A DNA stretch of 64,000 nt from Pedobacter namyangjuensis (GTDB taxonomy: Bacteria; Bacteroidota; Bacteroidia; Sphingobacteriales; Sphingobacteriaceae), in assembly GCF_003313325.1 (NCBI RefSeq), contig NZ_QMHQ01000002.1, forward strand, positions 310,001-374,000, written 5' to 3'. Below the pieces are notes generated by a model. The model saw only the letters and a program-made list of their open reading frames with translations, searched no databases and was not told the DNA's origin. Of this stretch, positions 1 through 64,000 are shown one piece after another (within the stretch, counting starts at the first letter, position 1; every line of letters begins with the position of its first letter). The translations under genes and the position numbers were made by a program.

Positions 1-583
1 CTACCACAGCACCCATTATAGATAATACTATGAAATCGGTAACAGCTTTTTGCATTACAAACTCGCCAGTTAACACCGCTACCAATGCAAATTTAAAAAC
101 GGTTAAAGATGCTGCATCATTAACTAAACTCTCTCCTTCTAAAATAGTTGTTCCTCTTTTCGGTACGCTCATACCTTTAAGTACGGAGGATGCTGCAACT
201 GCGTCGGGCGGAGAAATTATTCCACCTAAAAGAAAACCCAGCGCTAAAGTAAAACCAGGAATAATGCTAACAGAAAAATACGCGATAGCTATTGACGTGA
301 AAAATACCAAACCAAAACCCATTACCATTATAGACCTTCTCCATTTCCAAAAGCTGTTCCACGAGGTATACCAAGCTGCTTCCATAAGTAAAGGAGGCAA
401 GAAAATTAGAAAAACCAAATCCGGATCTATATTAATTACGGGAACGCCCGGAAAAAAAGAAATACCCAAACCGCCGATTACCAATAAAATTGGATAGGAT
501 ATTTTTAATTTTTGGCTTAATAGATAGAGTAAGGTCATGGCGAAAAACAATGCCATGATCAAGAGTAAATTTTCGTGAATCAT
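1..583 (-). CDS. Na+/H+ antiporter (CPA1/NhaP type), 3' end outside window
   Basis: Reading the minus strand from an ATG at 583 gives an open frame of 194 codons that runs off the window. The product starts MIHENLLLIMALFFAM and contains several hydrophobic segments, then GGIISPPDAVAASSVLK and LEGESLVNDAASL. These match the conserved membrane core of CPA1 cation/proton antiporters, in which the Asp of the PPDAVA and ND motifs lies on the ion path. Role by family: exchange of cytoplasmic Na+ (or K+) for H+ at the inner membrane. No signal peptide is expected. The C-terminal half is not visible, so a regulatory tail cannot be judged. Confidence 0.9.
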   Translation of the reverse strand, partial: MIHENLLLIMALFFAMTLLYLLSQKLKISYPILLVIGGLGISFFPGVPVINIDPDLVFLIFLPPLLMEAAWYTSWNSFWKWRRSIMVMGFGLVFFTSIAIAYFSVSIIPGFTLALGFLLGGIISPPDAVAASSVLKGMSVPKRGTTILEGESLVNDAASLTVFKFALVAVLTGEFVMQKAVTDFIVLSIMGAVV

Positions 584-607
584 AGATGGAGGTAATAGAG
601 GGTAGCG

Positions 608-919
608 TTATTGAATTAAGCTTAAAGAAGAGCCTAGTAGTTGAAGTTTTTCTAATTGATGAGAATTATTTAAACCACTTTGGTCTCTCTCTGATTGAAA
701 TTTTAAAAAGGAAGGTGTGTTTAATACTGTATTTTGAACTGTCTCATCTTCGTACATAGAAACATGTAAAAAAGTTAAATTATCTTCTTGCAAATATACA
801 TTGTACAAAAAGTTGGCATCTTTAATTTTTTTGAAATCATCTAAAAACGCACTGATGTTTTTTTTATTTTGTTCTACGAACGCTGGTTTTACAGTGTAAC
901 TAACTTTTACAGAAATCAT
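608..919 (-). CDS. small antibiotic-biosynthesis-monooxygenase-like (dimeric alpha/beta barrel) protein
   Basis: A 103-residue soluble protein starting MISVKVSYTVKPAFVEQNKKNI. The early beta strand, a helix with a run of charged residues, then FLHVSMYEDE and a helix with TPSFLKFQ resemble ABM/YgiN-type dimeric ferredoxin-like folds, where small monomers use a central cavity for quinol or heme chemistry. I see no catalytic signature that fixes a substrate. It ends 25 bp before the antiporter start on the same strand, so co-transcription is possible. The family call is by fold pattern only. Confidence 0.55.
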   Translation of the reverse strand: MISVKVSYTVKPAFVEQNKKNISAFLDDFKKIKDANFLYNVYLQEDNLTFLHVSMYEDETVQNTVLNTPSFLKFQSERDQSGLNNSHQLEKLQLLGSSLSLIQ

Positions 920-978
920 GTCAAAATGTATTTAACTAAATATAATAAAAATTGCAGAGAACGTTAAATACTGGCAAC

Positions 979-1009
979 AAAAAAAGACCTAGCAATTGCG
1001 AGGTCTTTT
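979..1009 (-). terminator. rho-independent terminator of the H1-like gene
   Basis: Perfect 9-bp stem AAAAGACCT / AGGTCTTTT (982-990 and 1001-1009) with a 10-nt loop. On the minus strand it is followed by a run of T. It lies just downstream of the gene ending at 1034, and the flanking A/T runs could let it act in both directions. Confidence 0.8.
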
Positions 1010-1033
1010 CTTCGTAATGATTGAGCTCAAAAA

Positions 1034-1213
1034 TTATTTTGCGCTGTTTTTCTTTTCTGTAACTTCAGTACGAATATCTTGAGCTAAACCTTTAAGATCT
1101 TGCATTGCTTTACGTACTCTAGTACCAGCAGCAGAGTTGCCACCGTTATAAAATTTTTCAACATCAGCTTCAATTGAAGCAATTACTTCTTTAACTTTTG
1201 AGAATTTTTCCAT
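1034..1213 (-). CDS. histone H1-like protein (Hc1 family)
   Basis: Short 59-residue frame, ATG at 1213 and TAA at 1034. It begins MEKFSKVKEVIASIEADVEK, continues FYNGGNSAAGTRVRKAMQDL, and ends in a lysine-containing tail (EKKNSAK). This is the conserved form of the small Bacteroidetes histone H1/Hc1-like protein, thought to bind DNA and compact the nucleoid. A strong terminator follows it and about 180 bp of non-coding DNA precedes it, so it is probably a single-gene, highly expressed transcript. The family is recognisable from the GTRVRKAMQDLK motif. Confidence 0.85.
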   Translation of the reverse strand: MEKFSKVKEVIASIEADVEKFYNGGNSAAGTRVRKAMQDLKGLAQDIRTEVTEKKNSAK

Positions 1214-1391
1214 TTTTATTAGTTTTAATTTGATTCAAATATATCATTTAAACCTAATAAACAAGTAAGTTTCAAAGTTTTTTATGGCTCTGATTATATC
1301 GCTAAGCCACTTTTTACACAAAAGCCCCTAAATTTCAAGTTGTTAGGCAAAACAACCAATTTGAAAAAAAAATAAAAAAATGTTAAAAAAC

Positions 1392-1787
1392 CTATCTCAC
1401 AACCGTTAGAAGGCATATTGTGTCTGTTTTAGCAGTTGCGTTAAACGATAATTGTTGATGAATAGTTAACAATTCTTTCTCTCCTATTTGTAGCTCGGTA
1501 TCTCCGCTAGAAAACGATATTTGTCCCGCTAATATTTGCAAAGTTATAATATCGCAGTTTTCTGCTTTGCCAGGATGGATAACTTCATTAGCCTTTAGTG
1601 CAACAATTGTAATGGTTATGTTTTCACTTTTAAAAACCGTGATCGCGTTCTTTCCATTTTTATCATACGCTTCCTCGTTTTTAATTTGCGTAACAAATTT
1701 TTCAATGTTGATAGGTATCAAATTTGCATCCAAAGGCCTAGCTCCTTCTGGTCGCTGTGGCGTAGCATTATTGTGTTTCTCTTCCAT
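1392..1787 (-). CDS. cupin-fold protein, unknown substrate
   Basis: 131 residues from the ATG at 1787; the longer frame to 1811 would need a GTG start and adds eight residues without family character. After a proline-rich leader (NNATPQRPEGARPLDANL) the protein has the small beta-barrel pattern of a cupin: ITIVALKANEVIHPGKAENC, then LQILAGQISFSSGDTELQIGEKELLTI. The usual metal-binding HxH...E set is only partly present (one His in VIHPG), so it may bind no metal. It probably acts in the cytoplasm. It is divergent from the MBL gene at 1890. Confidence 0.6.
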   Translation of the reverse strand: MEEKHNNATPQRPEGARPLDANLIPINIEKFVTQIKNEEAYDKNGKNAITVFKSENITITIVALKANEVIHPGKAENCDIITLQILAGQISFSSGDTELQIGEKELLTIHQQLSFNATAKTDTICLLTVVR

Positions 1788-1877
1788 CGTTTTGCATTTG
1801 TTTAAAAACACCTCAATTAGAAACTTGTTTAAGCAAAAATGTGAATAAATATCACTCAGAAAAACTGCTATTTGATT

Positions 1878-1885
1878 TACCTTTG
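1878..1885 (+). promoter_or_regulatory. Bacteroidetes -7 box (TACCTTTG) immediately upstream of the MBL gene
   Basis: TACCTTTG fits the TAnnTTTG consensus of the Bacteroidetes primary sigma factor and ends four bases before the ATG at 1890. No TTG lies at the usual distance upstream. If the box is used, the transcript would be leaderless or nearly so. Confidence 0.45.
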
Positions 1886-1889
1886 TACC

Positions 1890-2657
1890 ATGTCGCTTTC
1901 TATTTGTTCGTTAAACACCGGCAGCAACGGCAATTGCTTTTATATTGGCAATACCGATGAAGCTATTTTGGTTGATGCAGGCCTATCTTGCAAGGAAACC
2001 GAAATTAGGATGAATAGACTAGGCTTAGATATGCAAAAGGTAAAAGCGATTTTTATTACCCACGAGCACAGCGACCATATTAAAGGTTTACCTGTTATTG
2101 CAAAAAAGTATCAGCTTCCGGTTTACATAACGGAGCCAACGCTATTACGCGGTAAGCAAAATCTCCAAGTTAATCTAATTAACGCATTTTACGCTTATCA
2201 GCCAATTTTTATAGGCAATCTGGAAGTTAATGCATTTCCAAAATTACATGATGCTGCAGAACCACATAGTTTTACAATTACTTGCAATGGGATAACTGTT
2301 GGTGTATTTACTGATATTGGCGGACATTGCGCAAATCTTATCGACAACTTTAGAAAATGTAATGCAGTTTTTTTAGAGGCCAATTACGATGAGGAGATGT
2401 TGGAAAACGGACGATATCCATATTTCCTAAAACACAGGATTCGTGGTGGAAACGGCCATCTTTCTAATAAACAAGCGCTAGAATTATTTATAAATCATAG
2501 GCCCAGCTTTTTGAGCCATCTATTTTTATCGCATTTAAGTAAGGATAACAATTGCCCAGATTTGGTAAAGGAATTATTCGGCGCCCACGCCAACGGCACC
2601 GAAATTATTGTTGCTTCTAGATTACAGGAAACAGCGGTTTATCATATATCGGCCTAA
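1890..2657 (+). CDS. MBL-fold metallo-hydrolase, WalJ/YycJ type
   Basis: 255 residues starting MSLSICSLNTGSNGNCFYIG. A start at 1872 would put the -7 box inside the gene, so the ATG at 1890 is preferred. The metal-binding THEHSDH motif of the metallo-beta-lactamase fold is present, and further ligands are seen in KLHDAAEPHS, FTDIGGHC and FLSHLSKDNN. The GSNGNC start is typical of the WalJ (YycJ) family of cytoplasmic exonuclease/phosphodiesterase-like proteins linked to cell-wall and DNA-damage responses. No WalK/WalR genes are adjacent here, so that role is inferred from the family only. Confidence 0.88.
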   Translation: MSLSICSLNTGSNGNCFYIGNTDEAILVDAGLSCKETEIRMNRLGLDMQKVKAIFITHEHSDHIKGLPVIAKKYQLPVYITEPTLLRGKQNLQVNLINAFYAYQPIFIGNLEVNAFPKLHDAAEPHSFTITCNGITVGVFTDIGGHCANLIDNFRKCNAVFLEANYDEEMLENGRYPYFLKHRIRGGNGHLSNKQALELFINHRPSFLSHLFLSHLSKDNNCPDLVKELFGAHANGTEIIVASRLQETAVYHISA

Positions 2658-2776
2658 AAAGTTTACCACATAGAAGCAAAGGAAACATAGTTTTTCTCTC
2701 CATAAGATTTTTAATTTATTACAGCTATATTTAGTTAATCATTTCTATTATTTAATCTAATTTGAATAATAAAGCA

Positions 2777-3034
2777 ATGACTAAACAGAATTTAGATAAT
2801 CTAACTTATAGAATTGTAGGAGCTGCAATTTAGGTTCATAAAAGTTTAGGCCCAGGTCTATTAGAAATTGCGTATCAAGTATGTTTTGAACATGAACTTT
2901 TCCTGCAAAAAATAAATTTTATTTCTCAACCGCTAGTTCCAATACGTTGTAAAAATATTGAATTGGAATCGACGCTTAGATGTGATTTGTTAATAGGAAA
3001 TAGATATTTAGATGTAATACTAGGCTTCCTCTAA
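2777..3034 (+). pseudogene. decayed GxxExxY (PDDEXK_3) gene
   Basis: Reading from the ATG at 2777 gives MTKQNLDNLTYRIVGAAI, then a TAG at 2831, then in the same frame VHKSLGPGLLEIAYQVCFEH and ESTLRCDLLIGNRYLDVILG to a TAA at 3032. The GPGLLExxY motif and the RCDLL segment identify a GxxExxY protein (PD-(D/E)XK-related). Family members normally read IEVHKALGPG, so TAG replaces a Glu codon. The C-terminal E-x-K catalytic strand is missing, because the frame ends where the convergent LD-carboxypeptidase gene begins. It has thus lost both its start region linkage and its active site. Confidence 0.8.
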
Positions 3035-4042
3035 TTTTGTACCGCTCTCCCAAACTTCTAACCGATGCTGAACACCACACTTTAAAGCGAAATTTGCTTT
3101 CTGGTGTCCAACCGCAAAATCAAAACAAACAGGGAAATCAAAACCGGCAACTTTATCCATTACAATTTCTGCAAGATTTTTACCGAACTTATCTCCTTCC
3201 GTATCTTCTTTTATTTTGAAACCGCCAATAATTAAACCGGCCAGTTTATTTAATTTTCTGCTTCGCTTCAAATTATAAAACATCCTATCAATACTGTACA
3301 AGTACTCTCCGGTATCTTCAACAAATAATATTTTGCCGGCAGTATCAATTTCCGAATCGCTACCTGCCAAGTTTTCAATGCAACGTAAGTTTCCACCAAT
3401 TAACTCCCCTGTTACCTTTCCCATACGGTTATTTACATTGTAGGGTGCGCTGTATTTCATTTTTTCGCCTTTGAGCGCTTGTTGTATAGAATTTATAGTG
3501 TCTATCTGTATCGGCTCTGCTAAAGACCAATTGCTAGGAAAACTATTGCACATTTTAGAATGGATACTTGCTACACGCCAATTGGTATTAATATGCGTAT
3601 GCAGGATTGTAATATCGCTAAAACCTATTAGCCATTTAGGCGAAGCACGAAAGCCTTCGAAATCTAATTTGTCAATTATTCTGATTGCACCATAACCGCC
3701 TCTGGCACACATTATGGCCTTTATGCTTCTATCATTAAGCATTTGTTGCAAATCCTCCAACCGCTCCTGGTCAGTACCGCCAAAAGTAAAATCTCTTTTA
3801 TCAACCGTGTTGCCAATTACAATATTAAAACCCCAGCTTTTCATCTGCGCAATAGCCGGTTCTATTTCTTTTAGCGTAATATAACCCGCCGGACAAGTTA
3901 TACCGATCGTGTCGCCACTTTTTAAATACGGAGGAATTTTTACGCTCTTATATGGTAATTCATCTAACTGATTTGCAGTAGATTTTAAAGGATTTAACAG
4001 AAGCGATGCCGGAATTAACGACAAGAAATACTTACGATTCAT
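3020..4042 (-). CDS. LD-carboxypeptidase, peptidase family S66, exported
   Basis: 340 residues with an N-terminal signal-like segment (MNRKYFLSLIPASLLLNPLK). Family S66 enzymes remove the terminal D-Ala from murein tetrapeptides during cell-wall recycling, or cleave related amide bonds. Visible landmarks are GDTIGITCPAG at the start of the fold, ARGGYGAIRIID, the nucleophile serine in LIGFSDITIL, the Glu in LFVEDTGEY and the His in VGHQKANFALKCG, so the Ser-Glu-His set is complete. The signal peptide suggests action in the periplasm, unlike cytoplasmic E. coli LdcA. The 3' end overlaps a decayed GxxExxY gene by 15 bp. Confidence 0.88.
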   Translation of the reverse strand: MNRKYFLSLIPASLLLNPLKSTANQLDELPYKSVKIPPYLKSGDTIGITCPAGYITLKEIEPAIAQMKSWGFNIVIGNTVDKRDFTFGGTDQERLEDLQQMLNDRSIKAIMCARGGYGAIRIIDKLDFEGFRASPKWLIGFSDITILHTHINTNWRVASIHSKMCNSFPSNWSLAEPIQIDTINSIQQALKGEKMKYSAPYNVNNRMGKVTGELIGGNLRCIENLAGSDSEIDTAGKILFVEDTGEYLYSIDRMFYNLKRSRKLNKLAGLIIGGFKIKEDTEGDKFGKNLAEIVMDKVAGFDFPVCFDFAVGHQKANFALKCGVQHRLEVWESGTKLEEA

Positions 4043-4151
4043 AAACAGTTTAAAGATAACTAAATATCCAAAAAAGGCGTACTAATGTCAATAAATCAAA
4101 ACCCAATAGCCTTTATAGTGTTAGAAATATATAAAATAAACTATTTCGCCT

Positions 4152-4490
4152 ATGAAAAGATGTCAAACTTTTACAAACCATCAAGCTTTATTAGAAGAGA
4201 TTAAAGTAATTAAAAAAGAACTAAAACAACGAGAGAGCGGTCTGAAAAAAGATTCTGGCGTTGTAGTTAAAAATTTGCCTGCTAAAATATTTCAGCGAAA
4301 ATCATCGAACCAGAAAATTTTAGAAAATAGGCCATTTGTTTATAATCCTACCGGAAAGTTTTTAGCAAGAACAATTAATAATACCTTATTGAAAAAAGAA
4401 GGATTTATTACCAAATTAATTGCAGGTTTTTTTGTAAAACGATTTGGAAAGCAACTAGAATCTAAACTTTTAAGCGCTAAAAAAAGCTAG
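4152..4490 (+). CDS. small basic protein of unknown function
   Basis: 112 residues, lysine-rich, no signal peptide or clear membrane helix. The N-terminal third (LLEEIKVIKKELKQRES) is probably a coiled coil. The C-terminal part (EGFITKLIAGFFVKRFGKQL) is amphipathic and could touch the membrane. An ATG with A-rich upstream DNA supports the start. The stop codon overlaps the end of topB on the other strand by 4 bp. I do not recognise the family with confidence. Confidence 0.6.
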   Translation: MKRCQTFTNHQALLEEIKVIKKELKQRESGLKKDSGVVVKNLPAKIFQRKSSNQKILENRPFVYNPTGKFLARTINNTLLKKEGFITKLIAGFFVKRFGKQLESKLLSAKKS

Positions 4491-6328
4491 GCAGTAAGCT
4501 CGTTTATCTGGGCAGAAATACTTATTCCGGCTAGGAGCAATTCTTCGGTAATTGTTTTCGTGTAATCAGTAATTTCTGCCTGAAAATCTGCTACAGATGC
4601 TCCTGAACGAATTTCCTCTAATCGTTTCTCCCATTGTCCGGTTAATTCTGCCTGGGCAATTTTTTTATCCTTAACCACTTCATAAACAGCCAAACCTTTA
4701 GTTGTAGGTACTAAATTCCGTTTTTCGCGTTTAATGTATTCTCGCGTCAGCAAGGTTTCTATTATTGCTGCCCTAGTTGCAGGTGTACCTAAACCACTGT
4801 CTTTCATTGCATAACGAAGCTCTTCATCCTCAATTTCTTTACCAGAAGTTTCCAAAGCTTTAAGCAAAGAAGCTTCATTATATAGAGGTTTAGGCTTGGT
4901 TTGTTTTTCTAGCAAGGCTTTATTTACAATTGGTAATAATTCGCCTACTTTTACTTTTGGCAAAGCCGGATTTTCTTCATCCTTTTTTTCGTCTTCGACT
5001 TCGTTAAATACAGATCTCCATCCCGCAGAGCGGATAACCGTACCGTTTGCTACAAAAATAGTTCCCGATTCGATAGTGATTTTAGTAATCTCCTTTACGC
5101 ATTCCTGATGGAATGCTTCGAGCATTCTACCAGCAACCATATCATATACTGCTTGATGGTCTTTGCTTAGGTTATAAGGCTTAACACCAGTTGGCAAAAC
5201 CGCATGGTGATCTGTAACCTTTTTAGCATTTACACTGCGTTTGTTTAAAGTAGCTGTTTGCAAAAACGTTGCCTGATTGGCAAATATTGGATGCTCTAAA
5301 AGAGATGTAATTAATTGAGGTACAGTTGCAAATATATCATCACCTATATATCTACTTCCAGTACGTGGATACGAAACTAATTTGCTTTCGTACAAATTCT
5401 GAAGCAAATTTAGGGTTTGATCTGCTGTAAAACCATTTTTCTTGTTTGCCTCTTGCTGCAATGAACTTAGATCGTGCAAAAGTGGTGGCGGTTCTTTTCG
5501 TGGTTTCGCCTCAACAGCCGTAATATTACCTCCGGTAGCATTTCCAGAAGTTACATCTTCAACTTTATCAAATACCTCTTGTGCTTCTGTTTGCGTTTTG
5601 TAGTTGGCTACAGATATAGCTTTAAATAACTGTCCGTCTTTGTCCAGCTGAATGGCAATTTGATAATATATCTGCGGTACGAAATTTTTGTTTTCCAAGA
5701 ATCTAGCACAAATCATAGCCAATGTTGGCGTTTGCACCCTGCCTAAAGATAATACGGTTTTATTGCCAGCCGAGAGACTTAAAGCCTGCGTAGCATTCAT
5801 ACCAACGAGCCAATCGCTTTGCGAACGGGCATGTGCCGAGTTAAATAAAGTATCATAATCAGTTCCAGGCTTTAAATTCCTAAAACCGTCTTTTATAGCC
5901 TCGTCAGTTTGGGATGAAATCCACAGACGTTTAAAAGGTTTTTTGCATTTAAGAAAATAATAGATGTACCTAAAAATTAACTCACCTTCTCGCCCAGCAT
6001 CCGTTGCTACGATAATTTCTGTAGCTTCATCAAAAAGCTTTTTAATTATATCTAACTGCTTCCTAACTCCGGGATCTTCTACAAAACCATCTTTGGTTTT
6101 AATTTTACGAATTGATAATTTAAATTTTGCAGGTAACATAGGTAAATGTTGCCTACGCCAGCCAATAAAGCCATATTCTTGTGGCGGTGCCAATTGCAAT
6201 AAATGACCGAAAGCCCAGGTAAAAGAATAGCCAGTTCCTTCAATGTAACCATCTTTTCTAGTGGTTGCACCAAATACTTTTGCAAGTTCTCTACCCACAG
6301 AAGGTTTTTCAGCAATAATTACTTTCAT
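4487..6328 (-). CDS. topB: DNA topoisomerase III
   Basis: 613 residues from the ATG at 6328 (MKVIIAEKPSVGRELAKVFG). A 13-residue extension to 6367 lacks conservation. It is a type IA topoisomerase: TOPRIM domain with Glu7 in AEKPS and ATDAGREGE around residue 110, the QSDWLVGMNATQALS segment, GRVQTPTLA near 200, and the active tyrosine in LVSYPRTGSRYI at about Tyr320. There are no C-terminal zinc fingers, typical of the short TopB family. It relaxes or decatenates single-strand crossings using a 5'-phosphotyrosyl intermediate. The gene stands alone on its strand, between a terminator and a convergent small gene. Confidence 0.95.
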   Translation of the reverse strand: MKVIIAEKPSVGRELAKVFGATTRKDGYIEGTGYSFTWAFGHLLQLAPPQEYGFIGWRRQHLPMLPAKFKLSIRKIKTKDGFVEDPGVRKQLDIIKKLFDEATEIIVATDAGREGELIFRYIYYFLKCKKPFKRLWISSQTDEAIKDGFRNLKPGTDYDTLFNSAHARSQSDWLVGMNATQALSLSAGNKTVLSLGRVQTPTLAMICARFLENKNFVPQIYYQIAIQLDKDGQLFKAISVANYKTQTEAQEVFDKVEDVTSGNATGGNITAVEAKPRKEPPPLLHDLSSLQQEANKKNGFTADQTLNLLQNLYESKLVSYPRTGSRYIGDDIFATVPQLITSLLEHPIFANQATFLQTATLNKRSVNAKKVTDHHAVLPTGVKPYNLSKDHQAVYDMVAGRMLEAFHQECVKEITKITIESGTIFVANGTVIRSAGWRSVFNEVEDEKKDEENPALPKVKVGELLPIVNKALLEKQTKPKPLYNEASLLKALETSGKEIEDEELRYAMKDSGLGTPATRAAIIETLLTREYIKREKRNLVPTTKGLAVYEVVKDKKIAQAELTGQWEKRLEEIRSGASVADFQAEITDYTKTITEELLLAGISISAQINELTA

Positions 6329-6431
6329 CCTTATATTTTCAAATCTTTTGCGGGTTAAATATCTCAAAAATATCCTTAGCTACCTTCAATTAAATATCCA
6401 CAATTAAGAAGGTGTTTGAATTTGAGCAACA

Positions 6432-6463
6432 TAAAAAAAGCCATTGGTATTATACCAATGGCT
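6432..6463 (-). terminator. rho-independent terminator of GH92 gene
   Basis: Perfect 11-bp stem AGCCATTGGTA / TACCAATGGCT with a 3-nt loop (6439-6463), followed on the minus strand by a seven-base T run. It sits 23 bp beyond the stop codon at 6486. Confidence 0.9.
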
Positions 6464-6485
6464 CTTAATAAGTACTTTACTATAA

Positions 6486-8774
6486 CTAAACTTTTTTAGG
6501 TTTGGCACCCATATAGAAAGTCAGTTTGCCACCTCCGGTAATATCACCATGTGTAATAAATAGTTTGTTTAAAGGCTTACCGTTTAAAAGCACCTTTTGT
6601 ACATAAACATTTTTATCGCTTTGGTTAATCGCTTCTACTGTAAATTTTTTACCGTTTTCTAGCGTCAAACTCGCATTTTTTACCGCAGGAGAGCCTAAGG
6701 CGTATTCATCTCCACCTGGCGAAACAGGATAAAAGCCTAAAGACGAAAACATATACCACGCACTCATCTGTCCGCAATCGTCATTTCCACCTAAACCATC
6801 TGGAGTTGATTTGTATTGCATTTTAAGGATTTTACGAATTTGTGCTTGTCCTTTGTAGGGCTGGTCTGTCCAATTATAGAAATAAGCCACGTGGTGTGCA
6901 GGCTCGTTTCCGTGTACATAACCGCCTATAATACCTTCACGAGTAATATCTTCTGTATCCTTAAAAAACTCATCAGGCAAATGCATGGTAAACAAGGTAT
7001 CTAAGCGAGCGGTAAATTTCTTTTTACCACCCATTGCATTCATCAACGCTGTTGGATCATGAGGAACGAAGAAACTATAGTTCCAGCTGTTTCCTTCTAT
7101 AAAACCTTGTCCATGTGTATTTAAAACATCAAAATCTTTCTTAAAGCTTCCATCTGCCATTTTGGGTCTCATAAAACCAATTGATGGATCGAAGTTGTTC
7201 TTCCAATTTCCAGAACGTTTTATAAACTCTTGGTAAACGTCTTCCCTATTTAGCTTTTTGGCCAATTGAGCAATACACCAATCGTCATAAGCATACTCTA
7301 ACGTATTTGAAACCGACACACCGCTTTTTTCTGCAGGAATGTAACCCATATCCATGTAATAGCCAATTCCTTCGTAATTACGCTTTTTGGCCGTCGCTAT
7401 ACAGGCATCTAAAGCAGCGTTTGCATCACCCAAGTAAACCCCTTTTATAACCGCATCAGCAATTACTGATACACTGTGATAACCACTCATGCACCAATTA
7501 TCGTTGGCATAATGCGACCAAATAGGCAACATTTTTAACGAATTCTGTTCGTAATGCGCCATCATAGATTTAACCATATCACTACTGCGGCTAGGTTGCA
7601 TTATATTAAAAAATGGATGTAAAGCCCGGTAAGTATCCCACAACGAAAATGTGGTATAGTTTGTAAAACCGTTTGCAGTATGTATGCCTTGATCTAATCC
7701 TTTATACTGCCCATTAACATCCATATAAGTAGTTGGATTGATAAAAGCATGGTACATTGCCGTATAGAAATTGGTCTTATCGTCTTCAGAAGCATCGATG
7801 TTAATTTTATTCAATTCCTTATTCCATGATGCTTTAGCCTGAGCTTTAACCTTGTCAAAATCCCAACCGGTAATTTCAGAGCGCATATTTTGCAATGCAT
7901 TTTCTTGACTTACTGGAGATATAGCAAATTTAATTTTCACTTTTTCGCCCTCATTTGTGTCAAAGTCGAAGTACATTCTTACTTTTCTGCCTGCAATTTC
8001 TGGGTGGTTTTTCGTTTGATCAAATTTACCCCAAAAACCTCTGTAAGCTTGCTTAGCATCGTAATTTTTCTGTCCATAACCTTTAAACGGTTTAGAAAAA
8101 CTCATAGAGAAATACACTGTACGTGTTCTTGCCCACCCGTAAGTTTGGCGATATCCCGTAACCAAAGTATCATTAACCACGCGTACATAAGTCCAAACCG
8201 TTTTATCATCGTAGTTGTAAATACCCGACATTAAATCTAATATAATATGGCTCTGATCAGATTTTGGGAATGTGTACTGATGTAAACCAACACGATTGGT
8301 GGCTGTTAGTTCAGCAGTAATGTTATCGTCATCTAACTTTACTTTATAGTAGCCAGCTTCTGCTGTTTCGTTTGCATGAGAGAACGCAGAGCGATAACCA
8401 GATTTGGTATCTTTTGCCGTTCCGGGATTCATCTGCAATTTGCCTTGTGTAGGCATAATTAAAAAATCGCCTAAATCTGAGTGCCCAGTTCCGCTAAAAT
8501 GCGTATGGCTAAAGCCCACTATTGTTTTGTCCTCATATCTATAACCCGCACAGTACTTGTAAACATCGCCGTTATATTTTCCATTCATTTCGTACGGAAT
8601 AGTGTCTGTTTCGGGGCTTAACTGTACCGCACCAAATGGCACCGTTGGACCAGGATAAGTGTGTCCCATTTTTTCGGTACCAATTATTGGTTTAACATAT
8701 TTGGCCAAATTTTGCTGCGCATTAACAGTAATTGCACTTAACAAAATCGACGAATAGATTAAGATTTTCTTCAT
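6486..8774 (-). CDS. GH92 family alpha-mannosidase, secreted
   Basis: 762 residues. Signal peptide MKKILIYSSILLSAITVNAQ, then the GH92 opening YVKPIIGTEKMGHTYPGPTV and PFGAVQLSPETD. The conserved FSHTHFSGTGHSDLGD, SLWDTYRALHPFF and GGNDDCGQMSAWYMF motifs are all present. GH92 enzymes are Ca2+-dependent exo-alpha-mannosidases that invert the anomeric carbon and trim high-mannose N-glycans; the acidic residues near the NDDCGQ motif belong to the active site. Probably periplasmic or outer-membrane associated. There is no SusC/SusD pair beside it, so it is not in a classical polysaccharide utilisation locus. A second GH92 gene with extra domains lies at 34885. Confidence 0.93.
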   Translation of the reverse strand: MKKILIYSSILLSAITVNAQQNLAKYVKPIIGTEKMGHTYPGPTVPFGAVQLSPETDTIPYEMNGKYNGDVYKYCAGYRYEDKTIVGFSHTHFSGTGHSDLGDFLIMPTQGKLQMNPGTAKDTKSGYRSAFSHANETAEAGYYKVKLDDDNITAELTATNRVGLHQYTFPKSDQSHIILDLMSGIYNYDDKTVWTYVRVVNDTLVTGYRQTYGWARTRTVYFSMSFSKPFKGYGQKNYDAKQAYRGFWGKFDQTKNHPEIAGRKVRMYFDFDTNEGEKVKIKFAISPVSQENALQNMRSEITGWDFDKVKAQAKASWNKELNKINIDASEDDKTNFYTAMYHAFINPTTYMDVNGQYKGLDQGIHTANGFTNYTTFSLWDTYRALHPFFNIMQPSRSSDMVKSMMAHYEQNSLKMLPIWSHYANDNWCMSGYHSVSVIADAVIKGVYLGDANAALDACIATAKKRNYEGIGYYMDMGYIPAEKSGVSVSNTLEYAYDDWCIAQLAKKLNREDVYQEFIKRSGNWKNNFDPSIGFMRPKMADGSFKKDFDVLNTHGQGFIEGNSWNYSFFVPHDPTALMNAMGGKKKFTARLDTLFTMHLPDEFFKDTEDITREGIIGGYVHGNEPAHHVAYFYNWTDQPYKGQAQIRKILKMQYKSTPDGLGGNDDCGQMSAWYMFSSLGFYPVSPGGDEYALGSPAVKNASLTLENGKKFTVEAINQSDKNVYVQKVLLNGKPLNKLFITHGDITGGGKLTFYMGAKPKKV

Positions 8775-9004
8775 GTTTTATCTTTATACTATAGAAATAA
8801 AAACCTAAGTTATAAAATTAACATCTAGTGCGAAAACTTATTTATGAATAAACTAAAAGGATTTAGTAAATCACTATCAGAGGCCTTTCTGTTAACCTTA
8901 TTAATTAATTTGTTACATTTTAAATTTAATTTATCCTAGTTAGAACTACTATTGAACACTAAACATTGTTAGGCTTTTTTACATTATGCAGACTGCGTAA
9001 ATAA

Positions 9005-9032
9005 TTGAATTGGCGTAAAATCTGTACTTTTG
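9005..9032 (+). promoter_or_regulatory. promoter of mnmA (TTG-N17-TACTTTTG)
   Basis: TTG at 9005-9007 and TACTTTTG at 9025-9032 are 17 nt apart, matching the Bacteroidetes TTG/TAnnTTTG promoter. The -7 box ends 18 nt before the mnmA ATG at 9051, leaving a short leader with an A-rich stretch. Confidence 0.65.
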
Positions 9033-9050
9033 CATCAGTATAATAAAAAG

Positions 9051-10142
9051 ATGAGCAAACACGGTAGAATTTTGGTGGCCATGAGTGGCGGGGTTGATAG
9101 TTCGGTAGCGGCAGTAATGTTGCATGAGCAAGGTTATGAAGTAATTGGCCTAACCATGAAGACCTGGGACTATGCTACGTCTGGTGGAAGTAGCAAAGAA
9201 ACTGGCTGTTGCAGTTTAGATAGTATAAACGACGCACGTACGCTTGCCGTAAACTATGGTTTTCCTCATTATATTTTAGACATTAGAGATGAATTTGGCG
9301 ATTTTGTAATCGATAATTTTGTAGACGAATATTTGGCTGGTCGTACGCCAAACCCTTGTGTTTTGTGTAATACGCACATTAAATGGGAAGCATTGCTAAA
9401 ACGTGCCAACAAACTAGATTGCGAGTTTATTGCAACAGGTCATTATGCTAATATTCGCCAACAAGACTCTGGCAGATATGTCATTTCTAAAGGATTAGAC
9501 GAGAATAAAGATCAATCTTATGTACTTTGGGGTGTATCTCAAGAGAATTTAGCCCGTACAAAATTCCCTTTGGGCAGTTTTGCTAAATCAGATATTCGCC
9601 AAATGGCAATGGATATGGGGCAAGAGGAACTTGCTAAAAAAAGCGAGAGTTACGAGATTTGTTTCGTTCCGGATAATGATTACAGAGCCTTCTTAAAACA
9701 CAAAGTTGAAGATTTGGAAGACCGAGTTGCCGGTGGAAATTTCATCAATAGCCAAGGTATGATTATCGGGCAACATAAAGGCTACCCTTTTTATACCATT
9801 GGTCAGCGTAAAGGTTTGGGCGTTGCTTTTGGCGAACCTATGTTTGTTACGCAAATTTTGCCAGAAAGTAATACGGTAGTTTTAGGCAGAGCCGATGAAT
9901 TGGAGCGTAAAGAGGCAATGGTAAGAAATATAAATCTTATTAAGTATGAGAACATTAACGAGCCTTTAGACAACGTAATAACTAAAATACGTTACAAAGA
10001 TGCTGGCATGTTAAGTACTATTGTGCAAGAGAAAGATAGAATGCGTGTGGTTTTTGATCATAACGTTTCTGCAATTGCACCAGGTCAATCTGCTGTATTT
10101 TACGAAGGAAAAGATTTGTTGGGCGGTGGTTTTTTAGTTTAA
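9051..10142 (+). CDS. mnmA: tRNA 2-thiouridine(34) synthase
   Basis: 363 residues from the ATG at 9051; an upstream in-frame extension to 9030 would start inside the promoter. The N-terminal PP-loop RILVAMSGGVDSSVAAVML binds ATP for adenylation of U34. The two catalytic cysteines are in RTPNPCVLCN and ESYEICFVPD. The central FYTIGQRKGLGV and the C-terminal beta barrel (PGQSAVFYEGKDLLGGG) are typical of MnmA. It places sulfur on the wobble uridine of tRNA-Lys, -Glu and -Gln. Length and motifs are normal. It forms its own transcript between divergent and repeat-rich intergenic DNA. Confidence 0.97.
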   Translation: MSKHGRILVAMSGGVDSSVAAVMLHEQGYEVIGLTMKTWDYATSGGSSKETGCCSLDSINDARTLAVNYGFPHYILDIRDEFGDFVIDNFVDEYLAGRTPNPCVLCNTHIKWEALLKRANKLDCEFIATGHYANIRQQDSGRYVISKGLDENKDQSYVLWGVSQENLARTKFPLGSFAKSDIRQMAMDMGQEELAKKSESYEICFVPDNDYRAFLKHKVEDLEDRVAGGNFINSQGMIIGQHKGYPFYTIGQRKGLGVAFGEPMFVTQILPESNTVVLGRADELERKEAMVRNINLIKYENINEPLDNVITKIRYKDAGMLSTIVQEKDRMRVVFDHNVSAIAPGQSAVFYEGKDLLGGGFLV

Positions 10143-10151
10143 ACTAAAATT

Positions 10152-10224
10152 TGCAATTCCGATTTTGGGTGAATCTGATAACCGGGATTCTTTACAATAG
10201 ATTCTTCGCTTTGCGGTGAATGAC
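10152..10224. repeat. extragenic palindromic repeat, GTCATTC/GAATGAC family
   Basis: A degenerate copy of the element found near 45.2 kb. The left arm (ATTCCGATTTTGGGTGAATC) and right arm (AGATTCTTCGCTTTGCGG followed by TGAATGAC) face each other around a short spacer, immediately after the mnmA stop codon. Confidence 0.6.
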
Positions 10225-10272
10225 AAAATACTGAACACCCATTTCCTCTTTTACGATTCACTTATTTGATGC

Positions 10273-10359
10273 GTCATTGCCAGCTCGACTGGCAATCGTA
10301 ATGCGAAAGTTGGCAAATGCTATTGCTTACTTTAAGATTCCCGTTTTTACGGGAATGAC
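10273..10359. repeat. extragenic palindromic repeat, GTCATTGCC variant
   Basis: Begins GTCATTGCCAGCTCGACTGG and ends GATTCCCGTTTTTACGGGAA followed by TGAC, so the outer ends are inverted repeats and each half forms its own small hairpin. It sits between mnmA and the convergent nucleotidase gene. Confidence 0.55.
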
Positions 10360-10366
10360 GAACACA

Positions 10367-11314
10367 TTAAGAATCTAGCTTATTATTGATCAAATAAGGT
10401 GTGCCGAACTTCATTTTTTTATCCTTGTAAGCTTCAAAATAATAATCGATTCTTCCTAGATTAATTCCCGCAAATCCTACCTGATTAATGGTAGTTATTT
10501 TATTATCTAAGTTTTTTACATCTTCAGGAACATCCATAAACGAATGCGTATGTCCACCAATAATCAAATCAATGTTTCTTGTGTTTTTAGCCAAAACTTG
10601 GTCAGAAACAGCGTTGTCTCTATATCGATAACCTAAATGAGATAAGCAGATTACAAGATCACACTTATAACCATTCTTTAATATAGAGGCGGTTTCATTC
10701 GCTTTTACAATCGGATTTAAATACTGCGTTTCTCCATAGTTTTTAGGATCTACCAAGCCCTTTAGTTCTATACCTAAACCAAATACCCCAATTTTTAGTC
10801 CGGCTTTTTTAAAGATTTTAAACGGCTGTGTAGATTTTGATAACTGTGTGTTTGAAAGATCGTAATTTGCGATTAGAACAGGAAAATTAGCATGAGGTAA
10901 TTGTTTATAAAAACCTTCTACACCATTATCAAAATCATGGTTGCCCAGCGTAGTTGCATCGTAACCCATCTGGCTCATCAATTTAATCTCTAGCTCGCCA
11001 CCAAATTTATTAAAGTAGGGCGTTCCTTGAAAAATATCTCCAGCATCAAGTAACAGCACATTATCCTGCTCAGCTCTAATTTTTTTGATCAATGCGGCTC
11101 TTCTTGCGCTCCCACCTAAACCCTGATTCCGAGATCCGTCCATCGGAAAAGGCTCTATCCTACTGTGAACATCGTTAGTGTGCAAAATGGTTAATTTTTG
11201 CAAACGGCCGTTAGCAAATGCGTCTAAAGAATTTATGCTCAACGCAACTGCAGCACTAGCTATTCCACCAGTTCTAATAAAATTACGGCGATTAATTTTT
11301 AGCAATTCTTCCAT
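10367..11314 (-). CDS. metallophosphatase domain protein, N-terminal half of a split UshA-type 5'-nucleotidase
   Basis: 315 residues with a Tat-like leader (NRRNFIRTGGIASAAVALS). The calcineurin-type metal site is complete: LHTNDVHSRIEP, LLDAGDIFQGTP, TLGNHDFDNG, CLSHLGYRYRD and IIGGHTHSF. This is the catalytic domain of UshA-like 5'-nucleotidases and phosphoesterases, which hydrolyse nucleotides in the periplasm. The substrate-recognising C-terminal domain is absent and is instead encoded by the preceding gene (11292-12044), whose end overlaps this start by 23 bp. Translational coupling is likely, and the two products probably work as a heteromer. Confidence 0.9.
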   Translation of the reverse strand: MEELLKINRRNFIRTGGIASAAVALSINSLDAFANGRLQKLTILHTNDVHSRIEPFPMDGSRNQGLGGSARRAALIKKIRAEQDNVLLLDAGDIFQGTPYFNKFGGELEIKLMSQMGYDATTLGNHDFDNGVEGFYKQLPHANFPVLIANYDLSNTQLSKSTQPFKIFKKAGLKIGVFGLGIELKGLVDPKNYGETQYLNPIVKANETASILKNGYKCDLVICLSHLGYRYRDNAVSDQVLAKNTRNIDLIIGGHTHSFMDVPEDVKNLDNKITTINQVGFAGINLGRIDYYFEAYKDKKMKFGTPYLINNKLDS

Positions 11315-12044
11315 CTAATGTTGTATTAACTCTCTTTCCATTTGCATTTAGCTGTTTAATCTCTTGCAATAATGCGTCTCTTACCTTTAAACCCAAAACT
11401 TTTTTAGCAATTGGTTTGGAAAACCCCGTCGTTCCATCGCCTCCACTTGCAATATAATCAGATGTAAGCACCACATAATTTTTATTTACATCAAATGCTT
11501 TATCACCTATAAAAATGTCTTTAGGAAGCTTATTATCTATTTTCATTTTAACACCAGCAACCGGCTGTCCGCCAGAAGATGCAATAAATTTTAGTACATC
11601 TAATACATCACTACCTTTTAGGGTAAAAATTACTGTCTCGTTTTCAAACGGCATTAATTCAAAAACTTTTGATACCGTAATTTCGCCTTTGGCAATATCA
11701 TTTCTTATTCCGCCATTGGTGGTAGGGATTGCAAAATCTATATTCGGATCTATCCTTTTTGCTTGATTTAAGACTGCATCTGCAAAGAAATTACCTAAAA
11801 CAGACTCCGGAAGATTTGAACTTTTGGATAATGTAACGTCAGTGTAACCAATTACTTGGTTCATTTCCTTATCAAGTTCGGCTTTGTAAGGCAAATAGGT
11901 TTTAATAATTGTACTATCAACCGCCAGACTATTATTAATGTTATACTCTTCCCTATTTGATTTTACCAAAGCATATTTTGAGCTGCAAGCACTAAGCAAG
12001 GCGATGGAAATTGTATAAAGTAGAAGACGTTTAGTATGCTGCAT
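11292..12044 (-). CDS. 5'-nucleotidase C-terminal domain lipoprotein, partner of the downstream metallophosphatase
   Basis: 250 residues with a lipoprotein signal (LLLYTISIALLSACSS). The mature part matches the UshA C-terminal domain: LPESVLGNFFADAVLNQAKR, IPTTNGGIRNDIAKGEI, FELMPFENETVIFTLKGSDV and SDYIASGGDGTTGF, motifs that form the nucleotide-binding pocket. It has no metallophosphatase domain. In E. coli both parts lie in one chain with the metal domain first; here the order of genes is reversed and the reading frames overlap. It is probably anchored in the envelope and carries the substrate-binding half of the enzyme. Confidence 0.88.
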   Translation of the reverse strand: MQHTKRLLLYTISIALLSACSSKYALVKSNREEYNINNSLAVDSTIIKTYLPYKAELDKEMNQVIGYTDVTLSKSSNLPESVLGNFFADAVLNQAKRIDPNIDFAIPTTNGGIRNDIAKGEITVSKVFELMPFENETVIFTLKGSDVLDVLKFIASSGGQPVAGVKMKIDNKLPKDIFIGDKAFDVNKNYVVLTSDYIASGGDGTTGFSKPIAKKVLGLKVRDALLQEIKQLNANGKRVNTTLDGRIAKN

Positions 12045-12118
12045 TACATTTATTATTTAATGCGAAGATAAATGCAATTAAAACAGATACAAAGCCTGAA
12101 CATTAAATGTATGTAATA

Positions 12119-12892
12119 TTATTGCGCCAAATCTTGACCGAAAATTTTACTTAACTTATTATATATGGCTGGATGTTTCTCCTTAAGCAGTTCTGGTTTT
12201 TCAAAAAAATATTCTGCTGTTACTGCAAAAAATTCTGCCTGGTTGGTTGTAGCATATGGATTGATATCTGATTTGTTTTCAGCTATCCGTTCCATTTCTT
12301 CATGCATCATCTTTATCCATGGCTCGGCATACTCATGTTTTAAAAAATTCTCTGGCACACCGTCTGTTGCACCGTCAGATTTATCCAAAAGATGAACAAA
12401 TTCGTGTATGCCTGTATTTCCTTTTCCTGCGCTTGATGAAAAACCATGGTGCAAAGCAGATTGAGACAAAACCATTTGACCATTCAGATATCCTGTGCCA
12501 ACCATTCCCATTATGTTTCGGTCACCACCTTCATATTCAAAATCGCTGTTAAAAGTATCAGGATATAAAAGCACATTTTGCAGGTTTTTGTATTGCCAAT
12601 CATCAAATCCGAAAATCGGAATAACCGCACTAGCAGCTACTAAAAGTTTATCTAGGGCAGTAACCTCAAATCCTACACCTTTTATTATCACAACAGCCAA
12701 AAAATTGGCCACTTTTTGCTCAAATCTCTTTTTTTTCTGCGCATTCAAATTGCTATAAAACTCAACGTTTGTTTCTAGTAATTTAATATCAGCTTTGCTT
12801 AATACAACAGGCATAACTTTTTTCTTGCGAAAGATAAAATATAACGCAACTAATAAAAATAGCGCTAAAATAAAAAATGGTGTATAGTTCAT
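12119..12892 (-). CDS. MtfA-like zinc peptidase (family M90), membrane anchored
   Basis: 257 residues with one N-terminal transmembrane segment (FFILALFLLVALYFIFRKKK). The zinc-binding HEFVH motif lies in GNTGIHEFVHLLDKSDGATD, and an acidic second part follows (NQAEFFAVTAEYFFEKPELL), which supplies the third ligand in M90 peptidases. In E. coli, soluble MtfA binds the Mlc repressor and cleaves model peptides; the membrane anchor here differs from that. The target in this organism is unknown, since no Mlc gene is visible nearby. It is placed between two terminators and a lone glutathione peroxidase gene. Confidence 0.85.
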   Translation of the reverse strand: MNYTPFFILALFLLVALYFIFRKKKVMPVVLSKADIKLLETNVEFYSNLNAQKKKRFEQKVANFLAVVIIKGVGFEVTALDKLLVAASAVIPIFGFDDWQYKNLQNVLLYPDTFNSDFEYEGGDRNIMGMVGTGYLNGQMVLSQSALHHGFSSSAGKGNTGIHEFVHLLDKSDGATDGVPENFLKHEYAEPWIKMMHEEMERIAENKSDINPYATTNQAEFFAVTAEYFFEKPELLKEKHPAIYNKLSKIFGQDLAQ

Positions 12893-12908
12893 GTCAAAGT
12901 TTATGGTT

Positions 12909-12942
12909 AAAAAAAATCCCAGAGCTGATTAAGCTTTGGGAT
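12909..12942 (-). terminator. terminator of the glutathione peroxidase gene
   Basis: An 11-bp stem, ATCCCAGAGCT / AGCTTTGGGAT (12916-12942, one G-T type pair), with a T run on the minus strand. It separates the peroxidase gene from the MtfA-like gene. Confidence 0.8.
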
Positions 12943-12963
12943 AAAGATTGTTTAAAATAGAGA

Positions 12964-13482
12964 TTAGAAATTTTTAACCACAGTTTCATCTAAGGGTTTA
13001 ACCGCAGAGCGATAACGATGAACCAACTGTCCTTTTTCGTTAATTAGAAATTTTTCGAAATTCCATTTAATATCTCCTGTAAAATCAGGATTTGCGGTTT
13101 TGGTCAAATAACTAAATAAAGGAGTCATATCATCGCCCTTAACGCTTACTTTTTCACTTAATAAAAACGTAACTCCAAAATTCTTTTTACAAAAATCCTG
13201 TATTTCTGTATTTGTTGCTAGTTCTTGTCCGCCAAAATTACCCGCCGGAAAACCAATTAACACAACATTTTTTCCATACTGTTTGTGCAATTTCTCTAAA
13301 TCCTCATATTGTTTTGTATAACCGCATTTAGATGCAGTGTTTACAATTAACACTTTCTTGCCTTTAAATTTGGAAAGTTTTACAGTTTTACCATCAATGG
13401 TTTTAATGCTGTAATCGTAAATAGTTTTTTCTGGCGCAACCGTAGTTAACAAGCCGAATAAAATTAATAAGGTATTGATCAT
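12964..13482 (-). CDS. glutathione peroxidase family (thiol peroxidase), exported
   Basis: 172 residues. The N-terminal hydrophobic stretch MINTLLILFGLLTTVAP is probably a signal peptide. The GPx fold follows: SIKTIDGKTVKLSKFKGKKV, the peroxidatic Cys in NTASKCGYTKQY, the Gln in NFGGQE and the Trp-Asn pair in IKWNFEKFLI, so the catalytic tetrad is complete with Cys instead of selenocysteine. Bacterial enzymes of this kind usually use thioredoxin, so the reductant is not fixed by the name. The usual FPSNQF reads FPAGNF here. It probably reduces peroxides in the periplasm. Confidence 0.9.
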   Translation of the reverse strand: MINTLLILFGLLTTVAPEKTIYDYSIKTIDGKTVKLSKFKGKKVLIVNTASKCGYTKQYEDLEKLHKQYGKNVVLIGFPAGNFGGQELATNTEIQDFCKKNFGVTFLLSEKVSVKGDDMTPLFSYLTKTANPDFTGDIKWNFEKFLINEKGQLVHRYRSAVKPLDETVVKNF

Positions 13483-13712
13483 GATATTGTTTTTGATTTT
13501 AGAAACGAAGATAGCACGTAATTGGTTTGATAAAATAATTCAAGCGTAAATAAAATTATTTTATTTTTTTTTTAAAATATGCTGATTAGATACGGTAAGG
13601 TATGTAAAAGAGTTAGTTAGCTTGATTTTTTATATAGTATTTTTAAATTAAATGCCAGCTCGATTTTGATTTTACTCTAATTTATAGTTTTATTTGCAGA
13701 AAAACGTTCTGA

Positions 13713-16262
13713 ATGGCAAAAAATTTACTGATCGTCGAGTCACCTGCAAAAGCTAAAACCATAGAGGGGTATTTAGGAAAAGATTTTCTGGTTAAGTCTA
13801 GTTATGGTCACATCCGTGATTTGGTAAAAGGAGACATGGGAATTGATATTGATAACAATTTCGCCCAAACTTATGAAGTGCCTGCTGACAAAAAACAGCT
13901 TGTTGCCGAACTTAAGAAATTAGCAAAAGGTGCCGAAATGGTATGGCTAGCATCCGATGAGGACCGCGAAGGAGAAGCTATATCTTGGCACTTGTACGAG
14001 ACCTTAGGTTTAAAAGAAAGCAATACCAAACGCATCGTTTTTCATGAAATTACAAAACCAGCTATATTAAAAGCGATAGAAACACCAAGAACAATAGATT
14101 ATAACTTGGTAAATGCTCAACAAGCTCGACGTGTTTTAGATCGTTTGGTGGGTTTTGAGCTCTCTCCAGTATTATGGAAAAAAGTAAAACCATCTTTATC
14201 TGCCGGCCGGGTTCAGTCTGTAGCCGTACGTTTAATTGTTGATAGAGAAAGGGAAGTAAATAAATTTAATGCCACGGCTGCATTTAAAATTACCGCACAA
14301 TTTACCACCGGTAAGGGAAAAGAGCTCGTAAAAGCAGAACTGCTACAGCGTTTTGAAAAAGAAGCAGAAGCTGAAAAATTTTTACAAGACTGTATTAACG
14401 CAAATTTTACGGTGAGCAGTTTAGAAGTTAAGCCTGCTAAAAGAAATCCGGCAGCGCCGTTTACCACTTCTACCTTACAGCAAGAAGCTTCTAGAAAATT
14501 AGGTTATTCTGTTGGTAGAACAATGCAAATAGCACAGAAGCTATATGAAAGTGGTAAGATCACTTACATGAGAACGGATTCTGTTAATCTTTCTGAGACT
14601 GCAATCGCAGCTGCTGCAGATGAAATCAAATCTGCATGGGGAGATAAATACCACCAGCCAAGGGTTTACAAAACCAAATCTGCTGGTGCGCAAGAAGCCC
14701 ACGAAGCAATTCGCCCTACCTATTTTAACAGACATAGTGTAGATGGCGACAATGCCGAAAAACGTTTATATGATTTAATCTGGAAACGTGCCATTGCATC
14801 TCAAATGAGCGAAGCTGTTTTTGAAAAAACGACAGCCGACATAAGTATCAGTACTAGGAAAGAAGCGCTTTTAGCAGAAGGCGAAGTGCTAAAGTTTGAT
14901 GGATTTTTAAAAGTATATTTAGAATCTACAGACGACGAAGACGAAGATAGCGAAAACAGCAATTTGCTACCTCCGTTAGCCAAAGGGCAAGTGTTAACTT
15001 TGAAAGAATTAGCCGCTACCGAACGTTTCTCTCGTCCGCCGGCTAGATATACTGAAGCGAGCTTGGTAAAAAAACTAGAAGAATTAGGTATTGGTAGACC
15101 ATCTACTTATGCGCCGACAATTTCTACAGTTCAAAATAGAGGTTATGTGGTAAAAGAAGAACGTGATGGAAGGAAGCGGGAGTTTACAAGCATGGTTTTA
15201 TCCGGTGGTAAAATTAGTAAACAAATAAAATCTGAAATTACTGGTGCCGAAAAAGGAAAACTTTTCCCAACTGATATTGGTGAAGTTGTAAACGATTTCT
15301 TAGTAGAACATTTTAAAGGCATTGTAGATTTTAACTTTACTGCAAAAGTTGAAAAACAGTTTGATGAAATTGCTCAAGGTTTGCAGGAATGGACAAAAAT
15401 GCTCCACTCCTTCTATAAACCTTTCCACACTGAGGTTGAAGATACTTTGGAAAATGCAGAGCGTGCAAACGGCGAACGTTTATTAGGTGTAGACCCCGTA
15501 AGTGGAAAAAATGTTTATGCAAAAGTGGGCAGATACGGCCCATTGGTTCAGATTGGCGAAATTAGTGACGATGAAGAAGATAAGCCACGTTATGCTAGCT
15601 TAAATAAAAATCAATCTGTTGGCACTGTATCTTTAGAAGAAGCTTTAGATCAATTCAAATTACCGTTTCAGTTAGAAGATTATGAGGGTAAAGAAGTTTC
15701 TGTAGGCGTTGGTAGATTTGGCCCTTATGTAAAATGGGGCGATGCTTTCATTTCTATTCCTAAAAATGAAGATCCGTTAACTGTTGACCAAGCCAGAGCA
15801 ATTGAAATTATTGGCGAGAAAATTACTGCTGATGCACCAGTTGCAGAATACGAAGGTTTGCCGGTTACAAAAGGTACAGGTAGATTTGGTCCTTTTATAA
15901 AATGGAATAGCTTATTTATTAACGTTCCTAAAGCTTACAATTTTGATAACCTTTCAAAAAATGATATCAAAGAATTAATTGATAAGAAAATAGAAAAGGA
16001 AAATAATCGTTTCATACAACAGTGGAATGATGAAAAGATTGCCATTGAAAACGGCCGTTGGGGACCATTTATCCGTTTCGGAAAAGATATGCTAAAATTG
16101 GGTAACAACCCTGCAACCAAACAAAAATATACTGCCGAAGAATTGGCAGCGGTTTCTTTAGAGGATGTTAAAAAGTTAATTGTTGCGCAAGTACCAGACG
16201 CTTTTGAACCTAAAAAGAAAAAAGCACCTGCTAAGAAAAAAGCGGTAGCAAAGAAAAAATAA
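13713..16262 (+). CDS. topA: DNA topoisomerase I
   Basis: 849 residues from MAKNLLIVESPAKAKTIEGY. The TOPRIM domain is seen with Glu in VESPAKA and the ASDEDREGEAISW motif; the active tyrosine is Tyr285 in ITYMRTDSVNLS, followed by AQEAHEAIRPT. After about residue 590 there are no zinc fingers; instead come four topoisomerase C-terminal repeats (GRYGPLVQIG, GRFGPYVKWG, GRFGPFIKWN, GRWGPFIRFG) and a lysine/alanine-rich tail (KKKKAPAKKKAVAKKK) that likely binds DNA. It relaxes negative supercoils. Start is preceded by an A-rich stretch. Its length fits the Bacteroidetes version. Confidence 0.97.
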   Translation: MAKNLLIVESPAKAKTIEGYLGKDFLVKSSYGHIRDLVKGDMGIDIDNNFAQTYEVPADKKQLVAELKKLAKGAEMVWLASDEDREGEAISWHLYETLGLKESNTKRIVFHEITKPAILKAIETPRTIDYNLVNAQQARRVLDRLVGFELSPVLWKKVKPSLSAGRVQSVAVRLIVDREREVNKFNATAAFKITAQFTTGKGKELVKAELLQRFEKEAEAEKFLQDCINANFTVSSLEVKPAKRNPAAPFTTSTLQQEASRKLGYSVGRTMQIAQKLYESGKITYMRTDSVNLSETAIAAAADEIKSAWGDKYHQPRVYKTKSAGAQEAHEAIRPTYFNRHSVDGDNAEKRLYDLIWKRAIASQMSEAVFEKTTADISISTRKEALLAEGEVLKFDGFLKVYLESTDDEDEDSENSNLLPPLAKGQVLTLKELAATERFSRPPARYTEASLVKKLEELGIGRPSTYAPTISTVQNRGYVVKEERDGRKREFTSMVLSGGKISKQIKSEITGAEKGKLFPTDIGEVVNDFLVEHFKGIVDFNFTAKVEKQFDEIAQGLQEWTKMLHSFYKPFHTEVEDTLENAERANGERLLGVDPVSGKNVYAKVGRYGPLVQIGEISDDEEDKPRYASLNKNQSVGTVSLEEALDQFKLPFQLEDYEGKEVSVGVGRFGPYVKWGDAFISIPKNEDPLTVDQARAIEIIGEKITADAPVAEYEGLPVTKGTGRFGPFIKWNSLFINVPKAYNFDNLSKNDIKELIDKKIEKENNRFIQQWNDEKIAIENGRWGPFIRFGKDMLKLGNNPATKQKYTAEELAAVSLEDVKKLIVAQVPDAFEPKKKKAPAKKKAVAKKK

Positions 16263-16271
16263 CGAAAGTAT

Positions 16272-16316
16272 AAAGAACAAGGAACCAAGATCAAAGACAT
16301 GAGTTCCTTGTTCTTT
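16272..16316. terminator. 14-bp inverted repeat downstream of topA (possible terminator)
   Basis: AAAGAACAAGGAAC (16272-16285) and GTTCCTTGTTCTTT (16303-16316) are perfectly complementary around a 17-nt loop. The 3' arm ends in TTT but no long T run follows, so termination is plausible rather than certain. A further partial copy (CCTTGTTCT) lies just before the next start codon. Confidence 0.5.
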
Positions 16317-16337
16317 GCTCATTTATCCTTGTTCTAA

Positions 16338-16742
16338 ATGAAGTCAGATTTACCAGAAAATATTGTAGAAGATATTGCCATTGCTGTAGCCTTAGTTGGC
16401 GAAACACCAGAAGTTGGCAGTTGGACGGTTTATTTAGTCAATTTAAAAAACGAGCCTCTAACCAATGTCTTTGTTACGTCGAAAGGTTATGGAGAAAAAG
16501 ATGGCAAACAAGTGAAAACATCTCTGCTAAGGCATTTTATTGGCGATGTTCCGGCTCAGTCTGTAGCTGGAATAGAAGCAATTGATCCGGCAGTTTTTGG
16601 CTTAACGAATGAGTATTGGTTAAGCTACTATATTGGTAAGGACATATTCGATAAAAAGTTTATTTTTCTGCCAGAAAGCATTATTGATAGTAATCTCATC
16701 CGCATTCCCCTACTCAACAAGCCGGGTGTAATGATTAAATAG
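16338..16742 (+). CDS. conserved Bacteroidetes protein of unknown function
   Basis: 134 residues, soluble, no signal peptide. The sequence (SWTVYLVNLKNEPLTNVFVT, then SKGYGEKDGKQVKTS and YWLSYYIGKDIFDKKFIF) has a beta-rich pattern and is strongly constrained in style, so I take it to be a real conserved gene. I do not recognise a domain with a known function. It is downstream of topA in the same direction, 75 bp away across an inverted repeat. Confidence 0.7.
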   Translation: MKSDLPENIVEDIAIAVALVGETPEVGSWTVYLVNLKNEPLTNVFVTSKGYGEKDGKQVKTSLLRHFIGDVPAQSVAGIEAIDPAVFGLTNEYWLSYYIGKDIFDKKFIFLPESIIDSNLIRIPLLNKPGVMIK

Positions 16743-16804
16743 GTATCCTAACCTCTCACTTAATTTCTGTAATCTTTACAAGTTTTGCCACCTAAACCGT
16801 ATTG

Positions 16805-16885
16805 TAGCGATATCCTTTTTACCAATTCCCCTTTAGGGGATTTAGAGGTAAAAAGATTTAGCGGAAAGACGGGCTTTCGGAACCG
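16805..16885. repeat. extragenic hairpin element, CCTTTTTA-armed family
   Basis: Nested hairpin: CCTTTTTACC (16814-16823) pairs with GGTAAAAAG (16847-16855), and inside it CCCC (16828-16831) pairs with GGGG (16836-16839). Flanking arms TTGTAGCGATAT and ATTTAGCGGAAAGACGGGC match, inverted, the element at 63308-63415. The rest of the gene-free stretch 16743-17190 shows only A/T-rich DNA, with no clear promoter box that I can defend. Confidence 0.5.
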
Positions 16886-17190
16886 ATTACGTACGCAATT
16901 GCTTTTCTAAAACTCATTTGTCGAATAGCTGGAACTCTTTGCTATTAAAACCTTCGAAACAAGTAAAAACGATTAATTATTTTTTTCTAACGAATAATGT
17001 GCTATTTACTACAAATAATAAACGGTGCAAAAATGTTATTTCGTTTTATATAAATTAGATTACAAAGTTTTATTCAAACTACACCAAATATTTTGGTTGT
17101 GAACAATTTTAATTATTAGTTGAAAACTAATAAAGTTGTTTTAATAATTCTTTTGCTAGTTTTAGTAACATTTTTACCGGTGCAAATTAC

Positions 17191-20100
17191 ATGGAAAACT
17201 CAGTAAAATCTTTCGCTCAACAAAATAGGCGCTACATCATTTTTGGCATTTTAGCAGTTATTTTATTAGGAACAGCAACCTACTTTTTTACTAGGAAGAG
17301 GAAACAGCAAGACAAGCAGGCTTATGCTAAATATGTAGAGTCTTATACCTCGGGAACTATTTCTAAAAAGAGTTTCATTAAAATTCATTTGGCAAGCGCC
17401 GTAACAAGTGTAAGCGATATGGGCAAGGCCGATGAAAGAGATTTGTTGGATTTCTCGCCCAATATAAAAGGTAAAACATTTTGGGTTGATGCACAAACAA
17501 TTGAGTTTAGACCAGACGAGCCTTTAAAACCTGATCAGAAATACGAGGCAACGTTAAATTTAGGTTTAATTACAACTACCGAAAAAGGTTTGGATGAGTT
17601 TGAATTTGATTTTAAGGTAATAAAACCGGGACTAAGTTTAACGCAAAATGGATTAGTTTCTCAAAACAATACTTCGCAAACTTACATGAAATTAAGTGGC
17701 GAGATTAATACTGCCGATAATGAAGAGCAGAAGGAAATTGAGAAAGCGCTAGAGGTGGATTTCGGAAACAAACTACGTGTAAAATGGTCGCACCAGCCAG
17801 AAAAAAACAAATCTACTTTTGTAATTGATAGCATTAAGAAACAAAATAAAGAGCAACCCTTAGTTTTAAGATGGGATGGAGATGTAATTGATGCTGATGA
17901 TAATAAGGGTGAGGAAACCGTTACCGTACCTGCTTTGAACGTTTTCAAAGTTCTTGATATTAAAGCAGTTCAGGGTCAGGAAGATTATGCATTGGTACAA
18001 ACCTCAATGCCTGTAAATGTGGCGCAAGATTTAAACGGTTTAATCTCTCTAGGCGATTTGCAAGACCTACGTTTTACCATAGATGCCAGCCAAATTAAAG
18101 TTTATTCGCCTAATGAACTTAAAGGCAATTACAACGTAGGTGTAAACGCCTCGATAATTGATATAGATAATAGAACGCTACAAAGCGCAAAAGCAGCAAA
18201 CATTGTTTTCGAAGATAAATTGCCGTCTGTTACCATTGCCGGAACGGGTACTATTTTGCCGAATTCTGGGAAGTTGGTTTTGCCATTTGAGTCGGTAAAT
18301 TTAAAAGCTGTAGATGTTACCATCATCAAAATTTACGAAAATAATATTCCGCAGTTTTTCCAAGTAAATAATTACAAAGAAGGAAATGAGTTAAGGCGTG
18401 TTGCCAAACCTGTAGTGCAAAAAACCATTCGCTTAGACGAAGATAAAGCTGTTAACCTGCATAAAAAAACTCGTTTTACGTTAGATTTGGATAAGCTGAT
18501 TAAAACCGAACCCGGTGCAATGTATCGTGTAACTATTGGTTTTAGAAAGGAATATAACGTTTATGAGTGTACTACATCAGGTGCAGAAAATGGCGAGGAA
18601 ACTGATAGTGAAGAGGGCGATTACTACGGTGGTGGTTATGGCCAGAAGATAGATGAAGACGATGATTTTTGGGAACGTTACGATAGTTATTACCCAAGAA
18701 ACTATAGGTGGGATGATAGAGAAAATCCGTGTACAGATTCTTACTACACTAACGAACGTTGGGCAAGCAGAAATTTATTAGCTTCAAACATTGGTTTGGT
18801 TGCAAAACGTGGTAACGATAACAGTATGTTAGTTGTAGCTACAGATTTGATTAGCGCAAAACCCCTAAGCGGTGTCTCTATTGAGCTTTTAGATTACCAA
18901 CGTCAACTACTTACAACTGTTAAAACCGATGGAGACGGATTAGCAAGTTTTGATTTAAAACGTAAGCCCTTTTTGCTAATTGCTAAAAATGGTACGGAAC
19001 GCGGTTACCTAAAACTGGATGATGGAAATTCGCTCCCACTAAGTCGTTTTGACGTAAGTGGCGATATGGTTCAAGAAGGAATTAAAGGATTTATTTATGG
19101 TGAAAGAGGCGTTTGGCGTCCTGGCGATAGCGTATATCTTTCTTTTGTTTTGGAAGATAAACTAAAGAAATTACCGGCAAATTACCCAGCTACTTTTGAG
19201 TTTTACAACCCGAAAGGTCAGTTAGTTAAAAGGATGATTAATGCAAACGCCTTAAATGGGGTTTATACTTTTAAAACTGCTACCGATAACACTGCCCCTA
19301 CCGGTAATTGGCTGGCAAAGGTTAAAGTTGGTGGCGCATCGTTTTCAAAAACCATCAAGATTGAAACCATTATGCCAAATAGATTGAAAATAAACTTCGA
19401 TTTAGGTGGAAAAACATATTTAGGTAATGGCGCTTCATCTGCTACAACCTTGTCTGCAAAGTGGTTATTTGGCACACCAGCGCAAAATCTTAAAGCAAAA
19501 GTAGATGTTAACCTAAATACTACCCAAACAAAATTTAAGGGCTTTGACGAGTATACATTCGACAATCCGACGGTAATTTTCGAATCTCAAATTAAAACCA
19601 TATTTGAGGGAACTCTAAATGGCGAAGGGAATGCTGTAGTAAATACAAACTTAAGTGAGAGCAATACTGCTCCGGGCGTATTGCGTGCCAACTTTAGCAC
19701 AAAGGTTTTTGAACCAGGTGGGAATTTTAGTATAGATAACTTCAGTATTCCATACCATGTTTATAGTAATTATTTAGGTATAAAAACACCGCAAGGCGAT
19801 AAATTAAGTGGTATGCTTTTAACTGGGCAAAACCATAAAATTGATATTGTAAACGTTAATAGAGACGGAAAATTATTGGCATCGAGCAAATCGGTACAAG
19901 TAGAATTGTATAAAGTGCAGTGGCGTTGGTGGTGGGAACAAGATGACCAAAATAGCTATGCTAACTTTACCCAAAACCAGTACAACAAATTGGTTCAGAA
20001 AGACAATATTTCGTTAAGTAACGGTAAAGGTAGTTGGAGCTTTAGAATAGACGAACCAGAATGGGGACGATATTTAATTTTAGTTCGCGATGAAAATGGC

Positions 20101-22788
20101 GGTCATACTACCGGAAAATCCGTTTACATAGATTGGCCAGGATGGGCACAACGTGAGCAAAGCAACAACCCAACGGAAGCTTCGATGTTATCTTTTACAG
20201 CTAACAAAGAGAAATATAACGTAGGCGAAGATATTACCCTGACCATCCCAACAGGAGAAAATGGCAGAGCTTTAGTATCAATAGAAAATGGTAGTCGCGT
20301 TTTAAAAACTTATTGGATTAACACCGATAAAGGTCAGACACAGTTTAAGTTTAAGGCCGAGAAAAATATGGCTCCGAATGTATTTGCAAACATCACTTTG
20401 TTGCAACCACATGCTCAAACCGTAAACGATTTACCGATAAGAATGTATGGCGCTATTCCGTTGAAAATTGAAGACCCAGAAACGATTTTAAAGCCCATTA
20501 TAAAAATGCCAAATACCTTAAAACCGGAGGTTGAAAGCACAATAAATGTTAGCGAAGCAAAAGGAAAGGCGATGACCTATACCATTGCTTTGGTTGACGA
20601 GGGCTTATTGGATTTAACTAGATTTAAAACTCCAGATCCTCACAGCGTATTTTATGCTAGAGAAGGTTTAGGTGTAAAAACCTGGGATTTATTTGATCAG
20701 GTTTTAGGCGCTTGGGGTGGAAATTTGGAACGAATTTTAAGTATTGGTGGAGACGGTTCGGTTAACAAAAACTTAAATCCTGCTAAGGCAAATAGGTTTA
20801 AGCCAGTTGTTAAATTCTTGGGGCCATTTTACTTAGCCAAAGGCGAAAACAAAACACATAAGTTTACCTTACCACAATACATTGGCTCGGTTAGAGCAAT
20901 GGTTGTAGCAGCGCAAGATGGCGCTTATGGTTTTGGCGAAAAAGCGGTTGAGGTTAAAAAGCCACTCATGGTTCTAGCAACCTTGCCTAGGGTAATTGGT
21001 CCGGGTGAAAGTTTTACTTTACCAGTTAACATCTTTGCCACCAACAATAATTTACGCAATGTTTCGGTACAGTTGCAAAGTAGTAATTTAATGGTCGCGG
21101 GCACTAAAGTTCAGCAGTTACAATTTGCAAAAGCTGGCGAGCAAATGACTTACTTTCAAGTTGTAGCGCCAAATACCGTTGGCGTAGCAAAAGTTAAAAT
21201 TATTGCGCAAAGCGGAAATGAAAAAACCGTTTACGATGTAGAGATGGATGTTAGAAATCCAAATCCGTACATAACAAATGTGGTTGCTGCTACCGTACAG
21301 CCAAAACAAACTTGGCGTGCTAACTACAGTGCAATTGGTATGGCTGGAACGAATAAAGGTACTTTAGAGGTATCTTCTATCCCATCGTTAAATTTAGATA
21401 AACGATTAAGCTACTTGATCCAATATCCGCATGGTTGTGTAGAACAAACTACCTCTGGCATTTTCCCGCAACTGATGCTGGATAGGTTAACGCAAGTTAG
21501 TGCACAAAAGAAAACCGAAATTGAGCGAAATATAAAAGCTGGAATTAACCGTTTGAAAGGCTTCCAAACAAATGAAGGCGGTTTAAGTTACTGGCCAGGT
21601 GAAGGCTCATCTGATGAGTGGGGAACCAACTACGCCGGACATTTTATAATCGAAGCCCAAAACCAAGGTTACACTATTCCGGTTGGTATGGTTGATGAAT
21701 TGATTCGTTACCAAAAAACTAAAGCTAATAATTGGGTTCCAAATAGCAATAATTTTTATGGTGGCGATTTAAGCCAAGCTTATAGACTATATGTATTAGC
21801 ATTGGCTAAAAAACCAGAAATGGCTGCAATGAATAGATTACGAGCATTTGAATATTTGTCTGTGGCAGCAAAATGGAGATTAGCGGCCGCTTATCAACTT
21901 GCAGGTCAATCTGCTGCAGCAAGTGGTTTAATTGCTGGTTTAGCGCAAAACGTAGAGCCATACACTCAACTAGGCGGAACTTACGGATCTGATTTAAGAG
22001 ACGAAGCAATGATTATGGAAACCTTAACCCTGATGGGACAAAAGGCGAAGGCAGCGCAATTGCTGTTAAAAGTTGCATCGAGATTGGGTCAGGATACATG
22101 GTATAGTACACAAACCACCGCATACAGTTTATTAGCTATAGCTAAATTCTGCGGACAAAACAGCAGTAGCAATAAGTTGCAATACAGTTATATTTTAGAT
22201 GGTGCAAAAGGCAATGTTAGTAGCGAGCAATATTTAAATCAAACCGCTGTTAATTTTAAAGGTAATGCTGTAAGTGTTACCAACGCAGGAGCTAACGTGT
22301 TATTTGTTCGCTTAGTTTTGCAAGGTCAACCTTTGCCTGGTCAAAATAACTATCTGCCTAATAATCCAGATGCTTTAGAAATGAATGTGAGTTACAAAAC
22401 TTTAAACGGACGGGTTTTAGATCCTACTACGTTAAAGCAAGGCACTGATTTTTACGCAGAAGTGGTAGTTAAAAACCCTGGTAAGCAAGGATATTACGAG
22501 CAAATGGCTTTAACTCAAATCTTTCCTTCGGGATGGGAAATCATAAACACGCGATTAAACGACAACGAAAGTATGTTAGCATCATCGCCTTACACCTATC
22601 GCGATGTTAGGGATGATCGTGTATTTACTTATTTTAACTTACGTGAAAACGAAACGGTTACTTATAAAGTGCTGTTAAATGCATCATACCTAGGTAAATA
22701 TTATCTGGCGCCAGTACAATGCGAAGCGATGTACAACAATAATATCAGCGCAACTTTAGCAGGCAAATGGGTTCAGGTAACTAAATAA
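17191..22788 (+). CDS. bacterial alpha-2-macroglobulin with thioester
   Basis: 1865 residues. An N-terminal membrane anchor (YIIFGILAVILLGTATYFF) follows a short basic segment, so it is tethered in the envelope instead of being a lipoprotein like E. coli YfhM. A series of macroglobulin beta-sandwich domains follows, with GVWRPGDSVYLSFVLEDK typical of the MG/bait region, ALVDEGLLDLTRFKTPDPH at the A2M domain, and the thioester motif Cys1416-Val-Glu-Gln1419 in YPHGCVEQTTSG. The alpha-helical thioester domain and receptor-like end follow. It traps proteases by covalent coupling after bait cleavage. An acidic, tyrosine-rich insert (about residues 450-510) is unusual. pbpC follows. Confidence 0.95.
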   Translation: MENSVKSFAQQNRRYIIFGILAVILLGTATYFFTRKRKQQDKQAYAKYVESYTSGTISKKSFIKIHLASAVTSVSDMGKADERDLLDFSPNIKGKTFWVDAQTIEFRPDEPLKPDQKYEATLNLGLITTTEKGLDEFEFDFKVIKPGLSLTQNGLVSQNNTSQTYMKLSGEINTADNEEQKEIEKALEVDFGNKLRVKWSHQPEKNKSTFVIDSIKKQNKEQPLVLRWDGDVIDADDNKGEETVTVPALNVFKVLDIKAVQGQEDYALVQTSMPVNVAQDLNGLISLGDLQDLRFTIDASQIKVYSPNELKGNYNVGVNASIIDIDNRTLQSAKAANIVFEDKLPSVTIAGTGTILPNSGKLVLPFESVNLKAVDVTIIKIYENNIPQFFQVNNYKEGNELRRVAKPVVQKTIRLDEDKAVNLHKKTRFTLDLDKLIKTEPGAMYRVTIGFRKEYNVYECTTSGAENGEETDSEEGDYYGGGYGQKIDEDDDFWERYDSYYPRNYRWDDRENPCTDSYYTNERWASRNLLASNIGLVAKRGNDNSMLVVATDLISAKPLSGVSIELLDYQRQLLTTVKTDGDGLASFDLKRKPFLLIAKNGTERGYLKLDDGNSLPLSRFDVSGDMVQEGIKGFIYGERGVWRPGDSVYLSFVLEDKLKKLPANYPATFEFYNPKGQLVKRMINANALNGVYTFKTATDNTAPTGNWLAKVKVGGASFSKTIKIETIMPNRLKINFDLGGKTYLGNGASSATTLSAKWLFGTPAQNLKAKVDVNLNTTQTKFKGFDEYTFDNPTVIFESQIKTIFEGTLNGEGNAVVNTNLSESNTAPGVLRANFSTKVFEPGGNFSIDNFSIPYHVYSNYLGIKTPQGDKLSGMLLTGQNHKIDIVNVNRDGKLLASSKSVQVELYKVQWRWWWEQDDQNSYANFTQNQYNKLVQKDNISLSNGKGSWSFRIDEPEWGRYLILVRDENGGHTTGKSVYIDWPGWAQREQSNNPTEASMLSFTANKEKYNVGEDITLTIPTGENGRALVSIENGSRVLKTYWINTDKGQTQFKFKAEKNMAPNVFANITLLQPHAQTVNDLPIRMYGAIPLKIEDPETILKPIIKMPNTLKPEVESTINVSEAKGKAMTYTIALVDEGLLDLTRFKTPDPHSVFYAREGLGVKTWDLFDQVLGAWGGNLERILSIGGDGSVNKNLNPAKANRFKPVVKFLGPFYLAKGENKTHKFTLPQYIGSVRAMVVAAQDGAYGFGEKAVEVKKPLMVLATLPRVIGPGESFTLPVNIFATNNNLRNVSVQLQSSNLMVAGTKVQQLQFAKAGEQMTYFQVVAPNTVGVAKVKIIAQSGNEKTVYDVEMDVRNPNPYITNVVAATVQPKQTWRANYSAIGMAGTNKGTLEVSSIPSLNLDKRLSYLIQYPHGCVEQTTSGIFPQLMLDRLTQVSAQKKTEIERNIKAGINRLKGFQTNEGGLSYWPGEGSSDEWGTNYAGHFIIEAQNQGYTIPVGMVDELIRYQKTKANNWVPNSNNFYGGDLSQAYRLYVLALAKKPEMAAMNRLRAFEYLSVAAKWRLAAAYQLAGQSAAASGLIAGLAQNVEPYTQLGGTYGSDLRDEAMIMETLTLMGQKAKAAQLLLKVASRLGQDTWYSTQTTAYSLLAIAKFCGQNSSSNKLQYSYILDGAKGNVSSEQYLNQTAVNFKGNAVSVTNAGANVLFVRLVLQGQPLPGQNNYLPNNPDALEMNVSYKTLNGRVLDPTTLKQGTDFYAEVVVKNPGKQGYYEQMALTQIFPSGWEIINTRLNDNESMLASSPYTYRDVRDDRVFTYFNLRENETVTYKVLLNASYLGKYYLAPVQCEAMYNNNISATLAGKWVQVTK

Positions 22789-22800
22789 TTTTTTGTTGCT

Positions 22801-22842
22801 AAAAAGAAATCTCTGTTAGGTCTCTGACAGAGATTTCTTTTT
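22801..22842 (+). terminator. strong hairpin between the macroglobulin gene and pbpC
   Basis: Perfect 16-bp stem AAAAAGAAATCTCTGT / ACAGAGATTTCTTTTT with a 10-nt loop; the 3' arm supplies the T run. It begins 13 bp after the macroglobulin stop codon, so pbpC either has its own promoter or depends on readthrough. Confidence 0.9.
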
Positions 22843-22859
22843 AACTGTAATTTTTGATT

Positions 22860-22885
22860 GTCATTCTGAATTTATCCAGAATCTG
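22860..22885. repeat. half copy of the GTCATTC palindromic repeat
   Basis: GTCATTCTGAATTTATCCAG followed by AATCTG matches the left arm of the 45.2-kb element and itself folds as ATTCTG/CAGAAT. The right arm is absent. Confidence 0.5.
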
Positions 22886-22959
22886 CAATGCAAAAAGAAT
22901 AAATAAAGAAATACATAACAATTCTTTCTAACATAATCCTATTAAAACGTAGATAATAG

Positions 22960-25344
22960 ATGAGTAGCAAAGTAAAAACATTAATTTCTTTAGATATCAT
23001 ATGCTTAGCGTTTTTCTTGTTTTTCATTTTTTGTTTGCCCAATCAACTCTTCAAGTCCCCGACTTCCTTTGTGGTTGAAGCTAACGACGGTCGCTTGTTA
23101 AGTGCAGCAATTGCAAAAGATGGTCAGTGGCGTTTTCCAGTGGCCGATACCATTCCAGATAAATTTATAAAATGTATTACGGCTTTTGAAGATCAGCGTT
23201 TCTTTCTTCACTTTGGCGTAGATCCTGTTGCAATGGCCAGAGCTACGAGGCAAAACATCAAATCTAAAAGTGTAGTTAGTGGCGGAAGTACTTTAACGAT
23301 GCAAGTAATTCGTTTATCGCGTAAGCAAGACAGAAATATTTGGCAAAAGTTAACCGAAATGTGGTTGGCAACGAGATTAGAATTCACGCATTCAAAAAAC
23401 GAAATCATCAGCTTGTACGCATCTAACGCTCCTTTCGGCAGTAATGTAGTTGGTTTAGAAGCTGCCAGTTGGCGATATTTTGGTCGCAGGCCCGAAAATT
23501 TATCATGGGGAGAAATGGCAACTTTAGCAGTCCTGCCAAATAGTCCTTCTCTAGTGCATCCTGGTAAAAATTCGGCAAAGCTTATAAAAAAGCGAAATGA
23601 CTTATTGGATAAATTGGTCGTTTTACGAATTATAGATAAAAGCACAGCTAACTTATCCAAACAAGAACCAATTCCGGGCAAACCGCTTCCGCTACCTCAA
23701 AATGCACCACATTTGCTTAATCGTTTTAAGGAAGAGTTTTCAAAGTTAAAAGTCCCTACAACTGAGCTTAAATCTACCTTAGACTATGATTTACAGCTAA
23801 AGCTAAACGATTTGCTTAAGCGATACAATAATCGCTACAAAGCCAACGACATTAACAACATTGCTGCTTTAGTATTAGACGTTAAAACAGGCAATGTAAT
23901 CAGTTACATAGGTAATTGCTACCAACCAGATTTACCCGCCTTAGAAACCCACGTGGATATGGTTAAAGCGCCACGTAGTCCGGGTAGTACGTTAAAACCT
24001 TTACTTTATGCAAGTATGCTTACCGATGGGATGCTTTTGCCACACACATTAGTAGCCGATGTGCCAACCCAAATAAGCGGATACTCTCCACAGAACTATG
24101 ATTTAGGTTATGATGGCGCAATTAAGGCGGATAAGGCCTTAAGCAGATCGTTAAACATACCCGCAGTTAAAATGTTGCAACAATATAAGTACGAGCGTTT
24201 TTACGACAAGTTAAAGAAACTGAATTTTACTACGCTTAATCAACCGGCAGACCATTATGGTCTATCTTTAGTTTTAGGCGGTAGCGAAGTTACCATGTGG
24301 GATTTGGCCAGAGCTTACTTAGGAATGAGCCGTACACTAAATCATTTTAACGATTTTAAGGGAGCTTATAACCCTTTGGACTATGACCCACCTAAATACA
24401 TCAAGGACTTAAATCAGAATAAAAAGAAAATAGATTCAGAACCTAATTCGTATTTAGATCATGGTGCATTATGGGCCACATTTAATGCAATGGAAGAAGT
24501 GATGCGTCCGGGGGAAGAAGGATTATGGGAGCAATTTTCTTCATCACAGCGTGTTGCTTGGAAAACTGGAACAAGTTTTGGTTTTAGAGATGCTTGGTCG
24601 GTTGGTGTTACGCCGAATTATGTTGTTTGTGTTTGGGTAGGCAATGCCGATGGAGAAGGTAGACCAGGCTTAGTCGGTATAGAAACCGCCGCTCCTGTTA
24701 TGTTCGATATTTTTAAGCAACTTCCTGCAGGCAAATGGTTTCAAACTCCTAAAACCAAGTTAAAAACAATTGCGGTTTGTAGAGAAAGTGGCTATAAAGC
24801 CGGCGAATTCTGTTCTACAAAAGTTAACGAGTTAGTACCCTTTGCCGGCGAAAAAACCGCTACCTGCCCCTATCATAAATTAGTCCACTTAGATCAGACT
24901 GGTCGTTACAGGGTAACGGATAATTGCGTAAACCCATCTCAGATGCGACATGAGAAATGGTTTATATTACCCCCGTCAATGGAATATTATTACAAAATTA
25001 AAAATAGCGATTATAGAACACTCCCTCCTTTTATGCCTGGTTGTAATGAAAGCGGAACGACTGCTGTTATGGACTTAATTTACCCAAAAAACAATGCGGT
25101 GGTTTACATACCAATCGAGCTAGATGGTACACGAGGAAAAGTTGTTTTTAATGCGGCTCATCGAAATCAAGAAAGTAAGATTTATTGGCACATTGATAAG
25201 GAATACATAGGGAGCACAAAGTCTTTTCATCAAATGGCTATTGATGCTTTGCCGGGCAAACATTCACTTACTTTAGTTGATGAAAACGGCGAGCGTTTGG
25301 TACAAGTATTTACCGTTTTAGATAGAGATAAGAAGAAGAATTAG
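22960..25344 (+). CDS. pbpC: penicillin-binding protein 1C
   Basis: 794 residues: N-terminal membrane anchor (LDIICLAFFLFFIFCLP), a GT51 transglycosylase domain with catalytic Glu77 in AFEDQRFFLHFGVDP and GGSTLTMQVIRL, then a transpeptidase domain with Ser343 in SPGSTLKP, SRSLN and the KTGT box in WKTGTSFGFRDA. A C-terminal BiPBP_C domain (about 710-790, YPKNNAVVYIPIELDG) completes the usual PBP1C order. It polymerises and crosslinks peptidoglycan. Gene order macroglobulin-pbpC is conserved across many bacteria and is read as defence plus repair: the macroglobulin traps invading proteases while PBP1C mends the wall. A strong hairpin lies between the two here. Confidence 0.96.
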   Translation: MSSKVKTLISLDIICLAFFLFFIFCLPNQLFKSPTSFVVEANDGRLLSAAIAKDGQWRFPVADTIPDKFIKCITAFEDQRFFLHFGVDPVAMARATRQNIKSKSVVSGGSTLTMQVIRLSRKQDRNIWQKLTEMWLATRLEFTHSKNEIISLYASNAPFGSNVVGLEAASWRYFGRRPENLSWGEMATLAVLPNSPSLVHPGKNSAKLIKKRNDLLDKLVVLRIIDKSTANLSKQEPIPGKPLPLPQNAPHLLNRFKEEFSKLKVPTTELKSTLDYDLQLKLNDLLKRYNNRYKANDINNIAALVLDVKTGNVISYIGNCYQPDLPALETHVDMVKAPRSPGSTLKPLLYASMLTDGMLLPHTLVADVPTQISGYSPQNYDLGYDGAIKADKALSRSLNIPAVKMLQQYKYERFYDKLKKLNFTTLNQPADHYGLSLVLGGSEVTMWDLARAYLGMSRTLNHFNDFKGAYNPLDYDPPKYIKDLNQNKKKIDSEPNSYLDHGALWATFNAMEEVMRPGEEGLWEQFSSSQRVAWKTGTSFGFRDAWSVGVTPNYVVCVWVGNADGEGRPGLVGIETAAPVMFDIFKQLPAGKWFQTPKTKLKTIAVCRESGYKAGEFCSTKVNELVPFAGEKTATCPYHKLVHLDQTGRYRVTDNCVNPSQMRHEKWFILPPSMEYYYKIKNSDYRTLPPFMPGCNESGTTAVMDLIYPKNNAVVYIPIELDGTRGKVVFNAAHRNQESKIYWHIDKEYIGSTKSFHQMAIDALPGKHSLTLVDENGERLVQVFTVLDRDKKKN

Positions 25345-25382
25345 CTTTTATCCTTGTTTAAATTTATAACACATACTTATAT

Positions 25383-26108
25383 TTATGCGCCTTTTTTCTT
25401 ACTAACCGACTTTTTCAATTTCCTTTCGATAGCCCCAACGGTAATTAGGTATTGCGCCAGCATGTAAGTAGCCATAATTGCAACACCAGCGAACCTAAAA
25501 CCTTCTACAAATTTGTTATAAGCTAAAATGCCATCAGAACAGATAAATAATACGGCACCAGTTAAAATTAATTTATAGCTCACACTACCTACCCTGCCTT
25601 TCCTATTTACGGCCATTATCCCCATCAATGAAATTACAAATGCATAAACCATTACAGGAATTTTCATATTGCCTAGATAAGGCCTCAATAACATATAAAA
25701 GCCCAAACAAAAAACACCAAAAATTAACAATGCCCATCTGGTTGCTTTTTTTTCTATTGAAGGATTATATTTATAATCGAGATAAAATGCGGTGATATAA
25801 AGTAAATGGCCAATAAGAAAGGCTACCAATCCGTAAATGAAAAAAGAAGGATTAATATGATTAAACATCAACAAAACATCGCCCACCAAGCCGAAAAATA
25901 ATCCAAAAAATATGCGTTTGGCAAATCTACCTTTAAGTTTGGTTTGGTAAAAATAGAAAACCATTAAAGAGATTACGATTAATGGCTTAAAAACAAACTC
26001 GAAATTACCCAATAGCACATTACTGGTTACTGGTGCAATTTGCATCAGTATTTGAACAATAAAAATAAATGCAAATGCAATGCTAAACTCTAGGTATCTC
26101 CTTAACAT
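25383..26108 (-). CDS. YhhN/TMEM86 family membrane protein, putative lysoplasmalogenase
   Basis: 241 residues with about eight hydrophobic segments, including LVGDVLLMF near residue 80 and FICSDGILAYNKF near 200, the two Asp-bearing motifs that mark the YhhN/TMEM86 family. Characterised vertebrate and bacterial members cleave the vinyl-ether bond of lysoplasmalogens in the membrane. Its start lies inside the preceding gene (26-bp overlap), so the two are translationally coupled. Because that neighbour resembles alkylglycerol monooxygenase, an ether-lipid substrate is a reasonable inference here, although many family members have untested substrates. Confidence 0.85.
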   Translation of the reverse strand: MLRRYLEFSIAFAFIFIVQILMQIAPVTSNVLLGNFEFVFKPLIVISLMVFYFYQTKLKGRFAKRIFFGLFFGLVGDVLLMFNHINPSFFIYGLVAFLIGHLLYITAFYLDYKYNPSIEKKATRWALLIFGVFCLGFYMLLRPYLGNMKIPVMVYAFVISLMGIMAVNRKGRVGSVSYKLILTGAVLFICSDGILAYNKFVEGFRFAGVAIMATYMLAQYLITVGAIERKLKKSVSKKKGA

Positions 26109-27318
26109 GTAGGGCTTTTTTATCGATGTAGTAAAACCAAAAAAACGAAATAATTTGGGTAATTGCTAACGAAATTGCAAGCGTTTTAAAAATAGCTAAA
26201 TCTCTAAATAAATACAGCCCAAATAAGGTTAATATTAACCTGGCATATTCAAAATACTTTAACCAATTCTTATGATCTAGTAAGGCACCACAGCTTAACA
26301 GAGTGGATATGGTGAAAATAGCAATAACCATATTTTGGCTAAGGGGCATTTTTTCGTATAAAAATAGCAAAGCTGAACCAGCTGTTAAAGCAATAGTAAA
26401 TTGAACCAAGACGTAACTAATTAGTTGGCGATTGTAGGATGAATCATACTTTTTGTAGTTATGTTCATCAATCTCAGGCGCTGATTTAAATCCGCCCAGC
26501 GATGTTGGAAACCAGCCTGGAGGCTTGATAAAGACATTAACTTTATCGCTTAGCGTATCGCTTCGACTTGCAGTTTCCAATAGTTCTTTCCAATAGTGTA
26601 CATTTGCCCAAACCGGATTCCAACTTGCCAAAGGTGTTGTAATTCCATAGTAAACCTGCTCTTCTTCTTTTTGAAAGGTGCCAAACATTTTATCCCAAAT
26701 AATTAAAGAGCCAGCATGGTTTTTATCAATATATTTTGGATTTGAACCGTGATGTACGCGATGATGCGATGGCGTATTGATTATATGTTCTAGAATTCCC
26801 ATGCTTTTAACCGCCTGTGTATGTATCCAGAATTGGTATAAGGTATTAAAGGCGCTTAAGGTTAAAAACATAACCGGATCAAAACCGAACCAAGCTAAAG
26901 GAAGGTAGAAGACCCACGAAAACCAACCTTGAAACCAGGATTGACGAAGCGCTACCGTTAAATTATAATCTTCTGATTGATGATGTACGATGTGTGCTGC
27001 CCAAAGTGCATTTACTTGATGGCTCATCCTATGAAACCAATAATAAAAGAAATCTACGGCTATAAACAAGGCTATCCAAACCCAAACGTTTTTAGGCATG
27101 GTTACTAATCTCCAATTTTCGAAAATATAAGTATAGCCGAAGAATAAAGCCGTCTTCATAAAAAGTCCGGTAACTTGTTGTCCTATGCCTTGGCTAAGGT
27201 TTGAGATAGAATCATTTAATCGATAGTATCCTAGTTTTTTATAAAAACTATAAGCAAGTTCAATTCCTATTAAAATAAAGAAAACAGGAACCGATAAGGC
27301 TATATAATCAACTTTCAT
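26083..27318 (-). CDS. alkylglycerol monooxygenase-like membrane hydroxylase (fatty acid hydroxylase superfamily)
   Basis: 411 residues, multi-pass. The eight-histidine di-iron motif is complete: HRMSHQ, HIVHHQ, and SHHRVHH, with a further histidine in FWIHTQ. The segments HHQSEDYNLTVALRQS, NTPSHHRVHHGSNPKYIDKN and LIIWDKMFGTFQKEEEQVYYG agree with the animal enzyme AGMO (TMEM195) rather than with sterol desaturases, and the extra C-terminal membrane part is also of AGMO length. AGMO cleaves the ether bond of alkylglycerols using tetrahydrobiopterin and O2. The cofactor of a bacterial form is not evident from this window. Overlaps the YhhN gene by 26 bp. Confidence 0.85.
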   Translation of the reverse strand: MKVDYIALSVPVFFILIGIELAYSFYKKLGYYRLNDSISNLSQGIGQQVTGLFMKTALFFGYTYIFENWRLVTMPKNVWVWIALFIAVDFFYYWFHRMSHQVNALWAAHIVHHQSEDYNLTVALRQSWFQGWFSWVFYLPLAWFGFDPVMFLTLSAFNTLYQFWIHTQAVKSMGILEHIINTPSHHRVHHGSNPKYIDKNHAGSLIIWDKMFGTFQKEEEQVYYGITTPLASWNPVWANVHYWKELLETASRSDTLSDKVNVFIKPPGWFPTSLGGFKSAPEIDEHNYKKYDSSYNRQLISYVLVQFTIALTAGSALLFLYEKMPLSQNMVIAIFTISTLLSCGALLDHKNWLKYFEYARLILTLFGLYLFRDLAIFKTLAISLAITQIISFFWFYYIDKKALHVKEIPRV

Positions 27319-27370
27319 CGGCTAAATATTTGGTTAACTAAGATAATAATATCCACCGAAAAATTGGGCA

Positions 27371-27396
27371 AAAAAAATGCGGACGTATGCCCGCAA
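27371..27396 (-). terminator. terminator of the RRM protein gene
   Basis: TGCGG (27379-27383) pairs with CCGCA (27392-27396), followed on the minus strand by eight T. It is 74 bp beyond the stop at 27470. Confidence 0.7.
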
Positions 27397-27469
27397 TAAT
27401 ATAAATTTGAAATACAGCAAGCTAAAGCTCACTGAACTTGCACGTTTTAATTAAAACAAAGATTAGTTA

Positions 27470-27784
27470 CTAGTAACTGCGTTCTCTGTTGTTGTTACGT
27501 TTAAAGCCACCACCATTGTTAGATTGGCCACCTTCTCCTTTTGGTTTGTCCTGAGCTTCAACAACTTTAATTCTATTTCCGTTGTAGTCACCACCATTCA
27601 TGCGTTTAATTGCTTCTTTCGCTTCTTCTTCTACTGGCATTTCTACAAAACCGAAACCACGGCTCTCGCCAGTTTCGCGGTCAAAAATAATTTTTAGTGA
27701 CTTCACTTGACCGAAATCTCCAAAAACAGCTGTTAATTCTTCTTCTCCAACATTAGTTGGCAAACCTGTGATAAATATCTTCAT
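27470..27784 (-). CDS. RRM-type RNA-binding protein
   Basis: 104 residues from the ATG at 27784; the longer frame to 27826 would start within the promoter. One RNA recognition motif: RNP2 in KIFITGLP and RNP1 in SRGFGFVEM, then a short glycine/asparagine/arginine tail (GGGFKRNNNRERSY) that can add nonspecific RNA contacts. Bacteroidetes and cyanobacteria carry such single-RRM proteins, often highly expressed and linked to cold or post-transcriptional control. It has its own near-consensus promoter and its own terminator, so it is monocistronic. Confidence 0.93.
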   Translation of the reverse strand: MKIFITGLPTNVGEEELTAVFGDFGQVKSLKIIFDRETGESRGFGFVEMPVEEEAKEAIKRMNGGDYNGNRIKVVEAQDKPKGEGGQSNNGGGFKRNNNRERSY

Positions 27785-27803
27785 TAATGTTTTAAAATTT
27801 GCA

Positions 27804-27833
27804 CAAAGGTAACAAAAAATAACCATTTTTCAA
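27804..27833 (-). promoter_or_regulatory. consensus Bacteroidetes promoter of the RRM gene
   Basis: On the minus strand TTG (27831-27833), 19 nt spacer, TACCTTTG (27804-27811), an exact match to TTG-N17-23-TAnnTTTG. The -7 box ends 19 nt before the ATG at 27784. Confidence 0.8.
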
Positions 27834-27882
27834 TACCTATGTACAGGTTAAAGTAATCTGTAAGTAATTGTTTTCAAATATA

Positions 27883-28617
27883 TTATGCTATCCGTTTTTC
27901 ATCAATAGCTTTAATCCATTCATCTTTTTCGCAAACTTTGCAAAAACTCGTCCCGACATTCAATTTTTCCGTTTTGCCGCAGAAGCTACACGCATATATT
28001 CCCGTATCTAAAATAAGCTTTGTTTTTTCGCAAAATAACGATGGTAAGATAGGCAAACCCATTTTAACGTCTTCATCTTTGTAATAGAACACACTTATAC
28101 TACCAGATGTTTCAATAATTGCTAATTTTACCTGCCCTAAATGCGAAACGCTTTTTAAGCGTAACTCGGAGAAAAACTCATCCTGTGCAAGCGTCTCTTT
28201 TTTAAAGTTTTCGATAGAAAAGACGCCATCCTCAATCAAATAAGTGCAACTGCCTTCTAAAAGTTTCTCTACCTTTTTGCTTTTTCCTACAAAATAAGAG
28301 GTGGTTTTGTAGGCAAGTACTACAACCATAAAAACTGCTAAGGCAGAAAGTATTCCCACCTCTTCATAAAACATCGGATCACCGGCGGCCGAACCCAAAC
28401 TGATAATTACAACCAATTCAAATACCGAGAGCTGTTTTACCCCCCTTTTACCTAAAATGCGCAAACTAAATAGCACGATAAGGTACATTACTAACGTACG
28501 AAACATAATTTCCGGAATAAAATTCCAGTCCTTATCTCCCAATAATATAGTCTCGAAATCTTTTAAAAAATGCTGTAAAATGATCGCCATAGCTTGATAT
28601 ATGCTATGCAATAACAT
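27883..28617 (-). CDS. DUF421 (YetF-like) membrane protein with C-terminal zinc ribbon-like motif
   Basis: 244 residues. Three N-terminal membrane helices are followed by the DUF421 cytoplasmic domain, with the conserved LRILGKRGVKQLSVFELVVI segment and SLGSAAGDPMF. A second start at 28590 (MAIILQHF) is also possible. The C-terminal 40 residues hold two Cys pairs (CSFCGKTEKL and CKVCEKDEW) that look like a four-Cys zinc ribbon, which most YetF proteins lack. Function of DUF421 is unsettled; Bacillus members affect spore or envelope properties. It is followed at 45 bp upstream by the transporter gene in the same direction. Confidence 0.85.
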   Translation of the reverse strand: MLLHSIYQAMAIILQHFLKDFETILLGDKDWNFIPEIMFRTLVMYLIVLFSLRILGKRGVKQLSVFELVVIISLGSAAGDPMFYEEVGILSALAVFMVVVLAYKTTSYFVGKSKKVEKLLEGSCTYLIEDGVFSIENFKKETLAQDEFFSELRLKSVSHLGQVKLAIIETSGSISVFYYKDEDVKMGLPILPSLFCEKTKLILDTGIYACSFCGKTEKLNVGTSFCKVCEKDEWIKAIDEKRIA

Positions 28618-28661
28618 TAATAATGCCTATTTGTGTTTTAAATTCTGCAAAATAAAGAATA

Positions 28662-29432
28662 TTAACCCCTGCCAGCCATTTTTATCATTCTTTGCGCCAA
28701 ATCTTTTCCCAAATATCTGTCTATAATACCGTGTACTACGTATAAAATTGGTGTCATAGCTAACGCGATTATGAACTTGTAAGTATAACCTACCAAACCA
28801 ATTGCCGCCACCATTTGCCAACTGTAGTTAAACGCCGGGTTTAAATAAAATGCGATATAAATTACTACAAAACTATCTATCAATTGAGAAAAAACCGTAG
28901 AACCAGTTGCTCTTAACCAAAGCGCTTTTTCTCCAGTAAACTTTTTTATACGATGGAAAATCAAAACATCAGCCATTTGCCCTACTAAAAAGGCAATTAT
29001 CGAACCAACAATAATCCACATCCCCTGACCAAAAATGGCATCGAACGCTAAAACCATATTAACTTCTTGGCCATTTTGTTTTTGCACTAACCAAAAATCA
29101 GCTGGTTGTAATTTCATTGCCAACCAAACAACTAAAAATGCAAAACCTATTAAAACCGATGTTAGAATTGATAAAAACCGAACTTGCTTTACACCAAAAT
29201 ATTCGTTTATGATATCTGTCATTATAAAAATGATTGGCCAAGTAAGTACCCCTGCCGACATGTTAAATGAAAGATTAGGAACGCCAAAAAGATTAATATC
29301 AAACTTTTTAAAACCCAAGGTTTGCTCAACGGAAAAAATTTTAACCCCAATAAATTCTGATAGTATGGCATTGGCCACAAAAAAAGCTCCCAGAACTAGA
29401 AGCAATCGGCTTTCTTTTGTTTTAAAAGTCAT
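28662..29432 (-). CDS. yhhQ: queuosine precursor transporter, YhhQ/VUT family
   Basis: 256 residues with about six membrane helices. Family marks: the FIMTDIINEYFGVKQVRFLS motif after the second helix, GSIIAFLVGQMADVLIFHRI and the RATGSTVFSQLIDSFVVIYI segment. YhhQ imports 7-cyano-7-deazaguanine or related precursors so that queuosine can be made in tRNA. No other queuosine genes are in the window. The gene shares its direction with the DUF421 gene and is divergent from the aminotransferase gene at 29498. Confidence 0.92.
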   Translation of the reverse strand: MTFKTKESRLLLVLGAFFVANAILSEFIGVKIFSVEQTLGFKKFDINLFGVPNLSFNMSAGVLTWPIIFIMTDIINEYFGVKQVRFLSILTSVLIGFAFLVVWLAMKLQPADFWLVQKQNGQEVNMVLAFDAIFGQGMWIIVGSIIAFLVGQMADVLIFHRIKKFTGEKALWLRATGSTVFSQLIDSFVVIYIAFYLNPAFNYSWQMVAAIGLVGYTYKFIIALAMTPILYVVHGIIDRYLGKDLAQRMIKMAGRG

Positions 29433-29497
29433 GATAGCTAAAATACAACTATTTTAATAGAATAGAAATTAATGTTTTATTGCTATTTTCGTAATAC

Positions 29498-30640
29498 ATG
29501 ATATTAAATTCTAAACTACCTACTATCGGCACTACCATTTTTTCGGTGATGTCTAATTTAGCCCAAACGCATAACGCTATAAACCTTTCGCAGGGTTTCC
29601 CAGATTATGCAACCAACCCCAAATTAATACAATTTGTTACCGACGCGTTAAAGGATGGCCATAATCAATATGCGCCTATGGCGGGTTTGCCTTCACTTAG
29701 AGCATTAATAGCTGATAAAACCGACAGGATCTACGGTGCAAGTTACGATCCAGATACAGAAGTTACTATCACGGCAGGTGGTACGCAAGCAATTTTTACT
29801 GCATTGGCCGCCATTATAAATCCTGGTGATGAAGTAATTATTTTTGAACCCGCCTACGACTGTTATTCACCTACGGTAAAACTTTTAGGTGGTTTGGTTA
29901 AACCATTTGAATTGCACGCACCAGAATATAAAATTGATTGGGAAATGGTAAAAAAAATGTTTTCTGCCAACACCAAGCTAATTATTTTAAACAGCCCACA
30001 TAATCCAACTGGGAGTATTTTAAGCAAAGCTGACATGGATGCCTTGGTTAAACTTACTAAAGATACCGATGTGTTAATTTTAAGCGATGAGGTTTACGAG
30101 CACATTATTTTTGATGGTGAAGAACACCATAGTGTAGCTAAATATCCAGAATTGCGAGAGCGTAGCTTTATTGTCGCTTCTTTCGGTAAATTACTTCATA
30201 CAACCGGTTGGAAAATAGGATATTGCCTAGCGCCAGCTAAGATGTCTACTGAATTTAGGAAAATACACCAGTTTAACGTTTTTAGCGTTAATACACCAAT
30301 GCAGGTTGGTATATATAACTATTTATCGCAAAGCGATATATATAATGAACTGCCAACTTTTTTTCAGGAGAAAAGAGATTATTTTCAGCAACTGCTAAAA
30401 CAAACAAAATTTGACCTATTACCATGTAAAGGATCTTACTTTCAATGTGTAAGCTACGAAAAAATTAGCGAAGAGAACGATTTAGAATTTGCTAAAAGAC
30501 TAGTAACCGAATATGGGGTAGCGAGTATTCCTGTTTCGGCATTTTATACCAGAAGTAACAACGAGAAAATTCTACGATTTTGCTTTGCAAAGGAAAATTC
30601 GACCTTAGAGCAAGCTGTACAACGATTGATAAAACTATAA
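29498..30640 (+). CDS. PLP-dependent methionine (glutamine-type) aminotransferase
   Basis: 380 residues of the class I/II aminotransferase fold. It resembles E. coli YbdL and kynurenine/glutamine transaminase K: LPTIGTTIFSVMSNLAQTHN, INLSQGFPDY, AGGTQAIFTAL, NSPHNPTGS, SDEVYEHI, the PLP lysine in VASFGKLLHTTGWKIGY, and the terminal substrate arginine in KILRFCFAK. It transfers the amino group of glutamine to the keto acid of methionine. The next gene, 28 bp on, is an omega-amidase, which removes the alpha-ketoglutaramate formed; the pair therefore makes the transamination effectively irreversible and links it to methionine salvage. Confidence 0.92.
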   Translation: MILNSKLPTIGTTIFSVMSNLAQTHNAINLSQGFPDYATNPKLIQFVTDALKDGHNQYAPMAGLPSLRALIADKTDRIYGASYDPDTEVTITAGGTQAIFTALAAIINPGDEVIIFEPAYDCYSPTVKLLGGLVKPFELHAPEYKIDWEMVKKMFSANTKLIILNSPHNPTGSILSKADMDALVKLTKDTDVLILSDEVYEHIIFDGEEHHSVAKYPELRERSFIVASFGKLLHTTGWKIGYCLAPAKMSTEFRKIHQFNVFSVNTPMQVGIYNYLSQSDIYNELPTFFQEKRDYFQQLLKQTKFDLLPCKGSYFQCVSYEKISEENDLEFAKRLVTEYGVASIPVSAFYTRSNNEKILRFCFAKENSTLEQAVQRLIKL

Positions 30641-30668
30641 TTTTTCATCCCTTATAAAATTATAAAAA

Positions 30669-31472
30669 ATGGAAAGTCCACAATATCTCAATATTCAAAA
30701 CCTAAAGGTTACTGTTTTTCAGGCCTATTTGTTTTGGGAGAATATAGACAAAAACCTACAAAACATTTCGCTTCGTTTATCTGGTGGCGTACGCGAAAAA
30801 ACGGATCTAATTGTGTTACCAGAAATGTTTAATACCGGTTTTACAATGAAAGCCGAGGAACTTGCTGAAGAAATGGACGGCAAAACGATGCAGTGGTTGG
30901 CAAATACTGCCAAAACCTACGATTGTGTAGTTACCGGAAGTTTGATCATTAAAGAAAATGACAAATATTATAACAGAATGGTTTGGATGCTTCCAACCGG
31001 AGAATATCAGCATTACGACAAGCATCATTTATTTGGTTTGGGCGACGAAGACGAAACCTTTAACGCCGGAAATGAACAGCTTATAGTTGAGCTTAAAGGT
31101 TGGAAAATAAGATTAGCGATTTGCTATGATTTACGTTTTCCGGTTTGGTTGCGTAATAAAAATGCCGAATACGATATTTTGCTATTAGTTGCGAGTTGGC
31201 CAGATAAACGTTCTGCACATTGGCGTACCCTTATTCATGCTCGTGCCGTAGAAAACCAATGTTATGTAATAGGTGTAAATAGAGTTGGTCATGACGGAAA
31301 TCAAATCTATCACAGCGGACACTCAATGTGCATAGATCCTTATGGCAATACGGTTTATTACAAACCAGAAGATGAGGATTTGTATACTTTTAGTATTAAT
31401 TACCCAGATCTTGAGAAAGTAAGAAGACAATTCCCGTTTCTAAAAGACGCTGATGATTTTACTTTATCCTAA
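30669..31472 (+). CDS. omega-amidase, YafV type (nitrilase superfamily)
   Basis: 267 residues. The nitrilase Glu-Lys-Cys triad is visible: Glu in LIVLPEMFNTGF, Lys in YDKHHLFGLGDE and Cys in LAICYDLRFPVWLRN. The last motif and the AIL-free short length match YafV/NIT2 omega-amidases, which hydrolyse alpha-ketoglutaramate or alpha-ketosuccinamate to the keto acid and ammonia in the cytoplasm. It lies 28 bp after the methionine aminotransferase gene and is certainly in the same transcript. Other nitrilase superfamily substrates cannot be excluded, but the neighbour makes this choice strong. Confidence 0.92.
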   Translation: MESPQYLNIQNLKVTVFQAYLFWENIDKNLQNISLRLSGGVREKTDLIVLPEMFNTGFTMKAEELAEEMDGKTMQWLANTAKTYDCVVTGSLIIKENDKYYNRMVWMLPTGEYQHYDKHHLFGLGDEDETFNAGNEQLIVELKGWKIRLAICYDLRFPVWLRNKNAEYDILLLVASWPDKRSAHWRTLIHARAVENQCYVIGVNRVGHDGNQIYHSGHSMCIDPYGNTVYYKPEDEDLYTFSINYPDLEKVRRQFPFLKDADDFTLS

Positions 31473-31496
31473 TCTATAATCGCCAACTAATAAAAC

Positions 31497-32531
31497 ATGT
31501 TTAACAGAAGAAAATTTATTAAAGCATCGGCAGTTTCTACGGCCATGTTAGCGGTAACTAAAACATCATTTGCAAATAATATCTCAAACGTTTCCAGCGA
31601 TGCTATAAACAAACCCATTGTAATTTCTACTTGGGATTTTGGCGTAGCGGCAAATGCAGATGCTTGGAAAGTTCTTAAAAATAATGGGCGGGCTTTAGAT
31701 GCGGTTGAACAAGGAGTTTGGGTGCCAGAAGCGGATGAAAGTAATCAGTCTGTTGGTTATGGAGGTTTACCCGACAGAGATGGCAAGGTAACTTTAGATG
31801 CCTGCATAATGGATGAAAACGGCAATATTGGCGCTGTATTAGCACTAGAACATATTAAACATCCAATTTCTGTTGCTAGAAAAGTAATGGAAAAAACCCC
31901 ACATGTTATGCTTGCTGGAGATGGTGCATTACAATTTGCTTTGGAACAAGGATTTAAAAAAGAGAACTTGTTAACACCATCTAGCGAAAAAGCTTGGAAG
32001 GAATGGCTTAAAGAAGCAAAATATCAACCTGTAATGAATATCGAAAATAAACTTTACGATAAGGTTGCGCCACAAAAACTTCCTGGAAACCAATATAATC
32101 ATGATACTATTGGTATGATTGCTATGGATGTAAAAGGTAATTTATCTGGAGCATGTACCACCAGTGGTATGGCTTATAAATTACATGGTCGAATTGGCGA
32201 CAGCCCAATTATTGGCGCAGGCTTGTTTATAGATAATGAAGTTGGCGGTGCCACCTCTACCGGCGTTGGCGAGGAAGTGGTTAGAAACGTAGGGTCTTTT
32301 TTGGTGGTAGAGCTTATGCGCCAAGGATACTCGCCTGAAGAAGCCTGTAAGGAAGCTGTAATGAGAATTATAAAAAAGAAACCTGAAACAGCTAAAAATA
32401 TTCAGGTAGGTTTTTTGGCAATGAATAAAAAAGGTGAATACGGCGCATATGCCATTCAGCAAGGCTTTACGTTTGCAGTTTGCGATACTAAAAAACAAGA
32501 CCTTGTAATAAAAGGAAAAAGTTACTATTAA
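31497..32531 (+). CDS. N4-(beta-N-acetylglucosaminyl)-L-asparaginase (glycosylasparaginase)
   Basis: 344 residues with a twin-arginine leader (NRRKFIKASAVSTAMLAV), so it is probably exported folded. It belongs to the Ntn-hydrolase family: autocleavage would occur before Thr204 in YNHDTIGMIAMDV, giving alpha and beta chains with Thr204 as nucleophile. Other landmarks are TSGMAYKLHGRIGDSPIIGA and GGATSTGVGEEVVRN. The enzyme splits the GlcNAc-Asn bond left after proteolysis of N-glycoproteins. It opens a run of genes that ends with a GH92 mannosidase, which suggests joint use of N-glycans. Family and catalytic residues match the Elizabethkingia enzyme in style. Confidence 0.93.
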   Translation: MFNRRKFIKASAVSTAMLAVTKTSFANNISNVSSDAINKPIVISTWDFGVAANADAWKVLKNNGRALDAVEQGVWVPEADESNQSVGYGGLPDRDGKVTLDACIMDENGNIGAVLALEHIKHPISVARKVMEKTPHVMLAGDGALQFALEQGFKKENLLTPSSEKAWKEWLKEAKYQPVMNIENKLYDKVAPQKLPGNQYNHDTIGMIAMDVKGNLSGACTTSGMAYKLHGRIGDSPIIGAGLFIDNEVGGATSTGVGEEVVRNVGSFLVVELMRQGYSPEEACKEAVMRIIKKKPETAKNIQVGFLAMNKKGEYGAYAIQQGFTFAVCDTKKQDLVIKGKSYY

Positions 32532-32583
32532 ATCATTAAAAACAATCTCCCCATTAAATTGCATTTACCTAAAACAAATAACT

Positions 32584-33456
32584 ATGGGATTACTATCAAA
32601 AATTTTCGGCAAGAAAAACGTGGCCGAACGCAAAGGCGAACCAGATATGGTTTATGTGCCTAATGAAGACGAAAGGATGAATTGGGCTATTGAAAAAGCC
32701 CGATTAACTTTGTGGCATTTTGAAGAAAGTCTAAAAAGCCCGCAGGAGCACCAATCCTATTTCTCTGTTAAAGTTAGAATTATGGATGGCGAAATCGGCG
32801 AACATATTTGGTTAACAGAACCCCACTTTGATGAAGAAGGAAATCTATTTGGAACAGTGGGTAATGATCCAGTAGACGTAAAAACGGTTAAACTTGATCA
32901 GAAAATTGGTGTAGATAGAGATTTTATATCTGATTGGATGATTATTGAAGGTGGAAGATTAGTTGGCGGATACACCTTGAGAGCAATTAGAGATGGTATT
33001 CCTGATAAAGACAAGACCGATTTTGATCAAAGTATAGGAATGTATATTGATGAAGGAATAGATTATTTCAAAATGGACAATACCACACCTGAAGGTGCAA
33101 TTCTTTGTTTAGAAAATGCCTATGATGAACGTGACATAGACAAGGCTGTTAGTTGTAAGGATTTTTACACTGAAGCAAAGCTGATGTTGCAAAAGATGCC
33201 GAATTTAGATGGAGATGACGATATGATTAAGCAAACAGCTGAAGTTTTAGAACTGAGTTTTGTTAAACATACTACAGAAGCCGAATGGCCTAACTTTTCA
33301 ACCTTAAAAAGGGCATTTCCTTTAAGAGAAAAAATAACAGATGATTATTGGGTTATTACCGAAATTTGCTGGTATCCGGACGGTGGAAAATCTGTGCAAA
33401 AATTGGGCACTTCTAAAACTGCAACTGGCTGGAAAGTAGTAGGTTTGGTAGATTAA
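32584..33456 (+). CDS. DUF2314 domain protein
   Basis: 290 residues, soluble, no signal peptide. The first half holds the DUF2314 pattern: MNWAIEKARLTLWHFEESL, FSVKVRIMDGEIGEHIWLTE and FGTVGNDPVDVKTVKLDQKI, with DWMIIEGGRLVGGYTLRAIR closing it. The second half (170-290) is not recognised. YegJ/DUF2314 proteins have no settled function. It lies 52 bp after the glycosylasparaginase gene and 21 bp before cutC in the same direction, so it is probably in that operon, although the functional link is not obvious. Confidence 0.82.
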   Translation: MGLLSKIFGKKNVAERKGEPDMVYVPNEDERMNWAIEKARLTLWHFEESLKSPQEHQSYFSVKVRIMDGEIGEHIWLTEPHFDEEGNLFGTVGNDPVDVKTVKLDQKIGVDRDFISDWMIIEGGRLVGGYTLRAIRDGIPDKDKTDFDQSIGMYIDEGIDYFKMDNTTPEGAILCLENAYDERDIDKAVSCKDFYTEAKLMLQKMPNLDGDDDMIKQTAEVLELSFVKHTTEAEWPNFSTLKRAFPLREKITDDYWVITEICWYPDGGKSVQKLGTSKTATGWKVVGLVD

Positions 33457-33477
33457 TATTAAATTTAACAAAAGAAT

Positions 33478-34248
33478 ATGCAAGGAGAACATTCTCCATT
33501 AAATAATATTGGAGCTGGCATTGAAATATGTGCCAACTCCTATGCTTCTGCAAAGGAAGCGCAAAAAGGTGGCGCCATACGTGTAGAACTTTGTGAAAAT
33601 ATGGCCGAAGGTGGTACAACACCTAGCTACGCACAAATTTTACTTTGCAAGAAGAATCTGAATTTGCAGGTCTGGCCAATTATTCGTCCACGGGGCGGAG
33701 ATTTTTTATACAGCGATGATGAATTTGAAATCATGAAACAAGACATCATTTTATGCAAGGAACTTAATTGTGAAGGTGCAGTAACAGGTTTGCTTTTGGC
33801 AAATGGAAAAATTGATAAAGAACGTTGTGCCATACTGTTAGATTTAGCTAAACCAATGCCCCTAGCCTTTCATAGAGCTTTTGATATGAGCGATAATTTA
33901 CAGGAAGCTTTAGAAGACTTAATTCAGCTAGGCTTTCTACGCGTGCTCACTTCTGGCGGGGCAGAAAATGCTTTAAGTGGCGCTCAGGTTATTAACACAC
34001 TGGTAAAACAAGCAAACGACAGAATTGAGATTATGCCAGGAGCTGGTATTAATCCGCAAAATATTGTTGCCATTAAACGCCAAACTAATGCAAGTGTTTT
34101 TCATTCATCGGCTCGAAAAAAAGTTGCCAGCAAAATGGAATATCGAAATGTGACAAGTAAAATGGGTAAGGTTGAGGATGAGTACCAATACGAACAAACT
34201 TCCGCAGAATTGGTTGAACAAATGGTACTGAACCTAGCATCAAGCTAA
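33478..34248 (+). CDS. cutC: CutC family protein
   Basis: 256 residues forming a TIM barrel of the CutC family: IEICANSYASAKEAQKGGAI, RVELCENMAEGGTTPSY, VWPIIRPRGGDFLYSDDEF, AFHRAFDM and VLTSGGAENAL are all typical. CutC was first linked to copper tolerance in E. coli, but its biochemical activity remains disputed. The start ATG is preceded by an AAAGAA stretch. The stop codon overlaps the next start (TAATG), which implies translational coupling with the small membrane protein. Confidence 0.93.
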   Translation: MQGEHSPLNNIGAGIEICANSYASAKEAQKGGAIRVELCENMAEGGTTPSYAQILLCKKNLNLQVWPIIRPRGGDFLYSDDEFEIMKQDIILCKELNCEGAVTGLLLANGKIDKERCAILLDLAKPMPLAFHRAFDMSDNLQEALEDLIQLGFLRVLTSGGAENALSGAQVINTLVKQANDRIEIMPGAGINPQNIVAIKRQTNASVFHSSARKKVASKMEYRNVTSKMGKVEDEYQYEQTSAELVEQMVLNLASS

Positions 34249-34448
34249 TGAAAACCGCAAACTATTCGAATGTTATTGCAGTTGGTTTATTAATTGCATC
34301 TTACATTTTTAATCAAACAACTTCTTTCGAATTGTTTGACACATTCTATATGGTAGCAGTTTCATCTGTCTTGAAATTGCTTGCTACATGCTTTTTCATC
34401 ATTTCTTTAACCTTATTCATTCGTTTAAAACAAAAAACACAAAAATGA
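34248..34448 (+). CDS. small two-helix membrane protein, unknown
   Basis: 66 residues with two hydrophobic segments, VIAVGLLIASYIFNQT and MVAVSSVLKLLATCFFIISL, separated by a short polar loop, ending in a basic tail. It overlaps cutC by one base at its start and the next gene by four bases at its end (ATGA), so its place in a coupled operon is clear while its role is not. No family recognised. Confidence 0.6.
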   Translation: MKTANYSNVIAVGLLIASYIFNQTTSFELFDTFYMVAVSSVLKLLATCFFIISLTLFIRLKQKTQK

Positions 34449-34885
34449 AACTAATACTGACCTTAATTTTCTCCTTTTTTCTTGTTTCAAGCTTTGCACA
34501 AACAACGAAAAATAAGGCGCCAGAATTTGCTATGGGGAACTTTACCGACGACTATAAAATTACCTATACCGTAAATGACACGCTTTGGATTCAGCATCCA
34601 AATACTAAATATCATATCATAAAATGGAATCCAGAATTACAGTATTTGATTGCAAAAAACGACTCGAATAATAAAGCTGATGCAAATAAATATACCCGAA
34701 TTGACTATATGACCTTTACTGGAATGGAACCATTTAAATGGGGCTTTTGCTTGACAGTTTATGATGCGGAAAGCGATAAAGTTGCTGAGGAAACCGCTTA
34801 CGTAGATCGTAAAAATCCGAAAAAAGGTTGTAACGGTTACCCATTTTCTAGAATGAAAATTACTGAATTAAAAAGTACCAACTGA
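34445..34885 (+). CDS. secreted protein of unknown function
   Basis: 146 residues from the ATG at 34445, which gives a clean signal peptide (MKLILTLIFSFFLVSSFAQ); the longer frame from 34388 would hide it. The mature part (NFTDDYKITYTVNDTLWIQH, YHIIKWNPELQYLIAKND, RIDYMTFTGMEPFKWGFC) is beta-rich and contains two cysteines that might pair. The start overlaps the previous stop by four bases and the end overlaps the GH92 start by one base. I do not recognise a family; the context suggests an accessory of the GH92 enzyme. Confidence 0.65.
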   Translation: MKLILTLIFSFFLVSSFAQTTKNKAPEFAMGNFTDDYKITYTVNDTLWIQHPNTKYHIIKWNPELQYLIAKNDSNNKADANKYTRIDYMTFTGMEPFKWGFCLTVYDAESDKVAEETAYVDRKNPKKGCNGYPFSRMKITELKSTN

Positions 34886-37815
34886 TGAAGTTTCTAAAAA
34901 TCTCCCTACTATTTCTTTTAATTGTTGCTAAAGCTCATGCACAGGGCCCTAAGAACTACACTAAATTTGTAAATCCATTTATTGGAACCGGTGGACATGG
35001 ACATACCTACCCCGGTCCGGCTTTACCTTTTGGTATGATACAACCCGGACCAGATACGAGGTTAGACGGTTGGGACGGTTGCTCAGGTTATCATTACTCA
35101 GACAATACCGTTTACGGATTTTCACAAACACATTTAAGTGGTACAGGAATAGAAGATTACTGCGATTTTCTATTTATGCCAACTATTGGGAAGCCACAAT
35201 TCGCTAATAAAGACTATGCATCTCCGTTTCAGAAAAAAAACGAAAAAGCGAGTCCGGGATACTACAATACTTTTTTAGATAAATATCAAATTAAAGCAGA
35301 AATTACTACAAGCAAACGTGCTGGACTATATAGGTTTACCTATCCAAAATCAGATGAAGCAAATATCATCATCGACCTAAAACACAGGGATAAAGTATTG
35401 GATAGTTGGATTGAAGTAGTTAATGATAGGGAAATTAAAGGCTATAGAAAATCGAGTGCATGGGCAAAAGGACAAGAACTTTATTTCCATGTTAAATACA
35501 ATAAGCCATTTAAGAGTTATGGAATTGTAATTGATGATAAATTACAAATTGGCCTTAAGAAAGCAAGCGGTAAAAACATCAAAATGTACATCAGGTTTGC
35601 AACTACCGAACAAGAGCAAATTTTGTCTCAAGTAGCTATTTCTGCTGTAGACGATGAAGGTGCACTAAAAAACCTAGAAAGTGAGAAAGTTGGTTTCGAT
35701 TTTGGGTTAACATTAAGCAAAGCGGAGGCTGAATGGAATAAAATGCTGTCGAAAATTGATGTGAAAGATGGAAAGAAAGGTCAGTTAACTACATTTTATA
35801 CTGCACTTTACCACAGCTTTCTAAATCCAAATCTTTACATGGATGTAGATGGCAGGTATAGAGGATTGGATAATAAAATTCACGTTGCTAAAGACTTTGA
35901 ATACTACAGCGTTTTTTCGCTTTGGGATACTTACAGAACAGAGCATCCGCTGTTAACTTTATTGGATAGAAAGAAAACGCTAGACTTTGTTAAAACATTT
36001 TTGGCCATGTATGAGCAAGCCGGGCAACTTCCAGTTTGGCCATTAGGCAATGAAGAAACTTTTTGCATGATTGGTAACCATGCTATTCCGGTAATAACTG
36101 ACGCTTATGCTAAAGGAATTAGAAATTTCGATACAAAACAAGCTTTAAAAGCTATGGTGCAGTCTGTTAACCGCAAACAGTTTGGTTTAGATACTTACGC
36201 AAAATTTGGTGCTGTAATGGCCGATATTGAACATGAAAGTGCTTCGAAAACGGTAGAATACGCCTACGATGATTGGAGTATTGCACAGTTTGCGAAAATG
36301 ATTGGTGCTAATGAGGAGTATAAAACTTATATAACTAGAGCACAATATTGGAAAAACGTTTACGATCCTGTTAGCGGGCATATTAGAGCTAGGAACAATG
36401 GTGGGTGGTGGAAGCCATTTAACCCAACAGAAGTAAACAACAATTATACTGAAGGTAACTCTTGGCACTATAGTTTTAGTACCCAGCAAGATATTAATGG
36501 CCATATGCAATTAATGGGTGGAGAAAAAAAATATTTAGCAAAGCTGAATGAATTATTTACCACAGATAAGGGATTAACAGGCAGAGACCAAAGCGATATT
36601 ACCGGGTTAATCGGGCAATATGCGCATGGAAATGAGCCGAGCCACCATATGGCTTACCTTTTTAATTTCACCTCTCGGCCAGACAAAACTCAATATTACA
36701 TTAATAAAATAATGAACGAACAATATCACGATCAGCCTGACGGTTTATCTGGCAATGAAGATTGTGGACAGATGAGCGCTTGGTTAGTGATGAGTGCAAT
36801 GGGCATATATCCAGTTTCGCCGGGTAATAACGTATATAATTTAGGTACTCCTTGGTTTACAAAAATTACCGTTAGTCTAGAGAATGGGAAGAAAATTGAA
36901 ATAAACGCTCCGAATAAAAATGTTCCAAACTATTACCTAAAAGGAATTGCTTTGAATGGAAAGAAGCATAAAAAACTGTTTTTTGATTTTGAAGATTTGC
37001 GAAACGGCGCTCAAATAGATTTTACTTTGTCGGCTACGCCAGATTTAAAATTTCTTAATACTTTGCAAAAGCCTACCATGCAGATCACCGAAAATCTTAT
37101 TGTGCCAAATCCTATTATCGAAGGTCCGCAGGAAACTTTTAAAGACAAGGCAATTATAAATATTTCTTCGGCTTTGCCAAATACAGAGATTTTTTACACT
37201 TTGGATGGTAAAGAACCCAATAAAAACGCGATAAAGTACACAAAGGAATTTACTATAAATGATGGAACGACGGTAAAAGCAATTGCTTATAAAAATGGTT
37301 TTAAAACTAGCTTTATAAGTTCTGCAACTTATAAGAAAATAGATAATAACTATACTATAAAAATTAACAGCGAAATTAATAAGAGTTTTACTGGCGGAGG
37401 AAATGACGCGTTAATTGATGGTGTTAGAGGAAGTTTAAATTGGCGTGTTGGTAACCGTTGGCAGGGTTTCTGGGGCAGAGATTTCGAAGCTATTTTAGAT
37501 TTAGGTAAAACCCAGTTTGTAAAATCGGTAAGTATTGGCGCCTTGCAGGATACGCAAGCTTGGATCGTTTTTGCGCCACAAACATCGTTTTATATAGCCG
37601 GAGCTGATATGAACTTTAAATTAATTGGAACGGTTAACGCACCAACAGATGCTAAAGATTATACCATCCAAATTAATGAATTGGCTACAAAAATTGGCGT
37701 TGATTGCAGATACATCAAAATTGTAGCTAAAAACTACGGCGAACTACCAACTTGGCATGAAGGTGCTGGTGGAAAGGCTCATACATTTTTTGATGAAATT
37801 ACAATCGAGCACTAA
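34885..37815 (+). CDS. multidomain GH92 alpha-mannosidase with F5/8 type C-like C-terminus
   Basis: 976 residues. After a signal peptide (MKFLKISLLFLLIVAKAHAQ) the GH92 domain fills about residues 30-735: FVNPFIGTGGHGHTYPGPAL, SQTHLSGTGIEDY, SLWDTYRTEHPLL and GNEDCGQMSAWLVMS. Around 755-810 a chitobiase/hexosaminidase C-terminal type domain (ISSALPNTEIFYTLDGKEPN) is seen, and residues 825-976 form a discoidin-like carbohydrate-binding domain (NWRVGNRWQGFWGRDFEAIL). Trims alpha-mannose residues from N-glycans. The added domains are absent from the other GH92 protein of the window. It ends the operon that starts with glycosylasparaginase. Confidence 0.92.
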   Translation: MKFLKISLLFLLIVAKAHAQGPKNYTKFVNPFIGTGGHGHTYPGPALPFGMIQPGPDTRLDGWDGCSGYHYSDNTVYGFSQTHLSGTGIEDYCDFLFMPTIGKPQFANKDYASPFQKKNEKASPGYYNTFLDKYQIKAEITTSKRAGLYRFTYPKSDEANIIIDLKHRDKVLDSWIEVVNDREIKGYRKSSAWAKGQELYFHVKYNKPFKSYGIVIDDKLQIGLKKASGKNIKMYIRFATTEQEQILSQVAISAVDDEGALKNLESEKVGFDFGLTLSKAEAEWNKMLSKIDVKDGKKGQLTTFYTALYHSFLNPNLYMDVDGRYRGLDNKIHVAKDFEYYSVFSLWDTYRTEHPLLTLLDRKKTLDFVKTFLAMYEQAGQLPVWPLGNEETFCMIGNHAIPVITDAYAKGIRNFDTKQALKAMVQSVNRKQFGLDTYAKFGAVMADIEHESASKTVEYAYDDWSIAQFAKMIGANEEYKTYITRAQYWKNVYDPVSGHIRARNNGGWWKPFNPTEVNNNYTEGNSWHYSFSTQQDINGHMQLMGGEKKYLAKLNELFTTDKGLTGRDQSDITGLIGQYAHGNEPSHHMAYLFNFTSRPDKTQYYINKIMNEQYHDQPDGLSGNEDCGQMSAWLVMSAMGIYPVSPGNNVYNLGTPWFTKITVSLENGKKIEINAPNKNVPNYYLKGIALNGKKHKKLFFDFEDLRNGAQIDFTLSATPDLKFLNTLQKPTMQITENLIVPNPIIEGPQETFKDKAIINISSALPNTEIFYTLDGKEPNKNAIKYTKEFTINDGTTVKAIAYKNGFKTSFISSATYKKIDNNYTIKINSEINKSFTGGGNDALIDGVRGSLNWRVGNRWQGFWGRDFEAILDLGKTQFVKSVSIGALQDTQAWIVFAPQTSFYIAGADMNFKLIGTVNAPTDAKDYTIQINELATKIGVDCRYIKIVAKNYGELPTWHEGAGGKAHTFFDEITIEH

Positions 37816-37818
37816 ACG

Positions 37819-37852
37819 AAAAAGCCTCGCCATTAAATCGGCGAGGCTTTTT
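37819..37852. terminator. bidirectional terminator between GH92 and hemF
   Basis: Perfect 13-bp stem AAAAAGCCTCGCC / GGCGAGGCTTTTT with an 8-nt loop; A and T runs on both sides allow use by both convergent genes. Confidence 0.92.
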
Positions 37853-37914
37853 GATTATATTTACAGGATTTCCAATTTGCCCTATCCTTAAAAAAATAGT
37901 AATCATTAACTGGG

Positions 37915-38808
37915 TTAAACCCAATTAATTCCTTTTTTTAGTAAGCTTAACGTCTTTTCTTCTTCGCTTTCTGGCAAAACCTGCGGATTATAGTTCCATT
38001 TCGCAGTTGGTGGCAAACTCATCAAAATACTTTCTATCCTACCGTTAGTTTCCAAGCCAAATTTTGTGCCTGCATCATAAACTAAATTAAACTCGGCATA
38101 ACGGCTACGGCGTAAATATTGCCATTCTTTGTGTTCTTCGGTAAATTCAGCATCGCGATTTCTGTCTATTAGTTCAGTATAAACCGGTAAAAATGTATTG
38201 CCTATGGCTAACGAGAAATCCAAAATCTGATCAAATTCTAAACTTGTATTTTCGGGTTTTAGCCTATCATAAAAAATTCCACCAACTCCCCTAGTCTCTT
38301 CACGATGTTTGATGAAGAAATAATCATCGGCAATTGCCTTAAATTTCGGATAGAATGAGGCATCAAAAGTATCGCAACTTTGTTTTAACCTATGATGAAA
38401 AAAACGTGCATCTGTTGGGATAACGTAATGTGGCGTTAAATCTATTCCACCACCAAACCAACGGGTTTGTTCATCCATTTCGAAATAACGAATATTCATA
38501 TGTATAATTGGCACGAAAGGATTTTCAGGGTGCATTACGATAGAAACACCTGTAGCAAAAAACTCATCACTTTCTACCTTAAAAGCTTTTTTTACGGCCT
38601 CTGGCAATGTACCATGAACTGCCGAAAAATTTACGCCACCTTTTTCGATAACGTTACCTGCTTGCATAACTCTAGTTCTTCCGCCACCTCCACCATCTCG
38701 TTCCCAAATTTCTTCTTCAAACTTTGCTTTTCCATCGGCTAAAACCAAACCTTCGCAAATACTATCTTGAATTTGCTTGTACGCCTCTGCTACTTTTTCC
38801 CTAAACAT
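37915..38808 (-). CDS. hemF: oxygen-dependent coproporphyrinogen III oxidase
   Basis: 297 residues. The hemF signature is strong: WERDGGGGGRTRVMQAGNVI, EKGGVNFSAVHGTLP, VIHMNIRYFEMDEQTRWFGG, GIDLTPHY and RRSRYAEFNLVYDAGTKFGL, the last with EFNLVYDRG-type active-site residues. It oxidatively decarboxylates coproporphyrinogen III to protoporphyrinogen IX using O2, as an aerobic heme-pathway step. The gene stands alone on its strand; the usual length is 290-300 residues, so it is complete. Confidence 0.97.
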   Translation of the reverse strand: MFREKVAEAYKQIQDSICEGLVLADGKAKFEEEIWERDGGGGGRTRVMQAGNVIEKGGVNFSAVHGTLPEAVKKAFKVESDEFFATGVSIVMHPENPFVPIIHMNIRYFEMDEQTRWFGGGIDLTPHYVIPTDARFFHHRLKQSCDTFDASFYPKFKAIADDYFFIKHREETRGVGGIFYDRLKPENTSLEFDQILDFSLAIGNTFLPVYTELIDRNRDAEFTEEHKEWQYLRRSRYAEFNLVYDAGTKFGLETNGRIESILMSLPPTAKWNYNPQVLPESEEEKTLSLLKKGINWV

Positions 38809-39026
38809 TATGCTTCTGATTAAATACGGTTCCCGAAAAATCGGGAGCTAAAAACTCAAATTCTGATTGCGAGCATCAACCTAACAAGTACGGCTCGAAA
38901 TATCAACGTAAAGGTATGGCTTAACAAATGTTTGTAAATGTCATATCGTTATAAAGTACATTTTTTTGACAATGCTAATAACATCCTATCTAAAACAAAC
39001 AACGATTACCAATAAACTTAAAATTA

Positions 39027-40253
39027 CTATTCCTCAACATAATCTAAATCCTTGTTAAAGGTTTCTTTAAGTTGGCTCAACGCGATTAAGGAAATTACCA
39101 AACAAATTGCGCCTACCAACATCGCACTCTGTAAGATTCCAATTTCATCCTTAAAAAACTGAAAAGAAAATGTGATGAGTATTAAAGAACCACGCACAAA
39201 ATTTGGAACAGTAGTGGTTACAGTTGCACGCAAATTAGTACCGAACTGCTCTGAGGCGATGGTTACAAAAGTTGCCCAATACCCAGAAGCAAATCCAAGC
39301 ATTAAGCTTAACCAAATAAATCTTTCGGGCGTAAGGCCAAAAGAATATAAATAGATTAAAACAGCTACTGCCGTTAACATCAAGAAAATCAGCATCACTT
39401 TCTTTCTCGATTTAAGCATCTGGCAAAGAAATCCGGCAACTACATCGCCAATGGCAATACCAATGTAACAATACATTATACCTTGACCCGCGTTTAACAC
39501 TCCGTTAGCATTTAGCGCTTTCCCGAACTCTGGCGAAAAGGTGATAAGTACGCCAACTACAAACCATAAGGGCAAACCAATTAAAATGCAACAAAGGTAT
39601 TTCTTAAATCGCCCTGCGTTATTAAACAACATTAAGATATTGCCTTTTTTTATATTGGAGTTTTTAACCTCGGTAAACATACCCGATTCTGCCAAGCCAA
39701 CCCTAAGTAACAAAAGTAATAAGCCCATTCCCCCTCCAATAAAATAACTAGTACGCCAGCTAAAGTAATCGCCACCGCCAATTAAAGCAGCTGCAACTGC
39801 ACCAAACAAACCAACACCTGCTACAATCATGGTACCATATCCCCTATTTTCTTTGCTCATGCTCTCGGTTACCAGCGTAATTCCGGCACCTAATTCGCCT
39901 GCTAAACCTACACCCGCAATAAAACGGATTATAGTATAGGCGGTTACCGAGGTTACAAAACCATTTGCAATATTGGCTATTGAATATAAAATGATGGAAC
40001 CAAATAAAACGCTTAACCGTCCCTTCTTATCGCCTAAAACACCCCAAAGAATACCACCCACTAACATCCCGAACATCTGGCTACTTATAATTGTAGATCC
40101 AATACTTAGCATATCATCATCGGCTACGCCGAGATCTTTAAGACTTTTAATACGGACAACAGAAAATAAAATCAGATCGTAGATATCTACAAAGTAGCCT
40201 AATGCGGCTACAAGAATAATAAGCGCAACGTTTCGCTTGTTGGAGGCATTCAT
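39027..40253 (-). CDS. MFS transporter, metabolite:H+ symporter type
   Basis: 408 residues with twelve predicted membrane segments. The loop after helix 2 reads GVLGDKKGRLSVLFGS, a clear MFS motif, and the loop RFIAGVGLAGELGAGITLVT is typical of the metabolite:H+ symporter and sugar porter branches. WATFVTIASEQFGTNLRATV near residue 335 is also family-like. It probably imports a small organic acid or sugar with protons; the substrate cannot be read from sequence. It stands alone, with no catabolic genes beside it. Confidence 0.88.
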   Translation of the reverse strand: MNASNKRNVALIILVAALGYFVDIYDLILFSVVRIKSLKDLGVADDDMLSIGSTIISSQMFGMLVGGILWGVLGDKKGRLSVLFGSIILYSIANIANGFVTSVTAYTIIRFIAGVGLAGELGAGITLVTESMSKENRGYGTMIVAGVGLFGAVAAALIGGGDYFSWRTSYFIGGGMGLLLLLLRVGLAESGMFTEVKNSNIKKGNILMLFNNAGRFKKYLCCILIGLPLWFVVGVLITFSPEFGKALNANGVLNAGQGIMYCYIGIAIGDVVAGFLCQMLKSRKKVMLIFLMLTAVAVLIYLYSFGLTPERFIWLSLMLGFASGYWATFVTIASEQFGTNLRATVTTTVPNFVRGSLILITFSFQFFKDEIGILQSAMLVGAICLVISLIALSQLKETFNKDLDYVEE

Positions 40254-40302
40254 AAGTTTATAATGGTTTTAAAAAGTTTAAACTACGAAAAATCTACAAA
40301 TG

Positions 40303-40334
40303 AAAAAAGCCCTTTCCACAATGTGAAAAAGGCT
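40303..40334 (-). terminator. terminator of the fasciclin gene
   Basis: AGCCCTTTCCACA pairs with TGTGAAAAAGGCT (two wobble positions in the minus-strand RNA), followed on the minus strand by a T run. It is 30 bp past the stop at 40366. Confidence 0.75.
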
Positions 40335-40365
40335 TAAAAAATTAAATAACTATTAACTAAAAATC

Positions 40366-40965
40366 TTATTTAGGCATTAAAACACCGTCGATAACGTGTG
40401 TAATACCGTTGCTAGAAACTACATCGGCTATGGTAACATTTGCACCATTAATTTTAACCTGACCATTAGCAATAGAAACTTTAAGTTTCTGACCCTGAAC
40501 AGTAGTTAATTCTTGACCATCTTTTAAATCAGCGCCTTTAAAAGATCCAGGTACTACATGGTAAGTAAGCACTTTGGTTAAGTCAGCTTTCATTTCTGGT
40601 TTCATTAAATTATCAAGCGTAGCTTTAGGAACCGCTGCAAAAGCCTCATTTGTTGGCGCAAATACGGTGAATGGACCGGCGCCACTTAAGGTTTCTACTA
40701 ACCCAGCAGCCTTAACCGCTGAAACTAAAGTTGTATGATCGCTAGATCCCATTGCATTTTCTACAATGTTTTTAGAAGGTACCATCATAGCACCACCAAC
40801 CATAACGCCGGCTGTAGTATCCGAAGACATATCGTCAGCAACTACATTTGTATCCATCGCGGTTGTATCGCCGCTTGCATCGTCTGTTTTAGATGAACCA
40901 CCACATGCAGATACCATAGCTACTAGGGCAACTGCGCATGCTAAGTTTAAAAATTTTGTTTTCAT
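40366..40965 (-). CDS. fasciclin (FAS1) domain lipoprotein
   Basis: 199 residues from the ATG at 40965, which gives a clean lipoprotein signal (MKTKFLNLACAVALVAMVSA followed by Cys); the frame to 40995 only adds a polar leader. A low-complexity Asp/Thr/Ser linker follows, then one FAS1 domain at about 60-195: NIVENAMGSSDHTTLVSAVK, GAGPFTVFAPTNEAFAAVPK, LTKVLTYHVVPGSF and GITHVIDGVLMP. FAS1 proteins mediate adhesion or protein binding on the cell surface. It has its own terminator and stands as a single gene. Confidence 0.93.
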   Translation of the reverse strand: MKTKFLNLACAVALVAMVSACGGSSKTDDASGDTTAMDTNVVADDMSSDTTAGVMVGGAMMVPSKNIVENAMGSSDHTTLVSAVKAAGLVETLSGAGPFTVFAPTNEAFAAVPKATLDNLMKPEMKADLTKVLTYHVVPGSFKGADLKDGQELTTVQGQKLKVSIANGQVKINGANVTIADVVSSNGITHVIDGVLMPK

Positions 40966-41062
40966 TTCGTTTTTTGTTTTGTAAGTTTTTATCAATTACG
41001 AGGCGCAACCTGAAATGGTTTTCTATACAACAAAATTTTTAGATAAATGGTTGAAGTTAAAA

Positions 41063-41680
41063 TTATTCAAATTTCATTTCGAACAATAAATAATGTTTAA
41101 CACCAAATTTTTTGCCCCAGTTTTCTATGTCTTTTCCATTACTGCCAACTTCGCACCAAGATTTAGAACCATCTGCACGCTCATAGGGAAGTATGCTAGC
41201 CATAAAATAAAATTTCTCTCCATATCCTATCGGAAGTTTACTTTCATCGGCCAAATTCCTTAAGCTGTAATCGTTAGTTTTTAGCGCTTTGTATTCTTTG
41301 GTGTTCGAAAATCTATCAAACATAAACGAAACTTTCAATTTGTTGTTTGGCATAACTCTCGACATAACTTTCATATTTAATGTAGTATCGCCAACTTTAT
41401 CTAATCCCGCGTTAGCTAAATCTTTAGTATCTATTACTGTCTTCTCAGATTTTACTTTTCCACCCCAAATTTCCTTGACGGTAATTTTATAGGTCTTTGC
41501 TTTTAGCTCATCGCCAGAGAACTTTATGCGATAAAAATCAATCCCTTCAAAACGTTGTAAATCTAAAATTTCTTTATTGTCGCTACCATAGGTCGATGTC
41601 ATTTTTAAACCTTGATTTGTGTTTTGGGCAAAAGCACAATTCACTAATAGTAAATAGGTTATAATTATTTTTTTGATCAT
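41063..41680 (-). CDS. secreted protein of unknown function, downstream of tlpA-like gene
   Basis: 205 residues with signal peptide MIKKIIITYLLLVNCAFAQN. The mature sequence (MTSTYGSDNKEILDLQRFEG, IDFYRIKFSGDELKAKTYKI, then a C-terminal CEVGSNGKDIENWGKKFGVK part) looks beta-rich and may be a lipocalin-like or jelly-roll fold, but I do not recognise it. It starts 8 bp after the TlpA-DUF3738 gene, so both are in one transcript and probably export products that work together. Confidence 0.65.
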   Translation of the reverse strand: MIKKIIITYLLLVNCAFAQNTNQGLKMTSTYGSDNKEILDLQRFEGIDFYRIKFSGDELKAKTYKITVKEIWGGKVKSEKTVIDTKDLANAGLDKVGDTTLNMKVMSRVMPNNKLKVSFMFDRFSNTKEYKALKTNDYSLRNLADESKLPIGYGEKFYFMASILPYERADGSKSWCEVGSNGKDIENWGKKFGVKHYLLFEMKFE

Positions 41681-41688
41681 TCGATATT

Positions 41689-42873
41689 TTATTTGTACAA
41701 GGTTAAAATTTCTATTTTTCGTTCGCTTTTCTCTAGCTTTAGTCCTAAATCGGCTAAGGATTTGGTTAATGTTTCAGGCTTTTCAGGCTGGTAAACCATT
41801 TGGATATTAAACTTTCTATTTGTATTGGTTTCATCAACAACTGGTAAATTAACTATTCCAAAACTTTCCAGATATTCAGCTATATCTGCAAAAACTACTG
41901 CATCACCAGAAAAAGTTCCAGAGCCGCCACCATATCCTTCCTTTTCAGATTTATCGCTTAACAAAATTTTGTTTACTTTATTTATATCAGCAATTTTTAA
42001 TACATAAACTGGTTTTAACAACGATGTAATTTTTGCTTGCAGCTCGAAACGTTTTAATAACTCCGTCTTTAGCGTAGGCAATAAATCCTCCTTCCGCTCG
42101 GTAATAATGTCTAAACAGAACATCTCCTTTTTATTCTTTTCCTCATTTCCTGTTAAATCCATTACTCTTCCATATGCAAAATCTCCATAAGCTAGCCTAT
42201 ATATACTTTCTAAGGTTAGGTTAATCATTGTTAGCCTTCTGCCTGCAAAAGCTAAACTACTTTTGTGCTGAATATACATACCCGGCCCACCTTTAATTTC
42301 GGGTTGGATCATCAAACGAGACTTTACAGTATCTGATGCAAAAAAATAATCCTTTATGAAATCGGCAGACATGTTGTCAACCTTTTCCTTTAACGCAACT
42401 TTTTGTTTTCTTAGCAATTTTTCGATCACTATTTCATTAATTTCATCAGGAAGAGTGTTTGCAATCAGCTTTCCATCAGCATCTATCAATACTGAATGTG
42501 GAATTGTAGCATGTGGAAATAACTTGGCAAGGCTATAACTTGTATCTATTGCAAATATTAGATTTGATGGTCGTGTTTTTAAGAATAGCTCAATCCTTTT
42601 ATCTGTTTCTGCCGTTACAGTAATAACCTGTAATTGATTTTTATACTTTTTTTGCAATTCTTGTAAATGAGGCATTGCCGCAACACATGGCGAACACCAG
42701 GTTGCCCAAAATTCTATAAAAACAATTTTGCCTTTAAATTGGCTTAATTTTGCAGTTTTTAAAGATGAATTTAACAATTGTTTAAATTCAATATCTGGAA
42801 CTTGCTCGCCAGTTTTAATCTGAGCAATGGCATAATTACATAGTAGCAGTGCGACGAAAAGTATTTTTTTCAT
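41689..42873 (-). CDS. TlpA-type thioredoxin fused to a DUF3738 domain
   Basis: 394 residues. Signal peptide MKKILFVALLLCNYAIAQ, then a TlpA/ResA thioredoxin domain up to about 150 with the redox pair in FWATWCSPCVAAMP. The rest (about 190-394) matches the TIGR03435/DUF3738 family best known from Acidobacteria: LESIYRLAYGDFAYGRVMDL, then the FSGDAVVFADIAEYLES segment, VNLPVVDETNTNRKFNIQMV and LADLGLKLEKSERKIEILTL. The thioredoxin part should move electrons to periplasmic cysteines; the function of DUF3738 is unknown. It is divergent from a sensor kinase gene across four phased GTTAA repeats, suggesting control by that system. Confidence 0.85.
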   Translation of the reverse strand: MKKILFVALLLCNYAIAQIKTGEQVPDIEFKQLLNSSLKTAKLSQFKGKIVFIEFWATWCSPCVAAMPHLQELQKKYKNQLQVITVTAETDKRIELFLKTRPSNLIFAIDTSYSLAKLFPHATIPHSVLIDADGKLIANTLPDEINEIVIEKLLRKQKVALKEKVDNMSADFIKDYFFASDTVKSRLMIQPEIKGGPGMYIQHKSSLAFAGRRLTMINLTLESIYRLAYGDFAYGRVMDLTGNEEKNKKEMFCLDIITERKEDLLPTLKTELLKRFELQAKITSLLKPVYVLKIADINKVNKILLSDKSEKEGYGGGSGTFSGDAVVFADIAEYLESFGIVNLPVVDETNTNRKFNIQMVYQPEKPETLTKSLADLGLKLEKSERKIEILTLYK

Positions 42874-42919
42874 ATTTTAAATATTTACACAAAAGTGGGA
42901 AGAAGAAACAAAGACGATA

Positions 42920-42960
42920 GTTAAGCGTAGTTAACGCTGAGTTAATTAGTGTTAACGCAG
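42920..42960. promoter_or_regulatory. four phased GTTAA repeats, putative response-regulator operator
   Basis: GTTAAGCGTA, GTTAACGCTGA, GTTAATTAGT and GTTAACGCAG follow one another, starting at 42920, 42930, 42941 and 42951, so the repeat is one helix turn (10-11 bp). OmpR-family regulators bind such direct repeats. The site lies between the divergent TlpA-DUF3738 and kinase genes. Confidence 0.55.
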
Positions 42961-42983
42961 TTCTGATTTCGACTTTTGCGACT

Positions 42984-42991
42984 TATGTTTG
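42984..42991 (+). promoter_or_regulatory. -7 box (TATGTTTG) of the two-component operon
   Basis: TATGTTTG matches TAnnTTTG and ends three bases before the ATG at 42995, so the transcript may be leaderless. No TTG occurs at the expected distance; the phased repeats just upstream may replace it as an activator site. Confidence 0.45.
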
Positions 42992-42994
42992 TAC

Positions 42995-44449
42995 ATGCAA
43001 AAAAAGATAGTTTTTGTTTTAATATTGATGAGCTGTTGTGTGCTGGGTATTACCGGTCTACAATTTTATTGGAATTATAAAAACTACGAATCTGTGGTTG
43101 CTAATTTTAAGAAGGATGCTAATAATGCTCTAGATGTTGCGGTTGATAGAGAAATGAAGCAAAGACGATTGCAATTGGTAACTGAGGTCAAAAAATGGAT
43201 GAACGATCCGGCGATAGTTGAAATTAGCTGCGATACGAATAACAAAGAACATAGTACTGCTTTTACGATCAAAGATGTTGTTCCCTACTATGCCGACGAA
43301 AAGGCTGATCAGATTACAATGGGCATAAGCTCATTTCATAAAAAAGTTGGCAAAATTACGCCAGAAGCTAAAGCAGCTTTTATTAATCATTTTGCGGAGA
43401 TTGTAAAAGCAGATTTAAATGATGCTACCGTGCACTATTACACGCAAGGGATAGGTCATAGATTAGAAAAATCATTTAGCGAAAGCAGAATGAACTCCGA
43501 AAATTTTGTGAAAATTTATAAAGAGGAATTAGCTAAAAGACAAATATCAACCTCGTTTAAACTTAACGAGAGAAATGGTAATAATAAAAATTTCATCACC
43601 AACAAAGTTAACACCGCGTTTAGAAAACCGTACGTTAACTCAATGGTTTTCGCAAGTTTAGAAAATCCCAGTCAGTATTATTTAAGAGAGATGAAATGGC
43701 TAATTATTGGTTCGGTTCTATTGATTGGCATTACCATTTTCTGCTTTTATTACACTATAAAAACCTTACTTAACCAGCATAAATTGGTGGATATCAAAAA
43801 CCAGTTTATCAGCAACATGACGCATGAAATAAACACGCCACTTTCTTCTATACAAGTTACTGCCGAAGCATTGCAAAAGTTTAAGCCTGATGAGGAAACC
43901 TCTACAAAATACTTAGATATCATCCTGTATCAAACGCGAAAGCTAAACGAGTTATCTAACGAGATTCTTGAAAATGCAAAATTGGAAACCTTAAATTTTA
44001 AAACGGACGAACAAGTTGACTTGAAACAGGTTATTAATGATGTTTTGGCCGATTTTACTACAGAATTAAGGATAAGCACTAATTTTGATGAAGGAGAATT
44101 TAAAATATTAGGAAACAAATCCCATCTCTATCGATCAATTACCAACCTTATCGAAAATGCTGTAAAGTATAATACTAGCGCTAACCCCGCAATTAATATT
44201 AATTTATTTAACGCTGGGGGAAACATTTGTCTCAGCATAAAAGATAACGGACCTGGCATAGCCGATGAATTCAAATCAAAAATATTTGATCAATTTTATC
44301 GCATCCCGACTGGAAATATGCACGATGTTAAAGGTTATGGTTTAGGCTTGAGTTACGTTAAAAAAGTGATTTCGCAGCACAAGGGTTCAATTTCGGTGGT
44401 CGATAACCAACCTTCGGGAACAATATTCTCTTTAACCTTACCTGCATAA
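42995..44449 (+). CDS. membrane sensor histidine kinase
   Basis: 484 residues from the ATG at 42995. Two membrane helices (IVFVLILMSCCVLGITGLQF and WLIIGSVLLIGITIFCFYY near 235-253) enclose a sensor domain of about 205 residues with no recognised fold. The dimerisation domain carries His277 in NQFISNMTHEINTPLSSI; the ATPase part shows N-box NLIENAVKYN, G1 DNGPGIADE, F-box FDQFYRIP and GYGLGLSYV. Autophosphorylates and passes phosphate to the regulator whose gene starts 1 bp after its stop codon. It lacks a HAMP domain. The divergent redox gene suggests an envelope or redox signal, which is inference only. Confidence 0.94.
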   Translation: MQKKIVFVLILMSCCVLGITGLQFYWNYKNYESVVANFKKDANNALDVAVDREMKQRRLQLVTEVKKWMNDPAIVEISCDTNNKEHSTAFTIKDVVPYYADEKADQITMGISSFHKKVGKITPEAKAAFINHFAEIVKADLNDATVHYYTQGIGHRLEKSFSESRMNSENFVKIYKEELAKRQISTSFKLNERNGNNKNFITNKVNTAFRKPYVNSMVFASLENPSQYYLREMKWLIIGSVLLIGITIFCFYYTIKTLLNQHKLVDIKNQFISNMTHEINTPLSSIQVTAEALQKFKPDEETSTKYLDIILYQTRKLNELSNEILENAKLETLNFKTDEQVDLKQVINDVLADFTTELRISTNFDEGEFKILGNKSHLYRSITNLIENAVKYNTSANPAININLFNAGGNICLSIKDNGPGIADEFKSKIFDQFYRIPTGNMHDVKGYGLGLSYVKKVISQHKGSISVVDNQPSGTIFSLTLPA

Positions 44450-44450
44450 A

Positions 44451-45134
44451 ATGGATAAATGTAAAATTTTGTTGGTTGAGGATGAGCCATTTTTGGCTAA
44501 AGTAATTGAAGATAGCTTGGTTCAAAAAAACTATCAGGTTGTATATGCAAACGATGGTAAAAAAGGTTACAATTTGTTTTTAAATGGCAACATAGATTTA
44601 TTGATTTTAGATGTGATGTTACCTGCCGTAGATGGCTTTACGTTAGCTAAACAAATTAGAAAGGTTGATGAACATACACCGATTTTATTTTTAACGGCTA
44701 AAACCAACACCAAAGATTTAATAGAGGGTTACGAAAGTGGCGGAAACGATTATTTGAAAAAACCTTTTAGTTTAGATGAGCTATTTCTTCGTGTTGATGA
44801 ACTTTTAAAACGTAGCGGAAAACTCAAAGACGTGCAGTCTTCCCAAATAGCAATAGGGAAATATCAGTTCTATCCTCAAAAACAAGAGTTAATTTACGCT
44901 AACGAGATTGTGAAGCTCTCAAGTCGTGAGGCAGAGCTATTGTTGTTGCTGCATAAAAACAAAAATAAACTTACCGATAGAAAACTAACACTTTTGTCTC
45001 TTTGGGGAGACGACAGTTTCTTTAATACCAGAACAATGGATGTTTTTATTACAAAACTGCGTAAACACTTAAAAAAGGATCCAGCCGTTGAGATAATTAA
45101 TGTTAGAGGTTTAGGATATAAGTTGCTTTGTTAG
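44451..45134 (+). CDS. OmpR-family response regulator
   Basis: 227 residues. Receiver domain with ILLVEDEPFLAKVIED acidic pocket, phospho-acceptor Asp54 in LILDVMLPAVDGF, Thr in FLTAKTN and Lys in DYLKKPFS. C-terminal winged-helix DNA-binding domain of OmpR/PhoB type: LSSREAELLLLLHKNKNKL and FITKLRKHLKKDPAVEIINV RGLGYKLL. Cognate to the kinase gene directly before it. Proteins of this type bind direct repeats with 10-11 bp spacing, which is the pattern seen at 42920-42960. Confidence 0.95.
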   Translation: MDKCKILLVEDEPFLAKVIEDSLVQKNYQVVYANDGKKGYNLFLNGNIDLLILDVMLPAVDGFTLAKQIRKVDEHTPILFLTAKTNTKDLIEGYESGGNDYLKKPFSLDELFLRVDELLKRSGKLKDVQSSQIAIGKYQFYPQKQELIYANEIVKLSSREAELLLLLHKNKNKLTDRKLTLLSLWGDDSFFNTRTMDVFITKLRKHLKKDPAVEIINVRGLGYKLLC

Positions 45135-45144
45135 GCATAGATTT

Positions 45145-45218
45145 GTTATTCCAACTTTGGAGCAATCTGTTGAGTATACAATCCTATCGAGCAGATTCTT
45201 CGCTTTGCTCTGAATGAC
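45145..45218. repeat. extragenic palindromic repeat, GTCATTC family, copy 1
   Basis: Starts GTTATTCCAACTTTGGAGCA and ends CAGATTCTTCGCTTTGCTCT plus GAATGAC, so the arms GTCATTC/GAATGAC and AATCTG/CAGATT are inverted around a short spacer. It follows the response regulator stop codon by 10 bp. Confidence 0.75.
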
Positions 45219-45251
45219 AAAAAACCTAAATGATAAAACCTAAAGCACTTT

Positions 45252-45324
45252 GTCATTCCGACTTTGGAGGAATCTGCACGCCCTGCAAACTTTTAGACAG
45301 ATTCTTCGCTCTGCTCTGAATGAC
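45252..45324. repeat. extragenic palindromic repeat, GTCATTC family, copy 2
   Basis: GTCATTCCGACTTTGGAGGA ... AATCTG, spacer, CAGATTCTTCGCTCTGCTCT and GAATGAC. It is part of a ~105-bp block (45192-45297) nearly identical to 45771-45875, on the other side of the GIY-YIG gene. Confidence 0.8.
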
Positions 45325-45402
45325 AAAAATAATTAAGTAACAAAATCATTGTTTGATAAACAAATCGTTTTGAGATAGCTTACGTATTTATTAATTTGTA
45401 TA

Positions 45403-45705
45403 ATGATTGGCCACAACTACTTCGTTTATATGCTTACAAATTTTGAACGAACAGTTTTATACACTGGCGTAACAAATGATTTAGAGATTAGATTGGAACA
45501 GCATAGAGCTGGTGAAAACTCCTATTCATTTACAAAAAAGTATAAATGTTTCTATCTAGTATATTTTGAAAGATTTCAATATGTGGATCACGCCATAGAT
45601 CGAGAAAAGGAAATTAAAGGTTGGTCTAGAGCCAAGAAAAACGCTTTAATAGAGACGGAGAATAAATTTTGGAGATTTTTGAATGAGGATATAAAGTCGG
45701 ATTGA
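45403..45705 (+). CDS. GIY-YIG nuclease domain protein between palindromic repeats
   Basis: 100 residues, single domain. The family hallmark reads FVYMLTNFERTVLYTGVTND, with the GIY and YIG motifs in modified form (VYM and YTG), then the Arg in LEIRLEQHRAG and the Glu-containing helix in AIDREKEIKGWSRAKKNALI. These fit the small YhbQ-like group. GIY-YIG domains cut DNA; the target here is unknown. The gene is flanked on both sides by copies of a GTCATTC/GAATGAC palindromic repeat, including two 105-bp blocks that are nearly identical. That arrangement is compatible with a nuclease that acts on or moves with the repeats. Confidence 0.88.
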   Translation: MIGHNYFVYMLTNFERTVLYTGVTNDLEIRLEQHRAGENSYSFTKKYKCFYLVYFERFQYVDHAIDREKEIKGWSRAKKNALIETENKFWRFLNEDIKSD

Positions 45706-45770
45706 GTTTATAATTAAATTGCAAGGTTATTATAACTTTTGGAACCTATACGTTCTGCAAAACCTTTTAG

Positions 45771-45797
45771 CAGATTCTTCGCTTCGCTCTGAATGAC
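45771..45797. repeat. GTCATTC-family repeat, right arm only
   Basis: CAGATTCTTCGCTTCGCTCT followed by GAATGAC. A recognisable but badly decayed left arm lies before it (about 45735-45760). Confidence 0.65.
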
Positions 45798-45829
45798 AAA
45801 AAACTCAATGACAAAACCTAAAGCACTTT

Positions 45830-45901
45830 GTCATTCCGACTTTGGAGGAATCTGCACGCCCTGCAAACTTTTAGATAGACGCTTTGCTTTGCGCTGAATA
45901 A
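45830..45901. repeat. GTCATTC-family repeat, copy with intact left arm
   Basis: The left arm is identical to copy 2 over its full length and spacer; the right arm has diverged (TAGACGCTTTGCTTTGCGCT then GAATAAG). With the preceding bases it forms the second 68-bp block (45808-45875), which has a single mismatch to 45230-45297. Confidence 0.7.
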
Positions 45902-45946
45902 GAACAAATTTAAAGTTGCTAATAATACCGGTCTAACTTATAACCT

Positions 45947-46747
45947 TTATTTAATCACTAAAGAATCGACCGAAAAAGATGATGCGCTGAAAAAACCTAA
46001 AGCACCATTGTTGAAGTTAGATTCTGGATTTGCTGGTGTGGTTGGCGGACCACCACTGCCGGAAATTTGATTGATGGAAAATAAGTATTTATAAACGTTC
46101 GCATCAATTGTAAGCAACTGAACTTTAACCTTATCGCCAGCAACCAATTCTGGATCATCTAAAAATATATTGTTTTTTACTTCTCTTCCATCATTAAACC
46201 TATCCGATTCTAAATAAAATCTATCGCGTTTTAGGTTGTTTACAAAAACTCGGTTGTAGTAGTAATTTGTAATGCCAGCCGGGTCGTTATAATTTACCTG
46301 AACTATTTTATTCAACTCTCCGAAAAAATCTAAATCTAACTGGTTAAGCGATTTAATACGAACTGGCATTGGCATTACAGAACTGGCAGAATAAGTTACG
46401 CCTTTAACTACAACAGTTATCTCGTATTTTTTACCGGGAACACCTTTGTATCTAGTTGATAGATAGTTGCCTGGCGTTTGTTCCGTGTAAGTTATAGTAG
46501 GCCCGTTTTCTTCCTTAATTGACACGGAAGCTCCTGTAACCGGCACTTTAGTGTTGTCCTCATCAAAATTTTTAGTGTTTGATAAAGAAACAATATGCCT
46601 AACATCTAAATCTGTTAATATGGCTTCTATCACCAATTTAGGTTCTGTTTGATCTAAATTTAAGTCTACAACTTTTTCGCACGATGAGAATAAAAATCCA
46701 AAAACTGCAATAATTGTTAAGCTATATTTTATTGATAATTTGTTCAT
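45947..46747 (-). CDS. DUF4249 lipoprotein, partner of TonB-dependent receptor
   Basis: 266 residues with a lipoprotein signal (LTIIAVFGFLFSSCEKVVDL). The DUF4249 pattern starts at EKVVDLNLDQTEPKLVIEAI and includes VPVTGASVSIKEENGPTITY, YLSTRYKGVPGKKYEITVVV and YNDPAGITNYYYNRVFV. DUF4249 proteins are nearly always encoded after a TonB-dependent receptor and are thought to lie on the outer face as a receptor accessory, like SusD but unrelated. The start lies 3 bp after the receptor's stop codon. Ligand unknown. Confidence 0.9.
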   Translation of the reverse strand: MNKLSIKYSLTIIAVFGFLFSSCEKVVDLNLDQTEPKLVIEAILTDLDVRHIVSLSNTKNFDEDNTKVPVTGASVSIKEENGPTITYTEQTPGNYLSTRYKGVPGKKYEITVVVKGVTYSASSVMPMPVRIKSLNQLDLDFFGELNKIVQVNYNDPAGITNYYYNRVFVNNLKRDRFYLESDRFNDGREVKNNIFLDDPELVAGDKVKVQLLTIDANVYKYLFSINQISGSGGPPTTPANPESNFNNGALGFFSASSFSVDSLVIK

Positions 46748-46749
46748 TT

Positions 46750-49089
46750 TTAAAATTTAAAGTTCCAAGTAACTGATGGAATAATGCCAAAAAGTGAGTT
46801 CTGTATTGCCTGGGTTTGAGAAGGATTATCGGGGTTATCCTTAAATTCTAGCGAGAACGGATTTTTTCTATTATATAGGTTGTAAATACCAAAGTTCCAG
46901 CTCGATTTAAATTTCCTGTTTGGCTTGCCCTCTAAAGTAGCCGAAACATCTAAACGATGCGAAGCTGGTGTTCTATTGCCATTTCTTTCGCCGTAATAGA
47001 AAATTGTTTTTCCATCCAGGTTATATTTTCCGATAGGGAATGTAACTGCATTACCACTACTGTAAACAAAAGTTGAGGAGAAAATCCATCTTTTACCCGG
47101 CTTGTAAATACCCACCAGCGATAAATCATGCGGACGATCCTGTCTGGCATTAAACCAATTGCCATTTTCAATTTGGTCGAATTGTCTCTCGGTTTTAGAA
47201 ATAGTGTAACCTACCCAACCGTTAAATTTTCCGAACTTCTTTTTAAAGAATAACTCCAAGCCATAAGCCCTGCCTTTACCATACACCAAATCGGCCTCAA
47301 CATTTTGGTTTCCCCTTAAATCCGTTCCGTTTCTATATTCTATTTGGTTTTGCATTGGCTTGTAATACACCTCGGCAGAAAACTCGTAATTGTTATCTTT
47401 AAAATTGTTAAAGTAACCAAACGAAAACTGATCAGCCAATTCTGGTTTGGTATTTAAACTATTCATAATGTACAAATCGGTTGGCGTTGTTGCCGTAGAG
47501 TTAGACATTAAGTGCAGATTTTGTACGTTACGAGTGTAAGATGCCTTAATAGACTTGTCTTCATCCAACTGGTAACTTGCCGAAATACGAGGTTCTAGAT
47601 TGAAATAAGTTTTTACAAATTCGCCATTGCCGTAAAAAGCAGAACTCGTTTCAAAACCATCGTTATCAAATGTTTTATAAGTGCTGCCACCCAATACAGA
47701 AAAAGCCGAAAGCCTTAAACCATATACCATTTTTATTCGGTCACTTACATCAAACTCATCAGAAAAATAGGTAGCAATTTCTAAGCCTTTTCTATTTTCA
47801 ATCTTAATTTCGTTTACGCTCGAAGTGCTAGGCGAAGAAATCTCTCCAGGTGCAATAGTATGATGAATAGCTTCAAAACCAAACTTTAACTCGTGTTTGT
47901 TATTCAAGGCATACAAGAAATCTTGTTTGAAATTAAAATCTTTAATGCTTGAACTTACCTTAAATTCACTTCCGTTAAGCAAGTTTTCTATCTCGTAATC
48001 GTACTTGCTCATAATTAACGAGGTATTGGAGAATAATTTATCACTAAATAAATGGTTCCATCTTAAGGTTCCAGTAGCATTACCCCAATTAAAGCCAAAA
48101 GTGTTGTTTAGCCCAAGTTTATCTCTGCCAAAATATCCCGATAGGTAAATGGTATTTTTCTCATCTAACTGATAATTTGCTTTTGCATTTAAATCGTAAA
48201 AAAAGAGCGTATTACCTCTTAAAGATGTATCTGGCGCAAATGCTAAAAACGCATCGGCATAAGTTCTTCTGCCACTTACCATAAAAGAGCTTTTATCTTT
48301 TACAAATGGTCCTTCAACCTTTAACCGAGACGAAATCAGCCCTATACCACCTTCAAAGGTCGTCTCTTTTTTGTTTCCATCATTCATCCGCACATCTAAA
48401 ACAGAAGATAATCTTCCGCCGTATTGTGCCGGCATGCCGCCTTTATAAACAGTTACATCCTTAATAGCATCAGAATTAAAAGTAGAGAAGAATCCTAACA
48501 AATGGGAAGCATTATAAACAGGCGCTTCATCCAATAAGATCAAATTTTGGTCGGTTGCTCCGCCCCTTACGTAAAAGCCACTATTACCTTCGCCGGCAGA
48601 TTTAATTCCCGGCAAAAGTTGCAAGGTTTTTAAAATATCTTTCTCGCCAAAAAGAACCGGAATGTTTTGAATATCTTTAACATTAAGCTTCTCAACGCCC
48701 ATTTGTGCTTTAATTACATTTTCGTTTCTTCTAACGTTTGTAATTACAACTTCGTTCAGATTGTTCGATTCTTCTAGAGAAAAATCCTGTTTTGCGTTAG
48801 CTTTTATCGCCAAATCTTTTGCAAGAGTAGTATAGCCAACGTAAGAAACCTCAACTTTGTAATTTCCTTCTGGCAGATTTAACGAGTAAAAACCATAAGA
48901 ATTTGTTGATGCCCCTATTTGTGCAAGTCCTACAATTTTAACACTTGCGCCAATTAGGGTTTCGCCGGTGGCACTACTTTTAACCACACCACTTAAGGTA
49001 TAGTTCTTTTGTGCAAATGCGAAGGATAGACTTACAAAATAGAAAAAAATGAGCGCAAATAGACTTCTAACGGAAAAAGCTTTAATCAA
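46750..49089 (-). CDS. TonB-dependent outer-membrane receptor with CarboxypepD_reg-like domain
   Basis: 779 residues. Signal peptide SLFALIFFYFVSLSFAFA, then a carboxypeptidase-regulatory-like domain (YTLSGVVKSSATGETLIGAS), plug domain (LLPGIKSAGEGNSGFYVRGG and GGMPAQYGGRLSSVLDVRMN) and a 22-strand barrel to the terminal aromatic strand SVTWNFKF. No in-frame ATG exists in the leader; the frame opens at a TTG at 49089, after an in-frame TAA. It is paired with a DUF4249 lipoprotein. It takes up an unknown ligand by TonB energy across the outer membrane. Confidence 0.93.
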   Translation of the reverse strand: MIKAFSVRSLFALIFFYFVSLSFAFAQKNYTLSGVVKSSATGETLIGASVKIVGLAQIGASTNSYGFYSLNLPEGNYKVEVSYVGYTTLAKDLAIKANAKQDFSLEESNNLNEVVITNVRRNENVIKAQMGVEKLNVKDIQNIPVLFGEKDILKTLQLLPGIKSAGEGNSGFYVRGGATDQNLILLDEAPVYNASHLLGFFSTFNSDAIKDVTVYKGGMPAQYGGRLSSVLDVRMNDGNKKETTFEGGIGLISSRLKVEGPFVKDKSSFMVSGRRTYADAFLAFAPDTSLRGNTLFFYDLNAKANYQLDEKNTIYLSGYFGRDKLGLNNTFGFNWGNATGTLRWNHLFSDKLFSNTSLIMSKYDYEIENLLNGSEFKVSSSIKDFNFKQDFLYALNNKHELKFGFEAIHHTIAPGEISSPSTSSVNEIKIENRKGLEIATYFSDEFDVSDRIKMVYGLRLSAFSVLGGSTYKTFDNDGFETSSAFYGNGEFVKTYFNLEPRISASYQLDEDKSIKASYTRNVQNLHLMSNSTATTPTDLYIMNSLNTKPELADQFSFGYFNNFKDNNYEFSAEVYYKPMQNQIEYRNGTDLRGNQNVEADLVYGKGRAYGLELFFKKKFGKFNGWVGYTISKTERQFDQIENGNWFNARQDRPHDLSLVGIYKPGKRWIFSSTFVYSSGNAVTFPIGKYNLDGKTIFYYGERNGNRTPASHRLDVSATLEGKPNRKFKSSWNFGIYNLYNRKNPFSLEFKDNPDNPSQTQAIQNSLFGIIPSVTWNFKF

Positions 49090-49299
49090 AACGGTTTATT
49101 TTAAATATGATTTTCACCAAAAATAACAATTGAGATTACAACCACCTAAATGTTGGATAAATAATAAGCGTTAAAGCAGAAATTTAACATTTAATATGTT
49201 TTAAGTGTAAAGTTGAAAACAAGTTTTTAAAGATGATTAATCATTTATTAACCTGCATAGATTTTTAAAGCTCAATAGTATTTCAGATATTTAACGGTA

Positions 49300-49785
49300 A
49301 TGATAGTTTCAGAACGAACCCTTAAATGGGCCATGTGTTTATACCCACCTTTACTTTTTCAGCGTATTTGGGTTAAGAAATTTTATCCGGGTTTTAGAGG
49401 TGTCGATGTGAAAATTAGCAATAGCTTTTTAAATAGAAACTATAATGGATCTATTTTTGGCGGTACAATTTATGCTGCCACCGATCCATTTTATGCTATT
49501 TTGTTCGATCAGTTGATGCAACGCAGAGGATTTAAAGTTAGAGTCTGGCTAAAAAGTGCATCTATACAATATCTAAAACCTGGCTTAACAAGTTTATATT
49601 TTACTTTACGCATAACGGATGAAATGATTGAGGAGGCGGAGCATGCTTTAAACGAGACTGGAAAATTTGTGAAATCTTTTCCGATGGAGCTTTTTAACAA
49701 AAATGGAGATTTATGTGCTACTGTAATGAACGAGGTTTATTTGCGTACTAAATATCCTGGCGAAAAACAACGTGTAGCTATTTAA
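49300..49785 (+). CDS. DUF4442 hot-dog fold protein, thioesterase-like
   Basis: 161 residues, soluble. The segments LLFQRIWVKKFYPGFRGVDV, NSFLNRNYNGSIFGGTIYAA, VWLKSASIQYLKPG and GDLCATVMNEVYLRTK fit DUF4442, a hot-dog-fold group related to PaaI thioesterases. Catalytic residues of this group are not fixed, so a CoA-thioester substrate is inferred only. It is followed 12 bp on by the AlbA_2 gene in the same direction. Confidence 0.85.
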   Translation: MIVSERTLKWAMCLYPPLLFQRIWVKKFYPGFRGVDVKISNSFLNRNYNGSIFGGTIYAATDPFYAILFDQLMQRRGFKVRVWLKSASIQYLKPGLTSLYFTLRITDEMIEEAEHALNETGKFVKSFPMELFNKNGDLCATVMNEVYLRTKYPGEKQRVAI

Positions 49786-49797
49786 TTGCCTTTGTAA

Positions 49798-50430
49798 ATG
49801 AATATTAAGAGATTAATTTTAGAAGGCGAAAACGTATGCCTAGATTTTAAGAAAACCATCAGCAATGCAGAAAAAATTGCCAAAACATTGGTTGCATTTG
49901 CTAACAATAAGGGTGGTAAACTTTTAATTGGCGTAGCCGATGATGGAACCATAAAAGGGGTGAAATCTGAAGATGAAGAAAGATATATGATTACTAAAGC
50001 GGCGCATACCTGTTGCAAACCAGCTATAGAACCTAAATTCGAAGAAATTTATGTAGATGATAAACTTGTGTTGGTTGTAGATATACCACAAAGTGAAATA
50101 AAACCACACTACGCTTTGGATGAACAAAAAAAATGGTGGGTTTACTTTAGAGTTAACGATAAAAGTATTCTTGCCAGCAAAATTATTGTAGACGTTTTAA
50201 AAGAGCACAACAACGAATCTGGTCAACTTATTTTTTATTCTGATCAAGAGAAAAAATTACTATCTTATTTGGCAGAACATGGCAGAATTACCCTGAAAGA
50301 CTTTAGCAAACTAACGCGGAGTTCTTATAAAAAGGCGCAAAAAATAATTGTCAGCTTTATTTTAGCAGGCATTTTAACGCCTAACACTTCAGAAAAGGAA
50401 GAGTATTTTACAGCAAATCAGTTAAAATAA
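49798..50430 (+). CDS. AlbA_2/Schlafen-type DNA-binding protein
   Basis: 210 residues. The AlbA_2 domain covers about 1-130: EGENVCLDFKKTISNAEKIA, VAFANNKGGKLLIGVADDGT and the YFRVNDKSILASK ending. A short C-terminal winged-helix-like part follows (YLAEHGRITLKDFSKLTRSS), so it is probably a transcriptional regulator. Proteins of this kind bind DNA or RNA; no target is apparent. It lies immediately behind the DUF4442 gene and in front of the MATE exporter gene, which it may control. Confidence 0.88.
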   Translation: MNIKRLILEGENVCLDFKKTISNAEKIAKTLVAFANNKGGKLLIGVADDGTIKGVKSEDEERYMITKAAHTCCKPAIEPKFEEIYVDDKLVLVVDIPQSEIKPHYALDEQKKWWVYFRVNDKSILASKIIVDVLKEHNNESGQLIFYSDQEKKLLSYLAEHGRITLKDFSKLTRSSYKKAQKIIVSFILAGILTPNTSEKEEYFTANQLK

Positions 50431-50566
50431 TAAAGTCTGTTGGCTGTATCGTAACGGGATAAATACTCTTATTTTATCGGCTGGTCTACATCTACCTAAA
50501 TATTTGTTGCTCTTCGACAAATTGATGATAATAAATTAGAAATAAAAACATCACTTTTGTAGCCTT

Positions 50567-51943
50567 ATGTTACAAAGCTTATACACCAAATACAAACCGT
50601 ACTACAAAGAAAACTTAACATTAGCCCTACCCATTGTGGTTTCGCAATTAGGCCATACACTAGTGCACTTGGCAGATGGAATTATAGTTGGGCACTTTGC
50701 TGGTACAGTACAGCTTGCGGCAGTTTCTTTAGTAAACAGTTTGTTTATGCTAATATTGGTATTAGGCTTAGGTATTTCTTATGGTTTAACACCATTAATT
50801 GCACAAGCTAACGGAAGTAAGAATTACCAAGAATGTGGCAAACTGCTAGCCAATAGCTTGGTTATTAACTTTGGTTTTAGCATCATACTATATGCGTTGG
50901 TTTACGGCGTTTCAATTAGCGTTATAGACCATCTAGGTCAATCTCCAGATGTAGTTGCTTATGCAAAACCTTACTTAAATTTTCTTGGTTTCTCAATAAT
51001 ACCTTTAATGATTTTCCAAGCCTTTAAGCAATTTACCGAAGGTTTAGGTTTTACTAAACAAGCGATGATGATTTCTATTTGGGGTAACGTTATCAACGTT
51101 ATTTTTGGGATTATTTTTGTAAAAGGAATGTTTGGTATAGCACCGATGGGTGTTAAAGGTGTTGGCTTAAGCACGCTTATTGATAGGGTTTTAATGGCGT
51201 TAGTTATGGGCATATATGTTTTTAGATCAAAGAATTTTAAAATTTACCTTACCGAATTCAAGTTTGCTTTTATAGAGAAATTCCGAATCAATAAAATTAT
51301 AAAATTAGGTGCGCCAGTTGCAATGCAATACTCTTTCGAGATTAGCGCATTTAGTGGAGCAGGAATTATAATTGGTACTATAGGAAAAATTGAGCAGGCG
51401 GCCCATTTTACAGCGTTGTCTTTAGCAGCATTTACTTATATGTTAGCCAGTGGAATAGCCTCGGCTGCAACGATAAAAACTGGTAATAATCTGGGCAAAA
51501 AATCTTTTACAGATTTACGCAGATCGGCCATTGCGAGTTACCATGTAGTGCTGGTCTTTATGTCGGCAACTGCGATTTTGTTTATACTGGCAAATAATTT
51601 ACTGCCTTATATTTTTACTAATGATGTAGTAGTGATTAATATAGCTGCCCAACTTCTAATCATTGCTGGCTTTTTTCAACTTTTTGACGGAACACAAGTA
51701 GTAGGTTTAGGCGTTTTACGTGGTGTTGGCGATGTTAATATTCCAACGTTTATCACCTTTATTTCTTATTGGATTATTGGTATCCCACTAGGATATTTCT
51801 TAGGGATATATTTGGGTGTAGGTGTTAAAGGTATCTGGTACGGTTTAACTTTTGGTTTGCTTACGGCTTCTATCCTACTTTTCTATAGATTTCAGCAAAA
51901 AACCAAAATGCTCATCGAGGAAAATGCGATTAAGGGGATTTAA
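50567..51943 (+). CDS. MATE family multidrug/Na+ exporter
   Basis: 458 residues with twelve membrane helices in two homologous halves. The start TLALPIVVSQLGHTLVHLAD and the repeat at residue 246 (LGAPVAMQYSFEISAFSGAG) are the two MATE inverted halves; the conserved Glu in helix 7 lies in SFEISAFSG. MATE proteins export cationic compounds with Na+ or H+. The substrate is unknown. A box CACTTTTG (50552-50559) lies just upstream, one base off the -7 consensus. Confidence 0.93.
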   Translation: MLQSLYTKYKPYYKENLTLALPIVVSQLGHTLVHLADGIIVGHFAGTVQLAAVSLVNSLFMLILVLGLGISYGLTPLIAQANGSKNYQECGKLLANSLVINFGFSIILYALVYGVSISVIDHLGQSPDVVAYAKPYLNFLGFSIIPLMIFQAFKQFTEGLGFTKQAMMISIWGNVINVIFGIIFVKGMFGIAPMGVKGVGLSTLIDRVLMALVMGIYVFRSKNFKIYLTEFKFAFIEKFRINKIIKLGAPVAMQYSFEISAFSGAGIIIGTIGKIEQAAHFTALSLAAFTYMLASGIASAATIKTGNNLGKKSFTDLRRSAIASYHVVLVFMSATAILFILANNLLPYIFTNDVVVINIAAQLLIIAGFFQLFDGTQVVGLGVLRGVGDVNIPTFITFISYWIIGIPLGYFLGIYLGVGVKGIWYGLTFGLLTASILLFYRFQQKTKMLIEENAIKGI

Positions 51944-52033
51944 TATTCTCATCTCATTTTAATTTCCGCCAGCAATAATGCACTGTAATTATTTAATATA
52001 AAGTTAGTTAAACCACTTAACTCTAAACACTAC

Positions 52034-52048
52034 TTAGAATTATTCTAA
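52034..52048. promoter_or_regulatory. 15-bp palindrome upstream of the TonB receptor operon
   Basis: TTAGAATTATTCTAA is a perfect 7-1-7 inverted repeat, just upstream of the promoter TTG. It resembles the binding sites of Fur-superfamily or Irr-type iron regulators in style, but no regulator gene lies near. Confidence 0.6.
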
Positions 52049-52053
52049 ATAAC

Positions 52054-52084
52054 TTGCGTAGTTGGTGTAAAATTTACACCTTTG
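52054..52084 (+). promoter_or_regulatory. promoter of the TonB receptor/cytochrome peroxidase operon
   Basis: TTG at 52054-52056 and CACCTTTG at 52077-52084 are 20 nt apart, one base off the TAnnTTTG consensus. It lies between two copies of a TTAGAATnATTCTAA-type palindrome. Confidence 0.55.
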
Positions 52085-52091
52085 CGCCAAA

Positions 52092-52106
52092 TTAGAATCA
52101 GTCTAA
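52092..52106. promoter_or_regulatory. second 15-bp palindrome, overlapping the expected transcript start
   Basis: TTAGAATCAGTCTAA is a 7-1-7 inverted repeat with one mismatch, 58 bp from the first. It covers the region from the -7 box to the start codon, a position where bound protein would block transcription. Confidence 0.55.
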
Positions 52107-52107
52107 A

Positions 52108-54903
52108 TTGAAACAGTTATATTTTTTACTCATCGTCTTATTATTTGCGCACAGGGGAAGTGCGCAAAATGCTAATCTTCTTACCGCTAGGGTTGTTGAT
52201 GCGAAAGGTTTGCCAATTGAACTTGTTAACGTTAAGGTAACTGAAACAAACCAATACGCTGTTACCGATAAAAATGGTGTCTTTAAGATAACTGGCATTC
52301 TAACGAACTCCAGTGTTAATATTCAGTTCTCGATTATCGGTTATCAAACACTTAAAATGCCTTTGATTATTAAATCAGGAGAGAATAACATGGGCAACAT
52401 TGCATTAAAAACGCTCGATTTAAGTTTAGAAAGCATTGAAATCAATGCCAAACGAAACTACTCTGGAAGCACAAATTCTTCGTTAATAATCAGCAGGGAT
52501 TTGATTGAGCAAACTCCAGCATTAAGTGTTAATGATTTATTAAACCAGATACCGAACAGAAAAATACAACCACCTTCTCTACAACGAGTACAGAATTTAA
52601 ATTTAAGATCCGCTTATGTACCAACAAGCACCGGACGGGGCGATTTTGAATTAAATAATGCTTTTGGTATTGCTATAATTATGGATGGAAATGTGATTAG
52701 TAATAACGCGAATATGCAAAGCTTTAATGTAGGTAGAGCTGGACAAGGACAATCTTTTGTAAGTAGTGGCAATTATGGGTTAAATGGTGCACCATCACCG
52801 GTGGTAAATGGTATTCCTTCTACTTCTTATTCTGGCGATTACACCTTCGGAGGTACAGATTTAAGGCAAATACCCGCAGATAATATCGAGAGCATAGAGG
52901 TAATTGCAGGTATTGCACCAGCAAAATATGGCGATTTAACAGACGGTGCAGTAATTATTGAAAGGCAAGCTGGTAAGTCGCCTACTTATGTTCGAATGCA
53001 GCTAAGAGACAACGCTACCTCATACGGCTTTTCGAAAGGTTTTGAACTTAATCCGAAATATGGGGCTATAAACGTTGGCGTAAATTATGTTAACTCTTAC
53101 GAAGATAATCGCGATAAATTAAAGGCTTATCGGAGAGTAAATACCAATGCCATGTGGACTAACTCATTTGGCAACAAAAATCAGTTAAAAAACACTTTTA
53201 GTATAGATTACGGAAGAAATTTAGATGGGATTAGATTTGATCCAGACGACGAAAAAAGTACTAAAACGAGGTTTGATAGCTGGAGTTTTAGTATGGCAAA
53301 CAGAAGCAATTATCGTTTTGAAACAGGATTTTTGAAAAACGTAGGTTTAAGCTTGAGATATTCAACAGGGCATCAGGTTAGTTATAAAGAAGAACTTGTT
53401 AACCAACCTTACATTTTATACACAACGGCAACCACGACAGGTATACATGAAGGGACTTACGACACTGGCGTTTACACAGCTCAATCTTTAATTGATGGTA
53501 AGCCAATAAATGCCGGTGCAAACTTAGATTTTACTGGTGGATTTAGAACTGGAGATCTTGCTCATAACCTATCATTTGGTACAAGCTTTAGTTATAGCGC
53601 AAATAATGGACTAGGGCAGACAATAGACCCAAATCAGCCACGAAGTGGCCCAAGAGTTGCCACCACTTCTATAGGAGCAACTAGCTCTGAAAGATTCTAT
53701 GATTTTAGATTAGCAATAGCTCAGAAAGATGTTGGCTTCTATTTAGAAGATCAATTCACAGCTAATTTATTAGGTAAACCGTTAAATGTGAGAGCCGGTG
53801 TAAGAACCGATATTCAGAATGGCTACGCGTCCCTTTCGCCGAGAACAAATATTAATTACGAACTTAACAAACACGTTAGATTAGGTGTTGCTTATGGGCT
53901 TTCATTCAAATCGCCAGGTTTAGCTCAGCGGTATCCTGGACCAACTTTTTACGAAATCCCACTGCTAAATTCTTATAATGGTAAAGTTAATGAGAGTACT
54001 TATTTAGTTTATGTAGAACGATATGAGCCTACAAGTGACGGATTGAAACCGTCTAAAAGTGAGAGTATAGAACTATCGGCACAAATAAAGCTTGATAAAT
54101 TTAATCTATCTGTGGCGGCGTTTAATAAAAAGTCTAGAAATGGAATTTCAACAGTGCAAAATTTTCAGACTATTGAGTTGCCGATGTATACTGCCACCCA
54201 AAATGCAGGTGCAAAACCAACCGTAACACAAACAGGTCTAAGACCTTATGCTATGAACTACTTTACGTTTAAAAACGATTTATCTTCCGATAATCAAGGG
54301 TTCGAAGTTATCTTAAACACACCTGAAATCAAAGAGATTAAAACCTCTTTTAACCTAAGTGGCGGTTTATTTAGAACATCCTATGGTTCTACATCGAATA
54401 GTTTTAGCAGCAAAGTTCCAAATACAATTCCAACTGACCCTAACTATGCGTTTATTGGCGTCTACGAACCGACTAATACAAAGGCTTATTTTAGTAACGG
54501 TAGAATTACTAGCAGTACCCACATACCAAAATTAAGCTTGGTAGTACAATTTGTTGCAGAGTTTGATATCCTTAACAAAACAATTAATACAGCAAGCTCT
54601 AGAATCCCACTTGGTTATTATGATAGAATTAATCAATATGTTCCAATAACAAATTTTGATCAGAGTAATCCTTCTTATGGACATTTGTATATAACGCCTG
54701 AAGAGCAGAAAGAAAATGATTTACCAAAAATTATCTCAAACTACCATTTCAGTATAGCAAAAGAGATAAAGAAAAGATTCAAATTCGCTTTTAACGTATA
54801 CAATGTATTTAATTATCAGCCATATTATTTAACTACCGCTAACACCTATAAGTTTCCAAACAACGCCCCCACTTTCGGAGCAGAACTATCTATAAAACTT
54901 TAG
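52108..54903 (+). CDS. TonB-dependent receptor of a putative metal-regulated operon
   Basis: 931 residues starting at a TTG (KQLYFLLIVLLFAHRGSAQ after it), since no in-frame ATG lies near. A carboxypeptidase-regulatory-like domain (LTARVVDAKGLPIELVNVKV) is followed by the plug (ALSVNDLLNQIPNRKIQPPS, IESIEVIAGIAPAKYGDLTD) and a barrel ending in APTFGAELSIKL. It is followed in one operon by DUF4876, a second barrel protein and a di-heme peroxidase. Two TTAGAAT-type palindromes in its promoter suggest a ligand under metal control, perhaps a metal chelate, which is inference. Confidence 0.9.
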   Translation: MKQLYFLLIVLLFAHRGSAQNANLLTARVVDAKGLPIELVNVKVTETNQYAVTDKNGVFKITGILTNSSVNIQFSIIGYQTLKMPLIIKSGENNMGNIALKTLDLSLESIEINAKRNYSGSTNSSLIISRDLIEQTPALSVNDLLNQIPNRKIQPPSLQRVQNLNLRSAYVPTSTGRGDFELNNAFGIAIIMDGNVISNNANMQSFNVGRAGQGQSFVSSGNYGLNGAPSPVVNGIPSTSYSGDYTFGGTDLRQIPADNIESIEVIAGIAPAKYGDLTDGAVIIERQAGKSPTYVRMQLRDNATSYGFSKGFELNPKYGAINVGVNYVNSYEDNRDKLKAYRRVNTNAMWTNSFGNKNQLKNTFSIDYGRNLDGIRFDPDDEKSTKTRFDSWSFSMANRSNYRFETGFLKNVGLSLRYSTGHQVSYKEELVNQPYILYTTATTTGIHEGTYDTGVYTAQSLIDGKPINAGANLDFTGGFRTGDLAHNLSFGTSFSYSANNGLGQTIDPNQPRSGPRVATTSIGATSSERFYDFRLAIAQKDVGFYLEDQFTANLLGKPLNVRAGVRTDIQNGYASLSPRTNINYELNKHVRLGVAYGLSFKSPGLAQRYPGPTFYEIPLLNSYNGKVNESTYLVYVERYEPTSDGLKPSKSESIELSAQIKLDKFNLSVAAFNKKSRNGISTVQNFQTIELPMYTATQNAGAKPTVTQTGLRPYAMNYFTFKNDLSSDNQGFEVILNTPEIKEIKTSFNLSGGLFRTSYGSTSNSFSSKVPNTIPTDPNYAFIGVYEPTNTKAYFSNGRITSSTHIPKLSLVVQFVAEFDILNKTINTASSRIPLGYYDRINQYVPITNFDQSNPSYGHLYITPEEQKENDLPKIISNYHFSIAKEIKKRFKFAFNVYNVFNYQPYYLTTANTYKFPNNAPTFGAELSIKL

Positions 54904-54906
54904 CAT

Positions 54907-56247
54907 ATGAAAATTACAAGAATTGCGTCAATAGTTATAATCTCAATTGCAATTGTTTTTAACGCGTGCAAAAAATACCAAGAAGATACTACTGGAATTC
55001 ATCCAGTCAGATTTCAGGTTTCTACCTCCTATTCGTCTGACGAATTAGGAAAAGTTTTACCTAAAGCGCAAATAGAAATAAAGTTTAAAAACATTAAAAC
55101 TAACATAGAGCAAAAATACTACACGAATGCTGATGGAGTATTGGCGCTAGATTCCATTTCGCCAGGTGAATACGATATCTCGGCATCCATAAAAATACCT
55201 GCCACGACATATACCACTTTAACCGGAGAAACTGTTGATAAGGAAGTTATCTTTAACGCATCCGAAAAGGCAAAAACGATAACGATTGAAGACAGGCAAA
55301 GTATTAGTTTAAAATTAATCTCAGGCGTTACTGGACCATGGGTAATTAAACAGATTTATTACGCGGGCTCAAATACAACAACTGGGTCTAGTTTCCGAGA
55401 TCAGTTTATAGAAATTTACAATAATAGCGATTCGGTATTATATGCAGACAGTCTTTATATTGGTGAAGCTATTGGTATACAAAACTTTACCGCCATTAAT
55501 ATGCATAGGCTACCTAATAGCCAATTTGATTGGAGCAAATCTCAAGGAATGCCAGCGAATATAGATGCAAATAACGATTACATTTACACTAGAGCATTGC
55601 TAATGATACCGGGTACAGGTAAACAATACCCAGTAAAACCTGGCGAAAGTATTGTTTTGGCACAAACCGCAATTAATCATAAGGCGCCATTTGTTGGTAG
55701 TGATGGAAAAACGATTACAGCTAGAGACCCTTCTATAACTGTTGATTTAAGCGGTGCTGATTTTGAAGCATACTACGCTCCTTTTCTTCCAAGACCCCTT
55801 GCATCTGATATTGATAATCCTAACGTGCCTAATGTAGAAGTTTTATCCTACAGCGGAACTGATTTAATATTAGACAATCCGGGTAGAATGGGTTATGTAA
55901 TTTTTAAAAATAAAGGAAGCATAGATATAAAAGACTTAAATCGCTACGCCTATCCGAGCATAGCTGCGCCATCTTCTACAGCAGACAAGTTTTACCAAAT
56001 ACCTAACAGCTTTATTATAGATGCTGTAGAAACTCAGCAAAATACCGCTGCCGCTAGAGTGCCAAAAAAACTAGGCCCAGCTTTAGATGCACTTTACTGT
56101 TACGTGCCAAATGGCGCATATTCATCTCAGTCGGTGATTAGAAAAACAGAACGTACAGTAGATGGACGAAGAATCCTGAAAGACACCAATAACTCGGCAG
56201 AAGATTTTGATTTTTTACCGTTAGCTCTTCCAAGAGGATTTAAATAA
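54907..56247 (+). CDS. DUF4876 lipoprotein
   Basis: 446 residues with a lipoprotein signal (ASIVIISIAIVFNACKKYQE). The N-terminal part looks like a beta-sandwich of the carboxypeptidase regulatory kind (LGKVLPKAQIEIKFKNIKTN, GVLALDSISPGEYDIS), and the main part shows the DUF4876 mark PWVIKQIYYAGSNTTTG and DQFIEIYNNSDSVLYADSLY. Probably outer-membrane anchored and exposed to the surface. It is separated from the receptor gene by 3 bp. In this family it seems to serve as a receptor partner, though direct evidence is lacking. Confidence 0.85.
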   Translation: MKITRIASIVIISIAIVFNACKKYQEDTTGIHPVRFQVSTSYSSDELGKVLPKAQIEIKFKNIKTNIEQKYYTNADGVLALDSISPGEYDISASIKIPATTYTTLTGETVDKEVIFNASEKAKTITIEDRQSISLKLISGVTGPWVIKQIYYAGSNTTTGSSFRDQFIEIYNNSDSVLYADSLYIGEAIGIQNFTAINMHRLPNSQFDWSKSQGMPANIDANNDYIYTRALLMIPGTGKQYPVKPGESIVLAQTAINHKAPFVGSDGKTITARDPSITVDLSGADFEAYYAPFLPRPLASDIDNPNVPNVEVLSYSGTDLILDNPGRMGYVIFKNKGSIDIKDLNRYAYPSIAAPSSTADKFYQIPNSFIIDAVETQQNTAAARVPKKLGPALDALYCYVPNGAYSSQSVIRKTERTVDGRRILKDTNNSAEDFDFLPLALPRGFK

Positions 56248-56276
56248 TAGCCAGCAAAAATTTCCGCAAAAATAAA

Positions 56277-57833
56277 ATGAAGCAAATCCATATCTATATA
56301 CTTATCATTTTTAACACAATTACTGTTGCTTTTGCACAGAAAATTGATACGACGAACGTTGGCACAACAAATCTAAATTTTGTAACCGACTCAGCAAGTT
56401 ATGCTGGTTACAATTTTGCAAAGACAAGTCCTTTTTACATCAAATCGCTAATGCCTTCAAAGTTCAATAATTTAACGGCAACGTACAGTTTTGAAAAAGG
56501 TGGTTTAACTCTTGCGCAAATGCCAAAGAAGTTAAATTTTACCAATTTTAGTACAGAAGGCATCTCTCAATTGCAGTCTGTAAGTATTTGGGGGCAATTT
56601 TCTTATCAAAGAGTTGTAGAAGATAGCGTATCTTTTGCCCATCAAACAAGAAATAATATAGCAAATCCTTATTATTTCGGATCTCAAAAAAGCGTTAGTT
56701 ACCAACGTGCACTTTATAATTTAAAAGCACTAGCTAGCAGAAATTTCATTAATAATAATCTACCAATTGGACTAGGTGTTGATTACAGAATTGGAAATCA
56801 TTACTCAACAAATGATCCACGTGGCGATATCGGTGACTACCAACTTAATCTTATCGGAACAATTGGATACCATTTTACTAAACAGTTAAGCATTGGGGCC
56901 GGTTATAGATATGGATATGGACTTGAAAAAGTAAATGTTGCGTATAAAAATGCTAGCCTATCACAAGGAAGCTTAATTCCTGAGTTCAATAACTATTTAA
57001 TTAGCGGTTACGGAGAACCAGAAATTTTTAACACTAGAAGAACTTTCCAGAACAATTCAACTAGAAACGGAATAGATGCCTACTTGACATATAATAACGA
57101 TAATTTTGGAAATTTCAACTTGAGCTACCAAAGTATTAAAGAAAAACAGGACTATAATTATAGAACTAGCGTTGGGATTGAACATTTCGTAAACTTTAAC
57201 ATCGTTAACGAGCAATATAGATTACTTTGGTTAAAGAATCTAGGAAAAAATAGCGTGAGTGTAGAACTAGGTTACCAAACAAATACAGGTGACAACTATG
57301 TTCTTAAATATTTAGCAAACAGCTATCTTTTTAAAAATAATAATATTAACGCAAAGGCAATTTACACACTTAAACAAAACCAATACATTCATAACTTTGT
57401 AGGCAGTTTAAGTAAATATGAAGAGCAAAAGATAGATGGGATTGCTGGTAATAACATCCAATTTAATCGTTTAAACTACAATTTAGGTTATAGTATAAAT
57501 CACACAGACAAGAACTCACATAACTTAGGAATAGGTATTAGTGGATTTTACACACAATACCTGGATTCTCAATTTAATGTATTATTACTTAATGAGGGTA
57601 GTTTTACAAAAGACGTAATTTATCATGATTATGCATATAATACCGCTGCCAGATACGGTGGTTCACTATCAGCTAATTATAATATTCCGTTGTTTACACA
57701 AATACATGCTGGCGTTAAAATTACAAGTACGTATATGCGTAGAGGCGAGTTACAGAACATCAACAGAACATTAACTAGTGTTCCAGGAAAAGATAGGTTT
57801 TTTAATAATATCAGCTTAAATCTGTATTTTTAG
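56277..57833 (+). CDS. outer-membrane beta-barrel protein, DUF6850-like
   Basis: 518 residues. Signal peptide IHIYILIIFNTITVAFAQ, then a chain of alternating amphipathic strands with a terminal aromatic residue (NNISLNLYF), as in barrel proteins. The region YAGYNFAKTSPFYIKSLMPS and LNFTNFSTEGISQLQSVSIW matches what I know as DUF6850, always next to DUF4876 and TonB receptors. No plug domain is present, so it would be a separate pore or a structural partner. The gene starts 29 bp after DUF4876. Confidence 0.75.
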   Translation: MKQIHIYILIIFNTITVAFAQKIDTTNVGTTNLNFVTDSASYAGYNFAKTSPFYIKSLMPSKFNNLTATYSFEKGGLTLAQMPKKLNFTNFSTEGISQLQSVSIWGQFSYQRVVEDSVSFAHQTRNNIANPYYFGSQKSVSYQRALYNLKALASRNFINNNLPIGLGVDYRIGNHYSTNDPRGDIGDYQLNLIGTIGYHFTKQLSIGAGYRYGYGLEKVNVAYKNASLSQGSLIPEFNNYLISGYGEPEIFNTRRTFQNNSTRNGIDAYLTYNNDNFGNFNLSYQSIKEKQDYNYRTSVGIEHFVNFNIVNEQYRLLWLKNLGKNSVSVELGYQTNTGDNYVLKYLANSYLFKNNNINAKAIYTLKQNQYIHNFVGSLSKYEEQKIDGIAGNNIQFNRLNYNLGYSINHTDKNSHNLGIGISGFYTQYLDSQFNVLLLNEGSFTKDVIYHDYAYNTAARYGGSLSANYNIPLFTQIHAGVKITSTYMRRGELQNINRTLTSVPGKDRFFNNISLNLYF

Positions 57834-57836
57834 CCC

Positions 57837-58976
57837 ATGAAGAAAGTATTGTTTGCGCTGGCGGTAACGTTCGCATTTTTATTGTCGCTCTCTTTTAGAA
57901 CTACCGATTTTTTGGTGGGCGATGATATTCCGGTAGATTCGCTACGCAAACTATATTCTAAACCAACTTCTCAATGGCCAAAACCAACCATTGATGCTGG
58001 CGTTAAGTTTGAAGAATTGGGCCAATTACTACCGTCTCCATTAAACTTAAAAAACGATTCTGTTAAAAAGCTAGTAGAACTTGGCAAGGTTTTGTTCTTC
58101 GACCCTCGCCTATCTGGCTCTAACCAAATATCATGCTCTAGTTGTCATGTTCCGGATTTGAACTGGGCCGATGGTCGCCAGGTTTCTGTCGGTCACGATC
58201 ATCAAAATAACATCCGCAATGCGCCTTCTTTAGAAAATGTTTGGTTTTTTAAAAAGCTATTTTGGGATGGCAGGGCAAACAGTTTAGAAGAACAAGCTTC
58301 AATGCCGGTCGAGGCACATAACGAAATGCATCAAGATGTTAAATCGTTACCAAAAAAACTAAGAAAAATTAAAGGATATGCACCTTTTTTTAAAGCAGCA
58401 TTCGGCACAACAGATATTACCAACGAACGGATAGCTTCCAGTTTAGCTACCTTTCAGCGTAGTTTAAGTAGCCGACGCACAGATTTCGATAGATTTTTGG
58501 CGAATAACAAGCAAGCACTAACAGATCAGCAAGTTTTGGGCTTACATTTGTTTAGAACCAAAGCCCGTTGTATGAATTGCCATAATGGGCCATTCTTTAC
58601 CGATAACGATTTTCATAATGATGGTTTAACCTATTATGGTCGTAAGTACGAAGATTTAGGCTTGTATAATGTTACCAAAAAACCAGAAGACGTTGGTAAG
58701 TTTAAAACTCCAGGCTTACGAAATGTAATGCGTACGGCACCTTGGTTCCACAACGGTTTATTTGCCGATATAGACGGGGTAATGAACATGTACAACATTG
58801 GTATGCCAGATCAGCGAGTTAAACCAGCGCAAATGAATGATCCGTTATTACCAAAAAATGATAAGCTTTTGAGAGGCATTAGATTAAGTAATGCCGAAAA
58901 AGATGCCGTAATTGCTTTTCTCCATTCTTTGTCATCTGCACCTGTCCTTATACGTGTAGAGGAATTGCCAAAATAA
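57837..58976 (+). CDS. di-heme cytochrome c peroxidase (MauG/CcpA family)
   Basis: 379 residues with a signal peptide (MKKVLFALAVTFAFLLSLSF). Two c-type heme sites are visible: Cys100-Ser-Ser-Cys-His104 and Cys245-Met-Asn-Cys-His249. The signature FDPRLSGSNQISCSSCH and LWDGRA-like FWDGRANSLEEQASMPVEA are typical. The family reduces H2O2 or oxidises protein and peptide side chains. It follows the barrel gene by 3 bp and ends the receptor operon; such a peroxidase beside TonB receptors is also seen in methanobactin-type copper systems, so it might act on the imported ligand or its metal. Confidence 0.93.
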   Translation: MKKVLFALAVTFAFLLSLSFRTTDFLVGDDIPVDSLRKLYSKPTSQWPKPTIDAGVKFEELGQLLPSPLNLKNDSVKKLVELGKVLFFDPRLSGSNQISCSSCHVPDLNWADGRQVSVGHDHQNNIRNAPSLENVWFFKKLFWDGRANSLEEQASMPVEAHNEMHQDVKSLPKKLRKIKGYAPFFKAAFGTTDITNERIASSLATFQRSLSSRRTDFDRFLANNKQALTDQQVLGLHLFRTKARCMNCHNGPFFTDNDFHNDGLTYYGRKYEDLGLYNVTKKPEDVGKFKTPGLRNVMRTAPWFHNGLFADIDGVMNMYNIGMPDQRVKPAQMNDPLLPKNDKLLRGIRLSNAEKDAVIAFLHSLSSAPVLIRVEELPK

Positions 58977-59072
58977 ATTTAATTTTTGTTTTGTAAACGC
59001 AGTCATTTAATTACATTTAGCCATCGGTTTTTAAACTGAAATAACCTAGATAACGCAAATCTTTAACAAGGT

Positions 59073-59429
59073 ATGAAGAAAAGAATTTTGGTGGTGGAGA
59101 ACAATAAGGAGATCCTTGATGTAATTGCTATAGTTCTAGAGCAAGCCGGTTACGAATACAGGCTTTACACTAATGAAAAAAATATTTTTGAGCAGGTTAT
59201 ACAGTTTGAACCTGATGCAATTCTGTTAGATATTGTGCAGCCAACTATAGAAGGAACAGAGCTTTGTCGTAAAATTAAGGCTGCTGAAGGCACAACGCAT
59301 ATCCCAGTTATTGTGTTATCTACACACCCAAAAATAGAAAAAGTAAAAGAAGTTTGCGCCGACGAGGTTATAGCAAAGCCATTCGATATTGATTTTTTAT
59401 TGGAAACCTTGGATGATCAAATCGCCTAA
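59073..59429 (+). CDS. stand-alone receiver domain protein
   Basis: 118 residues, one REC domain and no output part. The phospho-acceptor is Asp53 in AILLDIVQPTIEGT, the Thr/Ser is in VIVLSTHPK and the Lys in VIAKPFDIDF. The N-terminal acidic pocket reads VVENNKEIL, with Asn where a second acidic residue is usual, so metal binding and phosphorylation may be altered. No kinase gene lies nearby. It precedes the ECF sigma factor gene by 105 bp, which suggests but does not prove a joint role. Confidence 0.88.
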   Translation: MKKRILVVENNKEILDVIAIVLEQAGYEYRLYTNEKNIFEQVIQFEPDAILLDIVQPTIEGTELCRKIKAAEGTTHIPVIVLSTHPKIEKVKEVCADEVIAKPFDIDFLLETLDDQIA

Positions 59430-59534
59430 ATTTTCAAGTATACTAACTGTTTTTTTAAAATCGCATAGCTTATAAGAATACCGCGAACAATACATCGATT
59501 TGTATGTTAGAACATTTAACATAATAAAAATGTA

Positions 59535-60164
59535 ATGATTGCATACGTGCTGCCCTTTCTTATAAACAAAAAAAGAACTGAAAGTCCTACTTTAGTTTAT
59601 CAGCCAGAAAACTTTTTAGTAGATGGATTAAAAAGAGGAGACAAAGTCGCAATTGATAAACTTTATAAAATGTATGCAGGTTCTTTAATGGGCATAATTA
59701 GCAGAATTGTAAAGTTTGATGAGGTTGCTGAAGACGTTTTACAAGATACATTTGTTAAAATATGGAAGTCGATTGCTCAATACGACAGTAGTAAAGGCAG
59801 ATTATTTACTTGGATGGCAAATTTGGCGAAAAATGCAGCAATAGATCAAGTTAGAAGCAAAAATTACGTTAATTCTAGTAAAACTGATGACTTGGGAGAT
59901 ACAAAAGTTGATTTAATAGATCGCAGAAACAATGTTTCATTTAATGCAGAGACTATTGGAGTTAGACAATTAATGCAACACCTTAAACCTGATCAGAAGA
60001 ACATCTTGGATTTGGTTTATTTTGAAGGCTATACGCAAATGGAAGTTGCCGAATATCTTAACATCCCGTTAGGAACCGTTAAAACAAAAATTAGACTTTC
60101 CATACTTACGCTCAGAAAATATTTTAACGAAACAAACAATTTTGGCAGCACATTTATTAGTTAA
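59535..60164 (+). CDS. ECF-type RNA polymerase sigma factor
   Basis: 209 residues with sigma region 2 (LYKMYAGSLMGIISRIVKFD, EDVLQDTFVKIWKSIAQYDS, FTWMANLAKNAAIDQVRSKN) and region 4 (LDLVYFEGYTQMEVAEYLNI, PLGTVKTKIRLSILTLRKYF). It lacks a region 1 and belongs to the SigK/RpoE-like Bacteroidetes group. There is no FecR or zinc-binding anti-sigma gene next to it. The short upstream receiver gene might provide control. The 3' end overlaps a small gene on the other strand by 4 bp. Confidence 0.92.
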   Translation: MIAYVLPFLINKKRTESPTLVYQPENFLVDGLKRGDKVAIDKLYKMYAGSLMGIISRIVKFDEVAEDVLQDTFVKIWKSIAQYDSSKGRLFTWMANLAKNAAIDQVRSKNYVNSSKTDDLGDTKVDLIDRRNNVSFNAETIGVRQLMQHLKPDQKNILDLVYFEGYTQMEVAEYLNIPLGTVKTKIRLSILTLRKYFNETNNFGSTFIS

Positions 60165-60319
60165 ATTTTTGGGCCGTCGTTTTTATTAATACTAGTTTCT
60201 TTTTCATTTAACTCTTGCTCCAAATCTTTCTGATCTTTTTTATTCCTCTTTATCACAAAATAAACAAAGGCTAAAATGGCTACAATTAATATTGCTATTA
60301 CAACTATATTCACTTTCAT
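60161..60319 (-). CDS. small single-helix membrane protein
   Basis: 52 residues from the ATG at 60319: one membrane segment (VNIVVIAILIVAILAFVYFV) and a basic-then-acidic charged tail (KRNKKDQKDLEQELNEKETS). It is not long enough to appear in a normal 60-residue ORF listing, but the N-terminal anchor and an A-rich site before the ATG make it credible. It overlaps the sigma factor stop codon by 4 bp in the opposite direction. No family recognised. Confidence 0.6.
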   Translation of the reverse strand: MKVNIVVIAILIVAILAFVYFVIKRNKKDQKDLEQELNEKETSINKNDGPKI

Positions 60320-60393
60320 TCTTTACAGGTTTAATTAATACTATCTATTAAATAAAAATAAAAGTTTATTGTTTGTATAATGTTAACAATAGA

Positions 60394-61509
60394 TTAATTG
60401 TTATCAAATTGCGGAAACAAAGAATGCTGGTAGCCTTCAAATTTATCTCGCATTCTGTTCTCTCCGAAATTGGAGAATCCTACGCCAAGTAAACGTATTT
60501 TTTTACCACCTAAATCTGCATTTGCTAAAAGCGATTTGCTTACCAACAGCGTTTGTTCTATATCCATTATCGGCGTAGCAAAAGATATGCTTCTGGTAAT
60601 CTGTTTAAAGTCTTCGAACTTAATTTTTAAAGTCAATGTGCGACCAAAAACCTTATAATTTTGCAATCGTCTAAAGGCAGTTTTAGAAATTTGCTCCAGC
60701 CAGTCGTCAAGTTCTTCGCCCCTTTCTAAATCGTAAGAAAAAGTATCTTCTGCACTAATCGATTTTATTTCATGATGCGGCTGTACAGGTCTGTTGTCAA
60801 TTCCACGAACAATGTTGTAAAAGAATTTTCCGCTTTTTCCAAAAAGTTGCATCAGCCTCTGTTCGCTAAGCTGTTTTAAATCCTTGCCTGTATGCAAGCC
60901 TTGCCGTTTCATTTTTTCGGCCGTTACCTTCCCCACGCCAAAGAATTTTTCAACGGCAAGCTTCTCCATAAATCTTTCAAGTTTAGATGGACCAATGAAA
61001 GTCAATCCATCAGGTTTGTTCATGTCTGATGCTATTTTAGCGGTAAATTTATTAATAGAAACCCCCGCCGATGCGCTTAGATTAAGCTCATCTTTAATTG
61101 CTTGTTTAATTTGCTCGGCAATGGTTATGGCAGAGCCGATGCCCAATTTGTCATCGCTCACATCTAAAAAAGCTTCGTCTAAAGAAAGTGGTTCAATCAA
61201 ATCGGTGTAACGACTAAAAATTTCTCTAATCTTTCTAGAAACGTCTTTGTATGCATCAAATCTGGGTCTTACAAAAATTACATACGGACAAAGTTGTTGC
61301 GCTTTTTTACTGGGCATTGCAGATTTTATGCCGAATTTTCTGGCTTCGTAACTGGCTGTTGCTACTACACCTCCACGGCCTTCGGGCGAACCGCCAACTA
61401 CAATCGGCTTACCTCTATATTGAGGAAAATCTCTTTGCTCTACCGACGCATAAAATGCATCCATATCAATATGGATAATTTTACGATGCTGAATTTTGTC
61501 GGTACTCAT
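60394..61509 (-). CDS. dinB: DNA polymerase IV
   Basis: 371 residues of a Y-family polymerase. The catalytic carboxylates are in IIHIDMDAFYASVEQRDF and SLDEAFLDVSDDKLG, and the steric-gate and finger region reads GVVATASYEARKFGIKSAMP. The helix-hairpin-helix thumb (FFGVGKVTAEKMKRQGLHTG) and the little-finger domain (ITRSISFATPIMDIEQTLL) follow. It makes error-prone bypass synthesis across DNA damage. The C-terminus ends without a clear clamp-binding motif beyond the SLFPQF segment, which could serve as one. Confidence 0.96.
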   Translation of the reverse strand: MSTDKIQHRKIIHIDMDAFYASVEQRDFPQYRGKPIVVGGSPEGRGGVVATASYEARKFGIKSAMPSKKAQQLCPYVIFVRPRFDAYKDVSRKIREIFSRYTDLIEPLSLDEAFLDVSDDKLGIGSAITIAEQIKQAIKDELNLSASAGVSINKFTAKIASDMNKPDGLTFIGPSKLERFMEKLAVEKFFGVGKVTAEKMKRQGLHTGKDLKQLSEQRLMQLFGKSGKFFYNIVRGIDNRPVQPHHEIKSISAEDTFSYDLERGEELDDWLEQISKTAFRRLQNYKVFGRTLTLKIKFEDFKQITRSISFATPIMDIEQTLLVSKSLLANADLGGKKIRLLGVGFSNFGENRMRDKFEGYQHSLFPQFDNN

Positions 61510-61545
61510 TAAAAATGTGCTTGCGTAAAGCTACAAATTTTAGCA

Positions 61546-62286
61546 TTATCTTTTAGGAGCTCTACCTAAATTTACAACGGCACCAACACTAAAAACAGAA
61601 TTTCCTGCATTTAAAAACTTTCTGCTTTTTAATCCAATGTTACTGCCACTGGTATATTGCAACTGAACTTGTTCGCTTAAAATCATTCGGGTAAAAAATA
61701 CAGGTTCAAGAAAAATATTGTCTTCGTTGGGTTGTAAAATATTGTTTTTATAAAAGTCGTTTGTTTTAACAAAGCTCATTCTCAAAGCTGTACCATAGTT
61801 TAAGCCAAAATTTACACCAAACAGTCTTAAATTGTTTTTCTTTTTAGAGCTATAATTAACTTGAATAAACTTTTTACTGTAGTTAGCTTCCTGAAATTCA
61901 GTACTAACCAGTACATCATTATCAAAATCTCTAAACACACGTTCGCTTTTACCACTACCTAAACCTGCATAAACCTCCAAGATCCTGTTGTTGTCTGGCC
62001 CAAAGGTGTTAAAGTAGCCACCGCCAAATTCAATCATTTTATGTTTAATGTCTTTTTTATCGCGTTCGTTATTCATAAACGCTCCATTAGCTAAAACAGC
62101 AACGTGATTAGTTACCGCATAGGCAGAATTGAAATTGAAATTTCCTTTTAAAGATATGTGTGCACCTGCAGCAACCTCGCCCTGCGTAGTTAACATTGGT
62201 GTATTTGGTACGCTTGGCATGTAAATAGAAGAACAACTTGCTAAGAAAACAGAGAGCATCAAAAGCGCAGACAGATTTTTTTTCAT
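61546..62286 (-). CDS. lipoprotein of unknown function, barrel-like
   Basis: 246 residues from the ATG at 62286 (MKKNLSALLMLSVFLASCSS), which yields a good lipobox; the longer frame to 62304 adds six residues. The mature chain shows alternating short strands (AVTNHVAVLANGAFMNNERD, MIEFGGGYFNTFGPDNNRIL, VYAGLGSGKSERVFRDFDND) and ends FSVGAVVNLGRAPKR. It looks like an eight-strand outer-membrane barrel with an acylated N-terminus. The family is not recognised. It stands between dinB and truC in the same direction. Confidence 0.65.
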   Translation of the reverse strand: MKKNLSALLMLSVFLASCSSIYMPSVPNTPMLTTQGEVAAGAHISLKGNFNFNSAYAVTNHVAVLANGAFMNNERDKKDIKHKMIEFGGGYFNTFGPDNNRILEVYAGLGSGKSERVFRDFDNDVLVSTEFQEANYSKKFIQVNYSSKKKNNLRLFGVNFGLNYGTALRMSFVKTNDFYKNNILQPNEDNIFLEPVFFTRMILSEQVQLQYTSGSNIGLKSRKFLNAGNSVFSVGAVVNLGRAPKR

Positions 62287-62362
62287 ATTTATTTTTAAAC
62301 TCAATATTTAAGCCAATTATTGTGTTCTGGTTCAAAAACTAACAAACCAAAAAACAAAACAA

Positions 62363-63043
62363 TTAACTGAACTTTAAAAGTTCCAATGCATGCTTAAACT
62401 CAGGTTGCACACTTGCCTCAAAAACAATCCTTTCGCCAGTTACTGGATGGCTAAATGCTAGCTCAGAAGCGTGTAAAAGCATCGTTGTCATTTCAAATTC
62501 TTCTTTAAAAAACCTGTTTTGCTTATTGCAACCGTGCTTTCTATCGCCAATAATTGGGTAGAAAATATGTGCGAAATGCCTGCGTAACTGATGCATACGG
62601 CCAGTTGTAGGCGTTGCTTCTACCAATGAATATCTCGATGTTTCATGTTTACCAAAGGCAACATCAATTTCACTACGTTGCAGGGTTTTAAAAGCTGTAA
62701 AAGCATCTTGCATATTGCCATTTTCTTTTGCTAAGGGATAATCAATTTCCCCCTCATCTGGCGCATAACCTCGCAAAACAGCCAGATATTTCTTATCAAC
62801 TAAACCTTCCTGAAATTGTTTGTGCATAGCAACCTCTATCTCTTTCTCAAATGCAAAAAGCAATAATCCGCCGGTTTTACGGTCTAGCCTATGCACCGGA
62901 CTAACATGTCGCTCAATCTGATCTCGTAGCATCTGAAGCGCAAATTCTTTCGCATCATTTGCAATTTTAGATCTATGAACCAACAAACCATGTGGTTTAT
63001 TAATCGCAATCAAATGTTCGTCTCGGTAAACAATTTCTAACAT
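62363..63043 (-). CDS. truC: RluA-family tRNA pseudouridine synthase (TruC-like)
   Basis: 226 residues from the ATG at 63043 (MLEIVYRDEHLIAINKPHGL); the longer frame lacks conservation. The catalytic Asp lies in HVSPVHRLDRKTGGLLLF, and PTTGRMHQLRRHFAHIFYPI with the terminal GDRKHGC segment fits TruC, which modifies U65 of tRNAs. There is no S4 domain, so it is not an RluC/RluD enzyme. RluA-type activity on other U positions cannot be excluded. Confidence 0.9.
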   Translation of the reverse strand: MLEIVYRDEHLIAINKPHGLLVHRSKIANDAKEFALQMLRDQIERHVSPVHRLDRKTGGLLLFAFEKEIEVAMHKQFQEGLVDKKYLAVLRGYAPDEGEIDYPLAKENGNMQDAFTAFKTLQRSEIDVAFGKHETSRYSLVEATPTTGRMHQLRRHFAHIFYPIIGDRKHGCNKQNRFFKEEFEMTTMLLHASELAFSHPVTGERIVFEASVQPEFKHALELLKFS

Positions 63044-63128
63044 TCGGCGAAGATAAGGATTTTCGGGTTTGAAAAATCTCACATTAAATGCTAACTAATT
63101 TGGGCGTGTATATTGTGATTGGATTAAT

Positions 63129-63193
63129 CGTTGGCGAGGACGCCAACGCCGGAGTGATGCTGGAACGTTCATTCGTTGGCGTCCCCGCCAACG
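63129..63193. repeat. CGTTGGCG/CGCCAACG palindromic doublet, copy 1
   Basis: Two hairpins: CGTTGGCGAGGACGCCAACG (63129-63148) and CGTTGGCGTCCCCGCCAACG (63174-63193), each with an 8-bp stem and a 4-nt loop. They are near reverse complements of each other, so the doublet is itself an inverted repeat. Confidence 0.75.
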
Positions 63194-63223
63194 TTCTAAA
63201 TAATTCTTAATTAACGAAGGAGT

Positions 63224-63276
63224 ATTGACGAGGACGCCAACGCTGGAAGGCTCATTCGTAGGCGTCCCCGCCAACG
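63224..63276. repeat. CGTTGGCG/CGCCAACG palindromic doublet, copy 2
   Basis: A tandem copy of the preceding doublet: ATTGACGAGGACGCCAACG and CGTAGGCGTCCCCGCCAACG (63257-63276), with one decayed stem on the left. The tail TTCTAAAATAATTCT is also shared. Confidence 0.7.
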
Positions 63277-63307
63277 TTCTAAAATAATTCTCAAATAATC
63301 AAAATTT

Positions 63308-63415
63308 GGGCGTGCCCCAAGGGTCGGGCTATTTGCTACAACCTTTTATTTTCGGGTTAGCCAAAAATTCAAGCAACAGTAGAAAGAAAATAAAAGGATT
63401 TTCGCGTCTATCCCT
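63308..63415. repeat. extragenic hairpin element, CCTTTTTA-armed family
   Basis: CCTTTTATTTTC (63342-63353) pairs perfectly with GAAAATAAAAGG (63386-63397). Flanks GGGCGTGCCCC, CGGGCTATTTGCTA and TTTCGCGTCTATCCCTCACG resemble, inverted, the element near 16.8 kb. Together with the two doublets this fills most of the gene-free stretch 63044-63510. Confidence 0.6.
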
Positions 63416-63510
63416 CACGCTCGCATAATTCAAAGTCGCTACAAAATTTAACCTGAACAAAAAGACAAAAAATTGAATTCCATTTGTAGGTTTTTTGCTA
63501 ATTTCGACCC

Positions 63511-64000
63511 ATGAATAAAGAAACAGTTGTTAGTGGTATCCGTTCTACTGGCAGATTACATATAGGAAATTATTATGGTGCAGTAAAAAACTTCGTGCAA
63601 ATGCAACACGATTATAATTGCTACTTTTTTATTGCCGATTTACACTCGTTAACTACTCATCCAACACCGGCAGATTTGCATGGCAATGTAAAACATGTTT
63701 TGGTCGAATATCTTGCTTGTGGTATCGATCCAGAAGAATCTACCATTTATATACAGTCTGATGTTCCGGAAATTGCGGAGTTATATTTGTACTTAAACAT
63801 GAACGCCTACATGGGCGAGTTAGAACGTAGCGCATCGTTTAAAGATAAAGTTAGAGGTAATCCTGATAATGTAAATGCTGGTTTACTAACATATCCTGTT
63901 TTAATGGCTGCTGATATTTTAATCCATAAGGCAACGAAAGTTCCAGTTGGTAAAGATCAAGAGCAACATTTAGAAATGGCTCGTACTTTTGGTAATCGCT
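63511..64000 (+). CDS. trpS: tryptophanyl-tRNA synthetase, 3' end outside window
   Basis: The frame opens with an ATG at 63511 and runs off the window with 163 codons. The class I signature GIRSTGRLHIGNYYGAVKNF (HIGN motif) is at the start, followed by FFIADLHSLTTHPTP, ELERSASFKDKV, LLTYPVLMAADILIH and VPVGKDQEQHLEMARTF, all typical of TrpS. Charges tRNA-Trp with tryptophan. The usual KMSKS motif lies beyond the window. A TAATTTCG box (one base off the -7 consensus) precedes the ATG by 3 bp. Confidence 0.95.
   Translation, partial: MNKETVVSGIRSTGRLHIGNYYGAVKNFVQMQHDYNCYFFIADLHSLTTHPTPADLHGNVKHVLVEYLACGIDPEESTIYIQSDVPEIAELYLYLNMNAYMGELERSASFKDKVRGNPDNVNAGLLTYPVLMAADILIHKATKVPVGKDQEQHLEMARTFGNR

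Follow-up and report, generated by a model that had tools for sequence, protein, structure and literature searches.

The window, by which we mean the whole 64,000-nt stretch of Pedobacter namyangjuensis contig NZ_QMHQ01000002.1 in whose positions all coordinates are given, carries four genes at 52108-58976, all on the + strand and separated by gaps of 3, 29 and 3 bp (ORF coordinates). They encode a TonB-dependent receptor (52108-54903, 931 aa, TTG start), a DUF4876 protein (54907-56247, 446 aa), a DUF6850 outer-membrane beta barrel (56277-57833, 518 aa) and a MauG-like di-heme peroxidase (57837-58976, 379 aa). The initial annotation had described four close-packed genes behind a promoter flanked by two boxes, and both points were confirmed. 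The first predicted Fur box, TTAGAATTATTCTAA (52034-52048, + strand), scores 22.7 bits with model R1. It forms a perfect 7-1-7 palindrome directly 5' of the -33 element. The second, TTAGAATCAGTCTAA (52092-52106, + strand, 21.5 bits), deviates from the TTAGAATTATTCTAA palindrome on one side, covers the likely transcription start and ends one base short of the receptor start codon. The predicted promoter between them (52054-52084, + strand), of the Bacteroidota consensus type, comprises TTG at 52054-52056 (-33) and CACCTTTG at 52077-52084 (-7). By eye, TTTG occupies the -33 place in 13 of 14 promoters compared. Within the promoter lies another perfect palindrome, GGTGTAAAATTTACACC (52064-52080), which the initial annotation had missed. 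With up to three mismatches it occurs at 42 places in the genome versus 30 for the control, the exact copy only here. It was rejected as an operator, being absent from the relatives' promoters compared.

Conservation of the box palindrome before orthologous operons, which the initial annotation had named as its own test, was found in Sphingobacteriaceae and in some Cyclobacteriaceae and Flavobacteriaceae. Both boxes are present in 11/13 Pedobacter/Arcticibacter operons (L059-L071); relative to the receptor start, their first bases lie at -74 to -79 and at -16 to -19. L061 (P. polaris) and L059 (P. frigiditerrae) are relatives in which the operon is intact. L065 has one box only; L070 has two with a spacing of 59 bp and a receptor start called too early. 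Flavobacterium operons have weak boxes (E 0.4-0.8) or none, and no box was found before 10 Chitinophagaceae-type operons (L073-L077, L079, L081-L083, L105) or before 6 operons beyond these.

Counts of a loose palindrome pattern are close to chance, with 22 occurrences in the window at up to two mismatches versus 18.2 expected, and no excess in the own genome at one mismatch (42 and 27 versus 37 and 39 for the reversed pattern). Single matches are therefore not evidence; the evidence for the boxes is conservation and regulon. A 23-position box model gave 166 matches in 26/26 Pedobacter genomes, versus 2 matches in 2/26 genomes for its column-shuffled control. Since the model was trained on 27 sites from this operon type, part of the 166 matches repeats the training set; promoters of the training type make up 13 of the 68 genus match rows inspected (28 + 40 taken from the list). 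In the phylum search the model had matches in 52/148 genomes and the shuffled control in 3/148. Both models were treated alike, with 150 candidates scored per genome in the genus and 54 in the phylum.

In the own genome, box sites (E 0.002 to 1.2) were found at a receptor-HmuY pair with two boxes, a PBP2-FecCD-receptor locus, an ankyrin-DUF2271-PepSY/flavodoxin locus, a DUF6607 gene adjoining receptor-PepSY (again two boxes), an AraC/receptor locus and aconitase B. Elsewhere, sites stand ahead of heme, siderophore and ferrous-iron genes. Among 39 genes scanned next to phylum sites were 8 receptor plugs, 2 fur genes, 2 ferrous-iron transport genes and 1 heme oxygenase. The box stands ahead of the fur gene in two genomes, and both of these Fur proteins share 42% identity with the own Fur versus 21-23% with the Zur-like protein. 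Two good own-genome sites and several phylum sites adjoin genes without an evident iron role, and most of the recognisable further targets concern iron or heme.

We compared the boxes by eye with the Riemerella Fur box as given in excerpts of PMC5609570: 18/19 bases are equal for 52032-52050 and 16/19 for the second box. According to the same excerpts, Fur bound Riemerella promoters with this box in gel shifts; an excerpt of PMC6613475 reports that PgFur does not bind the E. coli Fur box. As in a Bacteroidota Fur regulon, a ATTTAGAATTATTCTAAAT-type box lies close to the start codon, and the box is common to iron genes and far above the shuffled control. Sequence identifies this palindrome as the Fur box of Bacteroidota. 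Because of the Riemerella match and the other sites before iron and heme genes, the signal for the operon would be iron starvation, and Fur binding with an iron response is very probable here. The metal-sensing repressor proposed by the initial annotation is thus supported, with Fur and hence iron as the probable sensor and metal. A DtxR-type regulator was also considered and rejected; the sole one found adjoins an NRAMP-like gene (by eye).

The family scan covered eight window proteins. The receptor scores over the cut-off for PF00593, PF13715 and PF07715; it has a carboxypeptidase-like domain at its N-terminus, and plug and beta-barrel domains, both above cut-off, place it among TonB-dependent receptors. 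It had no match among solved structures at E 1e-5. The DUF4876 protein belongs to its family by score (PF16215 over cut-off, E 3.7e-34) and by fold, its predicted model fitting the solved BT_1938 structure 4q1z (Z 30.1, 263 residues), and is a lipoprotein by Cys21, invariant in 35/35 sequences. The DUF6850 barrel (PF21012, E 6.6e-73) was modelled by AlphaFold2 with a mean pLDDT of 89.7 and shows 18 strands by our own count and N-terminal helices. General porin and receptor barrels came up as its fold matches, CymA being the best (Z 18.8, 288 residues); against FadL and siderophore receptors TM is about 0.3-0.4, and its sequence profile had no match in the PDB at E up to 1. None of these fold matches points to a function. 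Overall, the assignment as an uptake operon, already made in the initial annotation, is supported.

The fourth protein scores over the cut-off for CCP_MauG (PF03150, E 1e-51) and has two CXXCH heme motifs, CSSCH and CMNCH, with invariant Cys and His; Tyr319 and Trp143 are noted as well. An invariant tryptophan in its FWDGRA stretch is presumably the inter-heme tryptophan. Tyr319 is present in 55/55 aligned rows (the own protein and relatives >350 bits among 80 loci, weaker relatives excluded) and in 25/25 rows of a smaller alignment that includes three of the relatives below 350 bits. It aligns with the distal heme ligand Tyr294 of MauG in an ungapped reading; the HMMER alignment instead opens a three-residue gap and pairs the next tyrosine with Tyr294. 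Classical cytochrome c peroxidases carry Met or His at this ligand position (excerpt of PMC7567364), which the enzyme does not. At the same time it scores 216.5 bits for TIGR03791 (MauG, cut-off 443.85), under which 10/10 relatives tested also fall, and 214.5 bits for TIGR04039 (MbnH, cut-off 362.85). With the tyrosine ligand of MauG but scores far under the MauG and MbnH cut-offs, it is, as far as its sequence tells, a separate MauG-like branch, which supports the MauG-type assignment of the initial annotation over a classical peroxidase. Among the eight window proteins scanned there was no MbnP-type gene (TIGR04052 in excerpts of PMC3621798), nor any methylamine dehydrogenase family.

The receptor-DUF4876-DUF6850-peroxidase order is intact in 38 of the 80 loci fetched with the peroxidase. 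On a receptor tree, whose sets were drawn by different queries, the receptors linked to a peroxidase fall together on one side of a branch (1 change; 0/500 shuffles equally low), and this single change argues that receptor and peroxidase are inherited together. The peroxidase is dispensable for the core, since the cassette occurs with other fourth genes in its place, no peroxidase is named in the iron-induced Bacteroides and Porphyromonas loci, and L072 has the peroxidase with the other three genes absent at that place. L089 and L098 are stand-alone peroxidases, each with its own box (E 0.021 and 0.056). In Proteobacteria, 6/10 peroxidase-neighbour genes tested are TonB-receptor-like, and by eye some proteobacterial relatives show the order sigma-like, anti-sigma-like, receptor, peroxidase. 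A second cassette in the own genome adjoins a CobW-type GTPase, a hint of paralogs that handle other metals; a zinc box sought there as palindromes in a few intergenic stretches gave nothing convincing.

We propose, with a probability of about 0.4 for the statement as a whole, a Fur-controlled iron-acquisition operon whose peroxidase acts on the imported ligand. Gene content, boxes, regulon, conserved linkage and the tyrosine are the computed results behind it. With plentiful iron, Fur carrying ferrous iron would occupy the box ahead of the -33 element as well as the one covering the transcription start, and block the promoter; with scarce iron the operon would be switched on. The DUF4876 lipoprotein and the TonB receptor would capture and import an iron-bearing ligand, and the DUF6850 barrel may form a second outer-membrane channel. 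The exported MauG-like enzyme would bring peroxide-derived oxidising power to the periplasm and turn it on the ligand once imported, most likely by opening or degrading an organic carrier to release its iron. Such processing is the likeliest role of the enzyme, at short of even odds; what the ligand and the peroxidase substrate are is a guess that we hold just as tentatively.

MauG matures methylamine dehydrogenase, and the present enzyme might likewise mature a partner by oxidising a Trp or Tyr of DUF4876, the barrel or the receptor into a metal-binding site. The tyrosine at the MauG ligand position, the invariant FWDGRA tryptophan and the co-inheritance of receptor and peroxidase would all suit such a role. 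However, comparison of 44 linked with 12 unlinked cassettes revealed no tryptophan and no DUF4876 position special to peroxidase-linked ones, one special barrel residue (tyrosine Y350) and five special receptor positions, all non-aromatic. With almost nothing special to linked cassettes, a partner-protein oxidation site was rejected, and, also given that no MbnP-type family is present among the eight proteins scanned, we consider maturation unlikely. A periplasmic H2O2 scavenger, shielding iron-importing cells or replacing iron-costly catalase with no direct part in uptake, would fit the stand-alone copies under a Fur box and the shared Pfam family with cytochrome c peroxidases, which are also the best solved-structure matches. 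It is at odds with Tyr319 in all 55 rows where those enzymes have Met or His (excerpt of PMC7567364), and does not account for the constant association with a single receptor clade. We judge it improbable to the same degree.

A role in iron redox chemistry had been assumed for EfeB-type peroxidases beside imelysins. By analogy, the enzyme could alter the redox state of iron as a ferric reductase or ferroxidase and hand it to an inner-membrane carrier. Di-heme peroxidases do adjoin imelysin-like iron proteins (excerpt of PMC3143127) and a PepSY/flavodoxin reductase is encoded at a further locus of the own genome that the box controls, but the peroxidase family differs and the operon has no imelysin or Ftr1 family, which makes this quite unlikely. 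Uptake of copper or another metal on a methanobactin-like peptide is favoured by MbnH/MbnP pairs that occur close to MbnT-like receptors, with homologues of MbnI and MbnR (excerpts of PMC3621798), by the proteobacterial gene order and by the CobW-type GTPase at the second cassette. The Fur box and its mostly iron and heme targets oppose it, as do the score under the MbnH cut-off and the lack of MbnP among the eight proteins scanned. We hold it to be very improbable, and the copper-peptide link drawn by the initial annotation finds no support.

Di-heme enzymes that neighbour metal receptors pose a puzzle. Here one belongs to a tightly packed operon of Pedobacter-type bacteria with an iron switch that is known, and its role is therefore testable. 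A wider and rather doubtful reading is that a third MauG-like branch, in at least two phyla, opens carriers in partnership with the TonB receptors to which it is coupled. Once a foreign iron chelate had been imported, the enzyme would destroy or modify its organic carrier by oxidation in the periplasm, and the iron would come free with neither a cytoplasmic esterase nor a ferric reductase. The box model itself also supplies candidate Fur targets throughout Bacteroidota, already listed.

In the one library searched, we found no description of the four-gene operon, and no match for DUF6850 or for ATTCTAAAT in Bacteroidetes. Among known systems, MauG shares the di-heme family and the tyrosine ligand position, but the present enzyme reaches only 216.5 of 443.85 bits and has no methylamine dehydrogenase family beside it among the window proteins scanned. 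The MbnT/MbnH/MbnP methanobactin loci likewise combine a TonB receptor with a di-heme enzyme whose tyrosine falls on the same position (6e1c, "Di-heme enzyme", taken to be an MbnH); they differ in MbnP, which was not found here, in the enzyme branch and in the operator, which here is for iron and not copper. There is work on MbnH and MbnP from after 2013. In that year their roles were still called a mystery (excerpt of PMC3621798). Imelysin-EfeB/DUF1111 iron operons also tie a di-heme peroxidase to iron uptake, but with another peroxidase family and with an imelysin, absent here. P. gingivalis PG1019-22 and B. theta BT3625-33, likened by gene pairing, have a receptor beside DUF4876 and are strongly induced without iron (21- to 215-fold and 37- to 128-fold, respectively); the published tables excerpted from PMC10434189 name no peroxidase. 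Fur-regulated Bacteroidota heme and siderophore operons (receptor-HmuY, Riemerella rhuB) share the operator, the TonB receptor and iron control. The receptor-HmuY pair also has a partner lipoprotein, HmuY where DUF4876 stands here, and the present operon is set apart from all of these by its additional DUF6850 barrel and di-heme peroxidase.

On the window sequence, the four genes that the initial annotation had joined into a metal-ligand uptake operon were confirmed in strand, ends and spacing (gaps of 3, 29 and 3 bp). By Pfam, they encode TonB-dependent receptor (52108-54903), DUF4876 (54907-56247), DUF6850 (56277-57833) and CCP_MauG (57837-58976) proteins, all on the + strand. This order is kept in 38 of 80 loci collected by the peroxidase, from Sphingobacteriaceae, Chitinophagaceae, Cyclobacteriaceae and Flavobacteriaceae. 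The first three genes also occur as a cassette with other fourth genes, which encode a 740-residue protein, a 206-residue protein or a 291-residue protein accompanied by an amino-acid permease; no Pfam match at E 0.001 was found for three recurrent fourth genes (2940-4421 in locus L032, 2969-3589 in L034 and 8121-8996 in L236). Of 201 genomes from the source organism's family, 57 have a DUF6850 hit above its cut-off. In a tree of 56 receptors, all 44 that are linked to a peroxidase fall on the same side of one branch (support 91) and linkage changes once (0 of 500 shuffles as low), a split favoured by the different queries that supplied linked and unlinked sets. At L072 (8636-11137) the peroxidase gene lies directly 3' of a MATE gene, with the receptor, DUF4876 and DUF6850 genes missing. 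In Pedobacter psychrotolerans (L099, about 9300-10700) the operon middle is lost, leaving just a receptor-like beginning and the final portion of the peroxidase.

Both palindromic boxes in the initial annotation are present, at 52034-52048 (box 1) and 52092-52106 (box 2). Neither the window nor the genome shows enrichment of a loose 15-base box pattern, and a lone match would thus carry little weight. The boxes lie 58-60 bp apart in 12 of the 13 named relatives that share the operon (L059-L071), and their distance to the receptor start is about constant in 11 of the 13, with drift in the surrounding sequence. A perfect palindrome between the promoter elements (52064-52080, GGTGTAAAATTTACACC) is not kept in relatives. 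From 27 box 1- and box 2-type sites of these operon promoters we built a 23-position model, with a column-shuffled version as control. Among 38 matches in the own genome (E up to 10), the operon's boxes are the two best. At E 0.15 the model has 166 matches in 26 of 26 Pedobacter genomes, a per-genome sum in which palindromes may count on both strands and which partly comprises promoters of the training type; the control has 2, in 2 of 26. Across 148 genomes of the phylum (E 0.03), the model matches in 52 and the control in 3. The upstream search took in 51 of the 80 loci, including all intact operons. Conservation before orthologous operons held for 22 of 38 (match no more than 100 bases from the receptor start, E up to 5; 18 at E 0.2 or better) and failed for 16, including 10 of Chitinophagaceae type, which have either a changed operator or different control. 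One cassette in the source organism's family (L257) has sigma-factor-like and FecR-like genes in front, as judged by eye.

The further palindrome copies that the initial annotation proposed to seek were found with the model, and the genes beside them point to iron. Own-genome sites adjoin a receptor-HmuY pair (two boxes), PBP2-FecCD-receptor genes (with an ATPase, by eye), ankyrin-DUF2271-PepSY/flavodoxin genes (plus an ApbE-like gene, by eye), DUF6607 beside receptor-PepSY (two boxes, separated by 60 bp), AraC/receptor and aconitase B. No clear iron gene adjoins C23:49074 or C24:330680, own-genome sites of similar or better score; the latter lies by cytochrome c and deoxyhypusine synthase genes. 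Two Pedobacter genomes have such a box-like site next to a gene resembling deoxyhypusine synthase, for which no iron link is evident (L145, which is C24:330680, and L192, by eye). Of 68 genus stretches read (28 delivered, 40 picked from the list), 36 have a receptor-profile match within 350 bases of the box: 13 rows of this cassette, some promoters twice, and 23 others at 32-66 bits. In the phylum, counting genes on either side, 29 stretches (3 with no gene in range) gave 40 nearby frames, of which 39 were scanned and one overlapping frame dropped. These comprise 8 receptor plugs, 2 Fur, 2 ferrous-iron transport proteins and 1 heme oxygenase, further 3 AraC regulators, 2 glutamyl-tRNA reductases and 1 PepSY; those with no evident iron link include a tRNA synthetase, an EF-type GTPase and a 2-oxoacid dehydrogenase. 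Two fur genes carry a box at their own start (L266, 1047-1490, - strand; L291, 1492-1992, + strand) and are therefore likely autoregulated; both share 42% identity with the own Fur versus 21-23% with the Zur-like protein.

With elements placed by the Bacteroidota -33/-7 consensus, box 1 lies upstream of the -33 element, whereas box 2 covers the likely transcription start, a placement suited to repression. The results of PMC5609570 give the Fur box of Riemerella anatipestifer (Bacteroidota) as ATTTAGAATTATTCTAAAT, and four gene promoters were selected there for gel shifts; its abstract prints the E. coli sequence instead. PMC10986502 gives a variant at rhuB, with a gel shift. By eye, 52032-52050 matches the Riemerella box at 18 of 19 positions and 52090-52108 at 16 of 19. 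The own genome encodes two members of the Fur family and a single DtxR-family gene; the latter adjoins an NRAMP-like gene (by eye). Given these matches and genes, we take the regulator to be Fur, with predicted binding at the boxes, and consider repression with iron very probable (about 0.9).

Cys21 of DUF4876 is invariant in 35 of 35 aligned sequences, which marks the protein as a lipoprotein. Its predicted model (pLDDT 86.4) has a transthyretin/CnaB-like domain before a part resembling 4q1z, the solved structure of BT_1938 (Z 30.1, 2.4 A over 263 residues). A table in PMC10434189 gives induction without iron for BT1933-39, which contains BT_1938 (3.5- to 7.4-fold), PG1019-22 (20.8- to 214.5-fold) and BT3625-33 (36.7- to 128-fold), and the hemin-response table of PMC10470040 includes a P. 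gingivalis DUF4876 gene. The DUF6850 model (pLDDT 89.7) is a barrel of 18 strands, counted from the model, that structurally matches general porins and receptors only. A second own-genome cassette, without peroxidase (G000:C12:816500-827000, L236; L244), adjoins ABC genes, a CobW-type GTPase and small proteins that are His-rich by eye, and no box-model match is listed near it at E up to 10; it may be a paralog serving a different metal, perhaps zinc.

Among solved structures the peroxidase matches cytochrome c peroxidases, MauG and 6e1c ("Di-heme enzyme"), which we take to be an MbnH. All 55 aligned rows (own row included) have Tyr319 and Trp143, as do all 25 of a set that includes proteobacterial sequences. 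Tyr319 falls on MauG Tyr294 and the 6e1c tyrosine when the alignment is read ungapped, HMMER's own MauG alignment having a three-residue gap there. PMC7567364 describes this tyrosine as a mark of MauG, with Met or His instead in CCPs. Scores against MauG (216.5 bits, cut-off 443.85) and MbnH (214.5 bits, cut-off 362.85) fall short, as they do for 10 of 10 relatives tested. Having the MauG-type tyrosine yet scoring far below both cut-offs, the enzyme forms a branch of its own by sequence. A Fur box immediately precedes the two stand-alone Pedobacter peroxidases at L089 (E 0.021) and L098 (E 0.056), which speaks for a part in iron starvation that goes beyond gene proximity.

The initial annotation had the peroxidase working on the ligand or metal after import; that it acts on the imported ligand is a tentative reading to which we give somewhat less than even odds. 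Oxidation of a partner protein is a rival, weakened by the near-lack of link-specific residues: at a criterion of at least 85% in 44 linked and below 35% in 12 unlinked cassettes, DUF4876 has none, the barrel one tyrosine and the receptor five non-aromatic positions. Peroxide scavenging and handling of iron redox are further rival roles. With a Fur box in front, the operon loses most of its surprise. We class it among the known iron-starvation uptake operons, to which it adds an unusual enzyme that is widely conserved.

Among large peroxidase-neighbour genes of Proteobacteria, 6 of the 10 tested, from ten of 17 loci with such a neighbour, encode a plug or STN domain. Some proteobacterial loci have sigma- and anti-sigma-like genes upstream, by eye. 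At L112, L117 and L118, sigma- and/or anti-sigma-like genes (by eye) are followed by an STN-type receptor and then the peroxidase, an order that resembles the methanobactin regulatory layout.
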